Of a stretch of DNA of 64,000 bases, positions 1-64,000 are shown one piece after another (the first letter of the stretch is position 1; every line of letters begins with the position of its first letter). The DNA is taken from positions 261 to 64,260 of the forward strand of contig DGHK01000028.1 of NCBI GenBank assembly GCA_002392655.1. Direction: 5' to 3'. The notes under the pieces were generated by a model. The model made no database searches. It was not told where the DNA came from and saw nothing but the letters and a program-made list of their open reading frames with translations. The translations under genes were made by a program, and so were the position numbers. Source of the stretch: Lachnospiraceae bacterium UBA3850 (GTDB lineage: Bacteria; Bacillota; Clostridia; Lachnospirales; Lachnospiraceae).

Positions 1-351
1 CTCGTTAAGAAGATGCAGAAGAGCGGAGCTAAGGCTTACCTCGTAAACACAGGATGGAATGGAACAGGAAAGCGTATCTCAATCAAGGATACTCGTGGAA
101 TCATCGATGCTATCCTTAACGGTGATGTTAACAAGGCTGAGACAAAGAAGATCCCATTCTTCGATTTCGAAGTACCTACATCACTTCCTGGAGTTGATCC
201 TGCAATCCTTGATCCTCGTGATACATACGCTGATGCTTCTGAGTGGGAAGTAAAGGCTAAGGATCTTGCTGAGAGATTCGTAAAGAACTTCAAGAAGTAT
301 GAGACAAATGAGGCAGGAAAGGCACTTGTTGCTGCAGGTCCTCAGCTGTAA
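1..351 (+). CDS. pckA: Phosphoenolpyruvate carboxykinase (ATP), C-terminal end only
   Basis: The reading frame is open from base 1 and ends with TAA at 349-351, so the 5' part lies outside the window. The visible 116 residues match the C-terminal end of ATP-dependent PEP carboxykinase: the lid/adenine-side segment with NTGWNGTG, then the conserved [13 protein letters not shown] stretch and a helical tail. The enzyme interconverts oxaloacetate and PEP in the cytosol. In anaerobes it often works in the PEP-carboxylating direction to make ATP. The catalytic P-loop and metal ligands are outside the window. A strong hairpin terminator follows, so this is the last gene of its transcript. Confidence 0.93.
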
Positions 352-375
352 GAAAAAAATAATAAATGAAATGTT

Positions 376-409
376 AATCCCCCGGTTCAATGTGCCGGGG
401 GATTTTTTT
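376..409 (+). terminator. Rho-independent terminator after pckA
   Basis: A perfect 10-bp GC-rich stem (aatcccccgg / ccgggggatt), with a 9-nt loop, runs directly into a T-tract at 403-409. Confidence 0.92.
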
Positions 410-447
410 CGTTTCAAGAATAATGATATTTTTTTTTGAAAAAATGC

Positions 448-476
448 TTGAAAAATACAAATATAAATGATATTCT
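448..476 (+). promoter_or_regulatory. Sigma-A type promoter for the HTH-Uma2 gene
   Basis: TTGAAA at 448-453 and TATTCT at 471-476 are 17 bp apart. They lie about 60 bp upstream of the chosen start at 537. Confidence 0.6.
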
Positions 477-536
477 AATGATAGAAAAATGATATCAATA
501 ATATATCATTTAAATAATAGAAGGGAGAAGGGGAAA

Positions 537-1502
537 ATGAGTGGTAAAGTATTTAAAACGAAAATGCTGACTTTAGATGAGATGAAGCTTATTCGAAAGA
601 GACTTAATATTTCCTATGAGGAGATTGCGAAGAAGTCTGGGGTTTCAATTAGTTCAGTTCAGAAGATTTTTGGCTCCGGTAATTCAGATAAGACCAAAGC
701 TCCTAATCCAAGGCATAGCACTATCGTAAAACTAAATCAGGCATTTGGAATACTGGAGCAGTTTCATGGACTAGTGTTAGGTGACGATGATGATGAATCT
801 GATAATTATCATTATAACATCAAAACGCCACAGTATATGGTGAGTGATGTTAAGCCAAGTTATAATCTATATGGCAAGGGAAAAATTGTGGCAGGAGGAA
901 GTACTCCAGTCTTCACAAACAGCGGATATACGTATGAGGATTATCTTGCACTTGATCTGCCTGAGGGGAAGCAGGTTGAGATAATAGATGGCGTTATCTA
1001 TGATATGGCAGCTCCGAGTCCGACACATCAGGCGATTTTGGGTTATCTGTCTAGCTACCTTTCAAATGAACTTAGAAAAAGAAAGAGAAAATGTCTTGTC
1101 TTTTTTGCTCCTTTTGATGTTAGACTTGATTTTAGCGACGGACCAACAACGGTTGTTCAGCCTGATATCTTTATTAAATGCTCTCAGGATCAAAGAACAG
1201 ATGAAAAAGGAGAAGAACTGCCCTGGGTTCCAAGGTTTGTAATAGAGGTGGTATCTCCATCATCACGCAATAAAGATATGTTTATTAAAAACAAGAAGTA
1301 TAACGAGTCGGGTGTGGTTGAATATTGGCTGATAGATGATGAGAATAAACAGGTTCTAAAGTATAATTATATTAAATCCTCAACAGAACTTTTCACCTAT
1401 GACGACAAGATAAAAATGGATATCTTTGATGGCGATATTGTCGTTGACATGAAGGAATTAAAAGAACATCTGGAGTTTTATGCAGATATTATAGGTTCGT
1501 AG
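537..1502 (+). CDS. Uma2-family PD-(D/E)XK nuclease with N-terminal HTH domain
   Basis: This 321-residue protein joins two modules. Residues 10-70 form a Cro/CI-like helix-turn-helix (the MKLIRKRLNISYEEIAKKSG segment). Residues 130-310 match the Uma2 family of putative PD-(D/E)XK endonucleases: the YTYEDYLAL start, Asp210 in VVQPDIF, Glu237 in FVIEVVSPSS, a Lys-rich KNKKY segment at 251-255, and EYWLID. The start at 537 is preferred over an upstream ATG at 489 because a purine-rich ribosome site (agaagggagaagggg) sits just before it. Uma2 proteins are usually about 190 residues and stand alone, so the DNA-binding fusion is unusual. Their biological role is poorly known. The gene has its own promoter and is followed by a decayed ATPase gene, which suggests an accessory locus. 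Confidence 0.82.
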   Translation: MSGKVFKTKMLTLDEMKLIRKRLNISYEEIAKKSGVSISSVQKIFGSGNSDKTKAPNPRHSTIVKLNQAFGILEQFHGLVLGDDDDESDNYHYNIKTPQYMVSDVKPSYNLYGKGKIVAGGSTPVFTNSGYTYEDYLALDLPEGKQVEIIDGVIYDMAAPSPTHQAILGYLSSYLSNELRKRKRKCLVFFAPFDVRLDFSDGPTTVVQPDIFIKCSQDQRTDEKGEELPWVPRFVIEVVSPSSRNKDMFIKNKKYNESGVVEYWLIDDENKQVLKYNYIKSSTELFTYDDKIKMDIFDGDIVVDMKELKEHLEFYADIIGS

Positions 1503-1545
1503 TTAGAAAAATGATTACAAATATTAATTTTTGAAGTATTATAAT

Positions 1546-1591
1546 GTTTGCAAATACTTTTTTTCACTATAATTTAGTGTTTGCAAATACT
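1546..1591 (+). repeat. Direct repeat of a near-palindromic 13-mer upstream of the ATPase pseudogene
   Basis: gtttgcaaatact occurs at 1546-1558 and again at 1579-1591, with starts 33 bp apart. The core TTTGCAAA is itself a dyad. TATAAT-like hexamers sit at 1540-1545 and 1568-1573. The placement directly upstream of the gene at 1617 suggests an operator, but no -35 box at standard spacing is evident. Confidence 0.55.
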
Positions 1592-1616
1592 ATTATCAAA
1601 AAAGGAGAGTTATGAT

Positions 1617-2831
1617 ATGGAAAAGGATGAATACTTTCTTATGGTAAATAATTCTCTTCGAAGAGTTCGCGATGTTTCTATGGATATAAAGCGATTTATG
1701 ATTAACAAGATTAACTGGGATGACAGGCTCATAGCGATATGTGGTGCTAGGGGAACTGGAAAAACGACAATGATTCTTCAGCACATTAAAGAAAGATTTG
1801 GTTTAGATAATGATGAAGCAATTTATGTTTCTCTTGATAATCTCTGGTTTAAGACACATAGTATTATAGACCTTGTATGTAGAAGAACACTATAATAATG
1901 GAGGGACACATATATTTATTGATGAAGTGCATTATCAGAACGACTGGCAGCTTATACTTAAGAATATTTATGATGATAATCCGGATTTACACATCGTTTA
2001 TATAGGTTCTTCGCTTCTGAAAATAGATTATGAAAGTGGTGATCTTTCGAGAAGGCAGATAACATATAAAATGCCGGGGTTGTCCTTTAGGGAGTATCTT
2101 CTGTTTGAGGGGGTTGGAGAATGGGATGCCATTTCCTCCAGGATATTTTAAAGAATCACGTGAAAATAACGAGTAGTATTACTGAAAATGTCAGAGTTTT
2201 AAAGTATTTTAATACATATCTTGAAAGTGGATATTATCCATTTTATAAAGAGGTACATAGTGGATACAACGTAAGGATTACACAGGTCATAAATCAAATA
2301 CTTGAAAGTGATTACCCGGCGATAGAAAAAGTAAACTATTCTACTATTCATAAAATAAAGAAAATGCTATATATTCTTGCACAAAGCTGCCCGCAGACTC
2401 CTAATATGTCTGAGCTTTACGTTGAGCTTGAAACAGATAGAAACCAGGGAATGAAAATGTTATATGCTCTCGAGAGAGCAGATCTCCTTAATCTTCTCTC
2501 TTCATCAGCGCACAAATTAAGTAATATGTCTAGACCGGATAAAATCTATTGTGATAATACCAATATAATGTATTCGTTGACCGAAAGTATAAATCTCGGA
2601 ACAGTAAGAGAAACATTTTTCTTAAACCAGTTTAAATCTGCGGGATATGATGTAGAGTATCCCAAGAAGGGAGATTTTCTAATTGATGGAAAATACCTTT
2701 TTGAAGTTGGTGGAAAAAAGAAAAGCTTTGATCAGATAAAAGACATTGATAATAGTTATATTGCATTTGACGATGTTGAGATTGGAAGAGGTAACAAAAT
2801 ACCTCTTTGGTTGTTTGGGTTTGTATACTAA
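1617..2831 (+). pseudogene. AAA ATPase with C-terminal DUF4143-type domain, broken by two frameshifts
   Basis: Three successive frames together give one continuous family match. Frame one (1617-1895; site aaaggagag before the ATG) carries Walker A GARGTGKTT. Frame two (about 1873-2151) carries Walker B HIFIDEVHYQ and the LSFREYLLFEG segment. Frame three (about 2121-2831) carries LQDILKNHV, the winged-helix region, and the C-terminal PKKGDFLIDG...FEVGGK nuclease-like motif typical of DUF4143 ATPases. The breaks fall near 1875-1890 and 2125-2150. A full-length family member has about 400 residues, as here when the frames are joined. Two independent shifts make true decay more likely than one sequencing error, but raw reads would decide. 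Confidence 0.85.
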
Positions 2832-2861
2832 TAGGTAAATTAGTGGATTTAACCCTAGACC

Positions 2862-2890
2862 TTGTCTATATTGAATTGATGTAGTATAAT
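2862..2890 (+). promoter_or_regulatory. Promoter of tRNA-Pro
   Basis: TTGTCT at 2862-2867 and a consensus TATAAT at 2885-2890 are separated by 17 bp and end 13 bp before the mature tRNA. Confidence 0.8.
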
Positions 2891-2903
2891 ACACCTCGTA
2901 AAT

Positions 2904-2977
2904 CGGTGCGTGGCTCAGCTTGGTAGAGCACTGTGTTAGGGACGCAGGGGTCGCAGGTTCAAATCCTGTCGCACCGA
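2904..2977 (+). tRNA. tRNA-Pro, anticodon AGG
   Basis: The 74-nt sequence folds as a full cloverleaf. It has a perfect 7-bp acceptor stem (cggtgcg / cgcaccg), a D-arm gctc/gagc, an anticodon stem ctgtg/cgcag with loop ttaggga (anticodon agg at 2938-2940), a 5-nt variable loop, and a T-arm around ttcaaat. The discriminator base is A2977, and CCA is not encoded. It reads CCU codons. An A34 proline tRNA is less common in bacteria than UGG or CGG forms. The gene stands alone with its own promoter and terminator. Confidence 0.93.
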
Positions 2978-3018
2978 TACAAAAAAGACATACGCAAGTA
3001 TGTCTTTTTTGTATCGGT
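2973..3018 (+). terminator. Terminator whose stem reaches into the tRNA 3' end
   Basis: A perfect 21-bp inverted repeat (arms 2973-2993 and 2998-3018, loop gcaa) has a core aaaaaagacatac / gtatgtctttttt that acts as a terminator. The outer arm includes the last five bases of the tRNA (accga, 2973-2977). The same hairpin can also terminate transcription arriving from the minus-strand side. Confidence 0.82.
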
Positions 3019-3060
3019 CAGAAAGAATGAAAGTGCGACCTCATAGCGGACCGAACACCG

Positions 3061-4341
3061 TTAGAGTGACATGGGTATTACAATAAATGTCTCGTATTTT
3101 TCGTTTTTTGATACTTCATAGAATCCTTTATATTTTTTAACTGTGTTTCGGATGTTTTCAGTGCCATAGCCATGTTCTATATTGTTCTTATGGTTATTTA
3201 TAGGGGCTACGGGATTTATAGAGTGGATAATAAACTTTTTGTTTTCATTCTCATAAATTTCTATAGAGAACGTTGCGTTTTCTATACCGGAAATACAGAG
3301 TTCGTTTAATCCATTGTCTAATAGGTTTCCTAAAATAATACATAAATCATAATCTTCAATGGGAACGTTGTTGGCATTAATATTAAGAGTAGGAGCAAAC
3401 GTAATATTATTTTTTTCAAATAATAATTTGTAGTTTGTGAAAAAGGAGTCAATTACCAGATTTCCAGTGTTGTAGTATGCATATGTTGTTTCTAAATCTA
3501 CTATTGCAGTTTTTATGTATTGTAGTAATGCTTCGTTTTCGTGGTTTTTTGTGTATTCCTGAATGACATAATAATGCTTTTTTGTGTCATGTATTATTTT
3601 TCTGGTATTCCTGTAAGAGGAGCTGAGTTGCTTATACTTTTCCTTTTGGAAATCAATTTCTTTTTCAAGAATAAGATTTTTACTTCTTATTTCATTTGCT
3701 GAAAAGGATTGTTGTAAAACAACTAGATTAACAATATTTAGTACTGAAAGGATTGATATTACAGTAATAATACTGTTTGGAATATGCGCGTAATTATCAG
3801 TGTTACTATTAAGTATATGAATTATCAAATAACTGCAAATAGGTGTAATTAATATTAGTATATTATACTTTATATCATATTGCTTAAGCTTTCTATTCCA
3901 AATGGAAATAAATAATAAAGCAAAAATAAGAATTATAATATTAACACAGAAGCTACCCATAAATAAGACTGCTTTATTTCTATGCTCCAGTATCTCAGGA
4001 AAAGAAATAGATACGATTATTGTAAAAAATATATCGGAAAAAGTGGTTATTGTCTGAAGAAGGATAGTAACAAGTATGCGTGATTTATTGTTGGTATCAT
4101 AAAGTAGAGTCAGCAAAAATATGGATACGATTGAAATAGATGTGTTAATCAATGCAAATAAAGCTCCGGAATAATCTTCAAAAATAAATGAAGTAATATT
4201 AAGAGAAGCGTCGGCGACAATAAATGCAAGAACAAATAATGGTTTTGGAATATAAGTCTTTCGGCTTTTTAAAGTGTTGTTAAAGAAATACATTTCTGTA
4301 AAAATAGAAAAGCAAGAAGAAAAAATAGTTGTTAGTATCAT
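3061..4341 (-). CDS. agrC: AgrC-like GHKL sensor histidine kinase
   Basis: This 426-residue membrane kinase has about six hydrophobic helices in residues 1-215, a coiled linker, and then a GHKL-type transmitter. The phospho-acceptor region contains IIHDTKKH, the N box is LGNLLDNGLNEL, and the glycine box is HGYGTENIRNTVKKYKG. This is the layout of peptide-sensing kinases of the AgrC class. The start at 4341 is chosen because AAGGTGAG lies 6 nt before that ATG; an upstream ATG at 4386 would overlap the response regulator by 37 bases. The regulator's stop codon lies inside this ribosome site, so the two are translationally coupled. It is the third gene of a minus-strand agrB-regulator-kinase operon and is likely to sense the peptide made from the divergent agrD-like gene. 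Confidence 0.85.
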   Translation of the reverse strand: MILTTIFSSCFSIFTEMYFFNNTLKSRKTYIPKPLFVLAFIVADASLNITSFIFEDYSGALFALINTSISIVSIFLLTLLYDTNNKSRILVTILLQTITTFSDIFFTIIVSISFPEILEHRNKAVLFMGSFCVNIIILIFALLFISIWNRKLKQYDIKYNILILITPICSYLIIHILNSNTDNYAHIPNSIITVISILSVLNIVNLVVLQQSFSANEIRSKNLILEKEIDFQKEKYKQLSSSYRNTRKIIHDTKKHYYVIQEYTKNHENEALLQYIKTAIVDLETTYAYYNTGNLVIDSFFTNYKLLFEKNNITFAPTLNINANNVPIEDYDLCIILGNLLDNGLNELCISGIENATFSIEIYENENKKFIIHSINPVAPINNHKNNIEHGYGTENIRNTVKKYKGFYEVSKNEKYETFIVIPMSL

Positions 4342-4349
4342 CGTTTTAC

Positions 4350-5081
4350 TCACCTTCTTAGTTTGATAATTTTGTTTATATACCAATGATTAAGGTTTTG
4401 CGCTTTGTCTCTGCTTATAGGGAAGGTAGATCCATCTGTAAGTGTAACATTTCTTTTGTATAAAAAATGGACATATTTTAGATTTATAATAATACCTCTG
4501 TAGCAGCAAATAAACCCGTAAGGTTCCAATCGCTCAATCCATTCTTTTATTATCCCTTTAGTGGCTATATCTTCTTTTGTTGTATGAAATCGTAGGTTTT
4601 TATCTTTAGAATTGGTTGATTCAATATACATTAAAGTGTTTAAGTGAACAACAACATTGATTCCGTTATTATTAACGATAACTATGTGGGAATTGTTTTT
4701 CTTCATGTGCTCTATTGAATCGTCTAATATTTGGAATATTTGTGACCTGTTAATTGGCTTTTGTAAGAAGAAATAAGGGTGTGCAGAAAAGCTTTCTTGC
4801 ATATATTCCGGATAGTTACTGACAAAAACAATTAAAGACTCAGTGGTAAGTATTTTGATTTTTCTTGCTATTTCAATTCCGTTACAATTAGGCATCTCAA
4901 TATCTATGAATATTATGTCATATGAGGCTCCGTTTTCGCAGGAGTGATATAAATCATTTCCGCTAATGAAAGGGAAAATCTCGATTTTAGTATCTATATC
5001 AAAAGAATAGCAGTTGATGTGGCTGCTTAGTTTTTCTATGTCTTTATTCTCGTCATCGCAAATGGCTATTTTATAGTTCAT
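4350..5081 (-). CDS. agrA: AgrA-like response regulator (receiver + LytTR DNA-binding domain)
   Basis: This 243-residue regulator has a receiver domain at residues 1-125, with the acidic pair CDDE near residue 9, phospho-acceptor Asp60 in FIDIEMPN, and a conserved Lys in FFLQKPI. A LytTR domain covers about 140-240 (LMYIES, FICCYRGIIINLKYV, LTDGSTFPISRD). LytTR regulators bind short direct repeats near promoters of peptide-controlled genes. It overlaps the end of agrB by 11 bases and is followed directly by the kinase, so all three are one transcription unit. Its probable targets are the divergent promoters between agrB and the AgrD-like gene. Confidence 0.9.
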   Translation of the reverse strand: MNYKIAICDDENKDIEKLSSHINCYSFDIDTKIEIFPFISGNDLYHSCENGASYDIIFIDIEMPNCNGIEIARKIKILTTESLIVFVSNYPEYMQESFSAHPYFFLQKPINRSQIFQILDDSIEHMKKNNSHIVIVNNNGINVVVHLNTLMYIESTNSKDKNLRFHTTKEDIATKGIIKEWIERLEPYGFICCYRGIIINLKYVHFLYKRNVTLTDGSTFPISRDKAQNLNHWYINKIIKLRR

Positions 5082-5646
5082 GGGTATTTCCGCCTTTCTT
5101 GTTTATTATAACACTAATTAACAGATCAAACGATAAAGAGGCGATACAAAACCATATAATACTTATGTAGTGGCTTTGTTTATTTTTCATGAATAAAACA
5201 AAAAGCACAGTGATTATGAAGCAAAAATGGATAGAGAGTTTTTTTAGTTTTCTTTTTTGATAACATGAAAGTCGTTTATTTTTGTGGTCAGTAGGTGCAA
5301 AACAAATAATCATAATAATAGATAAAGCAAACGAACAGATAATAATAAAATGGTCTATCATAATATTTTTTGATAAATTTATTGTCAATAAAAAATGAGT
5401 GTATGTAATTACTAGGCAGAGAAAATGATTGGGGGCATGAGAACCTCCAAATATTTTTTTGGAAGACATTGTGAATAAATAAAGAATACAGGCGAGTAAC
5501 AGATTACTCATCAAACCATAAAGGATGATAAGGACGAAGTGAATTATATATTCGTTGAACTGCTTGAGTGCATAATAATAGTATTCTTTTTCTTGTTCGT
5601 GTATTTTATTGTTTTCTGACATATAGTCTAGAAATATTTTGATCAT
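5071..5646 (-). CDS. agrB: AgrB-like peptide-processing membrane endopeptidase
   Basis: This 191-residue polytopic protein belongs to the accessory gene regulator B family. The catalytic pair is visible: His70 in FGGSHAPNH and Cys77 seven residues later, the same spacing as His77/Cys84 of Staphylococcus aureus AgrB. Four to six hydrophobic helices span residues 35-185, and a basic loop (KNKRLSCYQKRKLKK) lies between them. The family cuts the C-terminal tail of AgrD and forms the thiolactone. The start ATG at 5646 has ttaaggg upstream. Unlike classical agr loci, no agrD lies next to it on the same strand; the best precursor is divergent at 5852-6040. Confidence 0.9.
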   Translation of the reverse strand: MIKIFLDYMSENNKIHEQEKEYYYYALKQFNEYIIHFVLIILYGLMSNLLLACILYLFTMSSKKIFGGSHAPNHFLCLVITYTHFLLTINLSKNIMIDHFIIICSFALSIIMIICFAPTDHKNKRLSCYQKRKLKKLSIHFCFIITVLFVLFMKNKQSHYISIIWFCIASLSFDLLISVIINKKGGNTHEL

Positions 5647-5725
5647 GGTTTCAAACCCTTAATTTATAGTATGAATCATTTATGACAGTATAAAACAATA
5701 TATGATATAAATGGTTGTTTAAAGC

Positions 5726-5783
5726 ATAAATGGTAATAAATAACGGATTAAGTGCAATTAATCCATTATTTATTACCATTTAT
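5726..5783. repeat. Long palindrome in the agrB/agrD divergent region
   Basis: Arms 5726-5750 and 5759-5783 match at 24 of 25 positions, with an 8-nt centre that adds one more pair. It lies between agrB (minus strand, starts 5646) and the AgrD-like gene (plus strand, starts 5852). It has no T-tract of terminator type on either side. It could be an operator, an mRNA hairpin in the agrD leader, or a mobile palindromic unit. Confidence 0.8.
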
Positions 5784-5851
5784 CCAACTGTTCCACTATA
5801 TTTTCAAACTCAGTGATATTATTAATTATCATATTGAGGGGAGACGCTAAA

Positions 5852-6040
5852 ATGAAAAAAAGGATTAGAAGTATTATTCTTAGGGTAGGAACTGTGATTT
5901 GCTCACTTGCTATTTTTGCAGAGGTATTTTCTGTTGAAAGATGCAAAGGCATATGGTATCAACCTAAAGAACCAGATGGATATGTGGTTGTGTCAAATTT
6001 AAATAGCAATGTTGTTGCGTATGGATCGTATTGGAGATAG
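5852..6040 (+). CDS. agrD: AgrD-like cyclic thiolactone autoinducer peptide precursor
   Basis: This 62-residue peptide has a basic N-terminus (MKKRIRS), a hydrophobic amphipathic leader (residues 8-28), then Cys31 in ERCKGIW, followed by YQPKEP at 36-41. The pattern C-x4-[HY]-Q-P-[EK]-[EK]-P matches clostridial AgrD peptides (Clostridium perfringens, from memory: CLWFT followed by HQPEEP), where the five residues from Cys form the thiolactone ring. By that alignment the ring here is CKGIW (bases 5942-5956). The tail after the processing site has about 27 residues and is longer than usual. Start 5852 is supported by gaggggag 8 nt upstream. It diverges from agrB and is followed 69 bp later by a secreted wall-binding protein gene. 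Confidence 0.78.
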   Translation: MKKRIRSIILRVGTVICSLAIFAEVFSVERCKGIWYQPKEPDGYVVVSNLNSNVVAYGSYWR

Positions 6041-6109
6041 ACACAAATAGTCTCGGATAGTATATAATAGAATTAGGAAGAGAATATATAATTGAGAGGG
6101 GTGTTTGAT

Positions 6110-6940
6110 ATGCTATTTAATAAAAATAAAAAAACTACAATGATTCTGGCGCTGGCTTTAATGATGGTATTAACAGTTTTTAAGCCATACATTGTTACTG
6201 AGGCTGCATATGTTCCTGCATCCGAGTACCATGTTAGTGATGAAGAATGGGCGAAGGCAAAAGAAGAGTTAAAAAAGAATAATCCAGATTGCACAGATGA
6301 AGAAATTGAATCCATGAGATCTGTATATGAATATGATCAGTGGAGCAGGCTTTATGGAGAACAAGTTAAGAATATAGAAGGGGTTCAGTATCTATATAAT
6401 AAAGGAGATAAGGAATCTAATACATGGTTTAAGAATTCTAGGAATAAAGTAAAAACGGACGCCAGTGATTGGGTTTTATCTGATGAAAATGGAAGGCTTT
6501 ATGTTGATTCATGGAAGCAGATTGAAGACAAATGGTACCATTTTGATAAAGATGGATATATGGATGTTAACTGGTACAAGGTAGATGATAATTGGTATTA
6601 TTCTGATTCTGAAACGGGTGTGATGAGAGAAAACAGTTGGCTTCTTGGGGAAGATCATTTTTGGTATTATTTAAAATCTGATGGATCAATGGCTACCGAA
6701 TGGATAAATGATGGAGGAACTTGGTATTTCCTTGATGCGAGTGGAGCTATGGCGATAGGCTGGCGACAGGTTGGAGAAAAGTGGTATTATCTGGATGTGT
6801 CTGGTGGAATGGTGATAGGTTGGTATCAGATTGGAGAAAAGTGGTATTACTTTGATACATCTGGTGGGATGGTTACTGGTAGCAAGAGTATAGGTGGTAG
6901 AACATATAAGTTTTCTGAGTCGGGCGAGTGGGATAATTGA
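6110..6940 (+). CDS. Secreted protein with C-terminal cell-wall-binding repeats
   Basis: This 276-residue protein has a signal peptide (residues 1-31: basic start, hydrophobic LALALMMVLTVF, cleavage near TEAA). A charged helical region follows (35-125), and then about seven tandem choline/glucan-binding type repeats of roughly 20 residues (W-x-x-[IV]-x-x-[KN]-W-Y-[YF]-x-D-x-x-G-x-M) to residue 270. These repeats dock on teichoic acid or glucan in the wall. No catalytic domain is visible, so the function is unknown. Start 6110 follows gagagggg. It lies immediately downstream of the AgrD-like gene on the same strand with no terminator between, which makes it a candidate quorum-controlled product. 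Confidence 0.85.
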   Translation: MLFNKNKKTTMILALALMMVLTVFKPYIVTEAAYVPASEYHVSDEEWAKAKEELKKNNPDCTDEEIESMRSVYEYDQWSRLYGEQVKNIEGVQYLYNKGDKESNTWFKNSRNKVKTDASDWVLSDENGRLYVDSWKQIEDKWYHFDKDGYMDVNWYKVDDNWYYSDSETGVMRENSWLLGEDHFWYYLKSDGSMATEWINDGGTWYFLDASGAMAIGWRQVGEKWYYLDVSGGMVIGWYQIGEKWYYFDTSGGMVTGSKSIGGRTYKFSESGEWDN

Positions 6941-6953
6941 TAAAAAAACATGA

Positions 6954-6990
6954 TGGCAGATGAGGTTTTGGCTTCATCTGCCAATTTTTT
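6954..6990 (+). terminator. Terminator after the wall-binding protein gene
   Basis: The 10-bp stem tggcagatga (6954-6963) / tcatctgcca (6974-6983) is followed by a T-tract at 6985-6990. Confidence 0.88.
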
Positions 6991-7015
6991 GTTAATGCTG
7001 TAAATGGTAAATTTC

Positions 7016-7116
7016 AAAGCCATAAAATCCTGAAATTATCTCAGAATTATGGCTTTTTTTCGTGTTTATCCCTTAACACAGGCCATAATTTTAGACTTTT
7101 TTGCAAGAATTATGGC
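7016..7116. repeat. Two hairpins sharing GCCATAA...TTATGGC arms
   Basis: The first hairpin has arms 7016-7025 and 7047-7056 and is followed by a T-tract, so it may be a second terminator. The second has arms 7082-7090 and 7108-7116. Both share the same arm core, which suggests duplication of one small element. No gene is evident between 6941 and 7436. Confidence 0.6.
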
Positions 7117-7222
7117 TGCGCCGCCTCAAACGCTGCGCCGACTCAAACGCTGCGCCCGCATCGACCGCCTCGAAGAGCCAGTGCGGATGCAGCGCCTTAG
7201 TCAAGTCCGTATTGCGACTTGA
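7112..7222. repeat. Short GC-rich tract with a 17-bp tandem repeat
   Basis: ctcaaacgctgcgcc occurs at 7125-7139 and 7142-7156 (period 17), with a further gctgcgccg just upstream. The tract ends in a 7-bp inverted repeat tcaagtc/gacttga (7201-7207 and 7216-7222). It is far more GC-rich than its surroundings and has no credible coding frame with a ribosome site. Confidence 0.55.
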
Positions 7223-7435
7223 TGTGAAAAATAAATTTTTTTTGAAAAAAGTGATAGGTTTTATGTTTTTCCTCCGTAATATTAAGTGTAAGGAAAATAA
7301 AGAGCAAATAATGAAAAGGGCTGGGAATCCTCTTTAAAAAACTATATATATTTATCAGATGTAGTGTTACAATAGCATAGTCATTGGTCACTGCATTATT
7401 TGCTATCCATAGGAGAAATATATAGGGGTTCCAAT

Positions 7436-8008
7436 ATGATTAGTGAAAAGAATTTTATTAAAGAATTAAGAAAGCATAACGAGGATGCTCTTGAATTTGT
7501 AATCAAGAGATATGGAAATCTCCTGAAGGCAGAGATAAGAAAGACGCTTTATTCTTATCCTGATGAACAGGAGGAGTGCCTGTATGACGTGTTCATGAAG
7601 ATATGGGAGCACATAGATAGTTTTGATGAAACCAGAAGCTCATTTCCGAACTGGGCTGTTGCACTTTCCAGGTATCGGGCTATCGACTATCTGAGAAAAC
7701 ATGCTAATAAAAATGAAGTATCACTGGATGGGCTTCTCGAAAATGGCGATGAGGTTTTATCAAATATTGAAGACTCGACTACAGATTTTACTGAAGAAAT
7801 GGAAAAAGAAGCTGAGTTTAAGGAGGAAATGAATAAACTGCTAAGCTCTCTTTCGCCCGCTGATCGGGAACTTTTTATTAAGTACTATGTCGAAGAGATA
7901 AGCATGGAAGAGCTGGCTGAGTCAACCGGAAGATCAAAGGATTATATATATAACCGGCTTTCACGAGGGCGAAAGAAAATCAGAGAAGGGAGGGAGAAAA
8001 ATGGATAA
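7436..8008 (+). CDS. ECF-type RNA polymerase sigma factor
   Basis: This 190-residue protein has a sigma-70 region 2 at about 15-85 (ALEFVIKRYGNLLKAEI, DVFMKIWEHIDSFDE, FPNWAVALSRYRAIDYLRK) and a region 4 helix-turn-helix at about 130-185 (LSPADRELFIKYYVEEISMEELAESTG followed by YNRLSRGRKKIRE). It directs RNA polymerase to a small set of promoters. Start 7436 is preceded by gggg about 8 nt upstream. A TTG at 7400 is possible but has no better site. It overlaps the next gene by 8 bases, the usual arrangement for a sigma factor and its membrane-bound partner. The activating signal is unknown. Confidence 0.9.
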   Translation: MISEKNFIKELRKHNEDALEFVIKRYGNLLKAEIRKTLYSYPDEQEECLYDVFMKIWEHIDSFDETRSSFPNWAVALSRYRAIDYLRKHANKNEVSLDGLLENGDEVLSNIEDSTTDFTEEMEKEAEFKEEMNKLLSSLSPADRELFIKYYVEEISMEELAESTGRSKDYIYNRLSRGRKKIREGREKNG

Positions 8009-9098
8009 GAATATATACGATATGCTTAACGATATAAAGACTGATGCTGATGAACAGCTTGAAAACGGCAGCTTCGAAGAATTAAGCGAGTTTGAAACTA
8101 AAAAGATCATGTCCAAAATAACAGGATCTGATAATAATAAGAATTCTAAAAAATCCAATATAAAGAAATATATCCCTGCTATAGTAGGCATTGCTGCGGC
8201 TGCAGTTGTTGCTGTATCACTCTGGTTGTGGAAAGGTACTAATAAAGTCGACGATCCCTCAAATGGAGTTGTTGCAACAAATGATATAACGACTGAAGCT
8301 CCGACAGAGGTTGCTTCTGTCGAGGTAACAACCACTGATACAACAGAAACCAAGACGGATAATGAACATAAAACTGAGGAGGATACAACTCTTACAATAG
8401 AAAAACATAATTTTGAAGTAAAATGTGCATCAATGAACACCAAAACATTTGCATCAGGTGGTGACGCAAGCGTCGATTATGGATTTAATGTGCCTGTTTG
8501 GAAAACCTATGGTGTATGCGGTGATATATGCTTTACCAGCATGCTTTTCACAGTTGAAGGTGATGGAATAAAGGAAGTTCATGTATCCATCGATAAGTGT
8601 GATCTTTACAGACAGGATGCAACTGATGCTAATATTGATGAATTCCTTTATGGTGATTGCCCGATTGAAAAGCTGGGACTTGACGAGGTAACAGATACTA
8701 AAACATGGACCTTCTATGATCCGTTTGGAGAAATCGAAAGCGTTGATACAATTGAGGTTGTTGGAAAAGATTATTCCTGCGATTATTCAGCCGGAAGAAA
8801 ATTCGGATTCTATATCTCTCCGGAAACAAGAAGATCGGTTGTTTCGGATGAGGACTTACCACCGGAAATAGATAGTGGTTGGTATTATGATGATAGAATC
8901 GTTGATCTGCTCCGTGATGCAAAGCTTACAATTGAAGTAACATATGAAGATGGTTCAACTGGAAAGAAAGTATATAATGTTCATCCGGGCTATCTTGAGT
9001 ACTATACAATCGGCGATTTCTGTATTCCTACAACTACATTTGCAGCTGAAGGTGAGGACTCAACCTTCGGAATTGTACTTGAAGAAGTAAGTGAATAA
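8001..9098 (+). CDS. Membrane protein coupled to the ECF sigma factor; putative anti-sigma factor
   Basis: The 365 residues comprise a cytoplasmic segment (1-55, acidic then Lys-rich), one transmembrane helix (about 56-77, YIPAIVGIAAAAVVAVSLWLW), a Thr/Glu-rich linker (85-125), and an extracytoplasmic domain of about 230 residues rich in beta-strand patterns. The topology and the 8-base overlap with the sigma gene fit an anti-sigma factor with an outside sensor domain. I do not recognise the outer domain, and no zinc-binding anti-sigma (ZAS) motif is visible. It may resemble the DUF4179-type sensor proteins. Confidence 0.65.
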   Translation: MDKNIYDMLNDIKTDADEQLENGSFEELSEFETKKIMSKITGSDNNKNSKKSNIKKYIPAIVGIAAAAVVAVSLWLWKGTNKVDDPSNGVVATNDITTEAPTEVASVEVTTTDTTETKTDNEHKTEEDTTLTIEKHNFEVKCASMNTKTFASGGDASVDYGFNVPVWKTYGVCGDICFTSMLFTVEGDGIKEVHVSIDKCDLYRQDATDANIDEFLYGDCPIEKLGLDEVTDTKTWTFYDPFGEIESVDTIEVVGKDYSCDYSAGRKFGFYISPETRRSVVSDEDLPPEIDSGWYYDDRIVDLLRDAKLTIEVTYEDGSTGKKVYNVHPGYLEYYTIGDFCIPTTTFAAEGEDSTFGIVLEEVSE

Positions 9099-9126
9099 TG
9101 GTTTACAGGTTTGTCTGAATAAAAAA

Positions 9127-9160
9127 AAGAGCTCTATCCGATATCGATAGGGCTCTTCTT
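9127..9160. terminator. Bidirectional hairpin between convergent genes
   Basis: Arms 9127-9138 (aagagctctatc) and 9146-9157 (gatagggctctt) pair at 12 positions with one G-T wobble. An A-run precedes it and a short T-rich tail follows, so it can serve both the gene ending at 9098 and the minus-strand gene ending at 9164. Confidence 0.75.
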
Positions 9161-9163
9161 GTA

Positions 9164-9565
9164 CTACGGAATAAGTATTCTTCTTCTGATCATGTCATCT
9201 GCCAGTTCTCTGATATCTATTGGATATCCGCGCTGACTGTTTATACGTATAAGCTCATTCTCAAGAAGGCGTCTGTCTCCTGATTTGATAAGCTGGTTTA
9301 TCAGATCTACGTCTTCCAGATTGCGTCTGAAAATCTGATGAAAATCATAATCTGAAAGTTGCTTATACTCAATGAGCTGATCAGGATGCTTCTCCTTAAA
9401 TTCCTTTATCTTTTGTAAAAGCTCTTCGCTTATTATGCGCTGATTAGGCTCTGTTTCTTTAATAACTGCACTCTGAGTAGGCTCTGCTGCGTGAGAGTTA
9501 ATAGGTACATATGCACAAGCAAGTACTATTATTGCTGCTACGATGATTTTAATAGATTTTTTCAT
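9164..9565 (-). CDS. Small secreted protein of unknown function
   Basis: The 133-residue protein starts with a clear signal peptide (MKKSIKIIVAAIIVLACAY, cleavage near SHAAEP). The mature part is charged and helical (EELLQKIKEFKEKHPDQLIEY) with an Arg-rich end. Start 9565 is chosen because ggagg lies 8 nt before it; an ATG at 9580 overlaps that ribosome site and is unlikely. No family is recognised. It is transcribed alone, convergent with the anti-sigma gene. Confidence 0.75.
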   Translation of the reverse strand: MKKSIKIIVAAIIVLACAYVPINSHAAEPTQSAVIKETEPNQRIISEELLQKIKEFKEKHPDQLIEYKQLSDYDFHQIFRRNLEDVDLINQLIKSGDRRLLENELIRINSQRGYPIDIRELADDMIRRRILIP

Positions 9566-9719
9566 AGATTTTTCCTCCATTTTCTTTCTTATTTTTCATT
9601 TGTTTTTTCGTACGTTTTCTTTTGATGAGTTAACTTTATCACATTACAAATCACAGAAATGTCACATGAATTATCAATGTTCACGAAAATTAAATTATTT
9701 GATCTTGTGAAAATTTTTC

Positions 9720-9747
9720 TTGCATTTGCTTTTATTTCTGATATAAT
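9720..9747 (+). promoter_or_regulatory. Promoter-like sequence upstream of two mini-ORFs
   Basis: TTGCAT at 9720-9725 and TATAAT at 9742-9747 are spaced 16 bp apart in an otherwise gene-free interval (9566-10081). Confidence 0.5.
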
Positions 9748-9805
9748 CGGCTGGTTACCAAAAAACAGGAAAAGGGGTGGCCGGAAAAGTGAGGATTTAA
9801 AAGTT

Positions 9806-9856
9806 ATGAGAGTATGTGATAACAGCATATGCCATATCGCGAGGCGTGAGAAGTGA
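9806..9856 (+). CDS. Possible 16-residue leader peptide
   Basis: The ORF MRVCDNSICHIARREK has gtgagga about 10 nt upstream and a promoter-like sequence 60 bp before it. It ends 4 bases before the ATG of a second small ORF. It carries a C-x4-C pair. Too short to assign, and it may be untranslated. Confidence 0.3.
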   Translation: MRVCDNSICHIARREK

Positions 9857-9860
9857 GAAG

Positions 9861-9965
9861 ATGGAGTTTACCTTTTCAGTAGGTGAAGAAAAAACAGATG
9901 AAGAAGCTGATGACGAAACGGATAAAGAAAAAGAAGCAACATTGACAGACGCCGAGAGTGAATAG
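9861..9965 (+). CDS. Possible small acidic protein (34 residues)
   Basis: This ORF begins MEFTFSVGEEKTDEEADD, is strongly acidic, and ends TLTDAESE. A gagaag purine run sits just upstream, and a hairpin with T-rich 3' flank follows directly (9966-10010). The promoter-ORF-hairpin layout supports a small transcribed unit, but translation is unproven and no family is recognised. Confidence 0.35.
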   Translation: MEFTFSVGEEKTDEEADDETDKEKEATLTDAESE

Positions 9966-10020
9966 ACAGTCGGGGACATAGTGGGAATAACCATTTATGC
10001 TCCCGGCTGTATCTGTTATT
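9966..10020 (+). terminator. Weak terminator-like hairpin
   Basis: Arms acagtcggg (9966-9974) and cccggctgt (10002-10010), with one G-T pair and a 27-nt loop, are followed by a T-rich stretch. Confidence 0.4.
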
Positions 10021-10081
10021 TATTTTATTTATGTGTTATATTTACTAACAGTAAATTAAGTATTGGTGGAAAGGAAAACTA

Positions 10082-11698
10082 ATGGATAGTAAGAAAAAAA
10101 GATTTACAAGATTAGATCTGATAATCGTCCTGTTGGTTCTTCTTATTATTGGACTTCTTATTTGGATGGGAAGGAAAGACATTTCTTCAAATAATGCTAT
10201 AAGTGATGATAACAGAAGTGTCAGCTACGAGGATTATAATGGTAAGAAGATAGGTATTCTGACAGGAACCAATATGGAAAAGGAGAGCTTTGTTCATTTT
10301 CCGAATAGTGAATACTTTTACTATGATGGATATCCGAACCTGAATACAGCGCTCGAGAACGGTTCCATAGATGCATATCTCGGAGATGAGGCTGCACTGA
10401 AGGATATCCATAGTCAGAATCCGAATGTTGACTATATAAAGAAAAGGCTGAAGACAAATAATTATTCGTTTGCGTTTAGAAAAAATGATGAAAATGAGAG
10501 GAAGCTGTGTGGTCAGCTGAATGAATTTCTAAAAAAGTATAATGATGACGGTACAATTCCAGAGATGTATGAGATATGGTTCGGAGACGACGACAGTAAA
10601 AAGACAGTCGATATGTCCGGACTTACCGGAGAAAACGGTACTATTCACCTTGTTACAACAACAACTGATGAACCGTTCTCTTACATAAAAGACGGTAAAA
10701 ATGTCGGATATGACATTGATGTAACTGTTAGATTTTGTCGTGAGTATGGATACGCACTCGAAATAGGTGACGTGGATTTCCAGGCGAGGATTCCTGCACT
10801 TCAGTCAGGTAAGTATGACTTCACCACCTCTATGAATGTTACTCCGGAGAGAGAGGAAGAGGTTATGTTCTCTGATCCTGTAAGTGATGGTGGAATCGTG
10901 GTAGCTGTTAGATCAGGTGATCTGGCAGGCACTGAGGACGCCTCGGAGGATATGAAAACAGAAGCCGGAGAAACAGTTGAAAAGAAGGGCTTCTGGGACA
11001 CATTGATTGAGAGTTTTAACAAAACATTTATCAGAGAAGACAGATGGAGGCTTATAGTTTCTGGAATCGGTATGACCTGTCTCATCACTGTTCTTTCCAT
11101 GTTTTTCGGAACTATTCTTGCATTTCTTGTAACTCAGTTCAGAAGGGCAGACAGCCGACTTGCCAATCCTATAGCAAACATTTACGTGAAGCTTCTTCAG
11201 GGTACGCCTACTGTAGTTCTCCTGATGATTCTTTATTATGTACTTCTGGGTAAAACGGGACTCAGTGCTATGTGGGTTGCTGTTATCGGTTTCACATTGA
11301 ATCTGGGAGCCTATGGTTCGGAGATAATGCGTTCCGGAATTAACAGTATTGACCCAGGACAGAGAGAGGCTGCACTTGCGCTTGGCTTTAACGAGAATCA
11401 GGCTTATTTTGGATTTGTTTTTCCAAATGCAATGGTAAATATAATTCCTGTTTACAGAGGCGAAGTGATAAATATGCTGAAGAGTACATCTGTTGTGGGA
11501 TATATCGCAATACAGGATATAACCAAGATGTCAGATATCATCCGAAGCAGAACATTTGAGGCATTCTTCCCGCTTTTGGTAACGGCACTTATTTACTTCA
11601 TTTTGGCGTGGATCATCGCTGCGGCTCTGAAAGCATTTATGAAAAGGCTTGATCCGAAGACCAAAAAGAGACGCATCAAGGGGGTGAAGACTAAATGA
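10082..11698 (+). CDS. Amino-acid ABC transporter, fused substrate-binding and permease protein
   Basis: The 538-residue protein has an N-terminal membrane anchor (12-32). A type-3 periplasmic-binding-like region covers about 50-300, followed by a polar amino-acid transporter permease (about 335-520, with EAA loop [18 protein letters not shown]). Within the binding region the segment typical of the second lobe ([11 protein letters not shown]...DAYLGDE...[13 protein letters not shown]) comes before the one typical of the first lobe ([47 protein letters not shown]), so lobe order is reversed from the classical protein. The fusion keeps the receptor tethered to the channel on the outside of the membrane. 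The stop overlaps the ATG of the ATPase gene (ATGA), so the two form one complex. The substrate is probably a polar amino acid. Confidence 0.88.
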
Positions 11699-12423
11699 GT
11701 TTGATCAAGATTGAACATTTAAGAAAAGATTTCCCTGATGTAACGCCGCTTACAGATGTAAATCTGGAGGTGGAAAAGGGAGAAGTTATATCCATTATAG
11801 GTCCATCCGGAACAGGAAAGACTACTTTGCTCAGATGTATAAACCGTCTGGAGGAACCAAGTTCAGGAAGCATTTATTATGATGGAGAAGAGATAACAGC
11901 TGAGGGCGTAAGTCCGATTCAGATTCGAAGAAAGGTCGGAATGGTATTTCAGTCTTTCAATCTTTTTGCAAATCTGAATGTTGCAGAGAATATAATGACC
12001 GGACCTGTCCGCTTGCTTAAGAAATCAAAACAGGAGGCCTATGATGAGGCAATGGTACTTCTGGAAAGAATCGGACTTGCTGAAAAAGCACTGAATTATC
12101 CGGATGAGCTTTCAAATGGTCAGAAGCAGAGAATAGCAATAGCCAGAGCGCTTGCGATGAAACCGGAGGTCATGCTTTTTGATGAGCCTACATCGGCACT
12201 GGATCCGACAATGGTTGGAGAGGTTCTTCGAGTGATAAAGGATCTGGTAAAGGATGGAATGACAATGCTTATCGTGACTCACGAGATGCAGTTTGCGAGA
12301 GATGTTTCTGATCGTATTCTTTATATGGACGAAGGCATAATCTACGAAGAGGGTACACCGAGTGAGATATTTGATTCTCCGAAGAAAGAGAAAACTAAAG
12401 GCTTTATAAGTGGACTGAATTGA
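11695..12423 (+). CDS. Polar amino-acid ABC transporter ATP-binding protein (GlnQ-like)
   Basis: The 242-residue ATPase has Walker [10 protein letters not shown], a Q-loop FQSFNLF, signature [15 protein letters not shown] (Asn in place of the third residue Gly), Walker [13 protein letters not shown] and switch His in VTHEMQFA. Length and motifs match the GlnQ/HisP group that energises polar amino-acid importers. It starts inside the stop codon of the fused receptor-permease gene and is the energy-coupling half of that importer. Confidence 0.95.
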
Positions 12424-12484
12424 GTTATAATAACAAGTTGTGGGTTTTCCACATATTATTATAAATGAAATGAGGAACCGATAA

Positions 12485-12901
12485 TTGTTTAAGAATATTG
12501 CAGCGGTCGTGTTTGTGATAGTATTCTTGGTGGAGCTTTACTATTCGGCCTCCGGAAGTGCACATAGAAAGAAAAAGAGACTTAAGGACTGGAGACCGGT
12601 CAAGGGGCATATCGTATCGAAAGAAAAAATCTTCGACAAGCTTGCTCATAAAAATGTTATCGAGATGACGATAGAGACTGAGTCCGGTAACACGGTCTAC
12701 ACCAAGCAGAATACGATGTTTTGTATATTTGAAGTGGGTGAAGAGGTTGAACTTATAGAGAAGAATGGAATTCACCGCTTTATCGGAAATGACAGAGTAC
12801 ATAAGCAGGGAGTAAAGGAAACTCTACTGGGAGTTATCCCTATTCTGGTACTTATAGCAGTTGCGGCAGTGCTTAGTCTGGTCGCGCATTCCTGGGGTTA
12901 A
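12485..12901 (+). CDS. Small membrane protein of unknown function
   Basis: This 138-residue protein has an N-terminal helix (4-22), a basic turn (HRKKKRLKDWRPVKG), a soluble beta-rich middle (about 40-105; possibly an OB-like fold) and a C-terminal helix (113-133). It starts with TTG; gagga lies 8 nt upstream, which supports that start. No family is recognised with confidence. It sits between the amino-acid importer and the butyrate operon, 62 bp after the ATPase gene. Confidence 0.7.
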   Translation: MFKNIAAVVFVIVFLVELYYSASGSAHRKKKRLKDWRPVKGHIVSKEKIFDKLAHKNVIEMTIETESGNTVYTKQNTMFCIFEVGEEVELIEKNGIHRFIGNDRVHKQGVKETLLGVIPILVLIAVAAVLSLVAHSWG

Positions 12902-12928
12902 TAAAGAGGCAAAGGAGAGATTTTTGTT

Positions 12929-13219
12929 ATGGAGAAAAATAGTGTAACAGGTGCAAAAACAGCTAAGAAGGCTAAAAGTCCAAGTGCTAAGATAGCGAAG
13001 AAAAATGCTAAGAAGCAGAAGAAGCTTGAGAAAAAAGCAGAGAAGATGGAGCGCAAGGATATAAAGGCAGCTTATACCAAGGCACTTAAAAAGCAGGGGA
13101 CAGAAAAGATGCTTGCGGTTATTATGATCGTACTTACTATCATTCCGATCGCGGCTGAGTTTATTGTTGATAAAATTGACAGTGTAAAAGCTAGCGCTGA
13201 CAATAATAAAGAAGCTTGA
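12929..13219 (+). CDS. Lysine-rich small protein with one C-terminal membrane helix
   Basis: This 96-residue protein has a very basic N-terminal half (repeated AKK/KKAEK over residues 10-60) and one transmembrane helix (about 61-80, MLAVIMIVLTIIPIAAEFIV). Start 12929 follows aaaggagag. It lies 27 bp after the previous small membrane protein and 17 bp before ptb, so it may be cotranscribed with the butyrate genes. No function can be assigned. Confidence 0.65.
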   Translation: MEKNSVTGAKTAKKAKSPSAKIAKKNAKKQKKLEKKAEKMERKDIKAAYTKALKKQGTEKMLAVIMIVLTIIPIAAEFIVDKIDSVKASADNNKEA

Positions 13220-13236
13220 AAGGTGGCAGAGGAAAA

Positions 13237-14151
13237 ATGACAAAAAGTTTTGATGATCTGATTCAGAAGTTGTCTCAGGTTGAAACAAAAAAAGTTGCTG
13301 TTGCAGTTGCACAGGACGATGAGGTACTCCTTGCGGTTAAAGCGGCTAAGGAAAAAGGAATTGCTGATTCTATTCTTGTAGGTGATGCAGATTTGATCAA
13401 GCCTATTGCAGATGAGATAGGTATGAATCTGGATGACTATGAGGTTGTTGATGTAAAGGATAAAATCGAGGCTTCTCTTACAGCTGTTAAGCTTGTTCAT
13501 GACGGCAAGGCAGATATGTATATGAAGGGACTCATCGATACAAAGGATTTCCTGAGATCAGTTCTTGATAAGGAAGTAGGACTTCGTTCAGGAAGACCAC
13601 TTTCGCATGTATGTGTATTTGAGATGGAGGGAGTCGATCATCTGCTCTTCCTCACAGACGTTGCATTTGTTCCTTACCCTACACTTGAGGACAAGGCGAA
13701 CATTATCCGTAATACTGTTGAGATATGTAATGCCTGCGGTATTGATAATCCGAAGGTTGCACCTCTTGCGGCAGTTGAGGTGGTTAATCCGAAGATGCCG
13801 GAGACTGTTGAGGCAGACGAGCTGAAGCAGATGAATGAGAGAGGTGAGATAACTGGATGTATAGTAGACGGACCATTATCTATGGATCTGGCAACATGTC
13901 CTGAGGCAGCACAGCATAAGGGAGCTACCGGACGAAAGATCGTCGGAGATGCTGATGTGCTTCTCTTCCCGGATATACATGCCGGAAATATACTGTATAA
14001 GGGACTGGTACATTTTGCAAATGTAAAGAACGGAAATCTCATAACAGGTACAGCTGCACCAGTTATACTGACATCACGTTCAGACAGCTTTGAGGTAAAG
14101 GTTAATTCACTTGCACTTGGAGCGCTGGTTGCTGATTCGCTTAAAAAATAA
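13237..14151 (+). CDS. ptb: Phosphate butyryltransferase
   Basis: This 304-residue enzyme belongs to the phosphate acetyl/butyryltransferase family. It converts butyryl-CoA and phosphate to butyryl-phosphate and CoA, the first step of the kinase route to butyrate. Family signatures are visible: MKGLIDTKDFLRSVL, the VNPKMPETVEA region, CIVDGPLSMDLA, GDADVLLFPDIHAGNILYKG and the C-terminal PVILTSRSD. Start 13237 follows agagg; an upstream TTG at 13216 is rejected. It is directly followed by butyrate kinase. The pairing with buk, rather than the close paralogue pta next to ackA, supports the butyryl specificity. Confidence 0.93.
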   Translation: MTKSFDDLIQKLSQVETKKVAVAVAQDDEVLLAVKAAKEKGIADSILVGDADLIKPIADEIGMNLDDYEVVDVKDKIEASLTAVKLVHDGKADMYMKGLIDTKDFLRSVLDKEVGLRSGRPLSHVCVFEMEGVDHLLFLTDVAFVPYPTLEDKANIIRNTVEICNACGIDNPKVAPLAAVEVVNPKMPETVEADELKQMNERGEITGCIVDGPLSMDLATCPEAAQHKGATGRKIVGDADVLLFPDIHAGNILYKGLVHFANVKNGNLITGTAAPVILTSRSDSFEVKVNSLALGALVADSLKK

Positions 14152-14193
14152 GTAATAAAGAACTGTTCTGACTTACTTACCAGAGAGGAGATA

Positions 14194-15258
14194 ATGATGA
14201 TTAAATCACTGATTATAAATCCGGGCTCAACTTCAACGAAGCTGGGTATATTCGAGGATGAAACACTTGTTTCTGAGGAGACTTTGAGACATACAACTGA
14301 GGAGATAGCTCAGTTTGAGAAGATAGTAGATCAGGTTGACTTCCGAAAGGATATGATACTTGGCTTCCTTAAGGATAAGGGAGAGGATATAAAGAGCTTT
14401 GACGTTATCGTGGGAAGAGGCGGACTTCTGAAGCCTATACCCAGTGGAACGTACAAGGTTACTGATAAGCTGATAGAGGATCTTAAGGCTGGAGTCGGCG
14501 GAGAGCATGCATCAAACCTTGGTGGTATCCTCGCAAAGGGAATCGCTGATGAGATAGGGGTTCCGTCATATATAGTTGATCCCGTAGTGGTTGATGAGCT
14601 TGAAGATGTAGCCAGAGTATCGGGTGTTCCGGAGCTTCCGAGAGTTTCCATATTCCATGCGCTTAATCAGAAGGCGGTTGCAAAGAGATATGCAAAGGAA
14701 ATTGGAAAGGCGTATGAGAGTCTGAATCTGATAGTAGTTCACATGGGCGGCGGTGTTTCGGTTGGTGCTCACACCGGCGGAAGAATAGTTGATGTGTTCA
14801 ATGCGCTTTCGGGTGAAGGTGCATTTTCTCCGGAGAGAGCGGGAGCAGTTCCTCCTGCAGCACTTGTTGATATGTGCTTTTCAGGAAAGTATACACAGGC
14901 TGAGATAAAGAAGAAGCTTATAGGTAATGGCGGATATAATGCGTACCTTGGAACTAACAATGCTCAGGAGGTTTATAAGAGAAGCCTCACTGATGAGAAG
15001 GCAAAGCTGATATTCGATGCGTTTATCTATCAGGTGAGCAAAGACATCGGAGCTATGTCTGCAGTACTTAAGGGCAAGGTTGATCAGATAATACTCACGG
15101 GTGGTATCGCCCATGGCGAGGCAGTGACAAATGGAATCAAGGAGCGTGTTGAGTTTATTGCACCTGTCACTGTTTATCCGGGAGAGGATGAACTGCTTGC
15201 TCTTGCTCAGGGTGCGCTCAGAGTTATGAATAAAGAAGAAGAGGCTAAGGAGTACTAA
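14194..15258 (+). CDS. buk: Butyrate kinase
   Basis: This 354-residue kinase of the acetokinase family transfers phosphate from butyryl-phosphate to ADP, giving butyrate and ATP. Visible family motifs are the N-terminal phosphate-binding [63 protein letters not shown] and the ADP-side [11 protein letters not shown]. Two adjacent ATGs are possible: 14194, or 14197, which has better spacing to aggag (6 nt). It follows ptb by 42 bp and precedes a mraY-like gene by 2 bp. ATP from this step is the energy payoff of butyrate fermentation. Confidence 0.95.
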
Positions 15259-15260
15259 TC

Positions 15261-16265
15261 ATGTTATATGAAATGCTCAGCAAACATTTTTCAGATAAAG
15301 TAGTTGTGTTGATCGCTTCGGCAGTTGCATTCTTTATTACATTTGTTCTCATGGCCAAGCCCTTTGGATTCCTTCCGAGAGATGGCGGTAAGTTTGTAAT
15401 TGATAAGGACGGAAACAGAGTCGAGGTAAATAAAGCCTCCAGCGGAAAGGTTACAGGAGTGGGAATTCTGCTCGTGATCATATGGATCGTTTCTGCAGTT
15501 CTTTTCCTGCCACTTCATTGGAATACTCAGAAGGATTATGTTATATTTTTAGTACTGGCATTTATTATGATGCTGACAGGATATCTGGACGACACTGCAA
15601 AGGCTCCATGGGGAGAGCTGGTAAAGGGAATCCTGGATTTTGTACTCGCTCTGGCAGCTGCACTTACATTTGTAAAATTCAATGATACAAATGTTTCATT
15701 TTTTAAGTGGAATTTTAACATTCCTGTGTGGCTTTATGTTATACTTGCAGTAGCACTTATTTGGGGATCGATAAATGTAACTAATTGCTCTGATGGCGTT
15801 GATGGACTGTGTGGTACAGTAAGCGTTATAGAACTGTTTGCGTTCTCCGTTATATTTGGCAAGGAAAAATATATGACAAGCTATACGGCACTTGGTACGG
15901 TAATGGCTTTTGTGCTGGTGGGATATCTGGCATATAACTGGCACCCGAGCACAGTGCTGATGGGCGATGCGGGATCAAGAACCATAGGATTCTTCCTGGC
16001 GCTTCTTGCAATGAAGTCAGGCCATCCTTTTGCATTCCTGCTTCTGTCACTTGTATTTATAATCGACGGCGGACTTGGTCTGTTGAAGCTGACACTTCTC
16101 AGAACGATTCATGTAAATCCGTTCAAGAATCTAAGGCTTCCACTGCATGACCATATGCGTAAGAATAAAAATTGGAGCATACCGAAGATAGTTATCTTCT
16201 TTGCTTTGTTAGAGGTAGTATTGTCTGTTATTACGGGAGTAATAATACATGTATTCAGTAGATAA
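15261..16265 (+). CDS. MraY/WecA-family phospho-glycosyltransferase
   Basis: The 334-residue integral membrane enzyme has about ten hydrophobic helices and the family's cytoplasmic motifs: GYLDD near residue 108, NCSDGVDGLCG near 174, LMGDAGSRTIGF near 235, and the C-terminal PLHDHMRK. These residues bind magnesium and transfer a sugar-phosphate from UDP-sugar to undecaprenyl phosphate. MraY proper makes lipid I in peptidoglycan synthesis; the HDHMRK ending and the family length agree with MraY rather than WecA. The gene lies outside any murein cluster, 2 bp after buk, and overlaps aroD by 17 bases, so it appears embedded in the fermentation operon. Confidence 0.88.
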   Translation: MLYEMLSKHFSDKVVVLIASAVAFFITFVLMAKPFGFLPRDGGKFVIDKDGNRVEVNKASSGKVTGVGILLVIIWIVSAVLFLPLHWNTQKDYVIFLVLAFIMMLTGYLDDTAKAPWGELVKGILDFVLALAAALTFVKFNDTNVSFFKWNFNIPVWLYVILAVALIWGSINVTNCSDGVDGLCGTVSVIELFAFSVIFGKEKYMTSYTALGTVMAFVLVGYLAYNWHPSTVLMGDAGSRTIGFFLALLAMKSGHPFAFLLLSLVFIIDGGLGLLKLTLLRTIHVNPFKNLRLPLHDHMRKNKNWSIPKIVIFFALLEVVLSVITGVIIHVFSR

Positions 16266-17061
16266 AACCGTAAAAATTAAAGATTTTGTTTTCGGGGACG
16301 GAACTCCCCGTATTTGCGTGCCTATCATCGGAAGAACGGGACGTGAGATTTTTGATGTTGCGGGAAAGATACGTAAAGAGATAGACAGACTTGATGAGAA
16401 GTACAAGAATTATCCTGAGCTTCGGGTTGCAGTTCTCGAGTGGCGTGCAGACTATTATACCAACATCACAGAGGCTGAAAATGTATTCAACATCCTGAGG
16501 AAGCTTAAAGAGCTTTTCAATGATCGAATAGTGCTCTTCTCCTTTAGAAGTGAGGAACAGGGCGGTGAGCTGAGACACGATAGGGCTCATCTCAGAATAG
16601 GTGATGTCATGAGAAATGTAATAAGCTCCGGCTTTGTAGATATGATAGATGTGGAGGCGGTTGTCGGAAACTATAACATAGCAAGAGCAACAATGCGTGC
16701 ACACGAGGCGGGTATGAAGGTGGTTCTATCATATCACGACTTCGAAAAAACACCACATGATTCTGAGATAGAAGAAAAGCTGAGACAGATGGAGGTGCTC
16801 GGTGGTGACATACTGAAGATAGCGGCTATGCCAAACAGTAAGTTCGATGTTCAGAGAATGATGGAACTTAATCAGAAGATGGTAGTGGAGAGAGCAAAGC
16901 CTGTTGTGCTGATTTCCATGGGTAGCCTCGGAACTATATCCAGAGTAAAGGGTAAAGAAACCGGAGCGTGTCTCACATTTGCAACGCTTGGTGAAAAGAG
17001 TGCGCCGGGTCAGCTGGATGCAGATTACCTGATGACATTAATGAAGAAAAATATCGGATAA
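16249..17061 (+). CDS. aroD: 3-dehydroquinate dehydratase, type I
   Basis: This 270-residue enzyme of the shikimate pathway converts 3-dehydroquinate to 3-dehydroshikimate through a Schiff base. Motifs seen are VLEWRADYY (substrate-binding Glu/Arg), the active-site His in VLSYHDFEKTP near residue 160, Schiff-base Lys in DILKIAAMP near 185, and the C-terminal SAPGQL. The usual length is about 250. The start at 16249 has cgggag 8 nt upstream and lies inside the 3' end of the mraY-like gene, so translation is probably coupled. A terminator follows, closing the ptb-buk-mraY-aroD unit. Confidence 0.94.
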   Translation: MYSVDKTVKIKDFVFGDGTPRICVPIIGRTGREIFDVAGKIRKEIDRLDEKYKNYPELRVAVLEWRADYYTNITEAENVFNILRKLKELFNDRIVLFSFRSEEQGGELRHDRAHLRIGDVMRNVISSGFVDMIDVEAVVGNYNIARATMRAHEAGMKVVLSYHDFEKTPHDSEIEEKLRQMEVLGGDILKIAAMPNSKFDVQRMMELNQKMVVERAKPVVLISMGSLGTISRVKGKETGACLTFATLGEKSAPGQLDADYLMTLMKKNIG

Positions 17062-17080
17062 GTAATTTACTTGAATAAAC

Positions 17081-17107
17081 AAGGACGGTTCTGAGAACCG
17101 TCCTTTT
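17081..17107 (+). terminator. Terminator after aroD
   Basis: The 11-bp perfect stem aaggacggttc (17081-17091) / gaaccgtcctt (17095-17105) with loop tga ends in a T-run. Confidence 0.9.
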
Positions 17108-17129
17108 ATAATCTATAGCATTGTTTGCT

Positions 17130-18167
17130 TTATGCATTTTTAGTTGGTGGTGCAGGTGGTTCCTTGGCCGGTCTCTTCTCAGGTTCTTCCGGAAGAGGGA
17201 AGTTAAGGTTCCACATATATCTGAGGCTGTCAGTAAATTTATAGAGATTAAGAGTATCTGCAATTGTTGCCTCTTTTGTCTCGCTGTGTCCGGAGATAGC
17301 AGCTACTCTGGCAGCCTTAAATTCATATTCATATCCTGAATAGTCTTCCTTGTTGGACTTCATCTCCGCCTTAGGCTTTCCGTCAGAGCCGTATACAGTA
17401 AGGAGCTTTGGATTATTGACATTATCAATCGTCATGTGTCCATGTGTTCCGTAAATGACAACCTTGTTATCAAGTCTGGTTGTCATAGTGTTAGTTGCGA
17501 TAGCAACACGTCCCTGAGGGTATCTCATATATATGGTCGAGTATGCATCAACTCCTGTGTTTGTAACAAGAGGCTCTGCAACTGCCTGAACCGGAGGACC
17601 GCCCATTATCATAAATATAGCAGTCAGCGGATATATACCTATGTCAAGAAGTGCTCCTCCTGCGAGCTCCGGCTTCAGCATCCTCTCTTTTCCACCGAGG
17701 TTATAGCCGATACTTGCCTGGATACATCTGACGTCGCCGATTACATTTTTACGTATCTGATCAACAGCCATAAGCATAAGTGGATTGTATCTCAGCCACA
17801 TAGCCTCGCCACAGAAAATACCCTTATCCTTTGCGTAGTTAAGAAGCTCTTCAGCTGTTTTTGCATTGTATGAGATAGGCTTCTCAACAAATACAGGCTT
17901 GCCGGCATCGATACATTTCTTTGCAAGCTCAGCATGATTCGAATTAACAGTTGCTATATATACAAGCTCAACCTCCGGATCCTCAAGAAGAGCATCATAC
18001 GAACCATAATACTTTTCTATCTCATTTTCCTCAGCGAACTTCTTCGCCTTCTCCTCATCCCTAGATGCAATAGCATAAGGGCAGAAACCATTCATATGGT
18101 GAAGCGTATCAGCAATAACCTTTGCGATACTTCCTGCTCCCATAATACCTATATTATACTCAATCAT
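17130..18167 (-). CDS. Gfo/Idh/MocA-family NAD(P)-dependent oxidoreductase
   Basis: The 345-residue protein has a Rossmann domain at 1-120 (GIMGAGSIAKV, then FVEKPISYN with the conserved Glu-Lys-Pro) and an alpha/beta substrate domain at 125-325 (GEAMWLRYNPL, GGALLDIGIYPL). The family oxidises or reduces sugars and cyclitols; the exact substrate cannot be told from sequence. The C-terminus has an extra charged, Pro-rich tail (EEPEKRPAKEPPAPPTKNA) not typical of the family. It is monocistronic and convergent with the ptb-buk operon, sharing its terminator region. Confidence 0.9.
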   Translation of the reverse strand: MIEYNIGIMGAGSIAKVIADTLHHMNGFCPYAIASRDEEKAKKFAEENEIEKYYGSYDALLEDPEVELVYIATVNSNHAELAKKCIDAGKPVFVEKPISYNAKTAEELLNYAKDKGIFCGEAMWLRYNPLMLMAVDQIRKNVIGDVRCIQASIGYNLGGKERMLKPELAGGALLDIGIYPLTAIFMIMGGPPVQAVAEPLVTNTGVDAYSTIYMRYPQGRVAIATNTMTTRLDNKVVIYGTHGHMTIDNVNNPKLLTVYGSDGKPKAEMKSNKEDYSGYEYEFKAARVAAISGHSETKEATIADTLNLYKFTDSLRYMWNLNFPLPEEPEKRPAKEPPAPPTKNA

Positions 18168-18358
18168 TCACGCGTCCATCCTTATATTTATTATATATTT
18201 TTGTTTGTCATATAGCCGTGTCGAGAAATGTGTTCTCGTGGCCGACTTAAGTACAGCCACATCCAATTATAGTTTAAAATATAAGGATTGTAAAGAATTC
18301 TAAATGGTGTTAAACTGTAAATCGACTTCGCAGAACACATGTCAGGAGAGGTTAGAAA

Positions 18359-20116
18359 TTGAAAGCAGTTAAAACTATCCTAAAGGAAGTTCAGGAATTT
18401 AAAAAAGCATCACTTATAACTCCGTTTTATATGATATTGGAAGTTATATTTGAAACAATTATTCCTATAGTTATGGGTCTTATTATCGATATCTCGGAAG
18501 GCGATACGATAGATATGAGGCGTATACTTTTTTATGGTGGAATCATGATCATACTTGCACTGGGTGCACTTTATACCGGAGTAATGGGTGGAAAGTACGG
18601 TGCAAAAGCCTCTGCAGGTCTTGCAAAGAATCTCCGTAGAGATATGTATAGGAATATACAGGACTTCTCATTCGAGAATATAGATAAGTTCTCTACTGCC
18701 AGTCTTATCACCCGACTTACAACGGATGTCACAAATGTTCAGAATGCCTATCAGATGGTTCTCAGAATGCTGGCCAGAGCCCCGATCAATCTTTTGGTTG
18801 CTATGGTAGCTGCATTTATGATAAGCCCAAAGGTTGCGATGGTTTATCTCTATGCGGTTATTTTCCTTGCGCTCGTTGGTGCATTTCTTATAACAAGGGT
18901 TACTAAATATTTCACAGCAGCATTTCCTAAGTATGATGAATTGAATGAGAGCGTGCAGGAAAATGTAACCTCGATCAGAGTTGTAAAAGGCTTCGTGAGA
19001 GAAGAGTATGAGATAGATAGATTTGAAAAAGCTAACGGTATGATCTATAAGCTTTTTGTTAAAGCAGAGAGCATAATGGCATTTGTTATGCCGATCATGC
19101 AGTCGACGATATATTTCTGTATTCTTATGGTCAGCTGGGTTGGAGCAAAGCTCATCATCGGAAGCGGTGGCTCATCGCTTACAACGGGAAATCTCTCCAC
19201 ACTTCTTGCGTACTGCATGCAGATACTTATGAGTCTGATGATGCTTTCAATGGTTGTAGTCATGATAACAATGTCTGTAGCCAGTGCAAAACGTATAGCC
19301 GAGGTTCTTGAGGAGGAAAGCTCACTCAAAAATCCTGAGGATCCGGTATATGAAGTGGCTGATGGAAGTATTGATTTTTCAAATGTTTATTTCAGATATG
19401 ATGAGAAGGCTGAGAATCCTGTTCTCAGTGATATAAATCTTCATATTGATTCCGGCCAGACTATCGGTATAATCGGTGGAACCGGAAGCTCTAAGACCAG
19501 TCTTGTAAATATGATAAGCAGGCTTTATGACGTATCGGATGGAGAGGTAAAAGTCGGCGGTAAAAATGTAAAGGACTACGACATGACAACACTCAGAGAT
19601 AATGTCTCTGTTGTGCTTCAGAAAAATGTACTGTTCTCCGGTACGATTTATGAGAACCTGAGATGGGGAAATAAAGAGGCTACCGATGAGGAATGCATTC
19701 AGGCTGCGAAGCTTGCATGTGCGGATGAGTTTATTCAGGATTTCCCTGATAAATATGACACTATGATAGAGCAGGGTGGATCGAATGTTTCCGGTGGACA
19801 GAAGCAGCGTATATGTATAGCGAGAGCGCTTCTTAAGAAACCGAAGATTCTTATTCTTGATGATTCAACAAGCGCTGTAGATACAGCGACTGATGCACGT
19901 ATAAGAAAGTCATTTAAGGAATATATCCCGGAAACAACCAAGATAATTATTGCTCAGAGAGTATCCAGTGTTATGGATGCGGATAAAATAATCGTCATGG
20001 AGGACGGAAAGATAAACGGTTTCGGAAGCCATGCGGAGCTGCTTGAGACAAATGAGATATATAGAGATGTTTACGAGTCACAGCAGGGTGGTTCCGGTGA
20101 CTTCGATGCGAAATAG
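18359..20116 (+). CDS. ABC exporter half-transporter with degenerate ATPase site
   Basis: The 585-residue half-transporter has a six-helix membrane domain (about 15-305) and an ATPase domain (about 340-570). Walker A is GGTGSSKTSL and the signature is VSGGQKQRICIARAL. Walker B reads ILILDDSTSAVD, with Asp where the catalytic Glu normally stands, and the switch region reads IIIAQRVSSV, with Gln for the H-loop His. These changes mark the non-hydrolytic subunit of heterodimeric exporters (TM287/288 and BmrC/D type). It begins with TTG, with caggagag upstream. The partner follows 24 bp later. Likely role: drug or lipid export. Confidence 0.92.
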   Translation: MKAVKTILKEVQEFKKASLITPFYMILEVIFETIIPIVMGLIIDISEGDTIDMRRILFYGGIMIILALGALYTGVMGGKYGAKASAGLAKNLRRDMYRNIQDFSFENIDKFSTASLITRLTTDVTNVQNAYQMVLRMLARAPINLLVAMVAAFMISPKVAMVYLYAVIFLALVGAFLITRVTKYFTAAFPKYDELNESVQENVTSIRVVKGFVREEYEIDRFEKANGMIYKLFVKAESIMAFVMPIMQSTIYFCILMVSWVGAKLIIGSGGSSLTTGNLSTLLAYCMQILMSLMMLSMVVVMITMSVASAKRIAEVLEEESSLKNPEDPVYEVADGSIDFSNVYFRYDEKAENPVLSDINLHIDSGQTIGIIGGTGSSKTSLVNMISRLYDVSDGEVKVGGKNVKDYDMTTLRDNVSVVLQKNVLFSGTIYENLRWGNKEATDEECIQAAKLACADEFIQDFPDKYDTMIEQGGSNVSGGQKQRICIARALLKKPKILILDDSTSAVDTATDARIRKSFKEYIPETTKIIIAQRVSSVMDADKIIVMEDGKINGFGSHAELLETNEIYRDVYESQQGGSGDFDAK

Positions 20117-20140
20117 GAAAGTTTTTAAAGGAGAGATACC

Positions 20141-22072
20141 ATGCCGGCACCGAAAGGCAAAACGCCAAGAGGGATGAAACCATCAGTAGAAAATCCCGGA
20201 CAGATATTCAAACGCATGATGGGCTATATATTTAAGTTCTATAAGATTCAGATGATTTTTGTTTTCATTCTGGTTCTTGTTAGCGTGGTTGCAAACCTCC
20301 AGGGAACTTTGTTCATGAAGGTTTTGATCGATGACTATATAGACCCAATGCTCGAAAGCGGAAGTAAGGACTTTGGTCCGCTTATCAAGGCTATACTTAC
20401 GACGGCGGGCTTCTATGGAATTGGAGTAGCGTCTACCTATGCTTATAACCGTATCATGGTTTCTGTTTCACAGGGTACACTGAGACGTCTCAGAAGTGAT
20501 CTGTTTGTACATATGCAGATGCTTCCGATAAAGTACTTCGATACAAACAAGCATGGTGATATCATGTCTGTTTATACAAATGATATAGATACTCTTCGTC
20601 AGATGATAAGTCAGAGTATACCGTCACTTTATTCAAGTATGCTCACTATTGTCGGAGTTGTTATATGTATGATCATAAGAAGTGTTCCGCTTACGATAGT
20701 TACATTTATTATGGTAGCTTTCATGATGAAGGTTACTATGAAGATATCTCAGAAGAGTGGAAAGTACTTCGTGGAGCAGCAGAAGAATCTCGGAATTGAG
20801 AATGGTTATATAGAGGAAATGATTTCCGGACAGAAGGTTATCAAGGTGTTCAGCCATGAAAAAGAAAGTATCGAGAAGTTTGATAAGCTGAACGAGGAGC
20901 TTTACGGAAGTGCTTATAATGCAAATAAATATGCAAATATACTTATGCCGTCTATGGCACAGCTGGGAAACTTAAGCTACGTTATTTGTACAGTTATCGG
21001 TGCAGTTCTGATACTGTCCGGTTTCGGAATCAAGGGAGCTTGGTTTGGAGGTGTTGCACCTCTGACAGTCGGAGGACTAGTGTCATTCCTTACATTTAAC
21101 AAGAGCTTTAATATGCCTATCAATCAGGTATCCATGCAGTTTAACTCAATCATCATGGCGCTCGCCGGAGCGGACAGAGTGTTCAAGCTTATGGACGAGG
21201 AGCCTGAGGCAGACGATGGATATGTAAGCCTGGTACTCGCAAAGGAAGGACCAAATGGCGAGCTTATGGAGACGACAGAAAGAACCGGCCTCTGGGCATG
21301 GAAGCATCAGCATCAGGCTGACGGAAGCATCACATACCAGAAGCTCGAGGGTGCGATATTCATGGATGATGTTGACTTCGGGTACGTACCGGATAAGATG
21401 GTTCTGCATAATATCTCCCTGGATGCAAAGCCGGGACAGAAGATAGCATTTGTAGGCTCGACAGGTGCAGGAAAGACAACTATTACCAATCTGATAAACC
21501 GTTTCTACGATATACAGGATGGAAAGATCAGATTTGATAACATCAATATAAATAAGATCAAGAAGGGTGATTTGAGAAAGTCACTGGGACTCGTGCTTCA
21601 GGATACGCATCTTTTCTCAACAACAGTTATGGAAAATATCAGATATGGCCGTCTGGATGCGACTGATGAAGAGTGTATAGAAGCTGCGAAGCTTGCGAAT
21701 GCTGACCATTTCATCAGACAGCTGCCTGAGGGATATGATACGCTTCTTACAGGAGATGGAGGAAACCTGAGTCAGGGTCAGAGACAGCTTCTTGCAATTG
21801 CCAGGGCTGCTGTTGCGGATCCGCCTGCGCTTATACTGGATGAGGCTACAAGTTCCATCGATACAAGAACAGAGCGCGAGGTTCAGGAAGGAATGGATAA
21901 GCTGATGGCAGGAAGGACAACCTTCGTCATAGCACACAGACTTTCTACTGTTAAGAACAGTGATGCGATAATGGTTCTTGAGCATGGAAGAATTATAGAG
22001 AGCGGAACTCACGATGAACTGCTGGAGCAGAAGGGTAAATACTATCAGCTCTATACAGGACTCACCGCATAA
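20141..22072 (+). CDS. ABC exporter half-transporter, catalytic partner
   Basis: The 643-residue half-transporter has a membrane domain at about 30-335 and an ATPase domain at about 405-640. The ATPase motifs are canonical: Walker A GSTGAGKTTI, signature LSQGQRQLLAIARA, Walker B LILDEATSSID with the catalytic Glu, and H-loop IAHRLSTV. A linker of about 50 residues (MEEPEADDG through GSITYQKLEG) is inserted between the domains, as often seen in Clostridia homologues. Start 20141 follows aaaggagag. With the upstream gene it forms an asymmetric heterodimer with one active and one degenerate site. Confidence 0.93.
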   Translation: MPAPKGKTPRGMKPSVENPGQIFKRMMGYIFKFYKIQMIFVFILVLVSVVANLQGTLFMKVLIDDYIDPMLESGSKDFGPLIKAILTTAGFYGIGVASTYAYNRIMVSVSQGTLRRLRSDLFVHMQMLPIKYFDTNKHGDIMSVYTNDIDTLRQMISQSIPSLYSSMLTIVGVVICMIIRSVPLTIVTFIMVAFMMKVTMKISQKSGKYFVEQQKNLGIENGYIEEMISGQKVIKVFSHEKESIEKFDKLNEELYGSAYNANKYANILMPSMAQLGNLSYVICTVIGAVLILSGFGIKGAWFGGVAPLTVGGLVSFLTFNKSFNMPINQVSMQFNSIIMALAGADRVFKLMDEEPEADDGYVSLVLAKEGPNGELMETTERTGLWAWKHQHQADGSITYQKLEGAIFMDDVDFGYVPDKMVLHNISLDAKPGQKIAFVGSTGAGKTTITNLINRFYDIQDGKIRFDNININKIKKGDLRKSLGLVLQDTHLFSTTVMENIRYGRLDATDEECIEAAKLANADHFIRQLPEGYDTLLTGDGGNLSQGQRQLLAIARAAVADPPALILDEATSSIDTRTEREVQEGMDKLMAGRTTFVIAHRLSTVKNSDAIMVLEHGRIIESGTHDELLEQKGKYYQLYTGLTA

Positions 22073-22112
22073 GAAAACGAGTGGGGACGATTACCGTCCC
22101 CACTCGTTTTCT
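22072..22112. terminator. Bidirectional terminator
   Basis: A perfect 18-bp stem (22072-22089 / 22095-22112) has loop attac and AT-rich outer ends (agaaaa / ttttct), so it works for the exporter operon and the convergent regulator gene. Confidence 0.92.
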
Positions 22113-22125
22113 AGTTAATTCTATT

Positions 22126-22512
22126 TTATGACTCTGATAAACCGTGACTCCTTGCATATTTGCAAAGTGCATCAAAGGTTTCAGGACTCAGATCATGCTC
22201 TATTTTACAAGCATCTTCTGCTGCGATTTCATCATCAACGCCCAGACTTCTGAAGATATCGGTCAGAACCTTATGCCTTGTATATATCTTATCGGCAATC
22301 TCCATTCCGCTTTCTGTCAGAGAAATCATTCCATCTTCGTTAAAGGTTATATAGCCGTTTTCTCTGAGCCTCTTTGTTGCATAGCTCACGCTCGGCTTTG
22401 ATACATTTAACTGATTAGCTACGTCTATGGAACGAACGTATCCTTTTTTCTCCTTAATCATTAATATTGCTTCGAGATAATCCTCTGCAGACTGACGAAT
22501 CTCCATGGCCAC
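22126..22512 (-). CDS. DtxR/MntR-family metal-dependent transcriptional repressor
   Basis: The 128-residue protein has a winged helix at 8-72 (SAEDYLEAI, VANQLNVSKPSVSYATKRLRENGYI) and a metal-binding dimerisation domain (YTRHKVL, then EDACKIEHDLS). The Asp/Glu of SAEDYLEAI, the His of TRHK and the Glu-Glu-His of the last segment match the MntR metal ligands. No SH3 domain is present, as in MntR. Two starts are possible: GTG at 22512 (AGGAGG 8 nt upstream) or ATG at 22506 (aggag 5 nt upstream). It diverges from feoAB, so ferrous iron or manganese control of feo is the natural inference. Confidence 0.9.
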   Translation of the reverse strand: MAMEIRQSAEDYLEAILMIKEKKGYVRSIDVANQLNVSKPSVSYATKRLRENGYITFNEDGMISLTESGMEIADKIYTRHKVLTDIFRSLGVDDEIAAEDACKIEHDLSPETFDALCKYARSHGLSES

Positions 22513-22638
22513 TCCTATGTCCTCCTATATAATCACAGATAACTATATTTAAATATAATCTTAAAATCTTAACAAATGTTAGCATAAATTAACCGTATAT
22601 GCAAGACTTTTTGTGATATACTATTCATATTCACAGTG

Positions 22639-22700
22639 TATATGGCATAAATCACAAAAGCGTATGCTCGCATACAGCTTTTTGTGATTTATGCCATATA
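22639..22700. repeat. 62-bp near-perfect palindrome between regulator and feo promoter
   Basis: Outer arms 22639-22659 and 22680-22700 match over 21 bp. The inner part adds gc/gc and gtatgc/gcatac around a 2-nt loop, for about 29 pairs with two single-base bulges. It lies between two divergent genes, so neither needs a terminator here. Confidence 0.8.
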
Positions 22701-22725
22701 ACCTGCGAATAAAATAAATAAGTTA

Positions 22726-22787
22726 TTGACAAATAAATAATGTAAGAGTATATTAAGTGAGGTTAGATATTTTTAACCTCACTTTTT
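22726..22787 (+). promoter_or_regulatory. feoAB promoter with overlapping dyad (putative metal-repressor operator or attenuator)
   Basis: Consensus TTGACA (22726-22731) and TATATT (22749-22754) are spaced 17 bp apart. Directly after the -10 lies an 11-bp inverted repeat aagtgaggtta (22755-22765) / taacctcactt (22774-22784). The AGGTTA/TAACCT half-sites resemble DtxR/IdeR-type half-sites but with a wider 8-bp centre. A T-run follows at 22783-22787, so it could also act as an attenuator hairpin. Confidence 0.72.
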
Positions 22788-22822
22788 ATTTATATCTAAA
22801 ATATATCAAAGGAAGAAAATAA

Positions 22823-23041
22823 ATGAATCTAAATGATGCTAAGCTGGGAGTAGAGTATAGGGTGACTGATGTAAATACCTATGGTGATGAGGATATGAAA
22901 GCATTTCTCTTTTCTCTGGGTTGTTACAGCGGCGAGAAGATAACGGTGGTAGACAAGAAAAAGAATCTTGTGGTTTCTATAAAAGATGCCAGATATAATA
23001 TAGATCCGGAGCTTGGCGCTGCTATTCAGATAGAAGAATAA
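22823..23041 (+). CDS. feoA: Ferrous iron transport protein A
   Basis: This 72-residue SH3-like FeoA protein shows the family pattern LNDAKLGVEYRV, the central FLFSLGCYSGEKITVV and the C-terminal NIDPELGAAIQIEE. FeoA is a small cytoplasmic partner of the FeoB iron channel. It is the first gene after the feo promoter, and feoB follows 136 bp later with its own strong ribosome site. The next gene and the divergent DtxR-like regulator confirm the context. Confidence 0.9.
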   Translation: MNLNDAKLGVEYRVTDVNTYGDEDMKAFLFSLGCYSGEKITVVDKKKNLVVSIKDARYNIDPELGAAIQIEE

Positions 23042-23177
23042 GCTTCAATGAATAATAAATAGGTGTTTTAACAGGACTAGATATAGTCCTTCTATTTTTC
23101 AATAGTGGTTAGTTATGTATAATTGCTATTATAAGGACTTAATCAATAATAAATGTTTATACAAAGGAGGAGTTGGA

Positions 23178-25166
23178 ATGAGAATCGCGTTAACGGGTAA
23201 TCCCAATAGTGGTAAGACCACTATGTATAACGCCATTACCGGACGAAAGGAAAAAATCGGAAACTGGGCGGGTGTTACCGTAGACAAAAAGGAGAGCCCT
23301 GTAAAAAAGGCTTTCAATGATGGAAATGAGGAGCTTATTGCAGTCGATCTGCCGGGAGCATACTCGATGTCTCCATTTACTTCCGAGGAGAGTATCACCA
23401 GCAGCTATGTAAAGCATGAGAATCCGGATGCGATTATCAACATAGTTGATGCAACTAACCTCAGTCGAAGCCTTTTCTTCACTACACAGCTTTTGGAACT
23501 TGGCATTCCGGTTGTTGTAGCACTTAACAAGAGTGATGTAAATGACAAGAAGGGTAACAAGATTGATGCGGATAAGCTTTCGGAAAAGCTCGGATGTCCT
23601 GTTGTAAGGACTGTGTCTACATCAAATGAGGGAATAAAGGAAGCAGTAATGACTGCTGCTAGTCTTGAGGGTGCAGGTCAGAAGCCTCCTTATATCCAGG
23701 GAAATGTTGACCTCACTAACAAGGAAGAGGTTGAAGAAGCTGACCGTAAGAGATTTGATTTTGTTAATGGTATAGTTAAGGATGTTGAGGTAAGAAAGAC
23801 TCTCACAAAGAATAAAAATGTTGGAGACAAGATAGACAAGTTTATCACAAACCCTATTCTCGGCCTTCTCATATTTGCCGGAATTATGTGGGTTGTTTTC
23901 TATGTATCACAGACAACAGTCGGTACATGGCTCGCTGATTATCTGGTTGGATGGATTGAAAGCTTCCAGGGCTGGGTAGGCGATAAGATGGCAGATGCAA
24001 ATCCACTCCTTTATGCACTCTTAGTTGATGGTATCATCGGTGGTGTCGGAGCGGTTGTAGGTTTCCTTCCGCTGGTTATGGTTATGTACTTCCTCATTGC
24101 GCTTCTTGAGGACTGCGGATATATGTCAAGAGCTACAGTTGTGCTTGACCCTATCTTCAAGAGAGTAGGACTTTCAGGAAAGTCAGTTATCCCTATGATA
24201 ATTGGTACAGGATGCGGTATCCCTGCAATCATGGCCTGCCGTACCATCCGAAATAAGAGAGAGAAGAGAGCCACAGCGATGCTTGCAACCTTTATGCCAT
24301 GCGGAGCTAAGCTTCCGGTTATCGCGCTTTTTGCCGGAGCATTCTTCCCTAAGTCAAAATGGGTAAGCTTTGTAGCATATATGGGTGGTATCGTTCTGAT
24401 ACTTCTCGGAGCGCTTCTTATCAAGGCGATAACAGCAGCTAAGTACAGAAAGTCATTCTTTATTATAGAGCTTCCTGAGTACAAAGTACCAAGCCTTAAG
24501 TTTGCAGTCCTCTCAATGCTTGAAAGAGGTAAGGCTTATATCATCAAGGCAGGAACAGTTATACTTGTTTGTAATACAGTAGTTCAGATCATGTCTACAT
24601 TTAACTGGAGCTTCAAACCGGTTGAGGATGGATCGGATACATCAATCCTTGCATCAATCGCAGGACCATTCTCATATCTGCTCATACCTGTAGTTGGTGT
24701 TGCAGCATGGCAGCTTGCAGCAGCCGCTATCACAGGATTTATAGCAAAGGAAAATGTAGTTGGTACGATTGCAACAGTTTATGCAATCACGAACTTAGTA
24801 GATCCGGAAGAGCTTGAGCTCGTAGGAAGTGGAAATGCAGTTGCAACTGCTATGGGAATTACAAAGGTTGCCGCCCTTGCATATCTGATGTTCAACCTCT
24901 ATACACCACCTTGCTTCGCAGCACTGGGTGCTATGAATTCTGAGATGCAGAGTAAGAAATGGTTGTGGGGAGCTATCGGACTTCAGCTTGGAACAGGCTT
25001 TACCGTAGGATTCCTTGTATATCAGATAGGAACACTTATCACAACAGGATCGCTTGGTGCAGGCTTCATCGGCGGACTTATTTTCGAGATAGCATTTGCA
25101 GGAATACTCGTTGGAATAATCAGACATAATAAGAAAGCAGTACAGCTTGAGTATAAGCTTGCTTAG
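23178..25166 (+). CDS. feoB: Ferrous iron transporter FeoB
   Basis: This 662-residue inner-membrane transporter has an N-terminal G domain (G1 GNPNSGKTT at residues 7-15, G3 DLPGAYSM, G4 NKSD) and a helical linker to about 205. The membrane part has about ten helices, including the gate motifs CGAKLPV and the paired GCGIPAI segment. It takes up Fe2+ under anaerobic conditions. The start at 23178 is set by aaaggaggag 5 nt before the ATG; the in-frame upstream ATG at 23115 lacks such a site. It ends at a hairpin terminator, and the FeoB-associated small protein is encoded convergently beyond it. Confidence 0.96.
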   Translation: MRIALTGNPNSGKTTMYNAITGRKEKIGNWAGVTVDKKESPVKKAFNDGNEELIAVDLPGAYSMSPFTSEESITSSYVKHENPDAIINIVDATNLSRSLFFTTQLLELGIPVVVALNKSDVNDKKGNKIDADKLSEKLGCPVVRTVSTSNEGIKEAVMTAASLEGAGQKPPYIQGNVDLTNKEEVEEADRKRFDFVNGIVKDVEVRKTLTKNKNVGDKIDKFITNPILGLLIFAGIMWVVFYVSQTTVGTWLADYLVGWIESFQGWVGDKMADANPLLYALLVDGIIGGVGAVVGFLPLVMVMYFLIALLEDCGYMSRATVVLDPIFKRVGLSGKSVIPMIIGTGCGIPAIMACRTIRNKREKRATAMLATFMPCGAKLPVIALFAGAFFPKSKWVSFVAYMGGIVLILLGALLIKAITAAKYRKSFFIIELPEYKVPSLKFAVLSMLERGKAYIIKAGTVILVCNTVVQIMSTFNWSFKPVEDGSDTSILASIAGPFSYLLIPVVGVAAWQLAAAAITGFIAKENVVGTIATVYAITNLVDPEELELVGSGNAVATAMGITKVAALAYLMFNLYTPPCFAALGAMNSEMQSKKWLWGAIGLQLGTGFTVGFLVYQIGTLITTGSLGAGFIGGLIFEIAFAGILVGIIRHNKKAVQLEYKLA

Positions 25167-25227
25167 AACAGAATAATTAAGTGTACATTTCTGCTTCATG
25201 CAGATGTATATAAACTCCTTTGATATG

Positions 25228-25269
25228 CCGGGAGGACGGATTCACACCTATACCGTCCCCCGGTTTTTT
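25228..25269. terminator. Terminator after feoB
   Basis: The stem ccgggaggacgg / ccgtcccccgg, with one bulge, is followed by tttttt at 25264-25269. Confidence 0.85.
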
Positions 25270-25277
25270 CTGAATTA

Positions 25278-25493
25278 TTACATATGTTTTTTGATGATAT
25301 CATCAATCATTTCCGTCTTTTCTTTATAGTTGGGATCCTGCTTTAGATTCTTTTTGATATCTCTTGTGCAGTCACCATGACATGCACCAGCGTCCGGACA
25401 TCCGGCACAAGTGCCGTTTCTCTTTACGTATAAAAAGGCGGGGATCAGCATAGCAAGAATGATTATGATGCATATTATTGTAGCTAAGTTCAT
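25278..25493 (-). CDS. FeoB-associated Cys-rich membrane protein
   Basis: The 71-residue protein has one N-terminal membrane helix (4-23), then a Cys cluster CAGCPDAGACHGDC at about 29-42 and a charged C-terminus. This is the pattern of the FeoB-associated Cys-rich family, thought to serve as a small accessory (FeoC-like) of FeoB. Here it is on the opposite strand, convergent with feoB, rather than behind it in the operon. The start at 25493 has an upstream aaggag site. Confidence 0.88.
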   Translation of the reverse strand: MNLATIICIIIILAMLIPAFLYVKRNGTCAGCPDAGACHGDCTRDIKKNLKQDPNYKEKTEMIDDIIKKHM

Positions 25494-25693
25494 ATAATGC
25501 TCCTTTTTATTTAATAATAAAATAGTTAAATGTATCTAACTACACGTATGATAATATCTTTTATTTTAATAGTCAATACTGCATATCTTCGTAGTGATAA
25601 AAATATATGAAAAATTGTTGAAATCTGTTATAATAAAAAGAGTTATTGGGTTATAGGAGAGGGCAAAAATAAGTATCTGGGAGGTAGCTTCAT

Positions 25694-26938
25694 ATGGAGA
25701 AGAAGTTTACAAACATGAGAGATATAGCAAGAAGCTTTGCTGATGCTATGAATCTACTCCGTCCTGAGACGGAAAATCTACATCAGAGGGTTGCGTATCT
25801 TGCTTATAATATCGCCAATGAGATGGACTACAGCAATGAGGACAAGAAGGATCTTCTTTACGCCAGTCTTCTCTATGATGTAGGAATCGTTATGATGCCT
25901 GAAAAAGAAGGCGGAAGGGACAGATATAACTTCAAGGATTATGCCGGACCGGGCATAGGAATTATCGGTGATGTTCCGAGACTGAAGGCTGTATGCGAGA
26001 TCATGAAGATGGCTGAGCCGGGTGAAGAAACTGATGATGATCTCTTTGGTGCTGATAAATATAAGGACTTTGCAGAAATTATAGATCTGTCAGATAGAGT
26101 AGCTGCCATGCTTGATCCGAAGGATGCGGCGCTTAACCAGGTTGAGGATATCTGTGATGCAATCTCGGAGGAAAGTGGACAGGGAATTAGCTCATCTGTT
26201 GTAGAAGCATTTCTGAGGTTTGCAAAGAAAGAGTATGTTTGGATGGAGGTTCTTCATCAGCCGGAGCTTTTCCTGAGGAATATATCTGATGCCAGAGAAG
26301 TAACTCTCGATGAGGCTATCGATCTTGCAAGATTCATGTCACGTATCATCGATTTTAGAAGCTCATACACAGCCATGCACTCTTCCGGAGTTGCAGCAAC
26401 TGCAGTAAGACTTGCTGAGATTATGGGTATGTCTGAGGATGAGTGCAAGATGATGATGATTGCCGGATATCTGCATGACATCGGAAAACTCAAGGTTCCG
26501 AAGAACTTGATTGATAAAAATGATAAACTGACAGATTCAGAGTTTAATATAGTCAAGGAGTATGCTTATTACACGCATCTTCTTCTCAAGAATATTGAGG
26601 GCTTTGATCAGATAGGCCGCTGGGCAGCACTTCACCATGAGAAGCTGAATGGATATGGATATCCGTTCAGACTTTCGGCAGATGATATTCCTATGGGAGC
26701 GCGTATCATAGCGATTGCCGATATCTTCTCGGCTGTAGCCGAAATCAGAGCATATCGTCCCGGTATGTCAAAGGAAGAGGTTATACAGACACTCAGAGAG
26801 TATGTAGAAAGCGGAGCTATGTCCGGCTATATAGTCGAACTTCTCATTAATAATTATGATGATATTTATTCCATAAGAGATAGAGAAGTTCGTCGAGAGG
26901 GTGCGCGTTATTTTGCTTCTTCTGTAGATGTGGACTAA
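25694..26938 (+). CDS. HD-GYP domain phosphodiesterase with a second, degenerate HD-like half
   Basis: In this 414-residue protein, residues 225-395 form a full HD-GYP domain: GYLHDIGKLKVP, HHEKLNGYGYP and ADIFSAVAEIRAYRPG. HD-GYP enzymes usually hydrolyse cyclic di-GMP; the third-strand GYP motif is intact as NGYGYP. Residues 25-175 look like a second HD domain in which the metal-binding HD has become YD (LLYDVGIV), so it is probably regulatory. No membrane helix is visible. A gggaggt site precedes the ATG. It is monocistronic. Function as a c-di-GMP phosphodiesterase is inferred. Confidence 0.87.
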   Translation: MEKKFTNMRDIARSFADAMNLLRPETENLHQRVAYLAYNIANEMDYSNEDKKDLLYASLLYDVGIVMMPEKEGGRDRYNFKDYAGPGIGIIGDVPRLKAVCEIMKMAEPGEETDDDLFGADKYKDFAEIIDLSDRVAAMLDPKDAALNQVEDICDAISEESGQGISSSVVEAFLRFAKKEYVWMEVLHQPELFLRNISDAREVTLDEAIDLARFMSRIIDFRSSYTAMHSSGVAATAVRLAEIMGMSEDECKMMMIAGYLHDIGKLKVPKNLIDKNDKLTDSEFNIVKEYAYYTHLLLKNIEGFDQIGRWAALHHEKLNGYGYPFRLSADDIPMGARIIAIADIFSAVAEIRAYRPGMSKEEVIQTLREYVESGAMSGYIVELLINNYDDIYSIRDREVRREGARYFASSVDVD

Positions 26939-26945
26939 GGTATAC

Positions 26946-27011
26946 TTGACACACATACACATAAGTGTTATTCTACTCTGGTTTTGCGTAAAAATGTGAA
27001 ACCAGAGTAGA
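26946..27011 (+). promoter_or_regulatory. Promoter with overlapping 13-bp dyad
   Basis: TTGACA (26946-26951) and TATTCT (26969-26974) are spaced 17 bp apart. A perfect inverted repeat (26972-26984 / 26999-27011) begins in the -10 and extends into the leader of the next gene. It may be an operator, a leader hairpin, or the terminator of the upstream HD-GYP gene. Confidence 0.6.
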
Positions 27012-27059
27012 TTTGTTTATAGGGTTATTTGTGAGATTTATTAGGAGGTAAGGTCTAAG

Positions 27060-28097
27060 ATGTTTAAGAGAAATGGTTCAAAGAAAAAGGTTTCAAAAGC
27101 TTCAGTTTTTGTTTCGGCGGTGTCATCAGCTGCTATTATTTTAACGTCCGGTTTCGGACTTGCACTGAGCACTAAGCCGGGAGATGTATATGCTTATTCT
27201 AAAAGTGATATGACCATAGCTATGGATGGCTATAAAAATATACTCAGAGGTTACGGCGAAGATATGAGGAAGGGAACAGGAAGCTTCATGGTAGTCGACC
27301 TGAACTCAGATGGAATGCCTGAAATGATTTATGATAGTGACGGTACGCCTGTCTCGATTGATGAGATCTATACCTATAGTGATGGTAAGGTTATAACGCT
27401 TGATACAAGCAAAATGACTGTATATAGATATGGAAGCTACATGGTCTCTGCTGACAGAAAGAGCTTCTGTATATATAGAGGTGGCCCGGCTTCGCCTGAA
27501 GGAATGCCATACGATTATAGTGAATTTGAGATAAAGGGTAACGCCATAGTCGAGAAGGATGATTTTTATGGTGTGGAAAAGGATGGTTCGTGGGAATGCG
27601 CTGATAAAAACGGAGCAATAAGCTACGATACATTTAAGTCTGTGACAGATAGCTTCAAAAGTGTAAGCAGATACCAGAACAATGAGAGTAACCGTGTTGT
27701 TCAATGTAATCCTGATAATTTTGCGACTGATGAATTTACGTGGAAGGGCGGAAACGGCAAATGGTGGGTCGTAGACACAGATGGAAATTATCCTGCTAGC
27801 AAGTGGCTTAAAATAGACGGGTACTGGTATTATTTTGATGCCAGTGGATATATGGCAGCCAACGAATGGATAGGTGGCTGGTGGCTGGACGCTGATGGTA
27901 CATGTACATACTCCGGTGTGGCTACATGGGCGAATGACTCAAGTGGCTGGTGGTATGAGGACACTACAGGCTGGTATGCAAAGTCTGAGTGGCAGAAGAT
28001 CGATGGAAACTGGTACTACTTTGATGGTTCCGGATATATGGTTACTAACCAATATGTCGACGGATGGTGGTGCGGAGCCGACGGAGTCTGCAATTAA
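27060..28097 (+). CDS. Secreted protein with C-terminal cell-wall-binding repeats
   Basis: In this 345-residue protein, a signal peptide covers residues 1-45 (Lys-rich start, hydrophobic VFVSAVSSAAIILTSGF, cleavage near VYAYS). Residues 50-215 form a domain with DLNSDGMPEMIY, a calcium-loop-like DxNxDG motif common in VCBS-like proteins. Residues 220-345 carry four to five Trp/Tyr-rich choline/glucan-binding type repeats. No catalytic motif is visible. The start follows aggaggt. The repeat style (GGWWLDADGTCTY, SGWWYEDTTGWY) is close to that of the hydrolase at 48397 and differs from that at 6110. A terminator follows. Confidence 0.85.
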   Translation: MFKRNGSKKKVSKASVFVSAVSSAAIILTSGFGLALSTKPGDVYAYSKSDMTIAMDGYKNILRGYGEDMRKGTGSFMVVDLNSDGMPEMIYDSDGTPVSIDEIYTYSDGKVITLDTSKMTVYRYGSYMVSADRKSFCIYRGGPASPEGMPYDYSEFEIKGNAIVEKDDFYGVEKDGSWECADKNGAISYDTFKSVTDSFKSVSRYQNNESNRVVQCNPDNFATDEFTWKGGNGKWWVVDTDGNYPASKWLKIDGYWYYFDASGYMAANEWIGGWWLDADGTCTYSGVATWANDSSGWWYEDTTGWYAKSEWQKIDGNWYYFDGSGYMVTNQYVDGWWCGADGVCN

Positions 28098-28115
28098 CAA
28101 AATGTACGATATTAT

Positions 28116-28156
28116 AAAAATCAGCGGATTTAAATAAAATATCGCTGATTTTTTAT
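28116..28156 (+). terminator. Terminator after the wall-binding protein gene
   Basis: Arms aaaaatcagcg (28116-28126) and cgctgattttt (28143-28153) have AT-rich ends and a T-run. Confidence 0.85.
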
Positions 28157-28177
28157 ATTTTTGTCGGGTTTTAAGTA

Positions 28178-28206
28178 TTGCAAGCGATAAAGTAAAGTGT
28201 TATAAC
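28178..28206 (+). promoter_or_regulatory. Promoter-like sequence for the MATE gene
   Basis: TTGCAA (28178-28183) and TATAAC (28201-28206) are spaced 17 bp apart, 68 bp upstream of the start codon. Confidence 0.5.
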
Positions 28207-28273
28207 ATTTCAACAATGCAGAATAAATGTCAGATATTGTTGCTTTTTCTTCATTAATAGAGAGGTTGAGTAC

Positions 28274-29653
28274 ATGACAAACAAGAAAACAGTAGATATG
28301 ACAATTGGATCACCGCTTAAGCACATACTCGGGTTTATGATTCCTACTCTGGTCGGGTTTCTTTTTCAACAGTTTTATAACCTGGCGGATACTGTAATCA
28401 TAGGAAGAAACCTCGGAGAGGACAGTCTTGCGGCAGTTGGCGCAACGGGCTGTCTCAACTTTATGATAATAGGTTTCTGTATGGGTATATGTTCTGGATT
28501 TGCTATACCTATCGCGCAGAGATTCGGAGCAAAGGATTATCCGTCCATGAGACGTTTTGTAGCCAACAGCATATGGGCTGCAAGCCTTATAGCTCTCGTC
28601 ATCACGGTAGTGGTATGTTTTCTTTGTATGTCTATTCTCCGTGGTCTGAATACCCCGGACAACATAATAAATGACTCTTATACATATATATGGATTATAT
28701 TCCTCGGAATACCGGCAACCATTATGTACAATCTGGCATCCGGAATCATGAGGAGTCTTGGAGACAGCAGGACGCCTGTTTATTTCCTGCTTTTATCATC
28801 CGTAATCAATATCGTACTTGATATTGTCATGATCGGACCTCTGGGAATAGCAGGACCGGCTTGGGCTACTGTTATATCTCAGCTTATTGCAGGACTTCTA
28901 TGTATCATGTATATCCGCAGGAAGTACGAGATACTTAGGTTTGTCAAGGGTGAAGGACGTCCTTCAAACAAATATATAGGAAGACTTCTTTATATGGGAA
29001 TTCCTATGGGGCTTCAGTACTCGATCACAGCTATCGGAAGCGTTATCCTTCAGTCAGCTGTAAATGTACTCGGAAGTACCTATGTTGCATCTTCGGCAAC
29101 AGCCCTTAAGGTCAGTCTTTTCTTTACATGTCCATTTGATGCACTCGGAAATACAGCTGCAACCTACGGTGGCCAGAACATGGGTGCACGTAAATATGAC
29201 AGGATTAGTTCCGGACTTAAGTGGGCTGTTGCCATAGGCTTTGTGTATTCGCTTATTGCATTTGCAGTTTTGGGAATCTTCGGACAGGATTTTATAAGGA
29301 TGTTTATAAAGAATCCAAGCAGTCTGCTTCTTAAGAATACGGCTATGTTCCTGAAGTATAACTCTATGTTCTACTTCGCGCTTTCACTGGTAAATACTGT
29401 CAGATTCCTGATTCAGGGAATGGGCTACTCCGTACTTGCAGTCCTGGCTGGAGTGTTTGAGATGCTGGCCAGAGGCTTCGCCGGCTTCTTCTTGGTGCCG
29501 AAATTCGGTTATGTTGCGGCCTGCCTTGCAAGCCCACTTGCCTGGATAATGGCAGATGTATTTCTTATCATGGCATATAAGCTGATAATGAGACGACTGA
29601 GAGGACAGGAAGCCGAAAGAAAAAGAACGGTAAAGGTCTGCAAACTCGGTTAA
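28274..29653 (+). CDS. MATE-family efflux transporter
   Basis: The 459-residue, twelve-helix transporter has the MATE internal duplication: the first half begins with MTIGSPLKHILGFMIPTLVGFLF-type sequence and QQFYNLADTVIIG, the second half with GIPMGLQYSITAIGSVILQ. The family exports cationic drugs or metabolites in exchange for sodium or protons. Start 28274 has agaggttg upstream. It has its own promoter-like sequence and is closed by a terminator at 29687-29714. The substrate is not predictable. Confidence 0.93.
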   Translation: MTNKKTVDMTIGSPLKHILGFMIPTLVGFLFQQFYNLADTVIIGRNLGEDSLAAVGATGCLNFMIIGFCMGICSGFAIPIAQRFGAKDYPSMRRFVANSIWAASLIALVITVVVCFLCMSILRGLNTPDNIINDSYTYIWIIFLGIPATIMYNLASGIMRSLGDSRTPVYFLLLSSVINIVLDIVMIGPLGIAGPAWATVISQLIAGLLCIMYIRRKYEILRFVKGEGRPSNKYIGRLLYMGIPMGLQYSITAIGSVILQSAVNVLGSTYVASSATALKVSLFFTCPFDALGNTAATYGGQNMGARKYDRISSGLKWAVAIGFVYSLIAFAVLGIFGQDFIRMFIKNPSSLLLKNTAMFLKYNSMFYFALSLVNTVRFLIQGMGYSVLAVLAGVFEMLARGFAGFFLVPKFGYVAACLASPLAWIMADVFLIMAYKLIMRRLRGQEAERKRTVKVCKLG

Positions 29654-29686
29654 CATAATTCACTTAAATTTCACATTTAAAATGTC

Positions 29687-29714
29687 AAAAAAGCCACAAA
29701 TAAGTGGCTTTTTT
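29687..29714 (+). terminator. Terminator after the MATE gene
   Basis: The perfect 11-bp stem aaaaaagccac / gtggctttttt with loop aaataa ends in T's. Confidence 0.9.
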
Positions 29715-29772
29715 TGGCTTTAGGTGGTATTATATTGTTTTGTATATAAACACTGGAAAAGAAGGTGAAAAG

Positions 29773-30993
29773 ATGAGAATCTTTAATAAGTCAGTAAAGC
29801 TGAACAATGTTTGTTATGATATTCGCGGACCGGTCATGGATGAGGCGGCAAGGATGAGTGCAGCAGGAGAGAAAATCCTGAAGCTTAATATCGGAAATCC
29901 TGCACCATTTGGCTTTGAGGCTCCTCAGGAGCTTTTGGATGTTATGAGCGATAATCTTCCTAAGACTGAGGGCTACTCAGATTCAAAGGGGCTGCTCTCC
30001 GCGAGAGAAGCGATACTGGAATATGATAAGAAAAAGAATATACCAAATGTGTCCATAGAAGATATTTATACAGGAAATGGAGTAAGTGAACTTATCACAC
30101 TTTCCATGCAGGGACTTCTGGATTATGGAGATGAGATACTGGTTCCATCGCCTGACTATCCGCTCTGGACAGCTTCTGTAACATTGGCCGGAGGAACGGC
30201 AGTTCACTACATATGTGATGAAAAAGCAAACTGGTATCCGGATGTAAAGGATATAGAGAGGAAGATAACTCCGAGAACCAAGGGAATTGTAATAATCAAT
30301 CCAAACAATCCTACTGGAGCACTTTATCCGGAGTCACTTCTTAAAGAGATAGTTAAGCTTGCAGAGCTTCATGATCTCATCATATTTGCAGATGAGATAT
30401 ATGACAGACTTGTTATGGATGGTAAGAAACATGTTTCCATCGCCAGTCTGGCACCGGATAATATGTGTATTACATTTAACGGACTATCAAAGTCTCACCT
30501 GATAGCAGGCTACAGAGTTGGATGGATGTCACTTTCGGGAAATAAGGAAAATGCACAGGGCTATATAGAGGGTATAAAACTCCTGTCTTCTATGAGACTT
30601 TGCTCTAACGTTCCTGCACAATCCCTTATAGCTCCGGCACTCAGTCTGCAGGAGGAGACTCAGGCACTGGTTGAACCGGGCGGAAGGATATATGAACAGA
30701 GGAAATGCATAGTAAATCTGATAAATGATATACCGGGGCTGTCGGTTGTAAAGCCGGAAGCTACATTTTACTGCTTCCCTAAGCTGGATATAGAAAAGTT
30801 TGATATACATGATGATGAGAGATTTGTTCTCGATGTACTCAGAAAAAAGAAGATACTTTTCACTCACGGCGGGGGCTTCCACTGGGAGGTTCCGGATCAT
30901 TTCAGAATAGTTTATCTTCCGGAAAAGTCTGTGCTTGAAAAAGCAGCCCAAGAGCTGGGAGACTTCCTGAAGGATTATAAGCAAGTTTATTAG
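29773..30993 (+). CDS. Class I/II pyridoxal-phosphate aminotransferase (AlaA/alanine type)
   Basis: In this 406-residue fold-type I aminotransferase, the cofactor Lys lies in GLSKSHLIAGYRVGW near residue 243. Other motifs are INPNNPTGALYP (Asn of the ring-binding loop) and FADEIYDRLV with the Asp that pairs with the pyridine nitrogen. The N-terminal IRGPVMDEAARM and LNIGNPAPFGF resemble the AlaA/AlaT glutamate-pyruvate aminotransferases. It probably makes alanine from pyruvate and glutamate. Start 29773 follows gaaggtg; an upstream ATG at 29704 lies in the terminator of the previous gene and is rejected. The cytidylyltransferase gene follows 17 bp later. Confidence 0.9.
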   Translation: MRIFNKSVKLNNVCYDIRGPVMDEAARMSAAGEKILKLNIGNPAPFGFEAPQELLDVMSDNLPKTEGYSDSKGLLSAREAILEYDKKKNIPNVSIEDIYTGNGVSELITLSMQGLLDYGDEILVPSPDYPLWTASVTLAGGTAVHYICDEKANWYPDVKDIERKITPRTKGIVIINPNNPTGALYPESLLKEIVKLAELHDLIIFADEIYDRLVMDGKKHVSIASLAPDNMCITFNGLSKSHLIAGYRVGWMSLSGNKENAQGYIEGIKLLSSMRLCSNVPAQSLIAPALSLQEETQALVEPGGRIYEQRKCIVNLINDIPGLSVVKPEATFYCFPKLDIEKFDIHDDERFVLDVLRKKKILFTHGGGFHWEVPDHFRIVYLPEKSVLEKAAQELGDFLKDYKQVY

Positions 30994-31010
30994 AGAAGAA
31001 GGAACAACAT

Positions 31011-31751
31011 ATGGTAACAGCAATGCTTTTTGCCGGCGGTGTTGGAAGACGTATGAAGTCATCTGACACGCCTAAACAGTTTCTTAATGTGGCGGGTAAA
31101 CCTATAATCATAAGAACTATGGAGCATTTTGAAAATCATAAGGATGTGGATGATATAGTCATCGCCTGCAAGGAAGACTGGATCGACTATCTGAACGAAC
31201 TGATAGAGAGGTTCAAAATCAAGAAAGTCAGAGCAGTCATTCCCGGAGGCAGTACGGGCTATGAATCCATTCATAATGGAGTCATGGAGACGGCGAAGGT
31301 TGCCAAGAAGCCTGATGATCTGATTCTGATTTGTGATGGAGTAAGACCGATGCTTTCCAAGAAGCTTATTTCGGACTGTATAGAGCTGGCAGGAAAGTAT
31401 GGCACAGCAGTTCCGGTAACTCCGAGCATTGATTCACTGCTTTACAGTGAGGATGGAGAGGTATGCGGTAAGAGCTATCAGAGAAGTACTATGTATATAA
31501 CACAGGCACCTCAGGGATACACTATGGAGAAAATTCTCTGGGCTCACAGCGAGGCTGAAAAGAGAGGAATTACCAATCCCGTATCCTCCAGCGAGCTTTT
31601 TATCGAACTCGGTGAGAAGGTAAGACTTTTCATGGGTGAGAGGACCAACATCAAAGTAACCACTCCTGAGGATATGGAAACTTTAAGAGCCAGCTTCTTC
31701 TATAAGCACTTCAAGATGTTTGCGGAAGAAGAGCTTGGAAAAGAACAGTAA
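31011..31751 (+). CDS. IspD/TarI-family cytidylyltransferase
   Basis: The 246-residue nucleotidyltransferase has the N-terminal signature MLFAGGVGRRM and then PKQFLNVAGKPIIIRTM, which bind CTP, plus ICDGVRPMLS and TQAPQGY. It fits IspD (CDP-methylerythritol) or the paralogous TarI/Bcs1 enzymes that make CDP-ribitol or similar for wall polymers. The next gene is an SDR-type dehydrogenase/epimerase, as in CDP-ribitol and related pathways, which favours an envelope-polymer role over isoprenoid synthesis, but IspD itself is not excluded. The start follows agaagga. Confidence 0.82.
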   Translation: MVTAMLFAGGVGRRMKSSDTPKQFLNVAGKPIIIRTMEHFENHKDVDDIVIACKEDWIDYLNELIERFKIKKVRAVIPGGSTGYESIHNGVMETAKVAKKPDDLILICDGVRPMLSKKLISDCIELAGKYGTAVPVTPSIDSLLYSEDGEVCGKSYQRSTMYITQAPQGYTMEKILWAHSEAEKRGITNPVSSSELFIELGEKVRLFMGERTNIKVTTPEDMETLRASFFYKHFKMFAEEELGKEQ

Positions 31752-31768
31752 ATACGAGGGCAACTTGC

Positions 31769-32860
31769 ATGAAGGATTATTCAACTACGGATTATGCAGT
31801 TAAAAATGTAATAAAGGGACGTCTGTTTGAAGATGTTCTGGAAGTCGCAAATGATGACATGGACTGGGAACGTCTGAATGACAAAAAGATCCTGATAACA
31901 GGTGCGGGCGGATTTATAAGCTTCTATCTTGTAGCAGCTCTGCTTCTCAGAAATGATATGAATGGTTCCGGGATGCAGGTGATCGGCCTTATCAGAAATA
32001 AGGAGAGAGCTCTTTCGAAGTTCGGTCGTCTCGCTGAAAGAGATGATCTCGTACTGGTAGAACAGGATGTCTGTGAGAACTTCGATATAGATATTAAGGC
32101 TGACTATGTTATTCATGCAGCAAGTCAGGCGTCGGCATGGCATTTTGAGAATGATCCTGTAGGAACAATAAGAGCTAATCTGGTAGGTACGGACTGTGCG
32201 CTTCAATATGCCAAGAAGACAGGTGCAGTATTTATGCTCATTTCCAGTCTCAAGGTTTATGGAAATGTTACTGATGGATCCAAGGAGCTTCTTGAGGAGA
32301 CTCAGGGTTTTGTGGATCCGGATAATTATAAGAATTGCTATGCGATAGGAAAAAGAGCAGCGGAAACTCTTTCAGCCAGCTACAGCAAACAGTATGGCAT
32401 GAGTGTGAAAATAGTCAGACCAAGCTATATATATGGTGCGGCAAGTCTGGACGATGACAGAGTCTGGGCACAGTTTATAGCAAATGTTATCAGAGGGCAG
32501 AATATCCTGCTTAAGAGTAATGGCGCAGCATACAGATCCTTCTGCTATGTCAGTGATACAGTCAGGGCAGTCCTCAGAGTTATGCTTGAGGGAGAGGATA
32601 TGCAGCCGTATAACATAGCTTCCGAGATTGGCAATACAACCATAAGAGGTTTTGCTAAAAAGGCAGTAGAAGCATTTCCGGAAAAGGGGCTCAGTCTCAG
32701 TTTTGCAAATAAGGAAGATGAGGCAGAACCGATTATTGATTACACTAAGCAGACACCAGAGATAATGAACAGTGATAAGCTGGAAGCTTTGGGCTGGAAG
32801 GCAAATGTAGATATTTCCGAAGGTATAAAAAGGGCAGTTGCGATTTTAACTGAAAAATGA
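31769..32860 (+). CDS. NAD-dependent epimerase/dehydratase (extended SDR)
   Basis: The 363-residue enzyme has the glycine-rich GAGGFIS dinucleotide loop near residue 45, the acidic VEQDVCENFDIDIKADYVIHAAS segment, and the catalytic YxxxK as YAIGKRAAE near 195. Extended SDRs of this type modify nucleotide-activated sugars. It starts 17 bp after the cytidylyltransferase and is likely to act on the CDP- or related sugar made there. The exact substrate is unknown. An N-terminal extension of about 35 residues precedes the Rossmann start. Confidence 0.87.
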   Translation: MKDYSTTDYAVKNVIKGRLFEDVLEVANDDMDWERLNDKKILITGAGGFISFYLVAALLLRNDMNGSGMQVIGLIRNKERALSKFGRLAERDDLVLVEQDVCENFDIDIKADYVIHAASQASAWHFENDPVGTIRANLVGTDCALQYAKKTGAVFMLISSLKVYGNVTDGSKELLEETQGFVDPDNYKNCYAIGKRAAETLSASYSKQYGMSVKIVRPSYIYGAASLDDDRVWAQFIANVIRGQNILLKSNGAAYRSFCYVSDTVRAVLRVMLEGEDMQPYNIASEIGNTTIRGFAKKAVEAFPEKGLSLSFANKEDEAEPIIDYTKQTPEIMNSDKLEALGWKANVDISEGIKRAVAILTEK

Positions 32861-32927
32861 TAGACTATATCTGTAAAAGTGGGTAACTTTACGCAAATTA
32901 TCGTTTGAGGAAGAAAAGATTAGTACG

Positions 32928-34085
32928 ATGGTAAAGCTAGTTAAGTTAATGATCGGCCTTACGGCCGCCTTTCTGCTGTTCATGGTAGTGTCCAATCACA
33001 TAAATGATTACAAGGCAGCATACAATGAAGAACTGACAAGTACACATACAGAGCCAGGCGAAGAAGTTGTCGTAGAGATACCAAAGAATGCTTCGGTCAA
33101 GGAGATTGCGAAGATACTTCACAAGCAAGGGCTGATAAAGTTTGAGGGAGCCTTTGTAGAGAGACTTCAGAACTCTAAATATCGAGGCAGACTTCAGAGT
33201 GGTACTTATAAACTGCATAAGGGTATGAATACTCTGGAAATGATGGATGCTATGTCCAAGGAGGATGAGGAGCATAAGGTTCAGAAACAGCTCGTTATCC
33301 CTGAGGGCTTTACAATCGATCAGATTGCAGCAAGGTGCGATGAAGAGGGGATATGCACAAAAAAAGAGTTCATCAATGCTGTTAAGTCAGTAACAGCAAA
33401 TGATTTCGAATACTTAGCAGATGTTCCTTCGGGAGTGGATGTAAGATACAAACTGGAGGGATATCTTTTTCCTGCGACTTATGATATCACAAAAGAAACA
33501 ACCGCAACTGATCTCGTAAGGATGATGTTGAATGCTTTCAAGTCCTATTACACTGATGAGATGAAATCAAAAGCTCTTGAAAGAGGCATGACTTCTTATG
33601 AGGTTATTACTGTTGCTTCAATGATTGAAAGAGAAGCGAAAATAGATGAGGAGAGACCGAAGATTGCTTCTGTTATATATAACAGAATGAACAAGGATAT
33701 GCTGCTTCAGATTGACCCTACCGTTTTGTATCCGCTTACAGACGGTATGTATAATCAGGAGAAGATGTCTACTGAAGATCTGGCACTCAAATCACCATAC
33801 AATACATATATGTACAAGGGTTATCCTGTAGGACCTATATCGAACCCCGGAGTTGCCTGCATAAAGGCTGCTCTTTATCCGGAAGAAACAACTTATCTGT
33901 ACTATAGGATAGTAGATGAGGAAAAGGGCGAGCATGCATTTTCCGAAACCTATGAGGAACATGAAAATCAGTATATCGGAGGTACGGATACAAACGGTGA
34001 CGGTATACAGGATATAGATGCAAATGACAAAACGTTCGAGAAGAATAATGTCGAAGATGATATCTGGAGTAATGATACGGATTGA
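32928..34085 (+). CDS. mltG: Endolytic murein transglycosylase MltG (YceG-like)
   Basis: This 385-residue membrane protein has an N-terminal helix (4-22), a LysM-like segment (about 50-105, VVEIPKNASVKEIAKIL), then the YceG catalytic domain (about 115-360). The catalytic Glu lies in VASMIEREAK. Other conserved segments are LEGYLFPATYDI, IASVIYNRM and LQIDPTVLYP. MltG cuts nascent glycan strands at the membrane and limits their length. A C-terminal acidic tail of about 35 residues (DTNGDGIQDID onwards) is extra. It ends 52 bp before the first FHA gene, so it may be part of the same envelope-signalling neighbourhood. Confidence 0.93.
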   Translation: MVKLVKLMIGLTAAFLLFMVVSNHINDYKAAYNEELTSTHTEPGEEVVVEIPKNASVKEIAKILHKQGLIKFEGAFVERLQNSKYRGRLQSGTYKLHKGMNTLEMMDAMSKEDEEHKVQKQLVIPEGFTIDQIAARCDEEGICTKKEFINAVKSVTANDFEYLADVPSGVDVRYKLEGYLFPATYDITKETTATDLVRMMLNAFKSYYTDEMKSKALERGMTSYEVITVASMIEREAKIDEERPKIASVIYNRMNKDMLLQIDPTVLYPLTDGMYNQEKMSTEDLALKSPYNTYMYKGYPVGPISNPGVACIKAALYPEETTYLYYRIVDEEKGEHAFSETYEEHENQYIGGTDTNGDGIQDIDANDKTFEKNNVEDDIWSNDTD

Positions 34086-34137
34086 TCATAAATGACCAGA
34101 ATATGGAATGCTTGCATAATAGGAGGATACAGACAAA

Positions 34138-35766
34138 ATGAGAAGATTTATTTTTACAGCAAAGAATATCGGACGCGAGCGTTATCTTACCTATGTTATG
34201 GGTGAGGGAATGGAAGTCGATGAAGATGTTCTTGATTATTGTGAAGATAATGATATACCGGAGATACTGAATATCATATATGAGGAAGATGATGATTATG
34301 ATTATCTGACTTATGATGTGACAGGACGTACATCCCTGGAGACATTTACTCAGGATGTAATGACTAGAGAGAAGGTCTTTACGATACTGAGGAACATATC
34401 GCTCAGTATGATAAGTGTAAAGGAACATGCTATTCCTCTTTCATACATACTGCTTAACAAAGGGTTTATGTATATAGATCCGGATACACTTGATGTAAAG
34501 TTCCTTTATCTCCCAGTAGAAGGAGATGCTTCTGTATCCACGGAATTTAAGAGCTTTGTCAGACAGCTGATGGCTGGAATGAAGTATGACGTTGAGGAAG
34601 ATCTGTCATATGTTGGACAGCTTCTTACATATGTAAACGGTGATTCATTCAACTTAAGGGGTCTTATCGGACTTACTGAAGCCATGATGCAGGATGCAGG
34701 AATGGCATACTCAGAGGAAGCTGGAATAGCTACCGAGGATGGGGCTGAGGTCGTTGACAGCGCATCGCCTGATATTGAAGAAGAGAAAGACAAGGGAGCT
34801 ATGGACTTCATGAAGGATCTCGATAGCGCAGATGACAAGATGCCTGAGATCGGCGATGATGATGAAGATGATATAGAACTTGAGGAAGCTGAGAAAGCAG
34901 CTGATTATGCAACAGAGGTTCTGACAGAGGAAATGGAAGAGGAAGCTTCTGAGGAAGCTGAAGCAGAGCCTGAAGCAGAGCCTGAAGCAGAGAACGTTGA
35001 AGAGACTGTTGAGGAAACAGCTGAGGAAGAGCCTGCTGAAGAGGCTGAAGCAGAAGAGGTTGAGGAGACCGCAGAAGAAGAGGTTGAACCGGTTGATGCT
35101 ACCAGAAGCGTAGAAAGAGAAGTTGAACATACTGAGACACTCGAGGATATCAAGGCCAGACTTCAGGAGCTTGCGGGTGCGGTAGACGGAAAGAATCCAC
35201 CACCAAAACAGCAGAAGAAGACTCCATCAGGTAAACCTGTCAGGGTAAGTAGAGCAGCTATGCTGAAGGCAGCTGAAGAAGCTATCGAAGAGGAAGATGC
35301 AGCTGCAGCTGAAGCAGAAGGAGTAGCTGAGGCGGAAGAGAAGCCTGAGAAGGATAATAAGAAGAATAACAAGAAAGAAGCTGACAAGAAGGAAGCTGAC
35401 AAGAAGGAGCCTGAAAAGAAGGCAGAGGTTATTGATAACACGATTCTCGGTGCAACCGGAGCAATTAAGATTAATCCTTATCTCATAAGAGTGAATACAA
35501 AAGAGAGGATAATGATCAACAAACCGGTATTCAAGATCGGTAAGGCAACACGAGGCGTTGATTATAGAGTAAGCGGAAACGGAGCTATCAGCCGTCAGCA
35601 TGCTGTTATAATTCACAAGGGCGATTCTTACTACATAAAAGATAATAAATCGACTAATCATACCTATGTAAATGATGTTGAAATCGCTGACGATGAGGAA
35701 GTATTACTCAAGGATAATGCTTCAATCAGACTCGGAGATGAAGACTTTACATTTAGGCTCGGATAA
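34138..35766 (+). CDS. FHA-domain protein with DUF6382-like N-terminus and acidic linker
   Basis: In this 542-residue protein, residues 1-190 form a globular domain paralogous to that of the next gene (DUF6382-like: VFTILRNISLSM, KEHAIPLSYILLNKGFMYID, MKYDVEEDLSYVGQLL). Residues 210-340 are a Glu/Ala-rich acidic linker and 395-430 are Lys-rich. Residues 455-542 are a forkhead-associated domain (FKIGKATRGVDY, SRQHAVI, NKSTNHTYVND), which binds phospho-threonine peptides. The phosphate-binding Arg of the FHA GR motif is Lys here; Ser-Arg-x-His is intact. Cytoplasmic. Aggagga lies upstream. It heads a same-strand cluster with a second FHA protein, PP2C phosphatase and Ser/Thr kinase, which are the expected writers and erasers of its ligand. 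Confidence 0.85.
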   Translation: MRRFIFTAKNIGRERYLTYVMGEGMEVDEDVLDYCEDNDIPEILNIIYEEDDDYDYLTYDVTGRTSLETFTQDVMTREKVFTILRNISLSMISVKEHAIPLSYILLNKGFMYIDPDTLDVKFLYLPVEGDASVSTEFKSFVRQLMAGMKYDVEEDLSYVGQLLTYVNGDSFNLRGLIGLTEAMMQDAGMAYSEEAGIATEDGAEVVDSASPDIEEEKDKGAMDFMKDLDSADDKMPEIGDDDEDDIELEEAEKAADYATEVLTEEMEEEASEEAEAEPEAEPEAENVEETVEETAEEEPAEEAEAEEVEETAEEEVEPVDATRSVEREVEHTETLEDIKARLQELAGAVDGKNPPPKQQKKTPSGKPVRVSRAAMLKAAEEAIEEEDAAAAEAEGVAEAEEKPEKDNKKNNKKEADKKEADKKEPEKKAEVIDNTILGATGAIKINPYLIRVNTKERIMINKPVFKIGKATRGVDYRVSGNGAISRQHAVIIHKGDSYYIKDNKSTNHTYVNDVEIADDEEVLLKDNASIRLGDEDFTFRLG

Positions 35767-35847
35767 GTTATTAAATGGATGGTTCAGTGCATAAAAATGT
35801 ACTGGACTATCTGTGGTTATTGAAATTATAAAAAAATGGGGGCAAAT

Positions 35848-38319
35848 ATGGAAAAAAAGAACATAAGCTTTGAGACCAGAGGCAACAGCATAACGATGAG
35901 ATATGAGCTTTCACCATCAGATGAACTTGACTCTACAGCACTCGATAGGCTAGATGAGAATATAGTTGAAATGACGGCTCCGATCAAATATAGCGAGGAT
36001 GGAGATAAGAGGGTTATTTACTCGCTTATTCCGTCAGCAGTTCAGCTTTCATCATTCCTGAAACAGACGCTTTCAAAGGGTGCGGTACTTACAATACTCA
36101 AGAACCTTATTACAGGTATGGATATTGGTAAGCATAGTATACCTGTAAGCTATATCGTGAAGGATATCAATTATATCTACATAGATGATAAGACACTGGA
36201 GACATATGCTTATGTTATTCCGATAAAGAATCAGTCGATGGACATTTCCGAGATACCTGAGTTTTTCAGAAGTGTTCTTTCGCATATGAAGTATCGTGAT
36301 GAGGATAAGGATAATTATGTCGCAAAGCTCATCACAAATGTAAACTCAGATAGATTCAGTCTTGCTGATTTTAATGTTATGGTAAATGAGTTAATGCTGG
36401 ATGTTGCTGATATGCCACAGGTAGCAATGGGTCAGGCCGGAATCAAGGTTGATAAGGCAGGGGTCCTCAGAAACAGAGCAACTTCAGTTCCGCGTCCTCC
36501 AATGGGGCAGCCGATGCCAGGTCAAATGCCACCAATGGGGCAGCCAATGCCAGGCCAGATGCCACCAATGGGGCAGCCAATGCCAGGCCAGATGCCGCCT
36601 ATGGGGCAGCCTATGCAGGGACAGGTTCCACCTATGGGGCAGCCTATGCAGCCTGCACAGCCAAAGTTCGATCCAAAGACAGGAAAGCCTTTGGGACAAG
36701 CGCCTCAGGCTCCGGTTCCGCCTATGGGACAGCCTATGCAGCCTGCACAGCCAAAGTTTGATCCAAAGACAGGAAAACCTTTAGGACAGGCAGTGCAACA
36801 GCCACAGGCACCGCAGCAACCACAGGCGCCGCAGCAACCACAGGTTAAGTTTGATCCTATGACAGGAAAGCCGATAGGACAGCCTGTACCACCAGTACAA
36901 CCACAGGCACCGCAGCAACCACAGGCGCCGCAGCAGCCACAGGTTAAGTTTGATCCTATGACAGGAAAGCCGATAGGACAGGCACCGGTACAGCCACAGA
37001 CTCCGAAAGCACCTGAGGCACCAAAGGCTCCAGAGATGCCAAAGGCACCAGAGATGCCAAAAGCACCGGAAATGCCGAAGGCACCAGAGATGCCGAAGGC
37101 ACCAGAAGCACCGAAGGCACCAGAGATGCCAAAAGCACCAGAGATGCCAAAAGCACCAGAGATGCCAAAGGCACCAGAGATGCCAAAGGCGCCAGAGATG
37201 CCAAAGGCACCAGAGATGCCAAAAGCACCAGAGATGCCAAAGGCACCAGAGATGCCGAAGGCACCAGAGATGCCAAAGGCACCAGAGATGCCAAAAGCAC
37301 CAGAGATGCCAAAAGCACCAGAAATGCCAAAAGTACCAGAAATGCCACAGCAACCACAGGCACCGGTACCACCGGTACAGCCACAGGCACCGGTACAGCC
37401 ACAGGTTAAGTTTGATCCTATGACAGGAAAACCGATAGATCAGGCACCAGAGATGCCAAAGGCACCACAGATGCCAAAAGCACCAGAGATGCCAAAGGCA
37501 CCACAGATGCCACAGCAACCACAGGCACCGGTACCACCGGTACAGCCACAGGCACCGCAGCAGCCACAGGTTAAGTTTGATCCTATGACAGGAAAGCCTT
37601 TGGGACAGGCACCGGTACAGCCGCAGGCACCGAAAGCACCAGAGATGCCAAAAGCACCGGAGGCACCAAAAGCACCGGAAATGCCAAAGGTACCACAGAT
37701 GCCGAAAGCACCAGAAATGCCACAGCAACCACAGGCACCGGTACCACCGGTACAGCCACAGGCACCGCAACAGCCACAGGTTAAGTTTGATCCTATGACA
37801 GGAAAGCCTTTGGGACAGGCACCGGTACAGCCGCAGGCGCCACAGGCACCGGTACCACCGGTACAGCCACAGGCACCACAGACTCCGGTACCACCGGTAC
37901 AGCCACAGGCTCCGAAGGCTCCTGAAGCTCCGAAGAGTGAAGAACAGGGTGATATGGTTTCACTTGATACGATCATGCAGGAGGCTGAGGACAGTGCAGC
38001 AGTTGCAGCGAAGCCTCGTCCACACTTCGTTCGTAAGAAGACTGGAGAGAAGATATATATTACGAAGGATGAATTCAAGATAGGAAAATCAAGAGTTCAT
38101 GCCGACTATGCGATAGATAGCAATTCCGCTATAAGCAGAGTTCACGTTATAGTTATCCGCAGGAATGGTGTAAGCTACCTCAAGGATAATGATTCAACTA
38201 ACGGAACATTTGTTGATGGCGAGAAACTTGAACCGGGAAGAGAAGTTCTGCTTAAAGCAAACATGGAAGTGAAGTTTGGAGACGAAGATTTCACATTCCT
38301 CTTGATGGACAACGTATAA
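35848..38319 (+). CDS. FHA-domain protein with DUF6382-like N-terminus and long Pro-rich repeat linker
   Basis: In this 823-residue protein, residues 1-195 match the N-terminal domain of the preceding gene product (VLTILKNLITGMDIGKHSIPVSYIVKDINYIYID). Residues 205-700 are low complexity: four MGQPM-x-GQ-x-PP units, six KFDP[KM]TGKP[IL]-[GD]Q modules, and 19 consecutive K-[AV]-P-E-[MA]-P hexapeptides. Residues 735-823 are an FHA domain (FKIGKSRVHADY, SRVHVIV, NDSTNGTFVDG) with intact phospho-threonine residues. Start 35848 uses the ggggg site inside the alternative start at 35836. The linker could act as a long flexible spacer or SH3-like docking rod. It is cytoplasmic, as no membrane helix is seen. 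Confidence 0.87.
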   Translation: MEKKNISFETRGNSITMRYELSPSDELDSTALDRLDENIVEMTAPIKYSEDGDKRVIYSLIPSAVQLSSFLKQTLSKGAVLTILKNLITGMDIGKHSIPVSYIVKDINYIYIDDKTLETYAYVIPIKNQSMDISEIPEFFRSVLSHMKYRDEDKDNYVAKLITNVNSDRFSLADFNVMVNELMLDVADMPQVAMGQAGIKVDKAGVLRNRATSVPRPPMGQPMPGQMPPMGQPMPGQMPPMGQPMPGQMPPMGQPMQGQVPPMGQPMQPAQPKFDPKTGKPLGQAPQAPVPPMGQPMQPAQPKFDPKTGKPLGQAVQQPQAPQQPQAPQQPQVKFDPMTGKPIGQPVPPVQPQAPQQPQAPQQPQVKFDPMTGKPIGQAPVQPQTPKAPEAPKAPEMPKAPEMPKAPEMPKAPEMPKAPEAPKAPEMPKAPEMPKAPEMPKAPEMPKAPEMPKAPEMPKAPEMPKAPEMPKAPEMPKAPEMPKAPEMPKAPEMPKVPEMPQQPQAPVPPVQPQAPVQPQVKFDPMTGKPIDQAPEMPKAPQMPKAPEMPKAPQMPQQPQAPVPPVQPQAPQQPQVKFDPMTGKPLGQAPVQPQAPKAPEMPKAPEAPKAPEMPKVPQMPKAPEMPQQPQAPVPPVQPQAPQQPQVKFDPMTGKPLGQAPVQPQAPQAPVPPVQPQAPQTPVPPVQPQAPKAPEAPKSEEQGDMVSLDTIMQEAEDSAAVAAKPRPHFVRKKTGEKIYITKDEFKIGKSRVHADYAIDSNSAISRVHVIVIRRNGVSYLKDNDSTNGTFVDGEKLEPGREVLLKANMEVKFGDEDFTFLLMDNV
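37006..37347 (+). repeat. 19 tandem copies of an 18-bp coding repeat
   Basis: The 342 bp consist of 19 units of type aaagcaccagagatgcca, encoding K-[AV]-P-E-[MA]-P, with third-position changes and two Glu-Ala variants (units 1 and 6). Slippage would change length in frame. Confidence 0.92.
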
Positions 38320-38386
38320 AAGATAATTAAAGGATGGCAGCTGAGATAAAAGTCTTAGCAGCCGCCTTCATGAAGGGAACAGATAA

Positions 38387-39157
38387 ATGGAATATTCTGC
38401 AACATATAATACCGATATAGGCATTAGAAAAAGTACAAATCAGGATTCAACAGCTATACGTATTATAGACACGCCTGATGGACAGGTTGCTTTTGCAATA
38501 GTATGTGACGGAATGGGAGGTCTTGCAAAGGGTGAGCTTGCTTCAAAGGAAGTAATCACAGCATTCTGCCGCTGGTTTGACGAAGAATTTGTAACTCAGG
38601 TACTGGACGGCTCTTTCTCTACACTACGACTCAGAGATGACTGGAACAGTATCATACAGGCAGAGAACAGACTTCTCAGCATATACGGTTCTGACAACAA
38701 TATAATGCTAGGTACTACAGTGTCAGCCATATTGATGTATAGAAATGATTTCTATATCGTTCATGTAGGAGACAGCCGAGTATATGAGATTCATGATTCA
38801 GTAAGAATTCTCACAAAGGATCAGACGTTTGTTGCAAGAGAGATTGCAGCAGGAAGAATGACTCCAGAGGAGGCAAAGATCGATCCTAGAAGAAGTGTAC
38901 TGCTTCAGTGTGTTGGTGCATCTGCAAAAGTTACACCGGACTTTCTGAAGGGCAAGATTCAGAAGAATGCAGTGTACTTTGTTTGTTCAGACGGATTCAG
39001 ACATCAGATATCTGAAGAAGAGATGATGGAGAAACTTGGACCGAATAATGCAGTAAATATGGAAGAGCTGAAGTATGGTTGTGTATATCTGACCGAGCTC
39101 GTTAAGAACCGCAAGGAAACTGATAATATAACAGTTGCCGCAATTAAGACTAAATAA
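38387..39157 (+). CDS. PP2C-type Ser/Thr protein phosphatase
   Basis: The 256-residue single-domain PP2C phosphatase has the metal-binding Asp residues in VCDGMGGLAKG near residue 45, NQDS near 18, GTTVSAIL, HVGDSRVYEI, LTKDQTF and VCSDGFRHQI. It removes phosphate from Ser/Thr in the cytosol. It lies directly between the FHA genes and the kinase gene, whose start is 13 bp after its stop, the classic PrpC-PrkC arrangement. Length is close to typical PrpC (about 250). Confidence 0.94.
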   Translation: MEYSATYNTDIGIRKSTNQDSTAIRIIDTPDGQVAFAIVCDGMGGLAKGELASKEVITAFCRWFDEEFVTQVLDGSFSTLRLRDDWNSIIQAENRLLSIYGSDNNIMLGTTVSAILMYRNDFYIVHVGDSRVYEIHDSVRILTKDQTFVAREIAAGRMTPEEAKIDPRRSVLLQCVGASAKVTPDFLKGKIQKNAVYFVCSDGFRHQISEEEMMEKLGPNNAVNMEELKYGCVYLTELVKNRKETDNITVAAIKTK

Positions 39158-39170
39158 TGGAGTTGAAAAT

Positions 39171-41330
39171 ATGTTAAAAGAGGGTACCGTCTTAGACGAA
39201 AAATATGAGATCCTTAGACAGATAGGTGAAGGTGGTATGTCAATTGTTTATTTGGCTCGTAATAACCGAATGAACATGCAGCTGGCTGTCAAGGAAATCA
39301 AAAATGATGGTTCAAAAAGTACAGAGATTCTCCTTAAGGGACTTGAGAGAGAAGCGAATATCCTGAAGGATGTGGACCATCCGGTTATTCCCAGAATTAT
39401 TGATATAGTCAAGCATGCAGGAACTATCTGCGTTGTTATGGATTTCATAGAAGGTGAGAACCTGGCGGATAAGCTGAAGGAGGTTGAGAGATTCTCACAG
39501 GAGCAGGTTATCGAATGGGGACTTGAGCTTGCATCAGCTCTGGAGTATCTGCATTCTATGGATCCTCCGATTATATACCGTGATATGAAGCCATCAAATG
39601 TTATGCTTAAACCGGACGGTGGTGTTAAGCTGATAGACTTTGGTACTGCGAAGACTTATGATATCGAGAATAACGCTGATACTACAGCGCTTGGAACCAG
39701 AGGATATGCTGCACCGGAGCAGTTTGGTGATGCACAGGGACGTGGTATCTATAAAACAGATGCTCGTACTGATATCTATAACCTGGGTGCAACGCTCTAT
39801 CATATGGTGACGGGTAAGAACCCTCAGGAGCCTCCTTATGAGATGGTTCCGATCAGAGAAGTGGATCCTATGCTTTCTACAGGACTTGAGCAGATCATAC
39901 TCAAGTGTACAAAGCCGAATCCAAACGAGAGATACCAGTCCTGCTCTGAGCTTATATATGCGCTGGAGCATTATACAGAGCTTGATGACAGTTATATAAA
40001 AGCTAATAAGAAGAAAGTTACCATATTTGCGGTAACTGTAGCACTTACTCTTATATCTGCAGTTATTGCACTGTTTGGAAAATTTGGAATAGACAAGGTT
40101 GCATCAGACAACTATATAGCTTACATAGAAAAAGGAAATGGCTTCAAGACGGATGGTCTGTATTCAGCAGCGGCGACGGAGTATAAGAAAGCTTTTGAAC
40201 TTGATGGTACGGATGCCGATGCGTATGTAAAATATATAGACACATTTATAGATTCATCCAAGGCAACGAATGAGAAGGGTGAATCAGAGCTGAAGCTTGA
40301 GGATGGACTGAATACAGTTGCAAACCGTGTAAAGAATAAATATGGAGATGTTGATAAGAATAATGAGGTTCTTTACAAGCTTGGTCTCACATATTTCACT
40401 GAAATCAATGATTACGGTGCAGCTGCAAAGTACTTTAAGATGGTTGATAAAGAAGATGAGTACTATGGAGAACTTGCAGATTACTATGGAAGTATCGCAC
40501 TTATCCTTTCAAGTACTAACGTTAACGTCAACGAACTTATTGATAAAGTAAACGGTTTTGCTTCATATAATATCAGCAGCTTTACAAATGACAATGAACA
40601 GAAGTTCCAGAACTATAAGACAGTGGGCAAGATATATGTTTCATATCTGAACACAAATGGAGTTCCGGAGCAGGCTGAGTCAGTAATGAGTCAGGCAGTA
40701 AAGGATCTGGCTGATTATACAGGTGAGAATCTGGCGGATTACTACTATGAATATAACAGTGATCTGGCTGAGATATACTATACACTTGCTGAGAAGGCCG
40801 GAGATGAGTCGAATTACAGACTTGCACTTAATTACTACGAAGAAGTGTTGAGTCAGATAGAAGGTAAAATATCTGTAAACGAAGATACAGATAATGAATC
40901 AATAAAGGGTCTGATACAGGCATATGTTAATAATGAATGCAGAGTAGCAGACATATATGCAAAACTCGGAGACAGTGATGCTGCGCTCAAAGTATATGAA
41001 GATACTGAGGCGGCAATGGGCGAGGGAAATACTTATGCTGTAAAGGTTTATTCAGAGCATTTGAATTACCTCTATACAATCTATGAGCAGAAGCAGAAGG
41101 ATCCCGGAAAATGGACTCCAAAGCAGGTTGAGACAATACTTGCAGTATACCAGAAGGGTAATAAGATAGAAGGTATAAGTGCAAATCCTAACTGGATCAA
41201 GAGATCTTCTGTTATGGATGGACTCGACGATGGTTCACTCACTGAGAAGGAGGAGACCACGGAGAAGCCATCTGATGAATCCTCTGAAGGAACTACTGAA
41301 GAGAATAAAACTGATGGAGAGGAGGACTAA
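39171..41330 (+). CDS. Transmembrane Ser/Thr protein kinase (PknB/PrkC-like catalytic domain)
   Basis: In this 719-residue kinase, the domain spans 12-275: Gly loop IGEGGMSIVYLA, ATP-binding Lys in LAVKEI, catalytic loop IYRDMKPSNVML, metal-binding LIDFGTAK, and GYAAPEQF. One membrane helix (about 283-305) leads to an outside region of about 410 residues with TPR-like helices (YSAAATEYKKAFELDG; YRLALNYYEEVLSQIE) and an acidic Thr/Glu tail. No PASTA domains are present, unlike classical PrkC, so the outer ligand differs. Start 39171 has tggagttg upstream. The next gene follows 3 bp after its stop. Confidence 0.93.
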   Translation: MLKEGTVLDEKYEILRQIGEGGMSIVYLARNNRMNMQLAVKEIKNDGSKSTEILLKGLEREANILKDVDHPVIPRIIDIVKHAGTICVVMDFIEGENLADKLKEVERFSQEQVIEWGLELASALEYLHSMDPPIIYRDMKPSNVMLKPDGGVKLIDFGTAKTYDIENNADTTALGTRGYAAPEQFGDAQGRGIYKTDARTDIYNLGATLYHMVTGKNPQEPPYEMVPIREVDPMLSTGLEQIILKCTKPNPNERYQSCSELIYALEHYTELDDSYIKANKKKVTIFAVTVALTLISAVIALFGKFGIDKVASDNYIAYIEKGNGFKTDGLYSAAATEYKKAFELDGTDADAYVKYIDTFIDSSKATNEKGESELKLEDGLNTVANRVKNKYGDVDKNNEVLYKLGLTYFTEINDYGAAAKYFKMVDKEDEYYGELADYYGSIALILSSTNVNVNELIDKVNGFASYNISSFTNDNEQKFQNYKTVGKIYVSYLNTNGVPEQAESVMSQAVKDLADYTGENLADYYYEYNSDLAEIYYTLAEKAGDESNYRLALNYYEEVLSQIEGKISVNEDTDNESIKGLIQAYVNNECRVADIYAKLGDSDAALKVYEDTEAAMGEGNTYAVKVYSEHLNYLYTIYEQKQKDPGKWTPKQVETILAVYQKGNKIEGISANPNWIKRSSVMDGLDDGSLTEKEETTEKPSDESSEGTTEENKTDGEED

Positions 41331-41333
41331 GCT

Positions 41334-42227
41334 ATGGGAATTTATAACATAATGTTCTGGGGCGGACTCATATTAGCCGGTATCTTCCTCATAGTGTCAG
41401 TCATCATCTTCATAAAGATGAGAATTCCGGAAGCATTCGGTGTAGTTACCGGAAGAACTCAGAAGAAGGCTATTGAAGAGATACGTTCCGGCGGAAGAGC
41501 CGTAACAACTTCTAAAAGAAAGAAGATCGGAAGCAACATACTTGCAAGAGATATCAAGGTTTCCGATTCTAAAAGAAAGGCTACGGTTACAGAGCACAAT
41601 ATGGCTCCTACCAGACCGGAAACCGGGGAAAGTGCTGAAAGCATTGCCAGAAGAGCTGCAGAAGATGCTAAGAAGCAGGTTCAGAGCAGCCAGGAGAAAG
41701 CGAGAAGAAATCTCGAAGAAGAATCTACAGAGGTTCTTACCTATAATGAGATGAAGACGAAGGGTGACTCGAGTGAAGAGCCTACAACCGTTCTTGAGAT
41801 GGAACAGGCAACGGACATATTGTCACAGGGCGATGGAGTATACGGAGACTCAGAGGCGGATTCATATGCTGATGATGCCACTGATGTTCTTGTCGGAAAT
41901 GGCAGAGTTGATGACAGAGAGCTTGAAGATAAGGATCTGTATAAAGACGATGAACTGGGTGATGAGAAGACAGATGTCCTGAGATCGACTTCGACAAGTG
42001 TGAATGATAGAGATGATGATGTTGATAAAACTGACGTTCTTACAGCAGAGATGGATGATCTCTCAGATAAGGATGTTTACGGAACATATAATCCGGAGAC
42101 TACATCTGTACTTAGGTCAGATATGGCACCGGGCAGCGACTCTGTTAAGAAGAGTGACGGCTTAAGTCGAGATGGAATCAAGGTACTTTACAGTGAAACT
42201 GTTGTTCACACTGATGAAAGCTTATAG
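41334..42227 (+). CDS. Membrane-anchored protein with repeated T-x-[VI]-L motifs; candidate kinase substrate and FHA ligand
   Basis: The 297 residues comprise one N-terminal membrane helix (8-28) followed by a basic segment and a long acidic, probably disordered cytoplasmic region. It contains seven T-x-[VI]-L motifs: TEVL 132, TTVL 151, TDIL 160, TDVL 183, TDVL 213, TDVL 233 and TSVL 257. The last sits in NPETTSVLRSDM, strikingly similar to the ETTSVFRAD phosphosite of mycobacterial GarA (recalled from memory), which is phosphorylated by PknB/PknG and bound by an FHA domain. FHA domains often read the +3 residue, which is Leu in all seven. The gene starts 3 bp after the kinase stop. No family is recognised; the substrate role is inferred. 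Confidence 0.72.
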   Translation: MGIYNIMFWGGLILAGIFLIVSVIIFIKMRIPEAFGVVTGRTQKKAIEEIRSGGRAVTTSKRKKIGSNILARDIKVSDSKRKATVTEHNMAPTRPETGESAESIARRAAEDAKKQVQSSQEKARRNLEEESTEVLTYNEMKTKGDSSEEPTTVLEMEQATDILSQGDGVYGDSEADSYADDATDVLVGNGRVDDRELEDKDLYKDDELGDEKTDVLRSTSTSVNDRDDDVDKTDVLTAEMDDLSDKDVYGTYNPETTSVLRSDMAPGSDSVKKSDGLSRDGIKVLYSETVVHTDESL

Positions 42228-42241
42228 GAGGGAGAGAATAT

Positions 42242-45200
42242 ATGATAAATAAAGTGAAAGGAAAAGGGCATATACATAGATCGCTCAAGGTAAGGCTCAT
42301 TGCATTTGTCACAGCGCTTGCTATGGTGCTTTCGGTTATTTATCTGAATGATCGAAGGGGAAGAGTTGAAGCTGACACGCCGACTGTCACAGTATATGAT
42401 GATTCATTTGTTTCATCTTTGATCAATTCATCTTCTGCTGACAGCGTAAATGTAATAGTTCCTGCTCAGGGAATAACATTTTCTGTCGGAGCTGATGGAA
42501 ATGCTCAGATCTCTGAAAGTATTAAGCTATACACAGAGGATGAAGTAGATTATTATATCGATGGGTCAAGCCTGACAAATCCGACAGAAGTAGATGCAAA
42601 CGCATATTACAAAATGATTGTGCGTTCAAGTGCAGATGGTTCGGGTACTAACCCTGGAACTATGACCTCAGGTGATACTGTATATATACTTAAAGAATAT
42701 GTAAATTATACGGATCCTGAAGGAGTTCATGATGATTATGTACCGGTTGATGCGGATACATATAAGCATGCACTTTATAAAACAATATCTGTTGCCACGC
42801 GCGATGCGGCAGGTCTGACATTTAATTCCAGTTCAAATCCTGCAACTGTAACAGATACAGATTTTACTGATACGGACGATACAAAGTACTATGGTAGTGT
42901 GACATATGCTGTTACTAAGGATGGTGGAGATGAAACATATTATACTTCACTTGACGGTTTAAATTCAGCCTTCACTAAAGGTGTGGATTCAGATGGATCT
43001 TATGAGATAAATAAGGTTATAAATGCACCGGCTTCAGGTTCAGGAACGGAACTGTTTACTGAAGATGTGAGTGGAGTTGTAAATAATTATATACTTAAGT
43101 CATATTCTGCAGGCTATACAGAGACTGGCGCTTCAGCTGAAACAATAATAGAAGGATCAGGCGGGGTGATTTCAGTACCTGAATCGGCCTCTGCAACAAT
43201 AAGTGCAACTAAAGATATAAATGTATATTTTGAGACAGATAAGGAAATAACACCGTCCAGTGATGTGACTATCACAGCTACAGGAGCAGGAACTATAGCT
43301 CCGACTGTTTCAGGAAGCGGAACGAGTTACAGCTTTACTATACCGGGAAGTGCTGCTAGAAGCGGAAATTCTCAGTCATATGCTGTAAAAGTTAATGACG
43401 GAACACTTAGTGAGAGCTTTACAGTAAATATTAATAATGCAGATGGAACTGCAACAATCTCAGCAGAGAAAATAAATGGTGAACCTGTAGATAGTTCATT
43501 TGTATATGTAACAGATGAGGAAGCTGAGCTGAGTGCGGTTGTAACAGTAGAAGATGAAGCTGCAGTTGTTAATAAATCAGGTTTCTGCAAGCTGACAAGC
43601 AGCACAATACCTGCAACTCGTACTATAACGGATTCGGCAGCACCGGATTCTGATGGCAAAATAACTGCTAGTGTTACCCTTGCACCTGGAGAAAACTACT
43701 ACTGTGTAGGTGGTAACACATCATACGATGGTGGAACAACTACTATAGATTTCCCTAAGGGATCAGTATATCAGCTGTTTTATGATAATGTTGATCCATA
43801 TGTAGTAGAGAATTCGGTTGCAGTGGAATCAGATGGAACAGCAGTAACGGTTAATCATGAAGCCGGTACAAAAAACTATGATGCTACCGTATCTGCAATG
43901 GCTACCACAGACATTACACTTAATGTAAGTGATATGCAGAAGGATGGAAGCGGAACAGATATAGACGGTAGTGGAATCAATACAGTTACTATAAATGGTA
44001 CTGCCAAAACACCGGATTCATCCGGACAGGTAGCCTATAGTATAGATCCGGATTCCGGAAAAGCTTCAGGATCTTCAGACGAACTTACAGTATATCTGAG
44101 GGATAATGCCGGAAGAGAAGATGAATATAAAGTAACAATAAACTATATAGATGAAAGAGCCAGCATAACAGAAGGCTTCAGTCACGGAACTGTAGATGGA
44201 AGTTACTTCTTCAAGTGGGATAGCTCTTCAAGACAGGCAACTGTTACTTATACAGTTGATACAAATGTAGAACTGAAGAGTCAGGCTGACGATGGAGTTG
44301 TAATAACAGTCGATGGTGCTAAGGCACCGGCAAGTCAGTTTGATATAGAACCGGTTACACCAACAGGCTCATATGCTTATGAATATAAGGTAACATTTAG
44401 ATATGATCCTACTGTATCAAAGGCTGATTACAACATAGTTTTGACGGTAACAAACAAGAATGATTATCCGACTACTCATAATACAGCAGTTAGAAGTGTG
44501 GATATTGATAATCCGACTATTGATGTAGAGGGTGATAATACCAAGTGGTATCAGAACCTTGTTTTAAATGTTAAGGTCAGTGATGGAACTGTTTCATCCG
44601 GTTTTGATCATGTTGATGCAACGGGCGTTAACCCAACTAAGTTTACATCTACTCCTTATGTTGTAACTGTAAATGAGTCAACCTCCACAGCAGGAACAGC
44701 GGTATCCTTTAAGGCATTTGATAAGGCCGGAAATGAGAGTACAACTTATTACAATACATATTATGTAGATAAGAAAAAGCCTGTTCTTACACTTAAGGTA
44801 AATAAAAAGAATTACAAGGAGGTTGATGGAAAGGTACTTCCTGTAGCAGATCCTGTAATAGACTATACACTTACAGATTCACTTAGTGGTATCGATGGTT
44901 CAGATGCAAGTGCATCATACTTTAAGATCAATGGCACAAGCTATCCTGGTTCAACGGGAAAGAAGCTTTCTGAGATAATCGGTAAGGTTGATCCTAAGAT
45001 CAGTTACCATATCGAGCTTTATGCAAGAGATAGAGCAGGAAATGAAGAGAAGTATGAGACTACATTTAAGGCCGATGGTGAAAAGCCTGATATCACAGGT
45101 AAGATAGAGAATACACCTAAGAAGGATAAGTATCCTACATACTTCAATGAAAGTGTAACATTAACGGTTACTGTAACAGATGCAAATATCAGCAAGAGCG

Positions 45201-47539
45201 GTCTCAAGGTTACTGAAACCGGCGGACGTACAATCAAGTATGACTGGAAGCAGGATGGAAGCGGTAAGTGGATAGCAACCATCAAGGCTAATAATGAGGG
45301 TAATTATAACGTCAAGGTTACTGCAACTGATGACGGTGGCCTCTCAAATTCATGGTCTCAGACATTTACCATTGATAAGACAGCTCCGGATGTTACAACT
45401 CTTCTGAATGGAAGTGAGTATACATCAAGTAATAGTTATAACAACACTATAACTCACGGGGTTAATGTGGTTGATGATAACGAAGATGAGGCTGATGTAG
45501 CAGTTCAGATTGAAAGAGAAGTTCCGGGTGGCGGAACAGAAAGTCTGAAAAAGAAGGGTAAGGGTCCTTTCACTATCAGTGAGGATGGATTCTACACAGT
45601 AACATATACTGTTATTGATAAGGCAGGAAACTCAACAACCAAGGAAATTGGATTTACAGTAGATAATACTGCACCTGCAAACAACCTGTATGTAACAACA
45701 GCAAATCCTGCAAAGGTTGATGCATATCCAAACAACTATGTAAATGTTTTGTATGTATTTACAGAGCATGAAAGTCAGGAGAACTATCGTTATGGACAGT
45801 ATTACAATTCAGATGTAACAATAGAGCTTAACTACTTTGATTACAACCTGAATTCAGTTTATGTAACAGATGGTGAAACAGAACTCAGTCCTACATGGAC
45901 AGAAAATAATGGCTACGGAAAAGCAACCGTGACTATCTCTTCTGAGGGATATCATGATATCAAGATCTGGACAGACGATCTGGCAGGAAATACAACCGAT
46001 GATACAGACATTGGAAAGAGAATCAGATTTACTATAGACAAGACAGCTCCTGTTATATCAACAACACTTAATGGTGCGGGATATGCAGAAGGGTCAGGTG
46101 TCAGATATCTGACAACCAACGGAACTGTTGGTGTTACAGTATCTGATAAGAATATAGATACCAGTGATCTGAAGAGAATCTACAAGATAACTCCTCCGGG
46201 AGGAGCAACAAAAACTTCTGAATCTTATGTAAGTGAAGGAAGTGAAACATATGCTGAAGAAGCTGATTACGAGGTTCAGTATGTGGCAGTTGATAAGGCT
46301 GGAAACACAAGTACTATGAGAACAGTACAGTTCAGAGTAGATAAGACTGCACCACAGTTGAGTATATCCAATGTAGGCGCTTCTACAACAGCAGGTGCAG
46401 TAAATGTTTCCTTCAACGTTAAGGAAGCATTCTACTGGGATATGAACGCCGTAACTATCAAGATCTATAAGAAGAAGGATGGAAGCGGAGAAGTTCTTGA
46501 AAAAACAATTGATATGAAGCCGAAGTCAGCAAATGATGTTACAAGTTATACATTTACTGATGATGCTGAATACAGGATTGAGTTTACAGCAGAGGATAAG
46601 TGCGGTAACAAGGCAAATACAGATTATACATTCATCAAGGACGGAACTGCTCCTAGGATCGTACTTTCAGGTGTTGGAAATTATGATATGACAGATAAGA
46701 ATGTCGAGCTCATGATTACTGTAGATGAAGACTTCTACACATCCAACAAGGTTTCACTTAAGGGTACAAGAACAGATATAGAAGGCAAGAAGAACCCTAT
46801 AACATTTAACGACTTCAATCCAAACAGAACCAAGATATCTGAGATGAAGCAGCTCTTCGATAAGGATGGAATCTACGATATAGAGGTTACCTCTACAGAT
46901 AAAGCTGGTAACTCTTCAAGCAAGAAGGTTCACTTCACTATCGATACTGAAGCTCCGAAGATCGGTGATCTGTCAAAGTATGACGGAGTTAAGCTGAGAG
47001 AGTTCAAGTGGGATGTGGATCTCGATAAGCTGGTAACAGATCTTACAGTTTGCGATATAGGACTGTATCTCGACGGAGTTGAGTATGATGGAGTTTCACC
47101 AATAGAGGATGGATCGCACGTGCTCAAGGTTGTTGCTGTTGATGAGATGGGACATAAGTCTGAAAAGGAAGTTACATTTATCCTTGACTCAAAGGGACCT
47201 AACATCATAGTTTCAAATGTAGAGGATCAGGATCTGTTCTACGAGGCAAGAGAAATAGGTGTTTCTGTACAGCTTGATGAGGATGTGCTTGATAGTGTAA
47301 CACTTAACGGCAAAACTATAGCAGTTAATGATAATCAGGCTACAATGAATATAGACAAGAAGGGTGACTACACACTTGAAGCTATGGCTCATGATGAGGC
47401 AGGAAATGAGGCATCTGTTAAGCTTACATTTACTTATGGAAGCGAGACAAGTATTTGGTGGATTCTTGCAATAGCCGGTGGAGCTATACTGCTTCTCCTT
47501 ATACTTCTTCTCATAATCAAGAAGAAGAAAAGCTGGTAA
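42242..47539 (+). CDS. Giant Ig-like surface protein with C-terminal membrane anchor
   Basis: This 1765-residue protein has a signal/anchor region (1-45, basic start then LIAFVTALAMVLSVIYL). A long extracellular region follows, with at least nine Ig-like modules of about 90-110 residues, each ending near a D-[KNGT]-x-x-P hinge (DKTAPDV, DNTAPAN, DKTAPVI, DKTAPQL, DGTAPRI, DTEAPKI and others). A hydrophobic C-terminal helix (about 1737-1759) ends in IIKKKKSW. There is no LPXTG sorting signal, so it stays in the membrane. Such Big_3/HYR-like rods typically display or sense at the surface. It starts 14 bp after the T-x-V-L protein with taggaggg upstream, placing it in the kinase operon. Confidence 0.83.
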   Translation: MINKVKGKGHIHRSLKVRLIAFVTALAMVLSVIYLNDRRGRVEADTPTVTVYDDSFVSSLINSSSADSVNVIVPAQGITFSVGADGNAQISESIKLYTEDEVDYYIDGSSLTNPTEVDANAYYKMIVRSSADGSGTNPGTMTSGDTVYILKEYVNYTDPEGVHDDYVPVDADTYKHALYKTISVATRDAAGLTFNSSSNPATVTDTDFTDTDDTKYYGSVTYAVTKDGGDETYYTSLDGLNSAFTKGVDSDGSYEINKVINAPASGSGTELFTEDVSGVVNNYILKSYSAGYTETGASAETIIEGSGGVISVPESASATISATKDINVYFETDKEITPSSDVTITATGAGTIAPTVSGSGTSYSFTIPGSAARSGNSQSYAVKVNDGTLSESFTVNINNADGTATISAEKINGEPVDSSFVYVTDEEAELSAVVTVEDEAAVVNKSGFCKLTSSTIPATRTITDSAAPDSDGKITASVTLAPGENYYCVGGNTSYDGGTTTIDFPKGSVYQLFYDNVDPYVVENSVAVESDGTAVTVNHEAGTKNYDATVSAMATTDITLNVSDMQKDGSGTDIDGSGINTVTINGTAKTPDSSGQVAYSIDPDSGKASGSSDELTVYLRDNAGREDEYKVTINYIDERASITEGFSHGTVDGSYFFKWDSSSRQATVTYTVDTNVELKSQADDGVVITVDGAKAPASQFDIEPVTPTGSYAYEYKVTFRYDPTVSKADYNIVLTVTNKNDYPTTHNTAVRSVDIDNPTIDVEGDNTKWYQNLVLNVKVSDGTVSSGFDHVDATGVNPTKFTSTPYVVTVNESTSTAGTAVSFKAFDKAGNESTTYYNTYYVDKKKPVLTLKVNKKNYKEVDGKVLPVADPVIDYTLTDSLSGIDGSDASASYFKINGTSYPGSTGKKLSEIIGKVDPKISYHIELYARDRAGNEEKYETTFKADGEKPDITGKIENTPKKDKYPTYFNESVTLTVTVTDANISKSGLKVTETGGRTIKYDWKQDGSGKWIATIKANNEGNYNVKVTATDDGGLSNSWSQTFTIDKTAPDVTTLLNGSEYTSSNSYNNTITHGVNVVDDNEDEADVAVQIEREVPGGGTESLKKKGKGPFTISEDGFYTVTYTVIDKAGNSTTKEIGFTVDNTAPANNLYVTTANPAKVDAYPNNYVNVLYVFTEHESQENYRYGQYYNSDVTIELNYFDYNLNSVYVTDGETELSPTWTENNGYGKATVTISSEGYHDIKIWTDDLAGNTTDDTDIGKRIRFTIDKTAPVISTTLNGAGYAEGSGVRYLTTNGTVGVTVSDKNIDTSDLKRIYKITPPGGATKTSESYVSEGSETYAEEADYEVQYVAVDKAGNTSTMRTVQFRVDKTAPQLSISNVGASTTAGAVNVSFNVKEAFYWDMNAVTIKIYKKKDGSGEVLEKTIDMKPKSANDVTSYTFTDDAEYRIEFTAEDKCGNKANTDYTFIKDGTAPRIVLSGVGNYDMTDKNVELMITVDEDFYTSNKVSLKGTRTDIEGKKNPITFNDFNPNRTKISEMKQLFDKDGIYDIEVTSTDKAGNSSSKKVHFTIDTEAPKIGDLSKYDGVKLREFKWDVDLDKLVTDLTVCDIGLYLDGVEYDGVSPIEDGSHVLKVVAVDEMGHKSEKEVTFILDSKGPNIIVSNVEDQDLFYEAREIGVSVQLDEDVLDSVTLNGKTIAVNDNQATMNIDKKGDYTLEAMAHDEAGNEASVKLTFTYGSETSIWWILAIAGGAILLLLILLLIIKKKKSW

Positions 47540-47570
47540 GACTGGATAGAACTAGAAATAATCATTAGTG

Positions 47571-47605
47571 GGGCACAGGGGATTTCCCCCGTGCCTCATG
47601 TTTTT
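47571..47605 (+). terminator. Terminator after the giant surface protein gene
   Basis: The stem ggcac-a-gggg / cccc-c-gtgcc (47571-47594), with one mismatch, is followed shortly by ttttt. Confidence 0.75.
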
Positions 47606-47618
47606 ATAGGAGAGATAT

Positions 47619-48284
47619 ATGTTTGAAGCGGTAGTGTTTGATATGGACGGAGTCATCCTTGACTCTGAAAAGATATATAGGAAATACGAATATGTGGCGG
47701 CTGAACATTTCGGTCTTCCAATGGATCATATAGAAGAATTCTGTAACAAAATCGCGGGCGGAACCAAGCACACAAATAAGATTGTTTTCGACGATTTTTT
47801 TGATACAGATGTAGATTATTTTGATTATAGAGATATAGTAAGCGCCGGAGTAGAGAGGCATGCAGCTGAAAACGGATATGAGGTCAAAAAGGGCGTAAAA
47901 GAGTTATTCGATTTTCTGAAGGATAAGGGCGTGAGAATAGCACTTGCAACATCGACAGAAAAGGACAGGGCAACCAGATTTCTCGAGCCACATGGACTGC
48001 TTCCGTATTTTGATGCAATGATTTTCGGAGATGCTATTCCGGCAGGAAGAGGTAAGCCGAATCCAGATATTTATTTGAAAGCCTGTGAGGCTCTGGGGAC
48101 AGCTCCTGAGGAAACGATAGGTGTCGAGGATTCTATAAATGGAATAAAGTCTTCATCAGCCGCCGGTTTATATACGGTAATGGTTATAGACCTGATCACT
48201 CCAGATGAGGAAAATGCAAGGTTTGCAGACAAAATATATGATGAAATCATAAAAATAAAAGAATTATTTCTTTACGAAGCTTGA
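47619..48284 (+). CDS. HAD-superfamily phosphatase / beta-phosphoglucomutase-like
   Basis: The 221-residue HAD hydrolase with a C1 helical cap has motif I DMDGVILDSE (nucleophile Asp and general acid Asp), motif II ALATSTE, motif III Lys in RGKPNPDIY and motif IV GVEDSINGI. The family includes beta-phosphoglucomutase and sugar-phosphate phosphatases; the KPNPDIY and VEDS segments are typical of that branch. It is cytosolic; the substrate is undetermined. Start 47619 has taggagag upstream. Confidence 0.9.
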   Translation: MFEAVVFDMDGVILDSEKIYRKYEYVAAEHFGLPMDHIEEFCNKIAGGTKHTNKIVFDDFFDTDVDYFDYRDIVSAGVERHAAENGYEVKKGVKELFDFLKDKGVRIALATSTEKDRATRFLEPHGLLPYFDAMIFGDAIPAGRGKPNPDIYLKACEALGTAPEETIGVEDSINGIKSSSAAGLYTVMVIDLITPDEENARFADKIYDEIIKIKELFLYEA

Positions 48285-48396
48285 CATGATGAGGTATAAT
48301 GTAAGGTGCGTTTTTTAGAGACAATATAGTTGGAGGTTTAAGACAGGGACAAAGGGGTTTGTTTGTAAAACGAGGTATATATAAAGAGAGGTGCAA

Positions 48397-49944
48397 ATGA
48401 AAAGTTTAAAAAGAATAATCAGCACGCTTCTTGGGATATTACTTGTATTAGGTCTAATTCCGATAACTTCATTTAATAATGGTAAAGGAGTATATGCCGC
48501 GACCGGAGAGGAAATCGTAACTGATGCTCTGTCCTTTGCGGTGGAGAATGATTATCAGAATCCGAAAACTCCGAAACTTAATTATGTCTGGGGAGGACTT
48601 GACCTTACAGTTGGTTGCGACTGCTCCGGTTTTGTATGTGCTATTTTTAAGAGACATGGACTTGATCTGGTTGCAATGAACATAAGAAGCAGCTATGACA
48701 TGCAGGCAAAGGCGACTGATTTCGGAACTATAGTTAACGGTACTGATCCGTCGCTCATTCAGAGTGGAGATATACTTATTACAAATAGCGGTGGACACGC
48801 AGCCATTGGTTGGAACTATAACGGTGTTCCATATATGATACATTGTCAGAATCATAAGATGGGTTGTGTTTATCAGCCGATTTCAACATATAACAGTGGT
48901 ATCGTTATGATAATCAGACCTTATGTTATAACAGGTCAGGGTGGAAATGTTAATCCTCCTAGTGATGGCGGTGGATCCTCATCGCAGGTGCCTGACACAG
49001 AAAATCCGGGTTATCCTTATGCAATCCCTACTGCAACAGTGACATCCGGAAATGCAGCTAAGTGGCTTCAGACAGCACTCAATAAGCTGATGAACAGTGG
49101 CCTTGTAGTAGATGGATCTATCGGTAGTCTGACCAAAGCTGCTACTTCAGATTTCCAGACCGCATATGGACTTCCTGCAACTGGTGTTGCAGATATGACA
49201 ACTGTCAACAAGATGGTTGAAGCATATAAGGGTGTATGTAACGTTAAGTCAGTAACACTTAAGGGATTTAAGAAGACAACTATTGACGAGGATTCATCTA
49301 TACAGCTCTTTACGACTATAGATCCTGCAACGGCGATTGCAAACATCGAATGGTCCTCATCGGATAGTAATGTTTTAAGCGTTACCTCTACAGGTATGAT
49401 GACGGCAGTCGGTCCGGGTACAGCAACGATTACAGCCAAAGCTGCAAACGGCAAGAGTGCTACAGCTAAGTTTACTGTTAACGGAAAGAAGCGATACAGC
49501 GAGTGGTACGGCGGACAGTGGTATGGTTCAGACGGAAATACAGACTATGAGTATAAGGGCTACTGGATGCAGAATTCGACTGGATGGTGGTTTACCGATG
49601 ATTCGGGTTGGTATCCGGCTAACGAATGGGTAAAGATAGATAAAAAATGGTACTTTTTCGATAGTAATGGCTATATCGTTTCCAAGGGATGGAGACAGAT
49701 TGGCGGAGATTATTACTATTTCAAGGATTCCTGTGATATGGCAGAGAGTGAGTGGATAGGTGGATACTGGTTATCCGGAAACGGAAAGTGGACTTATGCT
49801 GCTACGGGAAGCTGGAAACAGAACACGTCGAATAAGACTTGGTGGTTCGAAGACACCTCAGGATGGTATCCAAAGAGTGAGGTTGTTAAAATAGATAATG
49901 TCAGGTACTTTTTTAATCCGGATGGATACTGGCTTACAAATTAA
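48397..49944 (+). CDS. Secreted NlpC/P60 peptidoglycan hydrolase with PG-binding, Ig-like and wall-binding repeats
   Basis: The 515 residues begin with a signal peptide (1-34). The NlpC/P60 domain (about 35-175) has catalytic Cys in CDCSGFVCAIF and His in GGHAAIGW, and cuts peptide stems of murein. A Pro/Gly linker follows, then a peptidoglycan-binding domain (about 210-275, KWLQTALNKL, VDGSIGSLTKAA), a Big_2 Ig-like domain (about 278-368, ending ATITAKAANGKSATAKFTV), and four to five Trp/Tyr-rich wall-binding repeats to the C-terminus. Start 48397 has agagagg upstream. It is cotranscribed, at most, with secDF 16 bp downstream. Role: wall turnover or cell separation. Confidence 0.9.
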   Translation: MKSLKRIISTLLGILLVLGLIPITSFNNGKGVYAATGEEIVTDALSFAVENDYQNPKTPKLNYVWGGLDLTVGCDCSGFVCAIFKRHGLDLVAMNIRSSYDMQAKATDFGTIVNGTDPSLIQSGDILITNSGGHAAIGWNYNGVPYMIHCQNHKMGCVYQPISTYNSGIVMIIRPYVITGQGGNVNPPSDGGGSSSQVPDTENPGYPYAIPTATVTSGNAAKWLQTALNKLMNSGLVVDGSIGSLTKAATSDFQTAYGLPATGVADMTTVNKMVEAYKGVCNVKSVTLKGFKKTTIDEDSSIQLFTTIDPATAIANIEWSSSDSNVLSVTSTGMMTAVGPGTATITAKAANGKSATAKFTVNGKKRYSEWYGGQWYGSDGNTDYEYKGYWMQNSTGWWFTDDSGWYPANEWVKIDKKWYFFDSNGYIVSKGWRQIGGDYYYFKDSCDMAESEWIGGYWLSGNGKWTYAATGSWKQNTSNKTWWFEDTSGWYPKSEVVKIDNVRYFFNPDGYWLTN

Positions 49945-49960
49945 TTAAAGGAGAAGCAAC

Positions 49961-52183
49961 ATGAAGAAGGCGAAGAGAAATGCAATTCTCGGACTTTTAG
50001 TCTTTGCACTTATCATAGCAGGAGTAGTATATGCTGTTATGTTCGGTGCAGGAGATGAAAGAATCGGTCTTGCAAAGGACATTCCTCTCGGACTTGATCT
50101 ACAGGGTGGTGTCAGTGTAACTTATGAGATTCAGGAGGAAGATGCATCAGATGCAGATGTAGATGCGACTATAGACAAGCTGCAACGAAGAGTTGATCAC
50201 TATAGTCCTGATGCAGAAGTATATAGACAGGGAAGTGATCGTATCACTGTTGAAATCCCTCTTGATACAAGTAAGTATGATCCAAATGAGATACTGGACA
50301 GCCTTGGACGTCCTGGTAAACTCGAGTTTCTTGATCCGACAAACTATCAGAAGTTTGCAAGCGGTGATACATCCTATGAGGCAGCACTTACTGGAGCGGA
50401 TGTAAAGAATGCAGAGGGTGGACGTATTCAGGATCAGACAACAGGTGCTGATGAGTATATAGTTTCACTTCAGTTTACTGATGAGGGTGGACAGAAGTTC
50501 TCTGATGTAACAGGTGCAAATGTAGGACAGCAGATATATATCATATATGATAATGAGGTTCAGAGTGCTCCTGTAGTTCGTGAGCAGATTTCAGGCGGTA
50601 GCGCACAGATAGATGGAATGGATGATTTCGAAGAGGCTTCAGATCTTGCAAGTACTATCAAGATTGGTGCACTTCCTCTTACACTTGAGGAACTTTCATC
50701 ACAGGTTGTAGGTGCTAAGCTTGGATCAGATGCTCTTGAGACATCACTTTTTGCCGGAGCTATCGGTCTCGGAATTATCTTCCTGCTTATGATCATCATA
50801 TTCAGATTCCCGGGATTTATTTCAGCTATAGCTCTTTCGGTTTATGTAGTGCTTGAGCTCTTCTTCTTAAATGCATTCCATATAACACTTACACTTCCGG
50901 GTATCGCCGGTATCATACTTTCCATAGGTATGGCGGTCGATGCAAACGTTATTATCTTCACACGTATTAAGGAAGAAATCGGAAGCGGAAAAACAGTCAA
51001 GACAGCTGTTAAGTCAGGTTTCAGTAAGGCTCTTTCAGCTATCATAGATGGAAATATTACAACAATCATAGCAGGTATCGTGCTCCTTATCATGGGTACA
51101 GGTACAGTTAAGGGCTTCGCGAGAACACTTATTCTCGGTATCGTTCTTTCAATGGTAACAGCTCTTTTAATTACAAAATTCCTGCTGAATGCATTTGTTA
51201 ATCTCGGAGTTACCAGCAAGAAGCTTTACGGTTCTGCAAAGACTCCAAGAATCACAAAGTATACAAAGGGCTTCAAGGTAGCAGTTTCATTCTCAATAAT
51301 CGTTATTCTTGCAGGTATTGCATTTCTCTTTGTAAACAAGGGTATCGGAACTCGTGGAAATACTATGAACTTCTCACTTGAGTTTAGCGGTGGTACATCA
51401 ACAGCCGTTACCTTCAATGAGAACTATTCTCTGGAGAGAGCAGAAAGTGAGGTTCTTCCTGTATTTGAACAGGTAGGTGTAGAACGTGCACATGTTCAGA
51501 TTCAGACCGTAGATAATTCTAATCAGGTTGTATTTAAGACTCCGAGTCTTGACGAGGATACTCGTTCAGAGCTTGCAAGTTCACTTAAGTCAACCTTTGG
51601 GATTACAGATGATAAGATTGATTCTCAGAACATATCAAGTACGATCAGTTCAGAGACTCAGAGAGATGCTATACTTGCGGTAATCATTGCTTCAATCCTG
51701 ATGCTTATCTATATAGCATTCAGATTCAGTGATGCAAGATTCGGTATCAGTGCCGTGCTTGCACTTATACATGACGTTATGTTTGTGTTCTGTGCATATT
51801 CAGTACTTTACCTGACGGTTGGTGGTACATTTATCGCATGTATGCTTACGATAGTAGGTTACTCAATCAACTCATCAATCATCATATTCGATCGAATCAG
51901 AGAGAATCTCAAGATTATGAGTGTCGAGAAGGATGGTTACGATCATATCGTAAACACAAGTATCTCGCAGACATTTACACGAAACATTTATACAAACCTG
52001 ACAACTTTTGTAACTATCTTCATGCTGTACATACTCGGTGTTGCTTCACTTAAAGAGTTTACATTTACTCTTATGGTCGGTGTAGTAGCAGGTACATATT
52101 CATCTATCTGCATTACAGGACCGCTGTGGCTTGCACTCAGAAAGAAGTTCGGCAAGAAGAAGGCAGAGGTTGAGAAGGCCTGA
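49961..52183 (+). CDS. secDF: SecDF fusion, accessory subunit of the Sec protein translocase
   Basis: The 740-residue membrane protein carries SecD and SecF in one chain. The SecD half (about 1-420) has LGLDLQGGVSVTYEI, a large outside P1 domain and IILSIGMAVDANVIIFTRIKEE; the SecF half (about 440-735) has FSLEFSGGTSTAVTF and VGYSINSSIIIFDRIREN. It uses the ion gradient to pull preproteins through SecYEG. Fused SecDF is normal in Bacillus and many Clostridia. The start follows aaaggagaag. It opens the conserved block secDF-recJ-apt-relA. Confidence 0.96.
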   Translation: MKKAKRNAILGLLVFALIIAGVVYAVMFGAGDERIGLAKDIPLGLDLQGGVSVTYEIQEEDASDADVDATIDKLQRRVDHYSPDAEVYRQGSDRITVEIPLDTSKYDPNEILDSLGRPGKLEFLDPTNYQKFASGDTSYEAALTGADVKNAEGGRIQDQTTGADEYIVSLQFTDEGGQKFSDVTGANVGQQIYIIYDNEVQSAPVVREQISGGSAQIDGMDDFEEASDLASTIKIGALPLTLEELSSQVVGAKLGSDALETSLFAGAIGLGIIFLLMIIIFRFPGFISAIALSVYVVLELFFLNAFHITLTLPGIAGIILSIGMAVDANVIIFTRIKEEIGSGKTVKTAVKSGFSKALSAIIDGNITTIIAGIVLLIMGTGTVKGFARTLILGIVLSMVTALLITKFLLNAFVNLGVTSKKLYGSAKTPRITKYTKGFKVAVSFSIIVILAGIAFLFVNKGIGTRGNTMNFSLEFSGGTSTAVTFNENYSLERAESEVLPVFEQVGVERAHVQIQTVDNSNQVVFKTPSLDEDTRSELASSLKSTFGITDDKIDSQNISSTISSETQRDAILAVIIASILMLIYIAFRFSDARFGISAVLALIHDVMFVFCAYSVLYLTVGGTFIACMLTIVGYSINSSIIIFDRIRENLKIMSVEKDGYDHIVNTSISQTFTRNIYTNLTTFVTIFMLYILGVASLKEFTFTLMVGVVAGTYSSICITGPLWLALRKKFGKKKAEVEKA

Positions 52184-52218
52184 GATTGCCTGAATAGGCT
52201 ATAACTATAAACACTTTC

Positions 52219-52245
52219 AAGGACGGAGATTTCTCCGTCCTTTTT
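52219..52245 (+). terminator. Terminator after secDF
   Basis: The stem aaggacggag (52219-52228) / ctccgtcctt (52233-52242) is followed by T's. It directly abuts the recJ ribosome site. Confidence 0.85.
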
Positions 52246-52261
52246 GACAAAGGAGAAGAGT

Positions 52262-54022
52262 ATGACAAAGGACTGGAGAATCTATGCTTTGAAGGCGGAT
52301 TTTAATGAGCTGGCGCGGAAGTTCAATATCGACCCTGTTGTAGCCAGAATTCTCAGAAACCGCGGGCTCCAGACGGATGAGGAATATGAGAACTATCTAT
52401 ATGGGACTCTTGACAGTGTACATGAACCGGAGAGTATGCTTGATATAGAACTAGGTGCTGATATCATTATTGATGCGATATCGGCAGGAAGATCAATTCG
52501 TATAGTGGGTGACTACGATGTGGACGGAGTGATGTCAACATACATCCTTTATGATGCATTTAAGAATCTGGGGGCTGATGTATCTTATGATATACCACAC
52601 AGGGTTCGTGACGGATACGGAATTAATGAGAGGATTGTGGATGATGCTTATGCTGACGGCGTAGAGCTGATTGTTACCTGCGATAATGGTATAGCTGCAG
52701 TTGATGCGGTTAATAAAGCGGTGGAATACGGAATGAATGTTATTATAACAGATCACCATGAGATTCCGCCCGTTCTGCCGGAGGCAGATGCTATTATAGA
52801 TCCTCACCAGCCGGGGGATGGATATCCTTTTAAAGAGATATGCGGAGCGGTTGTGGCTTATAAGCTGGTTCAGGTCATTTACAGGCAGATGGATATAGAG
52901 CTGGACAGAAACAAATATTTGGAGGCTCTGGCGGCTGCTACTGTGTGTGATGTTATGCCTCTTAAGGATGAAAATAGGATATTTGTAAGGGAAGGTTTCA
53001 GAAAACTTGAAAACACAGATAATTTGGGTTTCAGAGAGCTTCTCAAAGCATGTTCGCTTGAGGGAAAGACCATAGTCGGATACAACATGGGCTTTATGAT
53101 TGGCCCTTGTATAAATGCTATGGGTAAGCTAGGGGATGCAAAGGACGCTCTCGAGCTTTTCATAACTGAAGATCCTGACTTTGCAGAAAAGAGAGCTAAG
53201 CTTCTCTGGGAAACGAATCAGTCCAGAAAGGGTGAGACTGATGAGGGAGAAGAAAAAGCAATAGCTGAGATATCAAAGGAAGCTGATGAGGATGGCAGAC
53301 CGAAGGACAGTGTTCTGGTGGTTTATGTGAAAGGCCTCAGGGAAGGACTTGCAGGAATAGTAGCAGGAAGAATCAAGGAGAAGTATTACAGACCGACTAT
53401 AGTGTTTACTGATACAGATGGCGATGAGACGCTTTTGAAGGGGTCCGGAAGATCTATAGAAGCCTACAACATGTATGAAAAAATAAATGAGCATCGAGAT
53501 ATGTGTGTAAAGTTCGGAGGACATCCAATGGCTGCGGGCCTTTCAATCAAGAGAGAGGACCTGGACAACTTCAGGGAACAGCTGAATGCTGATTCGGGAC
53601 TATCAGAGCAGGATATGATACCTAAGCTTATGATAGATGTTCCGATGCCTCTAAGCTATGCCACGCTTAAGCTGGCTGAACAGCTTGAATCACTGGAACC
53701 CTTTGGAAAAGGAAATGAGGATCCATTATTTGCTGAAAAGAATCTGGAGATTCTGGGATACAACTATGGACGAAATTCAAATAAGATACTTTTTGTGAAG
53801 GTCAGATCGGCTAACAAGGGCATCTATACTATGAAGACGTTCAGGCCAAAGGACTTTCTGGAAAATATAAATAAGTGGTTTACACCTGAAGAATGTGCTA
53901 AAATAGAAAAAGGCATTTATTCGGGCTGTAAGCTTGATATAGCCTATACGCTTTCAATAAATGACTTCAGAGGTAGCAGAAATTTGGAGTTTTTTATCAA
54001 GGAATACGACAAATCAAACTGA
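52262..54022 (+). CDS. recJ: Single-stranded-DNA-specific exonuclease RecJ
   Basis: The 586-residue DHH-family 5'-3' exonuclease has the metal-binding motifs VGDYDVDGVMS near residue 80, VTCDNGIAA, ITDHHEIPP (DHH) and IIDPHQPGDGYPF. The DHHA1 domain has GSGRSIEAYN and FGGHPMAAGLSI, and a C-terminal OB-type region follows. It acts in recombinational and mismatch repair. Start 52262 follows aaggagaag; a TTG at 52244 lies before that site and is rejected. Confidence 0.94.
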   Translation: MTKDWRIYALKADFNELARKFNIDPVVARILRNRGLQTDEEYENYLYGTLDSVHEPESMLDIELGADIIIDAISAGRSIRIVGDYDVDGVMSTYILYDAFKNLGADVSYDIPHRVRDGYGINERIVDDAYADGVELIVTCDNGIAAVDAVNKAVEYGMNVIITDHHEIPPVLPEADAIIDPHQPGDGYPFKEICGAVVAYKLVQVIYRQMDIELDRNKYLEALAAATVCDVMPLKDENRIFVREGFRKLENTDNLGFRELLKACSLEGKTIVGYNMGFMIGPCINAMGKLGDAKDALELFITEDPDFAEKRAKLLWETNQSRKGETDEGEEKAIAEISKEADEDGRPKDSVLVVYVKGLREGLAGIVAGRIKEKYYRPTIVFTDTDGDETLLKGSGRSIEAYNMYEKINEHRDMCVKFGGHPMAAGLSIKREDLDNFREQLNADSGLSEQDMIPKLMIDVPMPLSYATLKLAEQLESLEPFGKGNEDPLFAEKNLEILGYNYGRNSNKILFVKVRSANKGIYTMKTFRPKDFLENINKWFTPEECAKIEKGIYSGCKLDIAYTLSINDFRGSRNLEFFIKEYDKSN

Positions 54023-54053
54023 AAGAACAGCTTGACCGGGAGGGGTTAAGGAC

Positions 54054-54578
54054 ATGAAAAAAGTTGAGGATTATATCATTAACATTCCGGATTTTCCGGA
54101 GCCGGGTATTATTTTTAGAGATATCACAGGAGTATTGAATGACGCAGAGGGATTGCAGCTTTCAATCGATGAGTTATATAAGCTGTTGGATGGCGTCGAT
54201 TTTGATGTGGTAGCCGGAGCAGAAGCAAGAGGCTTCTTATTTGGAATGCCACTTGCATATAAGGCGAAGAAGAGATTTGTTCCTGTCAGAAAGAAGGGAA
54301 AACTTCCGCGTGAGACTGTGCAAAAAGAGTATTCGCTTGAATATGGAACAGCTACCATAGAAGTACACAAGGATGATATAAAGCCCGGTGATAAGGTCGT
54401 TATTGTTGATGATCTTATGGCAACAGGCGGAACTATCAGAGCTACCATAGATCTTATAGAGGAGCTTGGGGGAGAAGTAGTGAAGGTATTATTCCTCATA
54501 GAGCTTGAAGGGCTCAATGGAAGAAAACTTTTTGATGGATATGATATTGAATCAGTAGTTAAGTATCCGGGTGCATGA
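54054..54578 (+). CDS. apt: Adenine phosphoribosyltransferase
   Basis: The 174-residue enzyme joins adenine with PRPP to give AMP in purine salvage. Seen are the N-terminal IPDFPEPGIIFRDITGVL, the EARGFLFGMPLAY segment and the PRPP-binding motif VVIVDDLMATGGT near residue 122. Length matches the family (about 170-180). The start follows ggaggggttaag. It lies between recJ and the LURP-one-like gene in a conserved stringent-response neighbourhood. Confidence 0.96.
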   Translation: MKKVEDYIINIPDFPEPGIIFRDITGVLNDAEGLQLSIDELYKLLDGVDFDVVAGAEARGFLFGMPLAYKAKKRFVPVRKKGKLPRETVQKEYSLEYGTATIEVHKDDIKPGDKVVIVDDLMATGGTIRATIDLIEELGGEVVKVLFLIELEGLNGRKLFDGYDIESVVKYPGA

Positions 54579-54621
54579 TACATATTGACAGGTAAATGAT
54601 ATACAGCTAATAGGGGGATTT

Positions 54622-55224
54622 ATGGGAAGTGATTCAAAATACCACAGGTTCCACGGAGCCGGTGAACAGGCAAATGTAAATAATGTTCAGAGATTTGGCT
54701 ATCCGGCTATATCGCTTTTTACGTCTACAAAGCTTTTTACTCTGCATCATCATATCGATATAACGGATGCATATGAGAACGTAGTTTACCGTGCTGATAC
54801 TAAGGTGTTTACTATAAAGGATAAGACGGATGTCAGAACGGCAAATGGACAGCATGTTTCTCGTATTGAGAGAAAACTTATCTCCTTCCATGAGGTGCAT
54901 TACATCACTATGGCAAATGGCTTCGGATTTGAACTTTCAAACGAGCTTCTTCACATTTATAAGGACGTAACGAATATCGTTGGTCTCGGCTGGCAGCTCA
55001 GAGGAAATGTATTTGGCCTGAATTTTGAGCTCTATGACAGAGATGGAAGTGTCATAGCGGTAATAGGACAGAAGATGCTGTCTATTCATGACAAATATTG
55101 TATCGATATATATAAGAGGGAATATGAGGCTATAGTAGTATCAATTCTTATAGCTCTTCAGCATATGATAAAAGACAGAGAGAATGCGAACTCAGCGTCG
55201 TATTCGTCATCAAACTCATATTAA
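54622..55224 (+). CDS. LURP-one-related (LOR) family protein
   Basis: The 200-residue protein has the tubby-like LOR pattern: KLFTLHHHIDITDAYENVVY, a repeated F-x-I/V-x-D beta rhythm, LLHIYKDVTNIVGLGWQLRG, FELYDRDGSVIAVIGQK, and a terminal hydrophobic helix (AIVVSILIALQHMI). Bacterial members are of unknown role; the fold resembles phospholipid scramblases. The N-terminus has an extra 30 residues and the C-terminus is Ser-rich. It is inserted between apt and relA, which are usually adjacent. Tagggggatt precedes the ATG. Confidence 0.8.
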   Translation: MGSDSKYHRFHGAGEQANVNNVQRFGYPAISLFTSTKLFTLHHHIDITDAYENVVYRADTKVFTIKDKTDVRTANGQHVSRIERKLISFHEVHYITMANGFGFELSNELLHIYKDVTNIVGLGWQLRGNVFGLNFELYDRDGSVIAVIGQKMLSIHDKYCIDIYKREYEAIVVSILIALQHMIKDRENANSASYSSSNSY

Positions 55225-55298
55225 TGATTTTACAGTAATCACTCGCCGTATCATTTGGCGAATTATGTAATATATTCAGAGGAAAGGAGGAGCAGGTT

Positions 55299-57629
55299 AT
55301 GTCAGATGATGCTTCAAAATATGACTCAAGTGGTCTTGATAAAATCGTGGAAGAAAGAGTGCCGATCAGTGAGATAATAATCGATAGTGCAAAGACCGGC
55401 GTGCTTGCTACTCCGGAAGATTTTACGGATCCTAAGGAACTCTATGATGTGCTTGTTGAGAAGATAAAGAAGTATCACCCGTCCGATGATTTCTCTCAGA
55501 TAGAGAAGGCTTATCATATCGCGGATGATGCACATCGGGGACAGAAGAGAAAGTCCGGAGAACCGTACATCATACATCCTATCTGCGTTGCTATAATTCT
55601 GGCAGAACTGGAGATGGATAAGGAGACCATAATAGCAGGTCTGCTTCATGATGTTATCGAGGATACCGAGTATACAAAGGAACAGATATCAGAGATGTTT
55701 TCTCCGGAAGTGGCACTTCTTGTAGATGGTGTTACAAAGCTGACACAGTTGAATCTCTCTCAGGACAAGATTGAGATTCAGGCTGAGAATCTGAGAAAGA
55801 TGTTCCTTGCCATGGCAAAGGATATAAGAGTTATTATCATAAAACTTGCCGACAGACTGCACAACCTGAGAACGCTTCAGTATCAGACGGCTGCAAAACA
55901 GATAGAAAAATCCAGAGAGACTATGGATATCTATGCACCGATTGCACATCGTCTCGGTATTTCCCGTATTCAGGTTGAGATGGATGATCTCTGTATGCAG
56001 TATCTGTATCCGGAGATTTATGCAGAACTCAGATCCAGCATAGGTGAGAGACTGTATGAACGTGAGGACTATATCAGGGATATGATAAATGAGGTCACGG
56101 AGTATATACAGGAAGCTGGAATCCAGGCTGAGATAGAGGGGCGAGTAAAACATATCTTCAGTATTTATAAGAAGATGAAAACTCAGGGCAAAACTCTGGA
56201 TCAGATATTTGACGTGTTTGCACTTCGTATCAAGGTTGAGACAGTCAGAGACTGCTATGCTGCACTGGGAATAATACATGAGAAGTATAAGCCTATACCG
56301 GGTAGATTCAAGGACTATATAGCTATGCCGAAGGCAAATATGTATCAGTCCCTTCATACGACTCTGATCGGTCATGGCGGTCGTCCTTTTGAGATACAGA
56401 TAAGGACCTATGATATGCACCGTACTGCTGAGTACGGAATCGCTGCACACTGGAAGTATAAGGAGGTCGGAAGCAAGAAGGTTTCCGAGAAGGAGCAGAG
56501 CAAGCAGATCTGGCTGAATGAGATACTTGAGTGGCAGAACGATACAAAAGATAATAAAGAGTTTATGAACATAGTAAAGACTGATCTGGATATGTTCCAG
56601 GATCAGGTTTACTGCTTTACTCCTGCAGGTGATGTTATGACTCTTCCTGCCGGTTCAAATACCATAGACTTCGCTTATGCTATACATACCGCAGTCGGTA
56701 ACCGTATGGTCGGAGCCAGGATAAACGGAAGACAGGTTCCGATAGAGACCAAGCTTACCTCCGGAGACAGAGTAGAGATCATCACATCTGCTAACTCCAA
56801 GGGACCGAGCATGGACTGGCTGAAGATAGTAAAAAGTACTCAGGCCAAGACCAAGATAAACCAGTGGTTCAAGCAGGAGCTTAAAGAAGAGAATATCCAG
56901 AAGGGTAAGGCAGCAGTAGACAATTATTGCAAGGCGAAGAATATCTCGCTTCCTGATCTGATGAAGCCTGAGTATGTAGCTGCTACTCTCAAGAGATATA
57001 ACTTCGGTGACTGGGATTCTCTGATGGCCGCAGTTGGTCATGGAGGATTAAAGGAAGGACAGATAGTAAACAGACTTCTTGAAGAACACAGACGTCTGAC
57101 ACAGGTAAATGTATCTGACGAGGATCTGACAGAAGAGATAAACAGAAAGAGCAGAACCTTTGATATACCTAAGGGAAGCATTCAGGTTCATGGAGTACAC
57201 GATGTTGCAGTAAGATTTTCGAAGTGCTGTTCGCCCGTACCGGGTGATGAGATAGTAGGCTTCGTAACAAGAGGAAGAGGTATATCAATTCACAGAACCG
57301 ATTGTGAGAATCTGCTCAGTATGAGTGAGGATGAAAGAGAGAGACTAATCGAGGCTGAATGGGTTTCAGAAGGAAATGACCAGCAGGCTGAATTCGTTGC
57401 AGACATCAATGTTTATGCTATGGACAGAAATGCGCTCATACATGATATCACCAAGATATTTATGGAGGCTGAGATTCCTATCAGGAAGATAGAGGGACGT
57501 GTCAGCAAGCAGGGTAAATCCACGATCAATGTTCAGTTTGGCGTTAAGTCAAAGGGTGAGATGAATACGCTTATCTCAAAGATAAGAAGTATTGAGGGAA
57601 TCATCGATATCGAGAGAACTCAGGGCTAG
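55299..57629 (+). CDS. relA: Bifunctional (p)ppGpp synthetase/hydrolase RelA/SpoT
   Basis: In the 776-residue alarmone enzyme, the HD hydrolase is at about 65-215 (YIIHPICVA, LLHDVIEDTEY with intact HD), the synthetase at about 255-375 (GRFKDYIAMPKANMYQSLHT, EIQIRTYDMHRTAEYG), the TGS domain at about 425-490 (CFTPAGDVMTLPAGSN), the zinc-finger region at about 625-670 (FSKCCSPVPGDEIVGF), and the ACT domain at 700-776. It is typical of the single long Rel of Firmicutes and both makes and degrades (p)ppGpp. The start follows aaaggagg. A terminator follows. Confidence 0.96.
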   Translation: MSDDASKYDSSGLDKIVEERVPISEIIIDSAKTGVLATPEDFTDPKELYDVLVEKIKKYHPSDDFSQIEKAYHIADDAHRGQKRKSGEPYIIHPICVAIILAELEMDKETIIAGLLHDVIEDTEYTKEQISEMFSPEVALLVDGVTKLTQLNLSQDKIEIQAENLRKMFLAMAKDIRVIIIKLADRLHNLRTLQYQTAAKQIEKSRETMDIYAPIAHRLGISRIQVEMDDLCMQYLYPEIYAELRSSIGERLYEREDYIRDMINEVTEYIQEAGIQAEIEGRVKHIFSIYKKMKTQGKTLDQIFDVFALRIKVETVRDCYAALGIIHEKYKPIPGRFKDYIAMPKANMYQSLHTTLIGHGGRPFEIQIRTYDMHRTAEYGIAAHWKYKEVGSKKVSEKEQSKQIWLNEILEWQNDTKDNKEFMNIVKTDLDMFQDQVYCFTPAGDVMTLPAGSNTIDFAYAIHTAVGNRMVGARINGRQVPIETKLTSGDRVEIITSANSKGPSMDWLKIVKSTQAKTKINQWFKQELKEENIQKGKAAVDNYCKAKNISLPDLMKPEYVAATLKRYNFGDWDSLMAAVGHGGLKEGQIVNRLLEEHRRLTQVNVSDEDLTEEINRKSRTFDIPKGSIQVHGVHDVAVRFSKCCSPVPGDEIVGFVTRGRGISIHRTDCENLLSMSEDERERLIEAEWVSEGNDQQAEFVADINVYAMDRNALIHDITKIFMEAEIPIRKIEGRVSKQGKSTINVQFGVKSKGEMNTLISKIRSIEGIIDIERTQG

Positions 57630-57641
57630 GTGAAAACTAAT

Positions 57642-57681
57642 AAAGATGACGATTTTGGCTATGTCAAAATTGTCATCTTTT
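57642..57681 (+). terminator. Terminator after relA
   Basis: Arms aaagatgacgattttg (57642-57657) and caaaattgtcatcttt (57665-57680), one G-T wobble, are followed by T-rich sequence. Confidence 0.85.
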
Positions 57682-57742
57682 CTATTTGATGGTAAAATGT
57701 AGTTTGAGGCTTTTGGGGAAGTAATAGGGGAGGCAGTGATAT

Positions 57743-58375
57743 ATGTTTAAAATGAGTGCTGTAACAACCGGGCTGGTTGCTACGAATTGCTATACAATAA
57801 TAAATGAAGAGACAAATGAGGCGATAATGATTGATGCCAGCGGTGATCCAAAGTACCTGCTGGAGGAGATTAGAGCAAATGAATCGAATCCGGTTGCGAT
57901 ACTTCTGACGCATGCACATTTTGATCATGTGGATGCAGTGAAGATGATAAAAAGTGAGTATCCGGGTACTGAGGTTATCATTGGAGTAAATGATGAAAAG
58001 CTTCTTGCTGATCCGACTCTTAATCTGTCGATGTCATTTATGGGAGAGCCCGTAAGTGCTTCTGCCGACAGAACCGTCAGCGATGGCGAAGTGATAGAGC
58101 TGATAGGAATCAAGATCACATGCATCGAGGTTCCCGGACATACCATAGGCGGTATGTGTTATTATATGCCGGAGCTTGGATGTATATTTGACGGAGATAC
58201 TCTGTTCCACGGAAGCATAGGCAGATCTGATTTTCCTACAGGAGACGGAGAAGCGCTGGTAACAAATATAAGGGAGAAGCTGTTTACACTTCCTGAGGAG
58301 ACGAAGGTTTTTCCGGGACATGATTCAGAGACCACGATTGGTTGGGAAAAAGCAAACAATATGTTTTTCAGATAA
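57743..58375 (+). CDS. MBL-fold metallo-hydrolase (glyoxalase II-like)
   Basis: The 210-residue hydrolase has the metal-binding motif LLTHAHFDHVDA, then the His of VPGHTIGG, Asp in IFDGDTLF, and the C-terminal VFPGHDSETT. It resembles the YcbL/glyoxalase II group of thioester hydrolases common downstream of relA in Firmicutes. It is cytosolic. The start follows ggggaggc. HemZ starts 12 bp after its stop, so the two are one unit. Confidence 0.9.
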   Translation: MFKMSAVTTGLVATNCYTIINEETNEAIMIDASGDPKYLLEEIRANESNPVAILLTHAHFDHVDAVKMIKSEYPGTEVIIGVNDEKLLADPTLNLSMSFMGEPVSASADRTVSDGEVIELIGIKITCIEVPGHTIGGMCYYMPELGCIFDGDTLFHGSIGRSDFPTGDGEALVTNIREKLFTLPEETKVFPGHDSETTIGWEKANNMFFR

Positions 58376-58387
58376 GGAAATGGGAAT

Positions 58388-59884
58388 ATGATACTTCTTG
58401 TACAGAACAATGCTGAATATGAGGTAGATCTGAGGGCTATGCTGGGAGCCTTTTTTCTGGGTGAAAAGATAAGGACTGCAAGACCTGATGAGGTTTCGTC
58501 CTATAGCAGGGAAATGTTTGAGGAAATCAGACTTATGATAACTGCACTCTATGATGACAGGAATACCAGTATCAAGCTGGAACAGCATGGCAGAGTACTT
58601 TATTCTGCATATGTGTATGGAGACTTTAGTGACAGGAAGAGATTCAGAAATAAGCTCAAGCTTGCAATATACAGACTTCTCACAGAATACACCGGAAGGT
58701 TGCTTCCATGGGGAAGTATGACGGGTATGCGCCCTACCAAGATTGCGTCGGCAGCGCTTGAAAAGGACAAGGTAACCGAAGACATAATAGAGTATTACAG
58801 ATATACATATGATGTTTCGGAGGAGAAAGCAAAGCTTGCGACGGATGTTGCAATTGCTGAAAAAGCAGTTCTGGACTCAGTTGATCCGGTTACGGACTAT
58901 TCACTTTATATCGGGATTCCATTCTGTCCAACCAGATGTCTCTACTGCTCCTTTGCGGCTTATCCGATACATGAGTATGAGTCGCAGGTTGATAAATATA
59001 TAGAATCTCTGAAACAGGAGCTGGCATATATATCCTTCCTGAATAGACACAGGAATCTGATAACGGTATATGTAGGCGGAGGAACTCCAACATCACTTAC
59101 GGATAAACAGCTGGATGAGCTTCTGGGATGCGTCAATGAAACATTTGATCTGAGTAATCTGAGAGAGTTTACTGTTGAGGCAGGTCGCCCGGACAGTATC
59201 ACGACAGAGAAACTGGCGGTTCTGAAGAAGCAGGGCTGCACCAGAATAAGTATCAATCCTCAGACCATGAACAGCTATACTCTGAGAGTTATCGGTCGCA
59301 GTCATACTCCTGCAGACATAAAGTGGGCTATGAATGAGGCGAGAAAATGTGGATTTAAGAATATCAACATGGATATCATAGCCGGGCTTCCGGGTGAAAC
59401 TGTGAAGGATATGAAATATACGCTTGATGAGATAGACAAGATGGCGCCTGAGTCGCTTACGGTTCATAGTCTTGCGCTAAAGAGGGCGGCAAAGCTGAAC
59501 CAGAGCTTTGATGATTATAAGAATGAGATCAATATGGATACAGATAAGATGCTTGACCTTGCTATGCAATGGACAGAGAAGCGGGATATGAGGCCGTACT
59601 ATCTGTATCGACAGAAGAATATCGCAGGTAATCTCGAGAATGTGGGTTATGCACTTGAGGGAAAGGAATGCATCTATAATATACTCATTATGGAAGAGCG
59701 TATAGATACATTTGCTGCCGGTGCTGGTGGAATAACCAGACTTCTGAATATTGAGAATGGAAAAACAACTAGAATAGACAGAGTAGAAAATGTTAAAAAT
59801 GTTGAGGAGTATATCTCCCGAATCGATGAGATGATTGAAAGAAAGTCTTCCGGTGTCGCATCAAGAGTTTTACTTAAAGGATAG
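58388..59884 (+). CDS. hemZ: Coproporphyrinogen III dehydrogenase HemZ (radical SAM)
   Basis: The 498-residue radical SAM protein has an N-terminal extension of about 160 residues and then the cluster motif CPTRCLYCSF (CxxxCxxC) near residue 178. GGGTPTSLTD, AGRPDSITTEKL and RISINPQTMN match the HemN/HemZ group. HemZ is annotated as an oxygen-independent coproporphyrinogen oxidase, but true activity is doubtful in organisms without heme synthesis; no other heme gene is in this window. It forms a unit with the MBL gene, and the kinase gene follows 13 bp later. Confidence 0.9.
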   Translation: MILLVQNNAEYEVDLRAMLGAFFLGEKIRTARPDEVSSYSREMFEEIRLMITALYDDRNTSIKLEQHGRVLYSAYVYGDFSDRKRFRNKLKLAIYRLLTEYTGRLLPWGSMTGMRPTKIASAALEKDKVTEDIIEYYRYTYDVSEEKAKLATDVAIAEKAVLDSVDPVTDYSLYIGIPFCPTRCLYCSFAAYPIHEYESQVDKYIESLKQELAYISFLNRHRNLITVYVGGGTPTSLTDKQLDELLGCVNETFDLSNLREFTVEAGRPDSITTEKLAVLKKQGCTRISINPQTMNSYTLRVIGRSHTPADIKWAMNEARKCGFKNINMDIIAGLPGETVKDMKYTLDEIDKMAPESLTVHSLALKRAAKLNQSFDDYKNEINMDTDKMLDLAMQWTEKRDMRPYYLYRQKNIAGNLENVGYALEGKECIYNILIMEERIDTFAAGAGGITRLLNIENGKTTRIDRVENVKNVEEYISRIDEMIERKSSGVASRVLLKG

Positions 59885-59897
59885 GTTGGGAAAAGAA

Positions 59898-61904
59898 ATG
59901 AATAGAAGATGTTTGAATTGTATGCACATATTTCAGGTGGTTGAGGGCTATGAAGAAGAGGACTGCTGCTGTCCGTTTTGTGGCTTTGTGGAGAATACTC
60001 CGCCGGCTGAGGCAGTGTTCATGCCTGTAGGTGTCAAGATAAAGGATAGATATATCATAGGAACCGTGATCGGCTCCGGTGGCTTTGGCATAACCTACAG
60101 GGCATGGGATGAAGTTCTTGATAGTATAGTATGCGTGAAGGAATATTTCCCACAGGGAATAGCAACACGTACAAAACAGAGCACGGTGAGCGTTTTTTCA
60201 TCGGGCAATTCAGAATCCTTTGAAAATGGAAAAAACAGATTTCTGAAGGAAGCCAGAAGTCTGGCAAAGTTTAATTCCGAAACGGGAACCGTTACGATAC
60301 ATGATTTCTTTGAAGCAAATGGGACTGCCTATATAGTTATGGAGTATCTGGAGGGTTATAATCTGAAGGAATTCCTGCAGCAAAATGAAGGCGCTGCTTC
60401 CAATGAATTTCTGATGAATGTGGCTGTAAGTGTATGCAAGGTTCTGGAGAGTGTACACAAGGTCGGACTGATTCATGGTGATATAAGTCCGGATAATATA
60501 TATGTTTGTAATAATGGTGTGATCAAGCTGATAGATTTCGGTGCAGTCAAGCAGATGTCAGTTAATGAAGGACTTTCTTCTACTGTCATACTGAAGCATG
60601 GATATGCACCTGTTGAACAGTATTCCAGATCCGGACGCGTGGGTCCCTGGACGGATGTCTATTCGCTTGGTGCTACTCTGTATAAATTGGCTACTCGTGT
60701 GACTCCGCCTGAGTCAATTGACAGGTTGGAAACAGATGAGCTGGTATATCCTGATCAGATTAATCCCGCACTTTCAAAGAATTTCTGTGACGCTATCATG
60801 CAGGCTATGTCGCTCCAGATCGGAAACCGTTTTCAGGATATTTTGTCCTTCAGGAGAGCACTTACGATGGAAAGCGTAGAGCAGCAGTCTGCGTCACAGA
60901 TGCCGGTTCAGCAGTCCGCACCACAGATGCCGGTTCAGCAGTTCGCACCGCAGATGCCGGTTCAGCAGTCTGCACCACAGATGCCGGTTCAGCAGTCTGC
61001 ACCGCAACAGCCTGTTAAGAAGGGAAAGGGACTTACCGCAATAATAGCAATTCTCAGTATTGTTCTGGTAGCTATGATAGCACTGATAGTTATCGTTCTT
61101 ATGGGGGATAAAGAAGATAAGGCAGATAATAAGAAAACTGAGGATGTTACAGTAGCAGAGATTGATTCTGAGTCAGCCGGAGAAGACACTACAGAGAAAG
61201 AGACTGCTCCTAAGGATGAAGAAACAACTGAGGCGGCTACCGAAAAGACGACTGAGGCTACGACAGAAGCAACAACCGAAGCTACGACAGAAGCAACTAC
61301 TGAAGTAAATGAGCAGGATAATGTTATGGGGGAATTCGGAATAGTTTCAACTACAGTAGAGGACTATTCTGCGAATTTGGATCCGTCCGAATATCTGTAT
61401 TACGATTCCGGAATTGGTAAGTTCAATTTCAGGTATCCCGCAAAGCTTTACGACAATGTTTTAAAGGATGAGTCGAGCTACTCCTCAGAGTTTGGAACAA
61501 ATGTTCAGACGATTTCATTTTCGGGAAATAAGGATGGCGTGCTGGAATATGCTGTATATAAAAGAGACGCCGGAGACTCTATTACCGGAACAACAGACGC
61601 TATTTATAATTATGAACATAATCAATATTATGAGGTATCTGACATACTTCATTCCTCAGATGAGGATCATGGAAGGGTAATAATTACCGGATACACTAAT
61701 CAGGATAAGGCATATCTGGTTTATGATCTGATTACGGTAGAAAGTGACTATGTTTATCATATGCTTGTTATTTTTCCGGATTTTAATGATGAGGAAGATA
61801 AAAACATAAAAAGCTATGTGACAGAAAATGTATATCGTGACTGTGGATTTTCCGGCTCCACAGATGCACCACGTTCATATGAGGAATATTTAAGTGGGCA
61901 GTAG
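59898..61904 (+). CDS. Zinc-ribbon Ser/Thr kinase with membrane helix and extracellular domain
   Basis: In the 668-residue protein, residues 1-35 form a zinc ribbon (CLNC...CCCPFCG). Residues 48-325 are a protein kinase: Gly loop IGSGGFGITYRA, Lys in VCVKEYFP, catalytic loop IHGDISPDNIYV (Gly in place of the usual Arg of HRD), metal site LIDFGAVK, and GYAPVEQYS. Five nonapeptide repeats [SF]A[PS]Q[MQ]PVQQ follow (about 330-375). A membrane helix (about 378-402), a Thr/Glu-rich linker (TTEATTEATTE) and an outside beta-rich domain (about 490-668) complete it. Lack of the HRD Arg often goes with activation-loop-independent activity. It is inserted between hemZ and hisS. Start 59898 follows gggaaaag. 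Confidence 0.88.
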   Translation: MNRRCLNCMHIFQVVEGYEEEDCCCPFCGFVENTPPAEAVFMPVGVKIKDRYIIGTVIGSGGFGITYRAWDEVLDSIVCVKEYFPQGIATRTKQSTVSVFSSGNSESFENGKNRFLKEARSLAKFNSETGTVTIHDFFEANGTAYIVMEYLEGYNLKEFLQQNEGAASNEFLMNVAVSVCKVLESVHKVGLIHGDISPDNIYVCNNGVIKLIDFGAVKQMSVNEGLSSTVILKHGYAPVEQYSRSGRVGPWTDVYSLGATLYKLATRVTPPESIDRLETDELVYPDQINPALSKNFCDAIMQAMSLQIGNRFQDILSFRRALTMESVEQQSASQMPVQQSAPQMPVQQFAPQMPVQQSAPQMPVQQSAPQQPVKKGKGLTAIIAILSIVLVAMIALIVIVLMGDKEDKADNKKTEDVTVAEIDSESAGEDTTEKETAPKDEETTEAATEKTTEATTEATTEATTEATTEVNEQDNVMGEFGIVSTTVEDYSANLDPSEYLYYDSGIGKFNFRYPAKLYDNVLKDESSYSSEFGTNVQTISFSGNKDGVLEYAVYKRDAGDSITGTTDAIYNYEHNQYYEVSDILHSSDEDHGRVIITGYTNQDKAYLVYDLITVESDYVYHMLVIFPDFNDEEDKNIKSYVTENVYRDCGFSGSTDAPRSYEEYLSGQ

Positions 61905-61980
61905 TATGGATGCCCTTGGTTTTTAAGGGGATTTATGATATAGTGATAGCTTAAGTTATGGATTGAGAGGAGATACTATT

Positions 61981-63309
61981 TTGGCTATGAAGAAGAAGCC
62001 TGTAACAGGCATGAAGGACATACTTCCAAAGGAGATGGAGATAAGGGATTATGCAATAGGTCTTATCAAGGAAACCTACAAGACCTTCGGTTTTACATCC
62101 GTTGAAACTCCTGCGGTTGAGCATATAGAGAATCTCAGCAGTAATCAGGGTGGAGAAAATGAAAAGCTTATCTTCAAGGTTCTGAAGAGAGGAGACAAGC
62201 TTTCGTCAGCTGTTAACAAGCTGGTTGAGGCAGGAGCTTCAGACGGTGCAGATGGACCTGACCCTTCTATTCTTACTGATAGTGGACTTCGCTATGACTT
62301 GACGCTTCCACTCTCTAGATATTATGCGAATAACGCAAATGATCTTCCGAGTCCATTCAAGGCTCTTCAGATGGGTTCTGTATGGCGTGCCGACAGACCT
62401 CAGAGAGGTCGCTATCGCCAGTTCATGCAGTGTGATATAGATATACTTGGTGAAGCAAACTCAGTTGCTGAGATAGAGCTTATACTTGCAACAACAACAC
62501 TTCTCGGCAAGCTGGATTTTAAAAACTTCACGATCAGAATAAATGACAGAAGAATCCTGAAGGCAATGGCAGCCTACAGTGGTTTTGAAGAAAAGGATTA
62601 TGATACAGTATTTATCATCCTTGATAAGATGGACAAGATAGGTCTTGAAGGAGTAAAGGAAGAGCTTCTTAAGGAAGGTTACGATGCAGCTGTAGTAGAG
62701 AAGTATCTCGGACTTTATGAGAAGCTTATTGCTGCAGAGGCGGAAAAAACCGGCAAGTCCAAGGCAGAGCTGAGTGTTGAAAATATCAAGGCTGTCAGCG
62801 AGGAGTTAGGAGACTTCCTTGATACTGAGGTTTCAGAAAACCTGTCGGGAATCATTTCAAGTGTTGAAGGTGCGAAGGCTGCAGACTTTGGTATACAGTT
62901 TGATCCTACGCTTGTTCGTGGAATGTCCTATTATACAGGTCCTATTTTTGAGATATCAATGGATGAGTACGGCGGATCTGTCGGAGGCGGTGGACGTTAT
63001 GACGAGATGATCGGTAAGTTTACCGGTCAGGCTACACCGGCTGTCGGATTCTCTATTGGATTTGAAAGAATAATTATGCTGCTTCTGGAAAATGATTTCC
63101 AGGTCCCGGGTGAGGGCGTAAAGAAGGCATACCTTGTAGAAAAAGGAATGCCGGCTGAAAAGCTTCGTGAGATAATGCAGCAGGCCAAGGAGGAAAGAGA
63201 TAAGGGCTGCATAGTAAATATCTCAATAATGAAGAAGAATAAAAAATTCCAAAAGGAAAAAATGCAGCAAGAGGGATACTCAGAGTTTGTTGAATTTTGG
63301 AGAGAATAA
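61981..63309 (+). CDS. hisS: Histidyl-tRNA synthetase
   Basis: The 442-residue class II synthetase has motif 1 in the N-terminal GMKDILPKEM to VETPAVEHIE region, motif 2 GSVWRADRPQRGRYRQFMQCD, the histidine-binding segment LVRGMSYYTGPIFEI and motif 3 GFSIGFERI. It charges tRNA-His. The first codon is TTG at 61981, chosen because aggag lies 8-9 nt upstream; the ATG at 61987 would be 14 nt away. The C-terminal anticodon-binding domain is short. aspS follows, as in most Firmicutes. Confidence 0.95.
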   Translation: MAMKKKPVTGMKDILPKEMEIRDYAIGLIKETYKTFGFTSVETPAVEHIENLSSNQGGENEKLIFKVLKRGDKLSSAVNKLVEAGASDGADGPDPSILTDSGLRYDLTLPLSRYYANNANDLPSPFKALQMGSVWRADRPQRGRYRQFMQCDIDILGEANSVAEIELILATTTLLGKLDFKNFTIRINDRRILKAMAAYSGFEEKDYDTVFIILDKMDKIGLEGVKEELLKEGYDAAVVEKYLGLYEKLIAAEAEKTGKSKAELSVENIKAVSEELGDFLDTEVSENLSGIISSVEGAKAADFGIQFDPTLVRGMSYYTGPIFEISMDEYGGSVGGGGRYDEMIGKFTGQATPAVGFSIGFERIIMLLLENDFQVPGEGVKKAYLVEKGMPAEKLREIMQQAKEERDKGCIVNISIMKKNKKFQKEKMQQEGYSEFVEFWRE

Positions 63310-63330
63310 ATAGTAAAAGAGGGAAGAATT

Positions 63331-64000
63331 ATGGCAGAGAGTATGCAGGGTCTTAAGAGGACTCACAGATGTGCAGAGGTAGTAAATGCAGAGATTGGAA
63401 GCACAGTCACAGTTATGGGCTGGGTTCAGAAAAGTCGTAACAAGGGTGGAATCGTCTTCACTGATCTCAGAGACAGAAGCGGTATCGTGCAGATAATATT
63501 TGAAGAGGAGACAGTTGGGGCTGAGGGCTTTGAAAAGGCCGGACGTCTTCATGCTGAGTATGTTATCGCAGTAACAGGTAAGCTTCAGAAGAGAGCCGGT
63601 GGCGTGAATGAGAATCTTGCCACGGGAGAGCTTGAAATCATAGCTGATTCCATCAGAATTCTTTCAGAGGCTGAGACACCTCCGTTCCCTGTTGAAGAAA
63701 ATCTCCAGACAAAAGAGGATATACGTCTTAAATATCGTTTCCTTGATCTGAGACGTCCTGATATCCAGAAAAATATAATTCTCAGGAGTAAGGTTACAAC
63801 AACTGTTCGTGCATTTCTTGCTGAGGAAGGATTCCTGGAGATAGAAACACCTATACTTTGTAAGTCAACACCTGAGGGTGCGCGTGATTATCTGGTACCA
63901 AGCCGTGTTCATCCGGGTAACTTCTATGCGCTTCCACAGTCACCACAGCTGTTCAAGCAGCTGCTGATGTGCTCAGGCTATGACAGATATTTCCAGATAG
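63331..64000 (+). CDS. aspS: Aspartyl-tRNA synthetase, N-terminal part (cut by window end)
   Basis: The frame is open from ATG 63331 (agagggaag upstream) to the last base. The 223 visible residues show the OB-fold anticodon domain (VMGWVQKSRNKGGIVFTDLRD) and the start of the class II core (RYRFLDLRRPD, ETPILCKSTPEGARDYLVPS, ALPQSPQLFKQLLM), diagnostic for bacterial AspRS. The GAD insertion and motifs 2 and 3 lie outside the window. It follows hisS by 21 bp and is certainly cotranscribed. Confidence 0.95.
   Translation, partial: MAESMQGLKRTHRCAEVVNAEIGSTVTVMGWVQKSRNKGGIVFTDLRDRSGIVQIIFEEETVGAEGFEKAGRLHAEYVIAVTGKLQKRAGGVNENLATGELEIIADSIRILSEAETPPFPVEENLQTKEDIRLKYRFLDLRRPDIQKNIILRSKVTTTVRAFLAEEGFLEIETPILCKSTPEGARDYLVPSRVHPGNFYALPQSPQLFKQLLMCSGYDRYFQI

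Follow-up and report, generated by a model that had tools for sequence, protein, structure and literature searches.

Between a Ser/Thr kinase gene and the gene of a giant Ig-like protein, Lachnospiraceae bacterium UBA3850, an organism of the rumen, carries a short open reading frame. Its product has one membrane helix and an acidic tail with seven T-x-[VI]-L motifs. What would these motifs serve for, and which proteins would read them? We analysed the locus in its window, a stretch of 64,000 nucleotides (contig DGHK01000028.1 of assembly GCA_002392655.1), and in related genomes.

The locus and its genes

The gene order is mltG, FHA1, FHA2, PP2C, kinase, tail and Ig-like giant. The features of the locus are as follows.

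32928-34085, + strand: MltG/YceG (Pfam), found upstream in each of the 23 loci of this module form that extend so far
34138-35766, + strand: FHA1, with a DUF6382 domain of kinase-like fold, an acidic linker and a C-terminal FHA domain (Pfam, model)
35836-38319, + strand: FHA2, with a DUF6382 domain (below the Pfam cut-off), a long Pro-rich repeat linker and a C-terminal FHA domain
38387-39157, + strand: PP2C-type phosphatase (Pfam)
39171-41330, + strand: Ser/Thr kinase, start at ATG 39171 or TTG 39135
41334-42227, + strand: tail protein, with a single transmembrane (TM) helix, a juxtamembrane TGRTxxKAIExIR segment, a disordered (predicted) acidic motif tail and a conserved C-terminus
41337-41417, + strand: TM helix, residues 2-28 (AlphaFold; charge pattern read from the sequence)
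41424-41486, + strand: conserved juxtamembrane helices, residues 31-51, IPEAFGVVTGRTQKKAIEEIR (AlphaFold and alignments)
41727-41738, + strand: motif 1, T132 (TEVL), T and L in 44/44 relatives
41784-41795, + strand: motif 2, T151 (TTVL), T in 33/44 relatives
41811-41822, + strand: motif 3, T160 (TDIL), 44/44 relatives
41880-41891, + strand: motif 4, T183 (TDVL), 37/44 relatives
41970-41981, + strand: motif 5, T213 (TDVL), 40/44 relatives
42030-42041, + strand: motif 6, T233 (TDVL), 42/44 relatives
42102-42113, + strand: motif 7, T257 (TSVL, within ETTSVLRSD), 44/44 relatives
42177-42224, + strand: conserved C-terminal segment, residues 282-297, IKVLYSETVVHTDESL (alignments)
42242-47539, + strand: 1765-aa Ig-like protein, with an N-terminal signal-like stretch and a C-terminal TM helix, both read from the sequence

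The tail gene encodes 297 amino acids from an ATG start, with AGGAGG at 41320-41325, and begins 3 bp past the stop codon of the kinase. The initial annotation had placed it there, near a PP2C and two FHA proteins, and the Pfam domains and coordinates bear this out. Only TAA GCT ATG (41328-41336) stands between the two genes, which share one reading frame; this gap differs among relatives. A TM helix can be read from the sequence of the kinase, whose outer part gave TPR matches that stay below the Pfam cut-offs.

We counted gene linkage in 52 window-type loci (of 53; one was without a tail ORF), each time only where the DNA reaches far enough. The kinase lies directly upstream of the tail in 48/48 and the PP2C is present in 43/43. 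At least one FHA protein occurs in 23/23 (two in 22), MltG in 23/23, and the Ig-like gene follows downstream in 41/44. Eleven loci of other types keep the adjacent kinase (10/10), the PP2C (9/9) and the FHA protein (7/7), with MltG in 2/7 and the Ig-like gene in 2/9. The kinases have xRD, DFG and APE in 50/50. The ATP-binding Lys was recognised in 23/50 by a narrow pattern, and the window kinase has this Lys.

A tail of predicted disorder with seven motifs

The AlphaFold model, built from a 44-row alignment, shows the TM helix at residues 2-28, juxtamembrane helices up to residue 51 and a helix at 100-142. From residue 131 on, the mean pLDDT is 42-56 per ten residues, which fits a disordered tail. 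The C-terminus is probably inside, in the cytoplasm, because basic residues directly follow the TM helix. Residues 128-270 contain 44 acidic and 12 basic residues.

The motifs are centred on T132, T151, T160, T183, T213, T233 and T257 (41727-42113). In 20,000 shuffles of residues 55-297, the mean was 0.16 motifs and the maximum 3; seven were reached in none (0/20,000). Chance or composition as the source of the array is rejected by shuffles, in the window protein and also in both sets of relatives described below. Seven such motifs in a disordered, acidic tail had been claimed at the outset, and the count, the charges and the low pLDDT agree with that claim. At the DNA level, a degenerate pattern for the motif found 42 sites in the genome against 41 control sites, that is, no overall enrichment. 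Four of the 42 sites lie within 320 bp inside the tail gene.

The mycobacterial GarA phosphosite reads ETTSVFRAD and is recognised by PknB/PknG. The initial annotation took the last motif, ETTSVLRSD, as nearly this site. These letters are indeed present, but the likeness to GarA is not special, because the same site across 44 relatives reads [EDN]-[MELTQV]-T-[AS]-V-L. The ETTS portion of the GarA phosphosite is published (PMC12321487, in the part accessible). The tail protein itself is without an FHA domain (Pfam), unlike GarA and OdhI, where FHA domain and phosphosite share one protein.

No Pfam family matched the tail protein, and its NCBIfam matches lie only far below the cut-off; a hidden known family is therefore rejected. 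In its C-terminal segment, I282, T289, H292, T293 and E295 are kept in 44/44 relatives. Many tails from outside the genus end in a similar I-H-T-[DE]-E.

Constraint on the motif in close relatives

A protein search gave 142 relatives. The best 120 of the 142 were scanned together with the query, and all 121 sequences have at least four motifs outside the TM region. After removing one identical sequence and one fragment, thinning at 70% identity left 44 non-redundant relatives. They contain 293 T-x-[VI]-L motifs, compared with 6.5 expected. Each tail has 4-8, with a median of 7.

The acceptor position is nearly exclusive. With [DE]-x before and [VI]-L after, it is Thr in 222 cases, Ser in 0, and Asp, Glu and Asn in 1 each, in tails that hold 1,096 Ser and 1,045 Thr in total. 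A few rows of the alignment where the motif is lost or misaligned show other residues, for example Ser in 2/44 at column 183. At +3 in the acidic context, Leu occupies 222/222, with Ile, Val, Met, Phe, Ala, Trp and Tyr at 0, so the Leu that the initial annotation noticed at +3 of every motif extends to the 44 relatives. Position +2 in the same context is Val in 185, Ile in 37, Leu in 8 and others in 4. Glu or Asp occurs at -2 in 224/293 motifs and at -3 in 193/293, and +1 is mostly Asp.

T132, T160 and T257 are invariant together with their Leu, and the other four sites have Thr in 33-42 of the 44 relatives. The mean share of the majority residue is 0.86 in core motif columns versus 0.39 in the other tail columns. 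Conversely, the spacing of 8-94 residues is not conserved; the commonest value, 9, accounts for 24/249. A conserved count and spacing in a drifting tail had been proposed as a check. The count is kept and the remainder drifts, but the spacing is not kept.

The wider tail family

The tail protein was matched in 33/37 genomes of the same genus; completeness is 73-87% for the four genomes without a match. With a second profile it was found in 52/392 genomes and 25/172 genera sampled within the order. Across the phylum it was found in 5/398 sampled genomes, two of the five outside the order. The family is present in many Lachnospiraceae genera. A cultured strain, Eubacterium ruminantium ATCC 17233, also has the locus in its genome (L135).

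Outside the genus we collected 29 tail ORFs of 128-353 aa; nine further loci gave no tail ORF and stand outside this set. When aligned, they have in common the TM-juxtamembrane segment, around TGRTxxKAIExIR. ETTVL-type repeats occur in many of them, in some as near-perfect tandems (seven in L145, ten in L146). Four of the 29 are without T-x-[VIL]-L (L064, L065, L079, L151), and several have one. In the L064/L173 locus, the motif is missing from the FHA linker as well as from the tail. The L079 tail (1240-1779), read from its sequence, shows five ETVY[FL]G variants in place of T-x-[VIL]-L, with Phe or Leu still at +3.

A second protein search was scored among the 8,000 candidates sharing most words and gave 367 relatives, of which the best 120 were used. 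Compared with the first list, 115 of these were new, and thinning left 55 non-redundant proteins; some of them (270-313 aa) may belong to the window type. They hold 263 T-x-[VIL]-L motifs against 12.9 expected. S-x-[VIL]-L was found 3 times in tails with 657 Ser, and Ala in 2 cases.

FHA proteins and the motif in cis

A pattern for the FHA phosphate pocket left 5/109 domains unmatched overall and 1/77 unmatched in the genus. Among the 76 matched genus domains, S-R-x-H is present in 76 and S-T-N-[G/H/K]-T in 73. The canonical Gly-Arg of the pocket is replaced by Gly-Lys in 75/76, so phosphate binding may be weaker or differ. By their sequences, the phosphate pockets of the FHA proteins beside the tail gene are mostly intact.

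The N-terminal DUF6382 domain of FHA1 (34138-34710) gave a good model (pLDDT 88.7), which matched the protein-kinase fold. Foldseek listed the TraF N-domain first, with EssB/YukC and the mycobacterial Rv3910 within the first 14 matches. The 50 matches given by a second structure aligner are kinases, and EssB/YukC and Rv3910 are not among them. No HRD, DFG or VAIK-like string was found in the sequence of this domain. The DUF6382 domain of FHA2 has a YRD string and lacks DFG. From the model, FHA1 is a fusion of FHA with a kinase-fold domain, probably a pseudokinase. DUF6382-FHA fusions of this kind might take the place that the EssB-EssC(FHA) pair has in T7SSb. The Pro-rich linker of FHA2 (MPKAPE units) has NCBIfam matches to surface proteins, below the cut-off.

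The motif also occurs in the FHA proteins themselves. Outside the window lineage (17 loci), 16/18 FHA proteins have it in the 60-residue stretch that precedes the FHA domain, 12-34 residues away from that domain, a placement reminiscent of GarA and OdhI. Inside the lineage, 3/69 do. These counts leave out duplicates, short loci, FHA proteins whose domain is preceded by fewer than 60 residues, the genome's own C34 cluster and locus L148. A Fisher p value for this difference overstates the evidence and is only indicative, because the sequences are related. The FHA protein of L148 has nine readable tandem ETTVL units, and the tail of the same locus has one. With the cis motif in 16/18 FHA proteins of other lineages and the L148 array, the motif travels with FHA domains. 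Among the sequence evidence for reading by FHA domains, this is the strongest.

Two other FHA proteins (L160 10573-12540 and L175 10880-12712) resemble a trypsin-like domain followed by a TM helix, cis TxVL motifs and an FHA domain. The protease part is named by the look of the sequence.

Relation to the type VII secretion system T7SSe

The gene content recalls the regulatory half of T7SSe, described by Garrett et al. 2024 (PMC11217815). In its accessible text, this system includes the kinase TseD, the PPM phosphatase TseF, the DUF6382-FHA protein TseJ and the Ig-like TseI, while TseH and TseK are single-TM proteins with unstructured cytoplasmic parts. Single-TM proteins of this general kind are known already, as TseH/TseK. 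By description only, the window locus has the same set: a membrane kinase, a PPM phosphatase, DUF6382-FHA proteins, a single-TM tail and an Ig-like protein. The predicted architecture of the tail, one TM helix and an unstructured cytoplasmic stretch, would suit TseH or TseK, and the 1765-aa protein resembles TseI, again by description. However, the window locus differs in being linked to MltG, in its two FHA proteins, in its longer tail and in that no ATPase or WXG100 was found. Moreover, the accessible text of PMC11217815 names no motif array in TseH or TseK, whereas the window tail has seven motifs.

The assembly is 97.4% complete, with 5.4% contamination and 65 contigs. A TseC-type FtsK/SpoIIIE-FHA ATPase was not found in it (one PF01580 match, in a 900-aa frame), an absence that is not certain at this completeness and number of contigs. 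WXG100 (PF06013) gave 0 matches in this genome. In the genus, PF06013 matched in 4/12 genomes searched, one of them below the cut-off. The eight of these 12 genomes without WXG100, including our own and the single-contig G005, all carry the tail gene. The genus genomes G016, G023, G024 and G015 have additional weak matches to the FtsK family, in long frames (1239-1567 aa).

The genome G009 has a window-type locus on one contig, and another contig (C3) with WXG100 genes and a 1543-aa frame with two FtsK matches. A few kb from this frame, kinase, PP2C and FHA genes accompany a 186-aa tail that has three motifs. In G805, from outside the order, FHA, PP2C and kinase genes are followed by a tail that has eight T-x-[VIL]-L motifs and then by an Ig-like gene. 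Nearby lie a small ORF and an ORF of 1546 aa that gave an FHA match. By length, order and look, the large ORF is a putative T7SS ATPase and the small one may be WXG100-like.

When 70 kinases were placed in a tree, the 25 linked to MltG all grouped within one 50-row clade (support 100/100, branch 0.58). None of the 20 kinases outside the clade is MltG-linked. The other 25 inside it come from loci where MltG was not seen; MltG was always found where the DNA has room. The absence of WXG100 from the genome and from most genus genomes searched, the two loci of G009 and the clade of MltG-linked kinases together make the window module look like a T7SS-free sister form. It seems to function with no type VII secretion ATPase.

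A probable phospho-docking array at the membrane

The array, its constraint, the gene linkage, the pockets, the cis motif and the predicted disorder all come from comparing sequences. On this basis we consider it likely that the tail is a multivalent phospho-docking array, written by the kinase, read by FHA domains and tethered to the membrane, in a module free of T7SS. The initial annotation had read the protein as a multivalent, membrane-tethered phospho-docking platform. This reading is the best supported one: Thr as the only acceptor, Leu at +3 and Glu or Asp at -2 match FHA ligands, although the motif spacing is not conserved.

The adjacent membrane kinase would sense an envelope signal through its outer part and phosphorylate the motif threonines. 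Each pThr-x-[VI]-L would then dock one FHA domain of the neighbouring DUF6382-FHA proteins; the constraint on the motif, the conservation of the pocket and the cis placement of the motif in relatives suggest this step. In this way several copies of the FHA proteins could be brought together at the membrane, close to MltG and the Ig-like surface protein, and the PP2C might reset the array. In related loci outside the lineage, some of which are T7SS loci, the motif is present in the tail and, in most cases, also in cis ahead of the FHA domain. The window lineage has kept it almost exclusively in the tail, in trans.

FHA domains strictly require pThr, and pTxx[I/L/V] is one class of their ligands (PMC8786283, accessible part). 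The array fits this class by its Thr acceptor and the Leu at +3, in both sets of relatives. As far as the available text of PMC6733907 goes, the self-peptides bound by DgcB and by OdhI/GarA share Glu at -2 and hydrophobic residues at +2 and +3, and the tail peptide bound by the DgcB FHA domain has in addition a hydrophobic -3 and Ser at +1. The array agrees with the published FHA peptides at -2, 0, +2 and +3. It departs from them in its acidic -3, where OdhI as well as DgcB has a hydrophobic residue, and in its +1, which is mostly Asp.

The Thr-only, Leu +3 pattern could instead be the substrate preference of the kinase itself. The tail would then be a multisite substrate that acts by charge (unfolding, membrane repulsion or product-docking of the kinase), with the motif as kinase consensus and no FHA reader. 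The kinase adjoins the tail gene in all testable loci, and mycobacterial kinases reportedly prefer an acidic N-terminal flank and a hydrophobic +3. However, this leaves aside the motif directly before the FHA domains of 16/18 proteins from other loci and the nearly invariant pocket residues. Pure charge needs neither V/I at +2 nor Leu at +3 in each copy, nor the exclusion of Ser, and we think this explanation unlikely. A short linear motif that works without phosphate, such as a peptide that forms a strand and docks on the kinase or the DUF6382 domains, would explain the retention of the hydrophobic +2/+3 pair; even when not phosphorylated, a tail peptide can occupy an FHA cleft (PMC6733907, accessible part). 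However, Thr is kept and Ser, Val and Ala are excluded (with 3 Ser and 2 Ala in the second set). The linkage to kinase and phosphatase genes also speaks against it, and it appears highly improbable.

The tail might also be simply TseH or TseK, in a T7SSe whose ATPase is encoded elsewhere or is missing from an incomplete assembly. The gene content fits TseD, F, J, H/K and I by description (PMC11217815, in its accessible text). Members of the family lie near FtsK-type and WXG100 genes in G009 and near the FHA-bearing 1546-aa ORF in G805, and the weak FtsK-family matches of four genus genomes (G016, G023, G024, G015) would agree with this. On the other hand, the genome has a single FtsK match, in the 900-aa frame, and no WXG100; the tail gene is present in all eight of the 12 genus genomes that lack WXG100; the 25 MltG-linked kinases form part of one clade; and G009 carries both a window-type and a T7SS locus. 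We give this possibility very little credence.

Returning to the FHA-read array, a wider role can be imagined, one toward which we remain more sceptical than convinced. Single-TM arrays of FHA ligands could be a general bacterial phospho-scaffold that clusters kinase-fold-FHA proteins by multivalency, possibly condensing them. The array would move between the tail (trans) and the FHA protein (cis), switching between recruitment and self-locking, and would control T7SSe as well as an independent envelope programme. In this role it would be a bacterial counterpart of phospho-LAT-type scaffolds.

Comparison with known phosphothreonine systems

GarA and OdhI are phosphorylated at ETT-type threonines N-terminal to their FHA domain (PMC12321487, PMC2784874, accessible parts). 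The window array resembles these sites in Glu at -2 and hydrophobic +2 and +3. Nevertheless, GarA and OdhI have adjacent cis sites on a soluble FHA protein, whereas the seven sites of the window array are borne by a distinct membrane protein that has no FHA domain. In the mycobacterial MviN-FhaA system, the tail of a membrane protein phosphorylated by PknB recruits an FHA protein and a pseudokinase is involved; the available text describes no motif array (PMC12599244). There the pseudokinase belongs to the membrane protein, while at the window locus a putative one is fused to FHA. In Agrobacterium type VI secretion, the Fha protein reads pThr on the membrane protein TssL (PMC3953482). This pair is likened here by description, and unlike the window tail, no multisite tail is described for it in the accessible text.

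DgcB of Bdellovibrio (6HBZ, 6HC0, 6HC1) has an FHA domain that reads a disordered tail peptide with Glu at -2 and hydrophobic +2/+3 (PMC6733907, in part), and the FHA domain of FHA2 matches DgcB by sequence. DgcB differs by its single site in the same protein, which drives a GGDEF enzyme, and by its hydrophobic -3, where the window array is acidic.

In the literature searched, which leaves out subscription papers and supplements, the motif array was not found, and only PMC11217815 bears on the gene set. These bacteria have FHA domains and Ser/Thr kinases, but the same literature does not describe their ligands. The array supplies exact peptides for FHA binding tests. Control by threonine phosphorylation has been raised for T7SSe, with no ligand named in the accessible text (PMC11217815), and the tail family is a concrete candidate for that ligand. 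That one copy occurs where no T7SS was detected points to the phospho-module as a self-standing device shared by secretion systems. A membrane tail with seven interchangeable sites would be an unusually clear case of multivalent phospho-scaffolding in bacteria.

A second phospho-signalling cluster

The same genome has a second phospho-signalling cluster. Nine of its 15 FHA matches lie at C34:2453-15374, and a tenth further along (L039 1-16100). The cluster includes two kinases and two PP2C. By the look of their sequences, it also encodes a vWA-TM-FHA protein, an ABC transporter with FHA domains and an HtrA-like TM protein with FHA. One FHA protein of this cluster reads EDVTKVLPEP.
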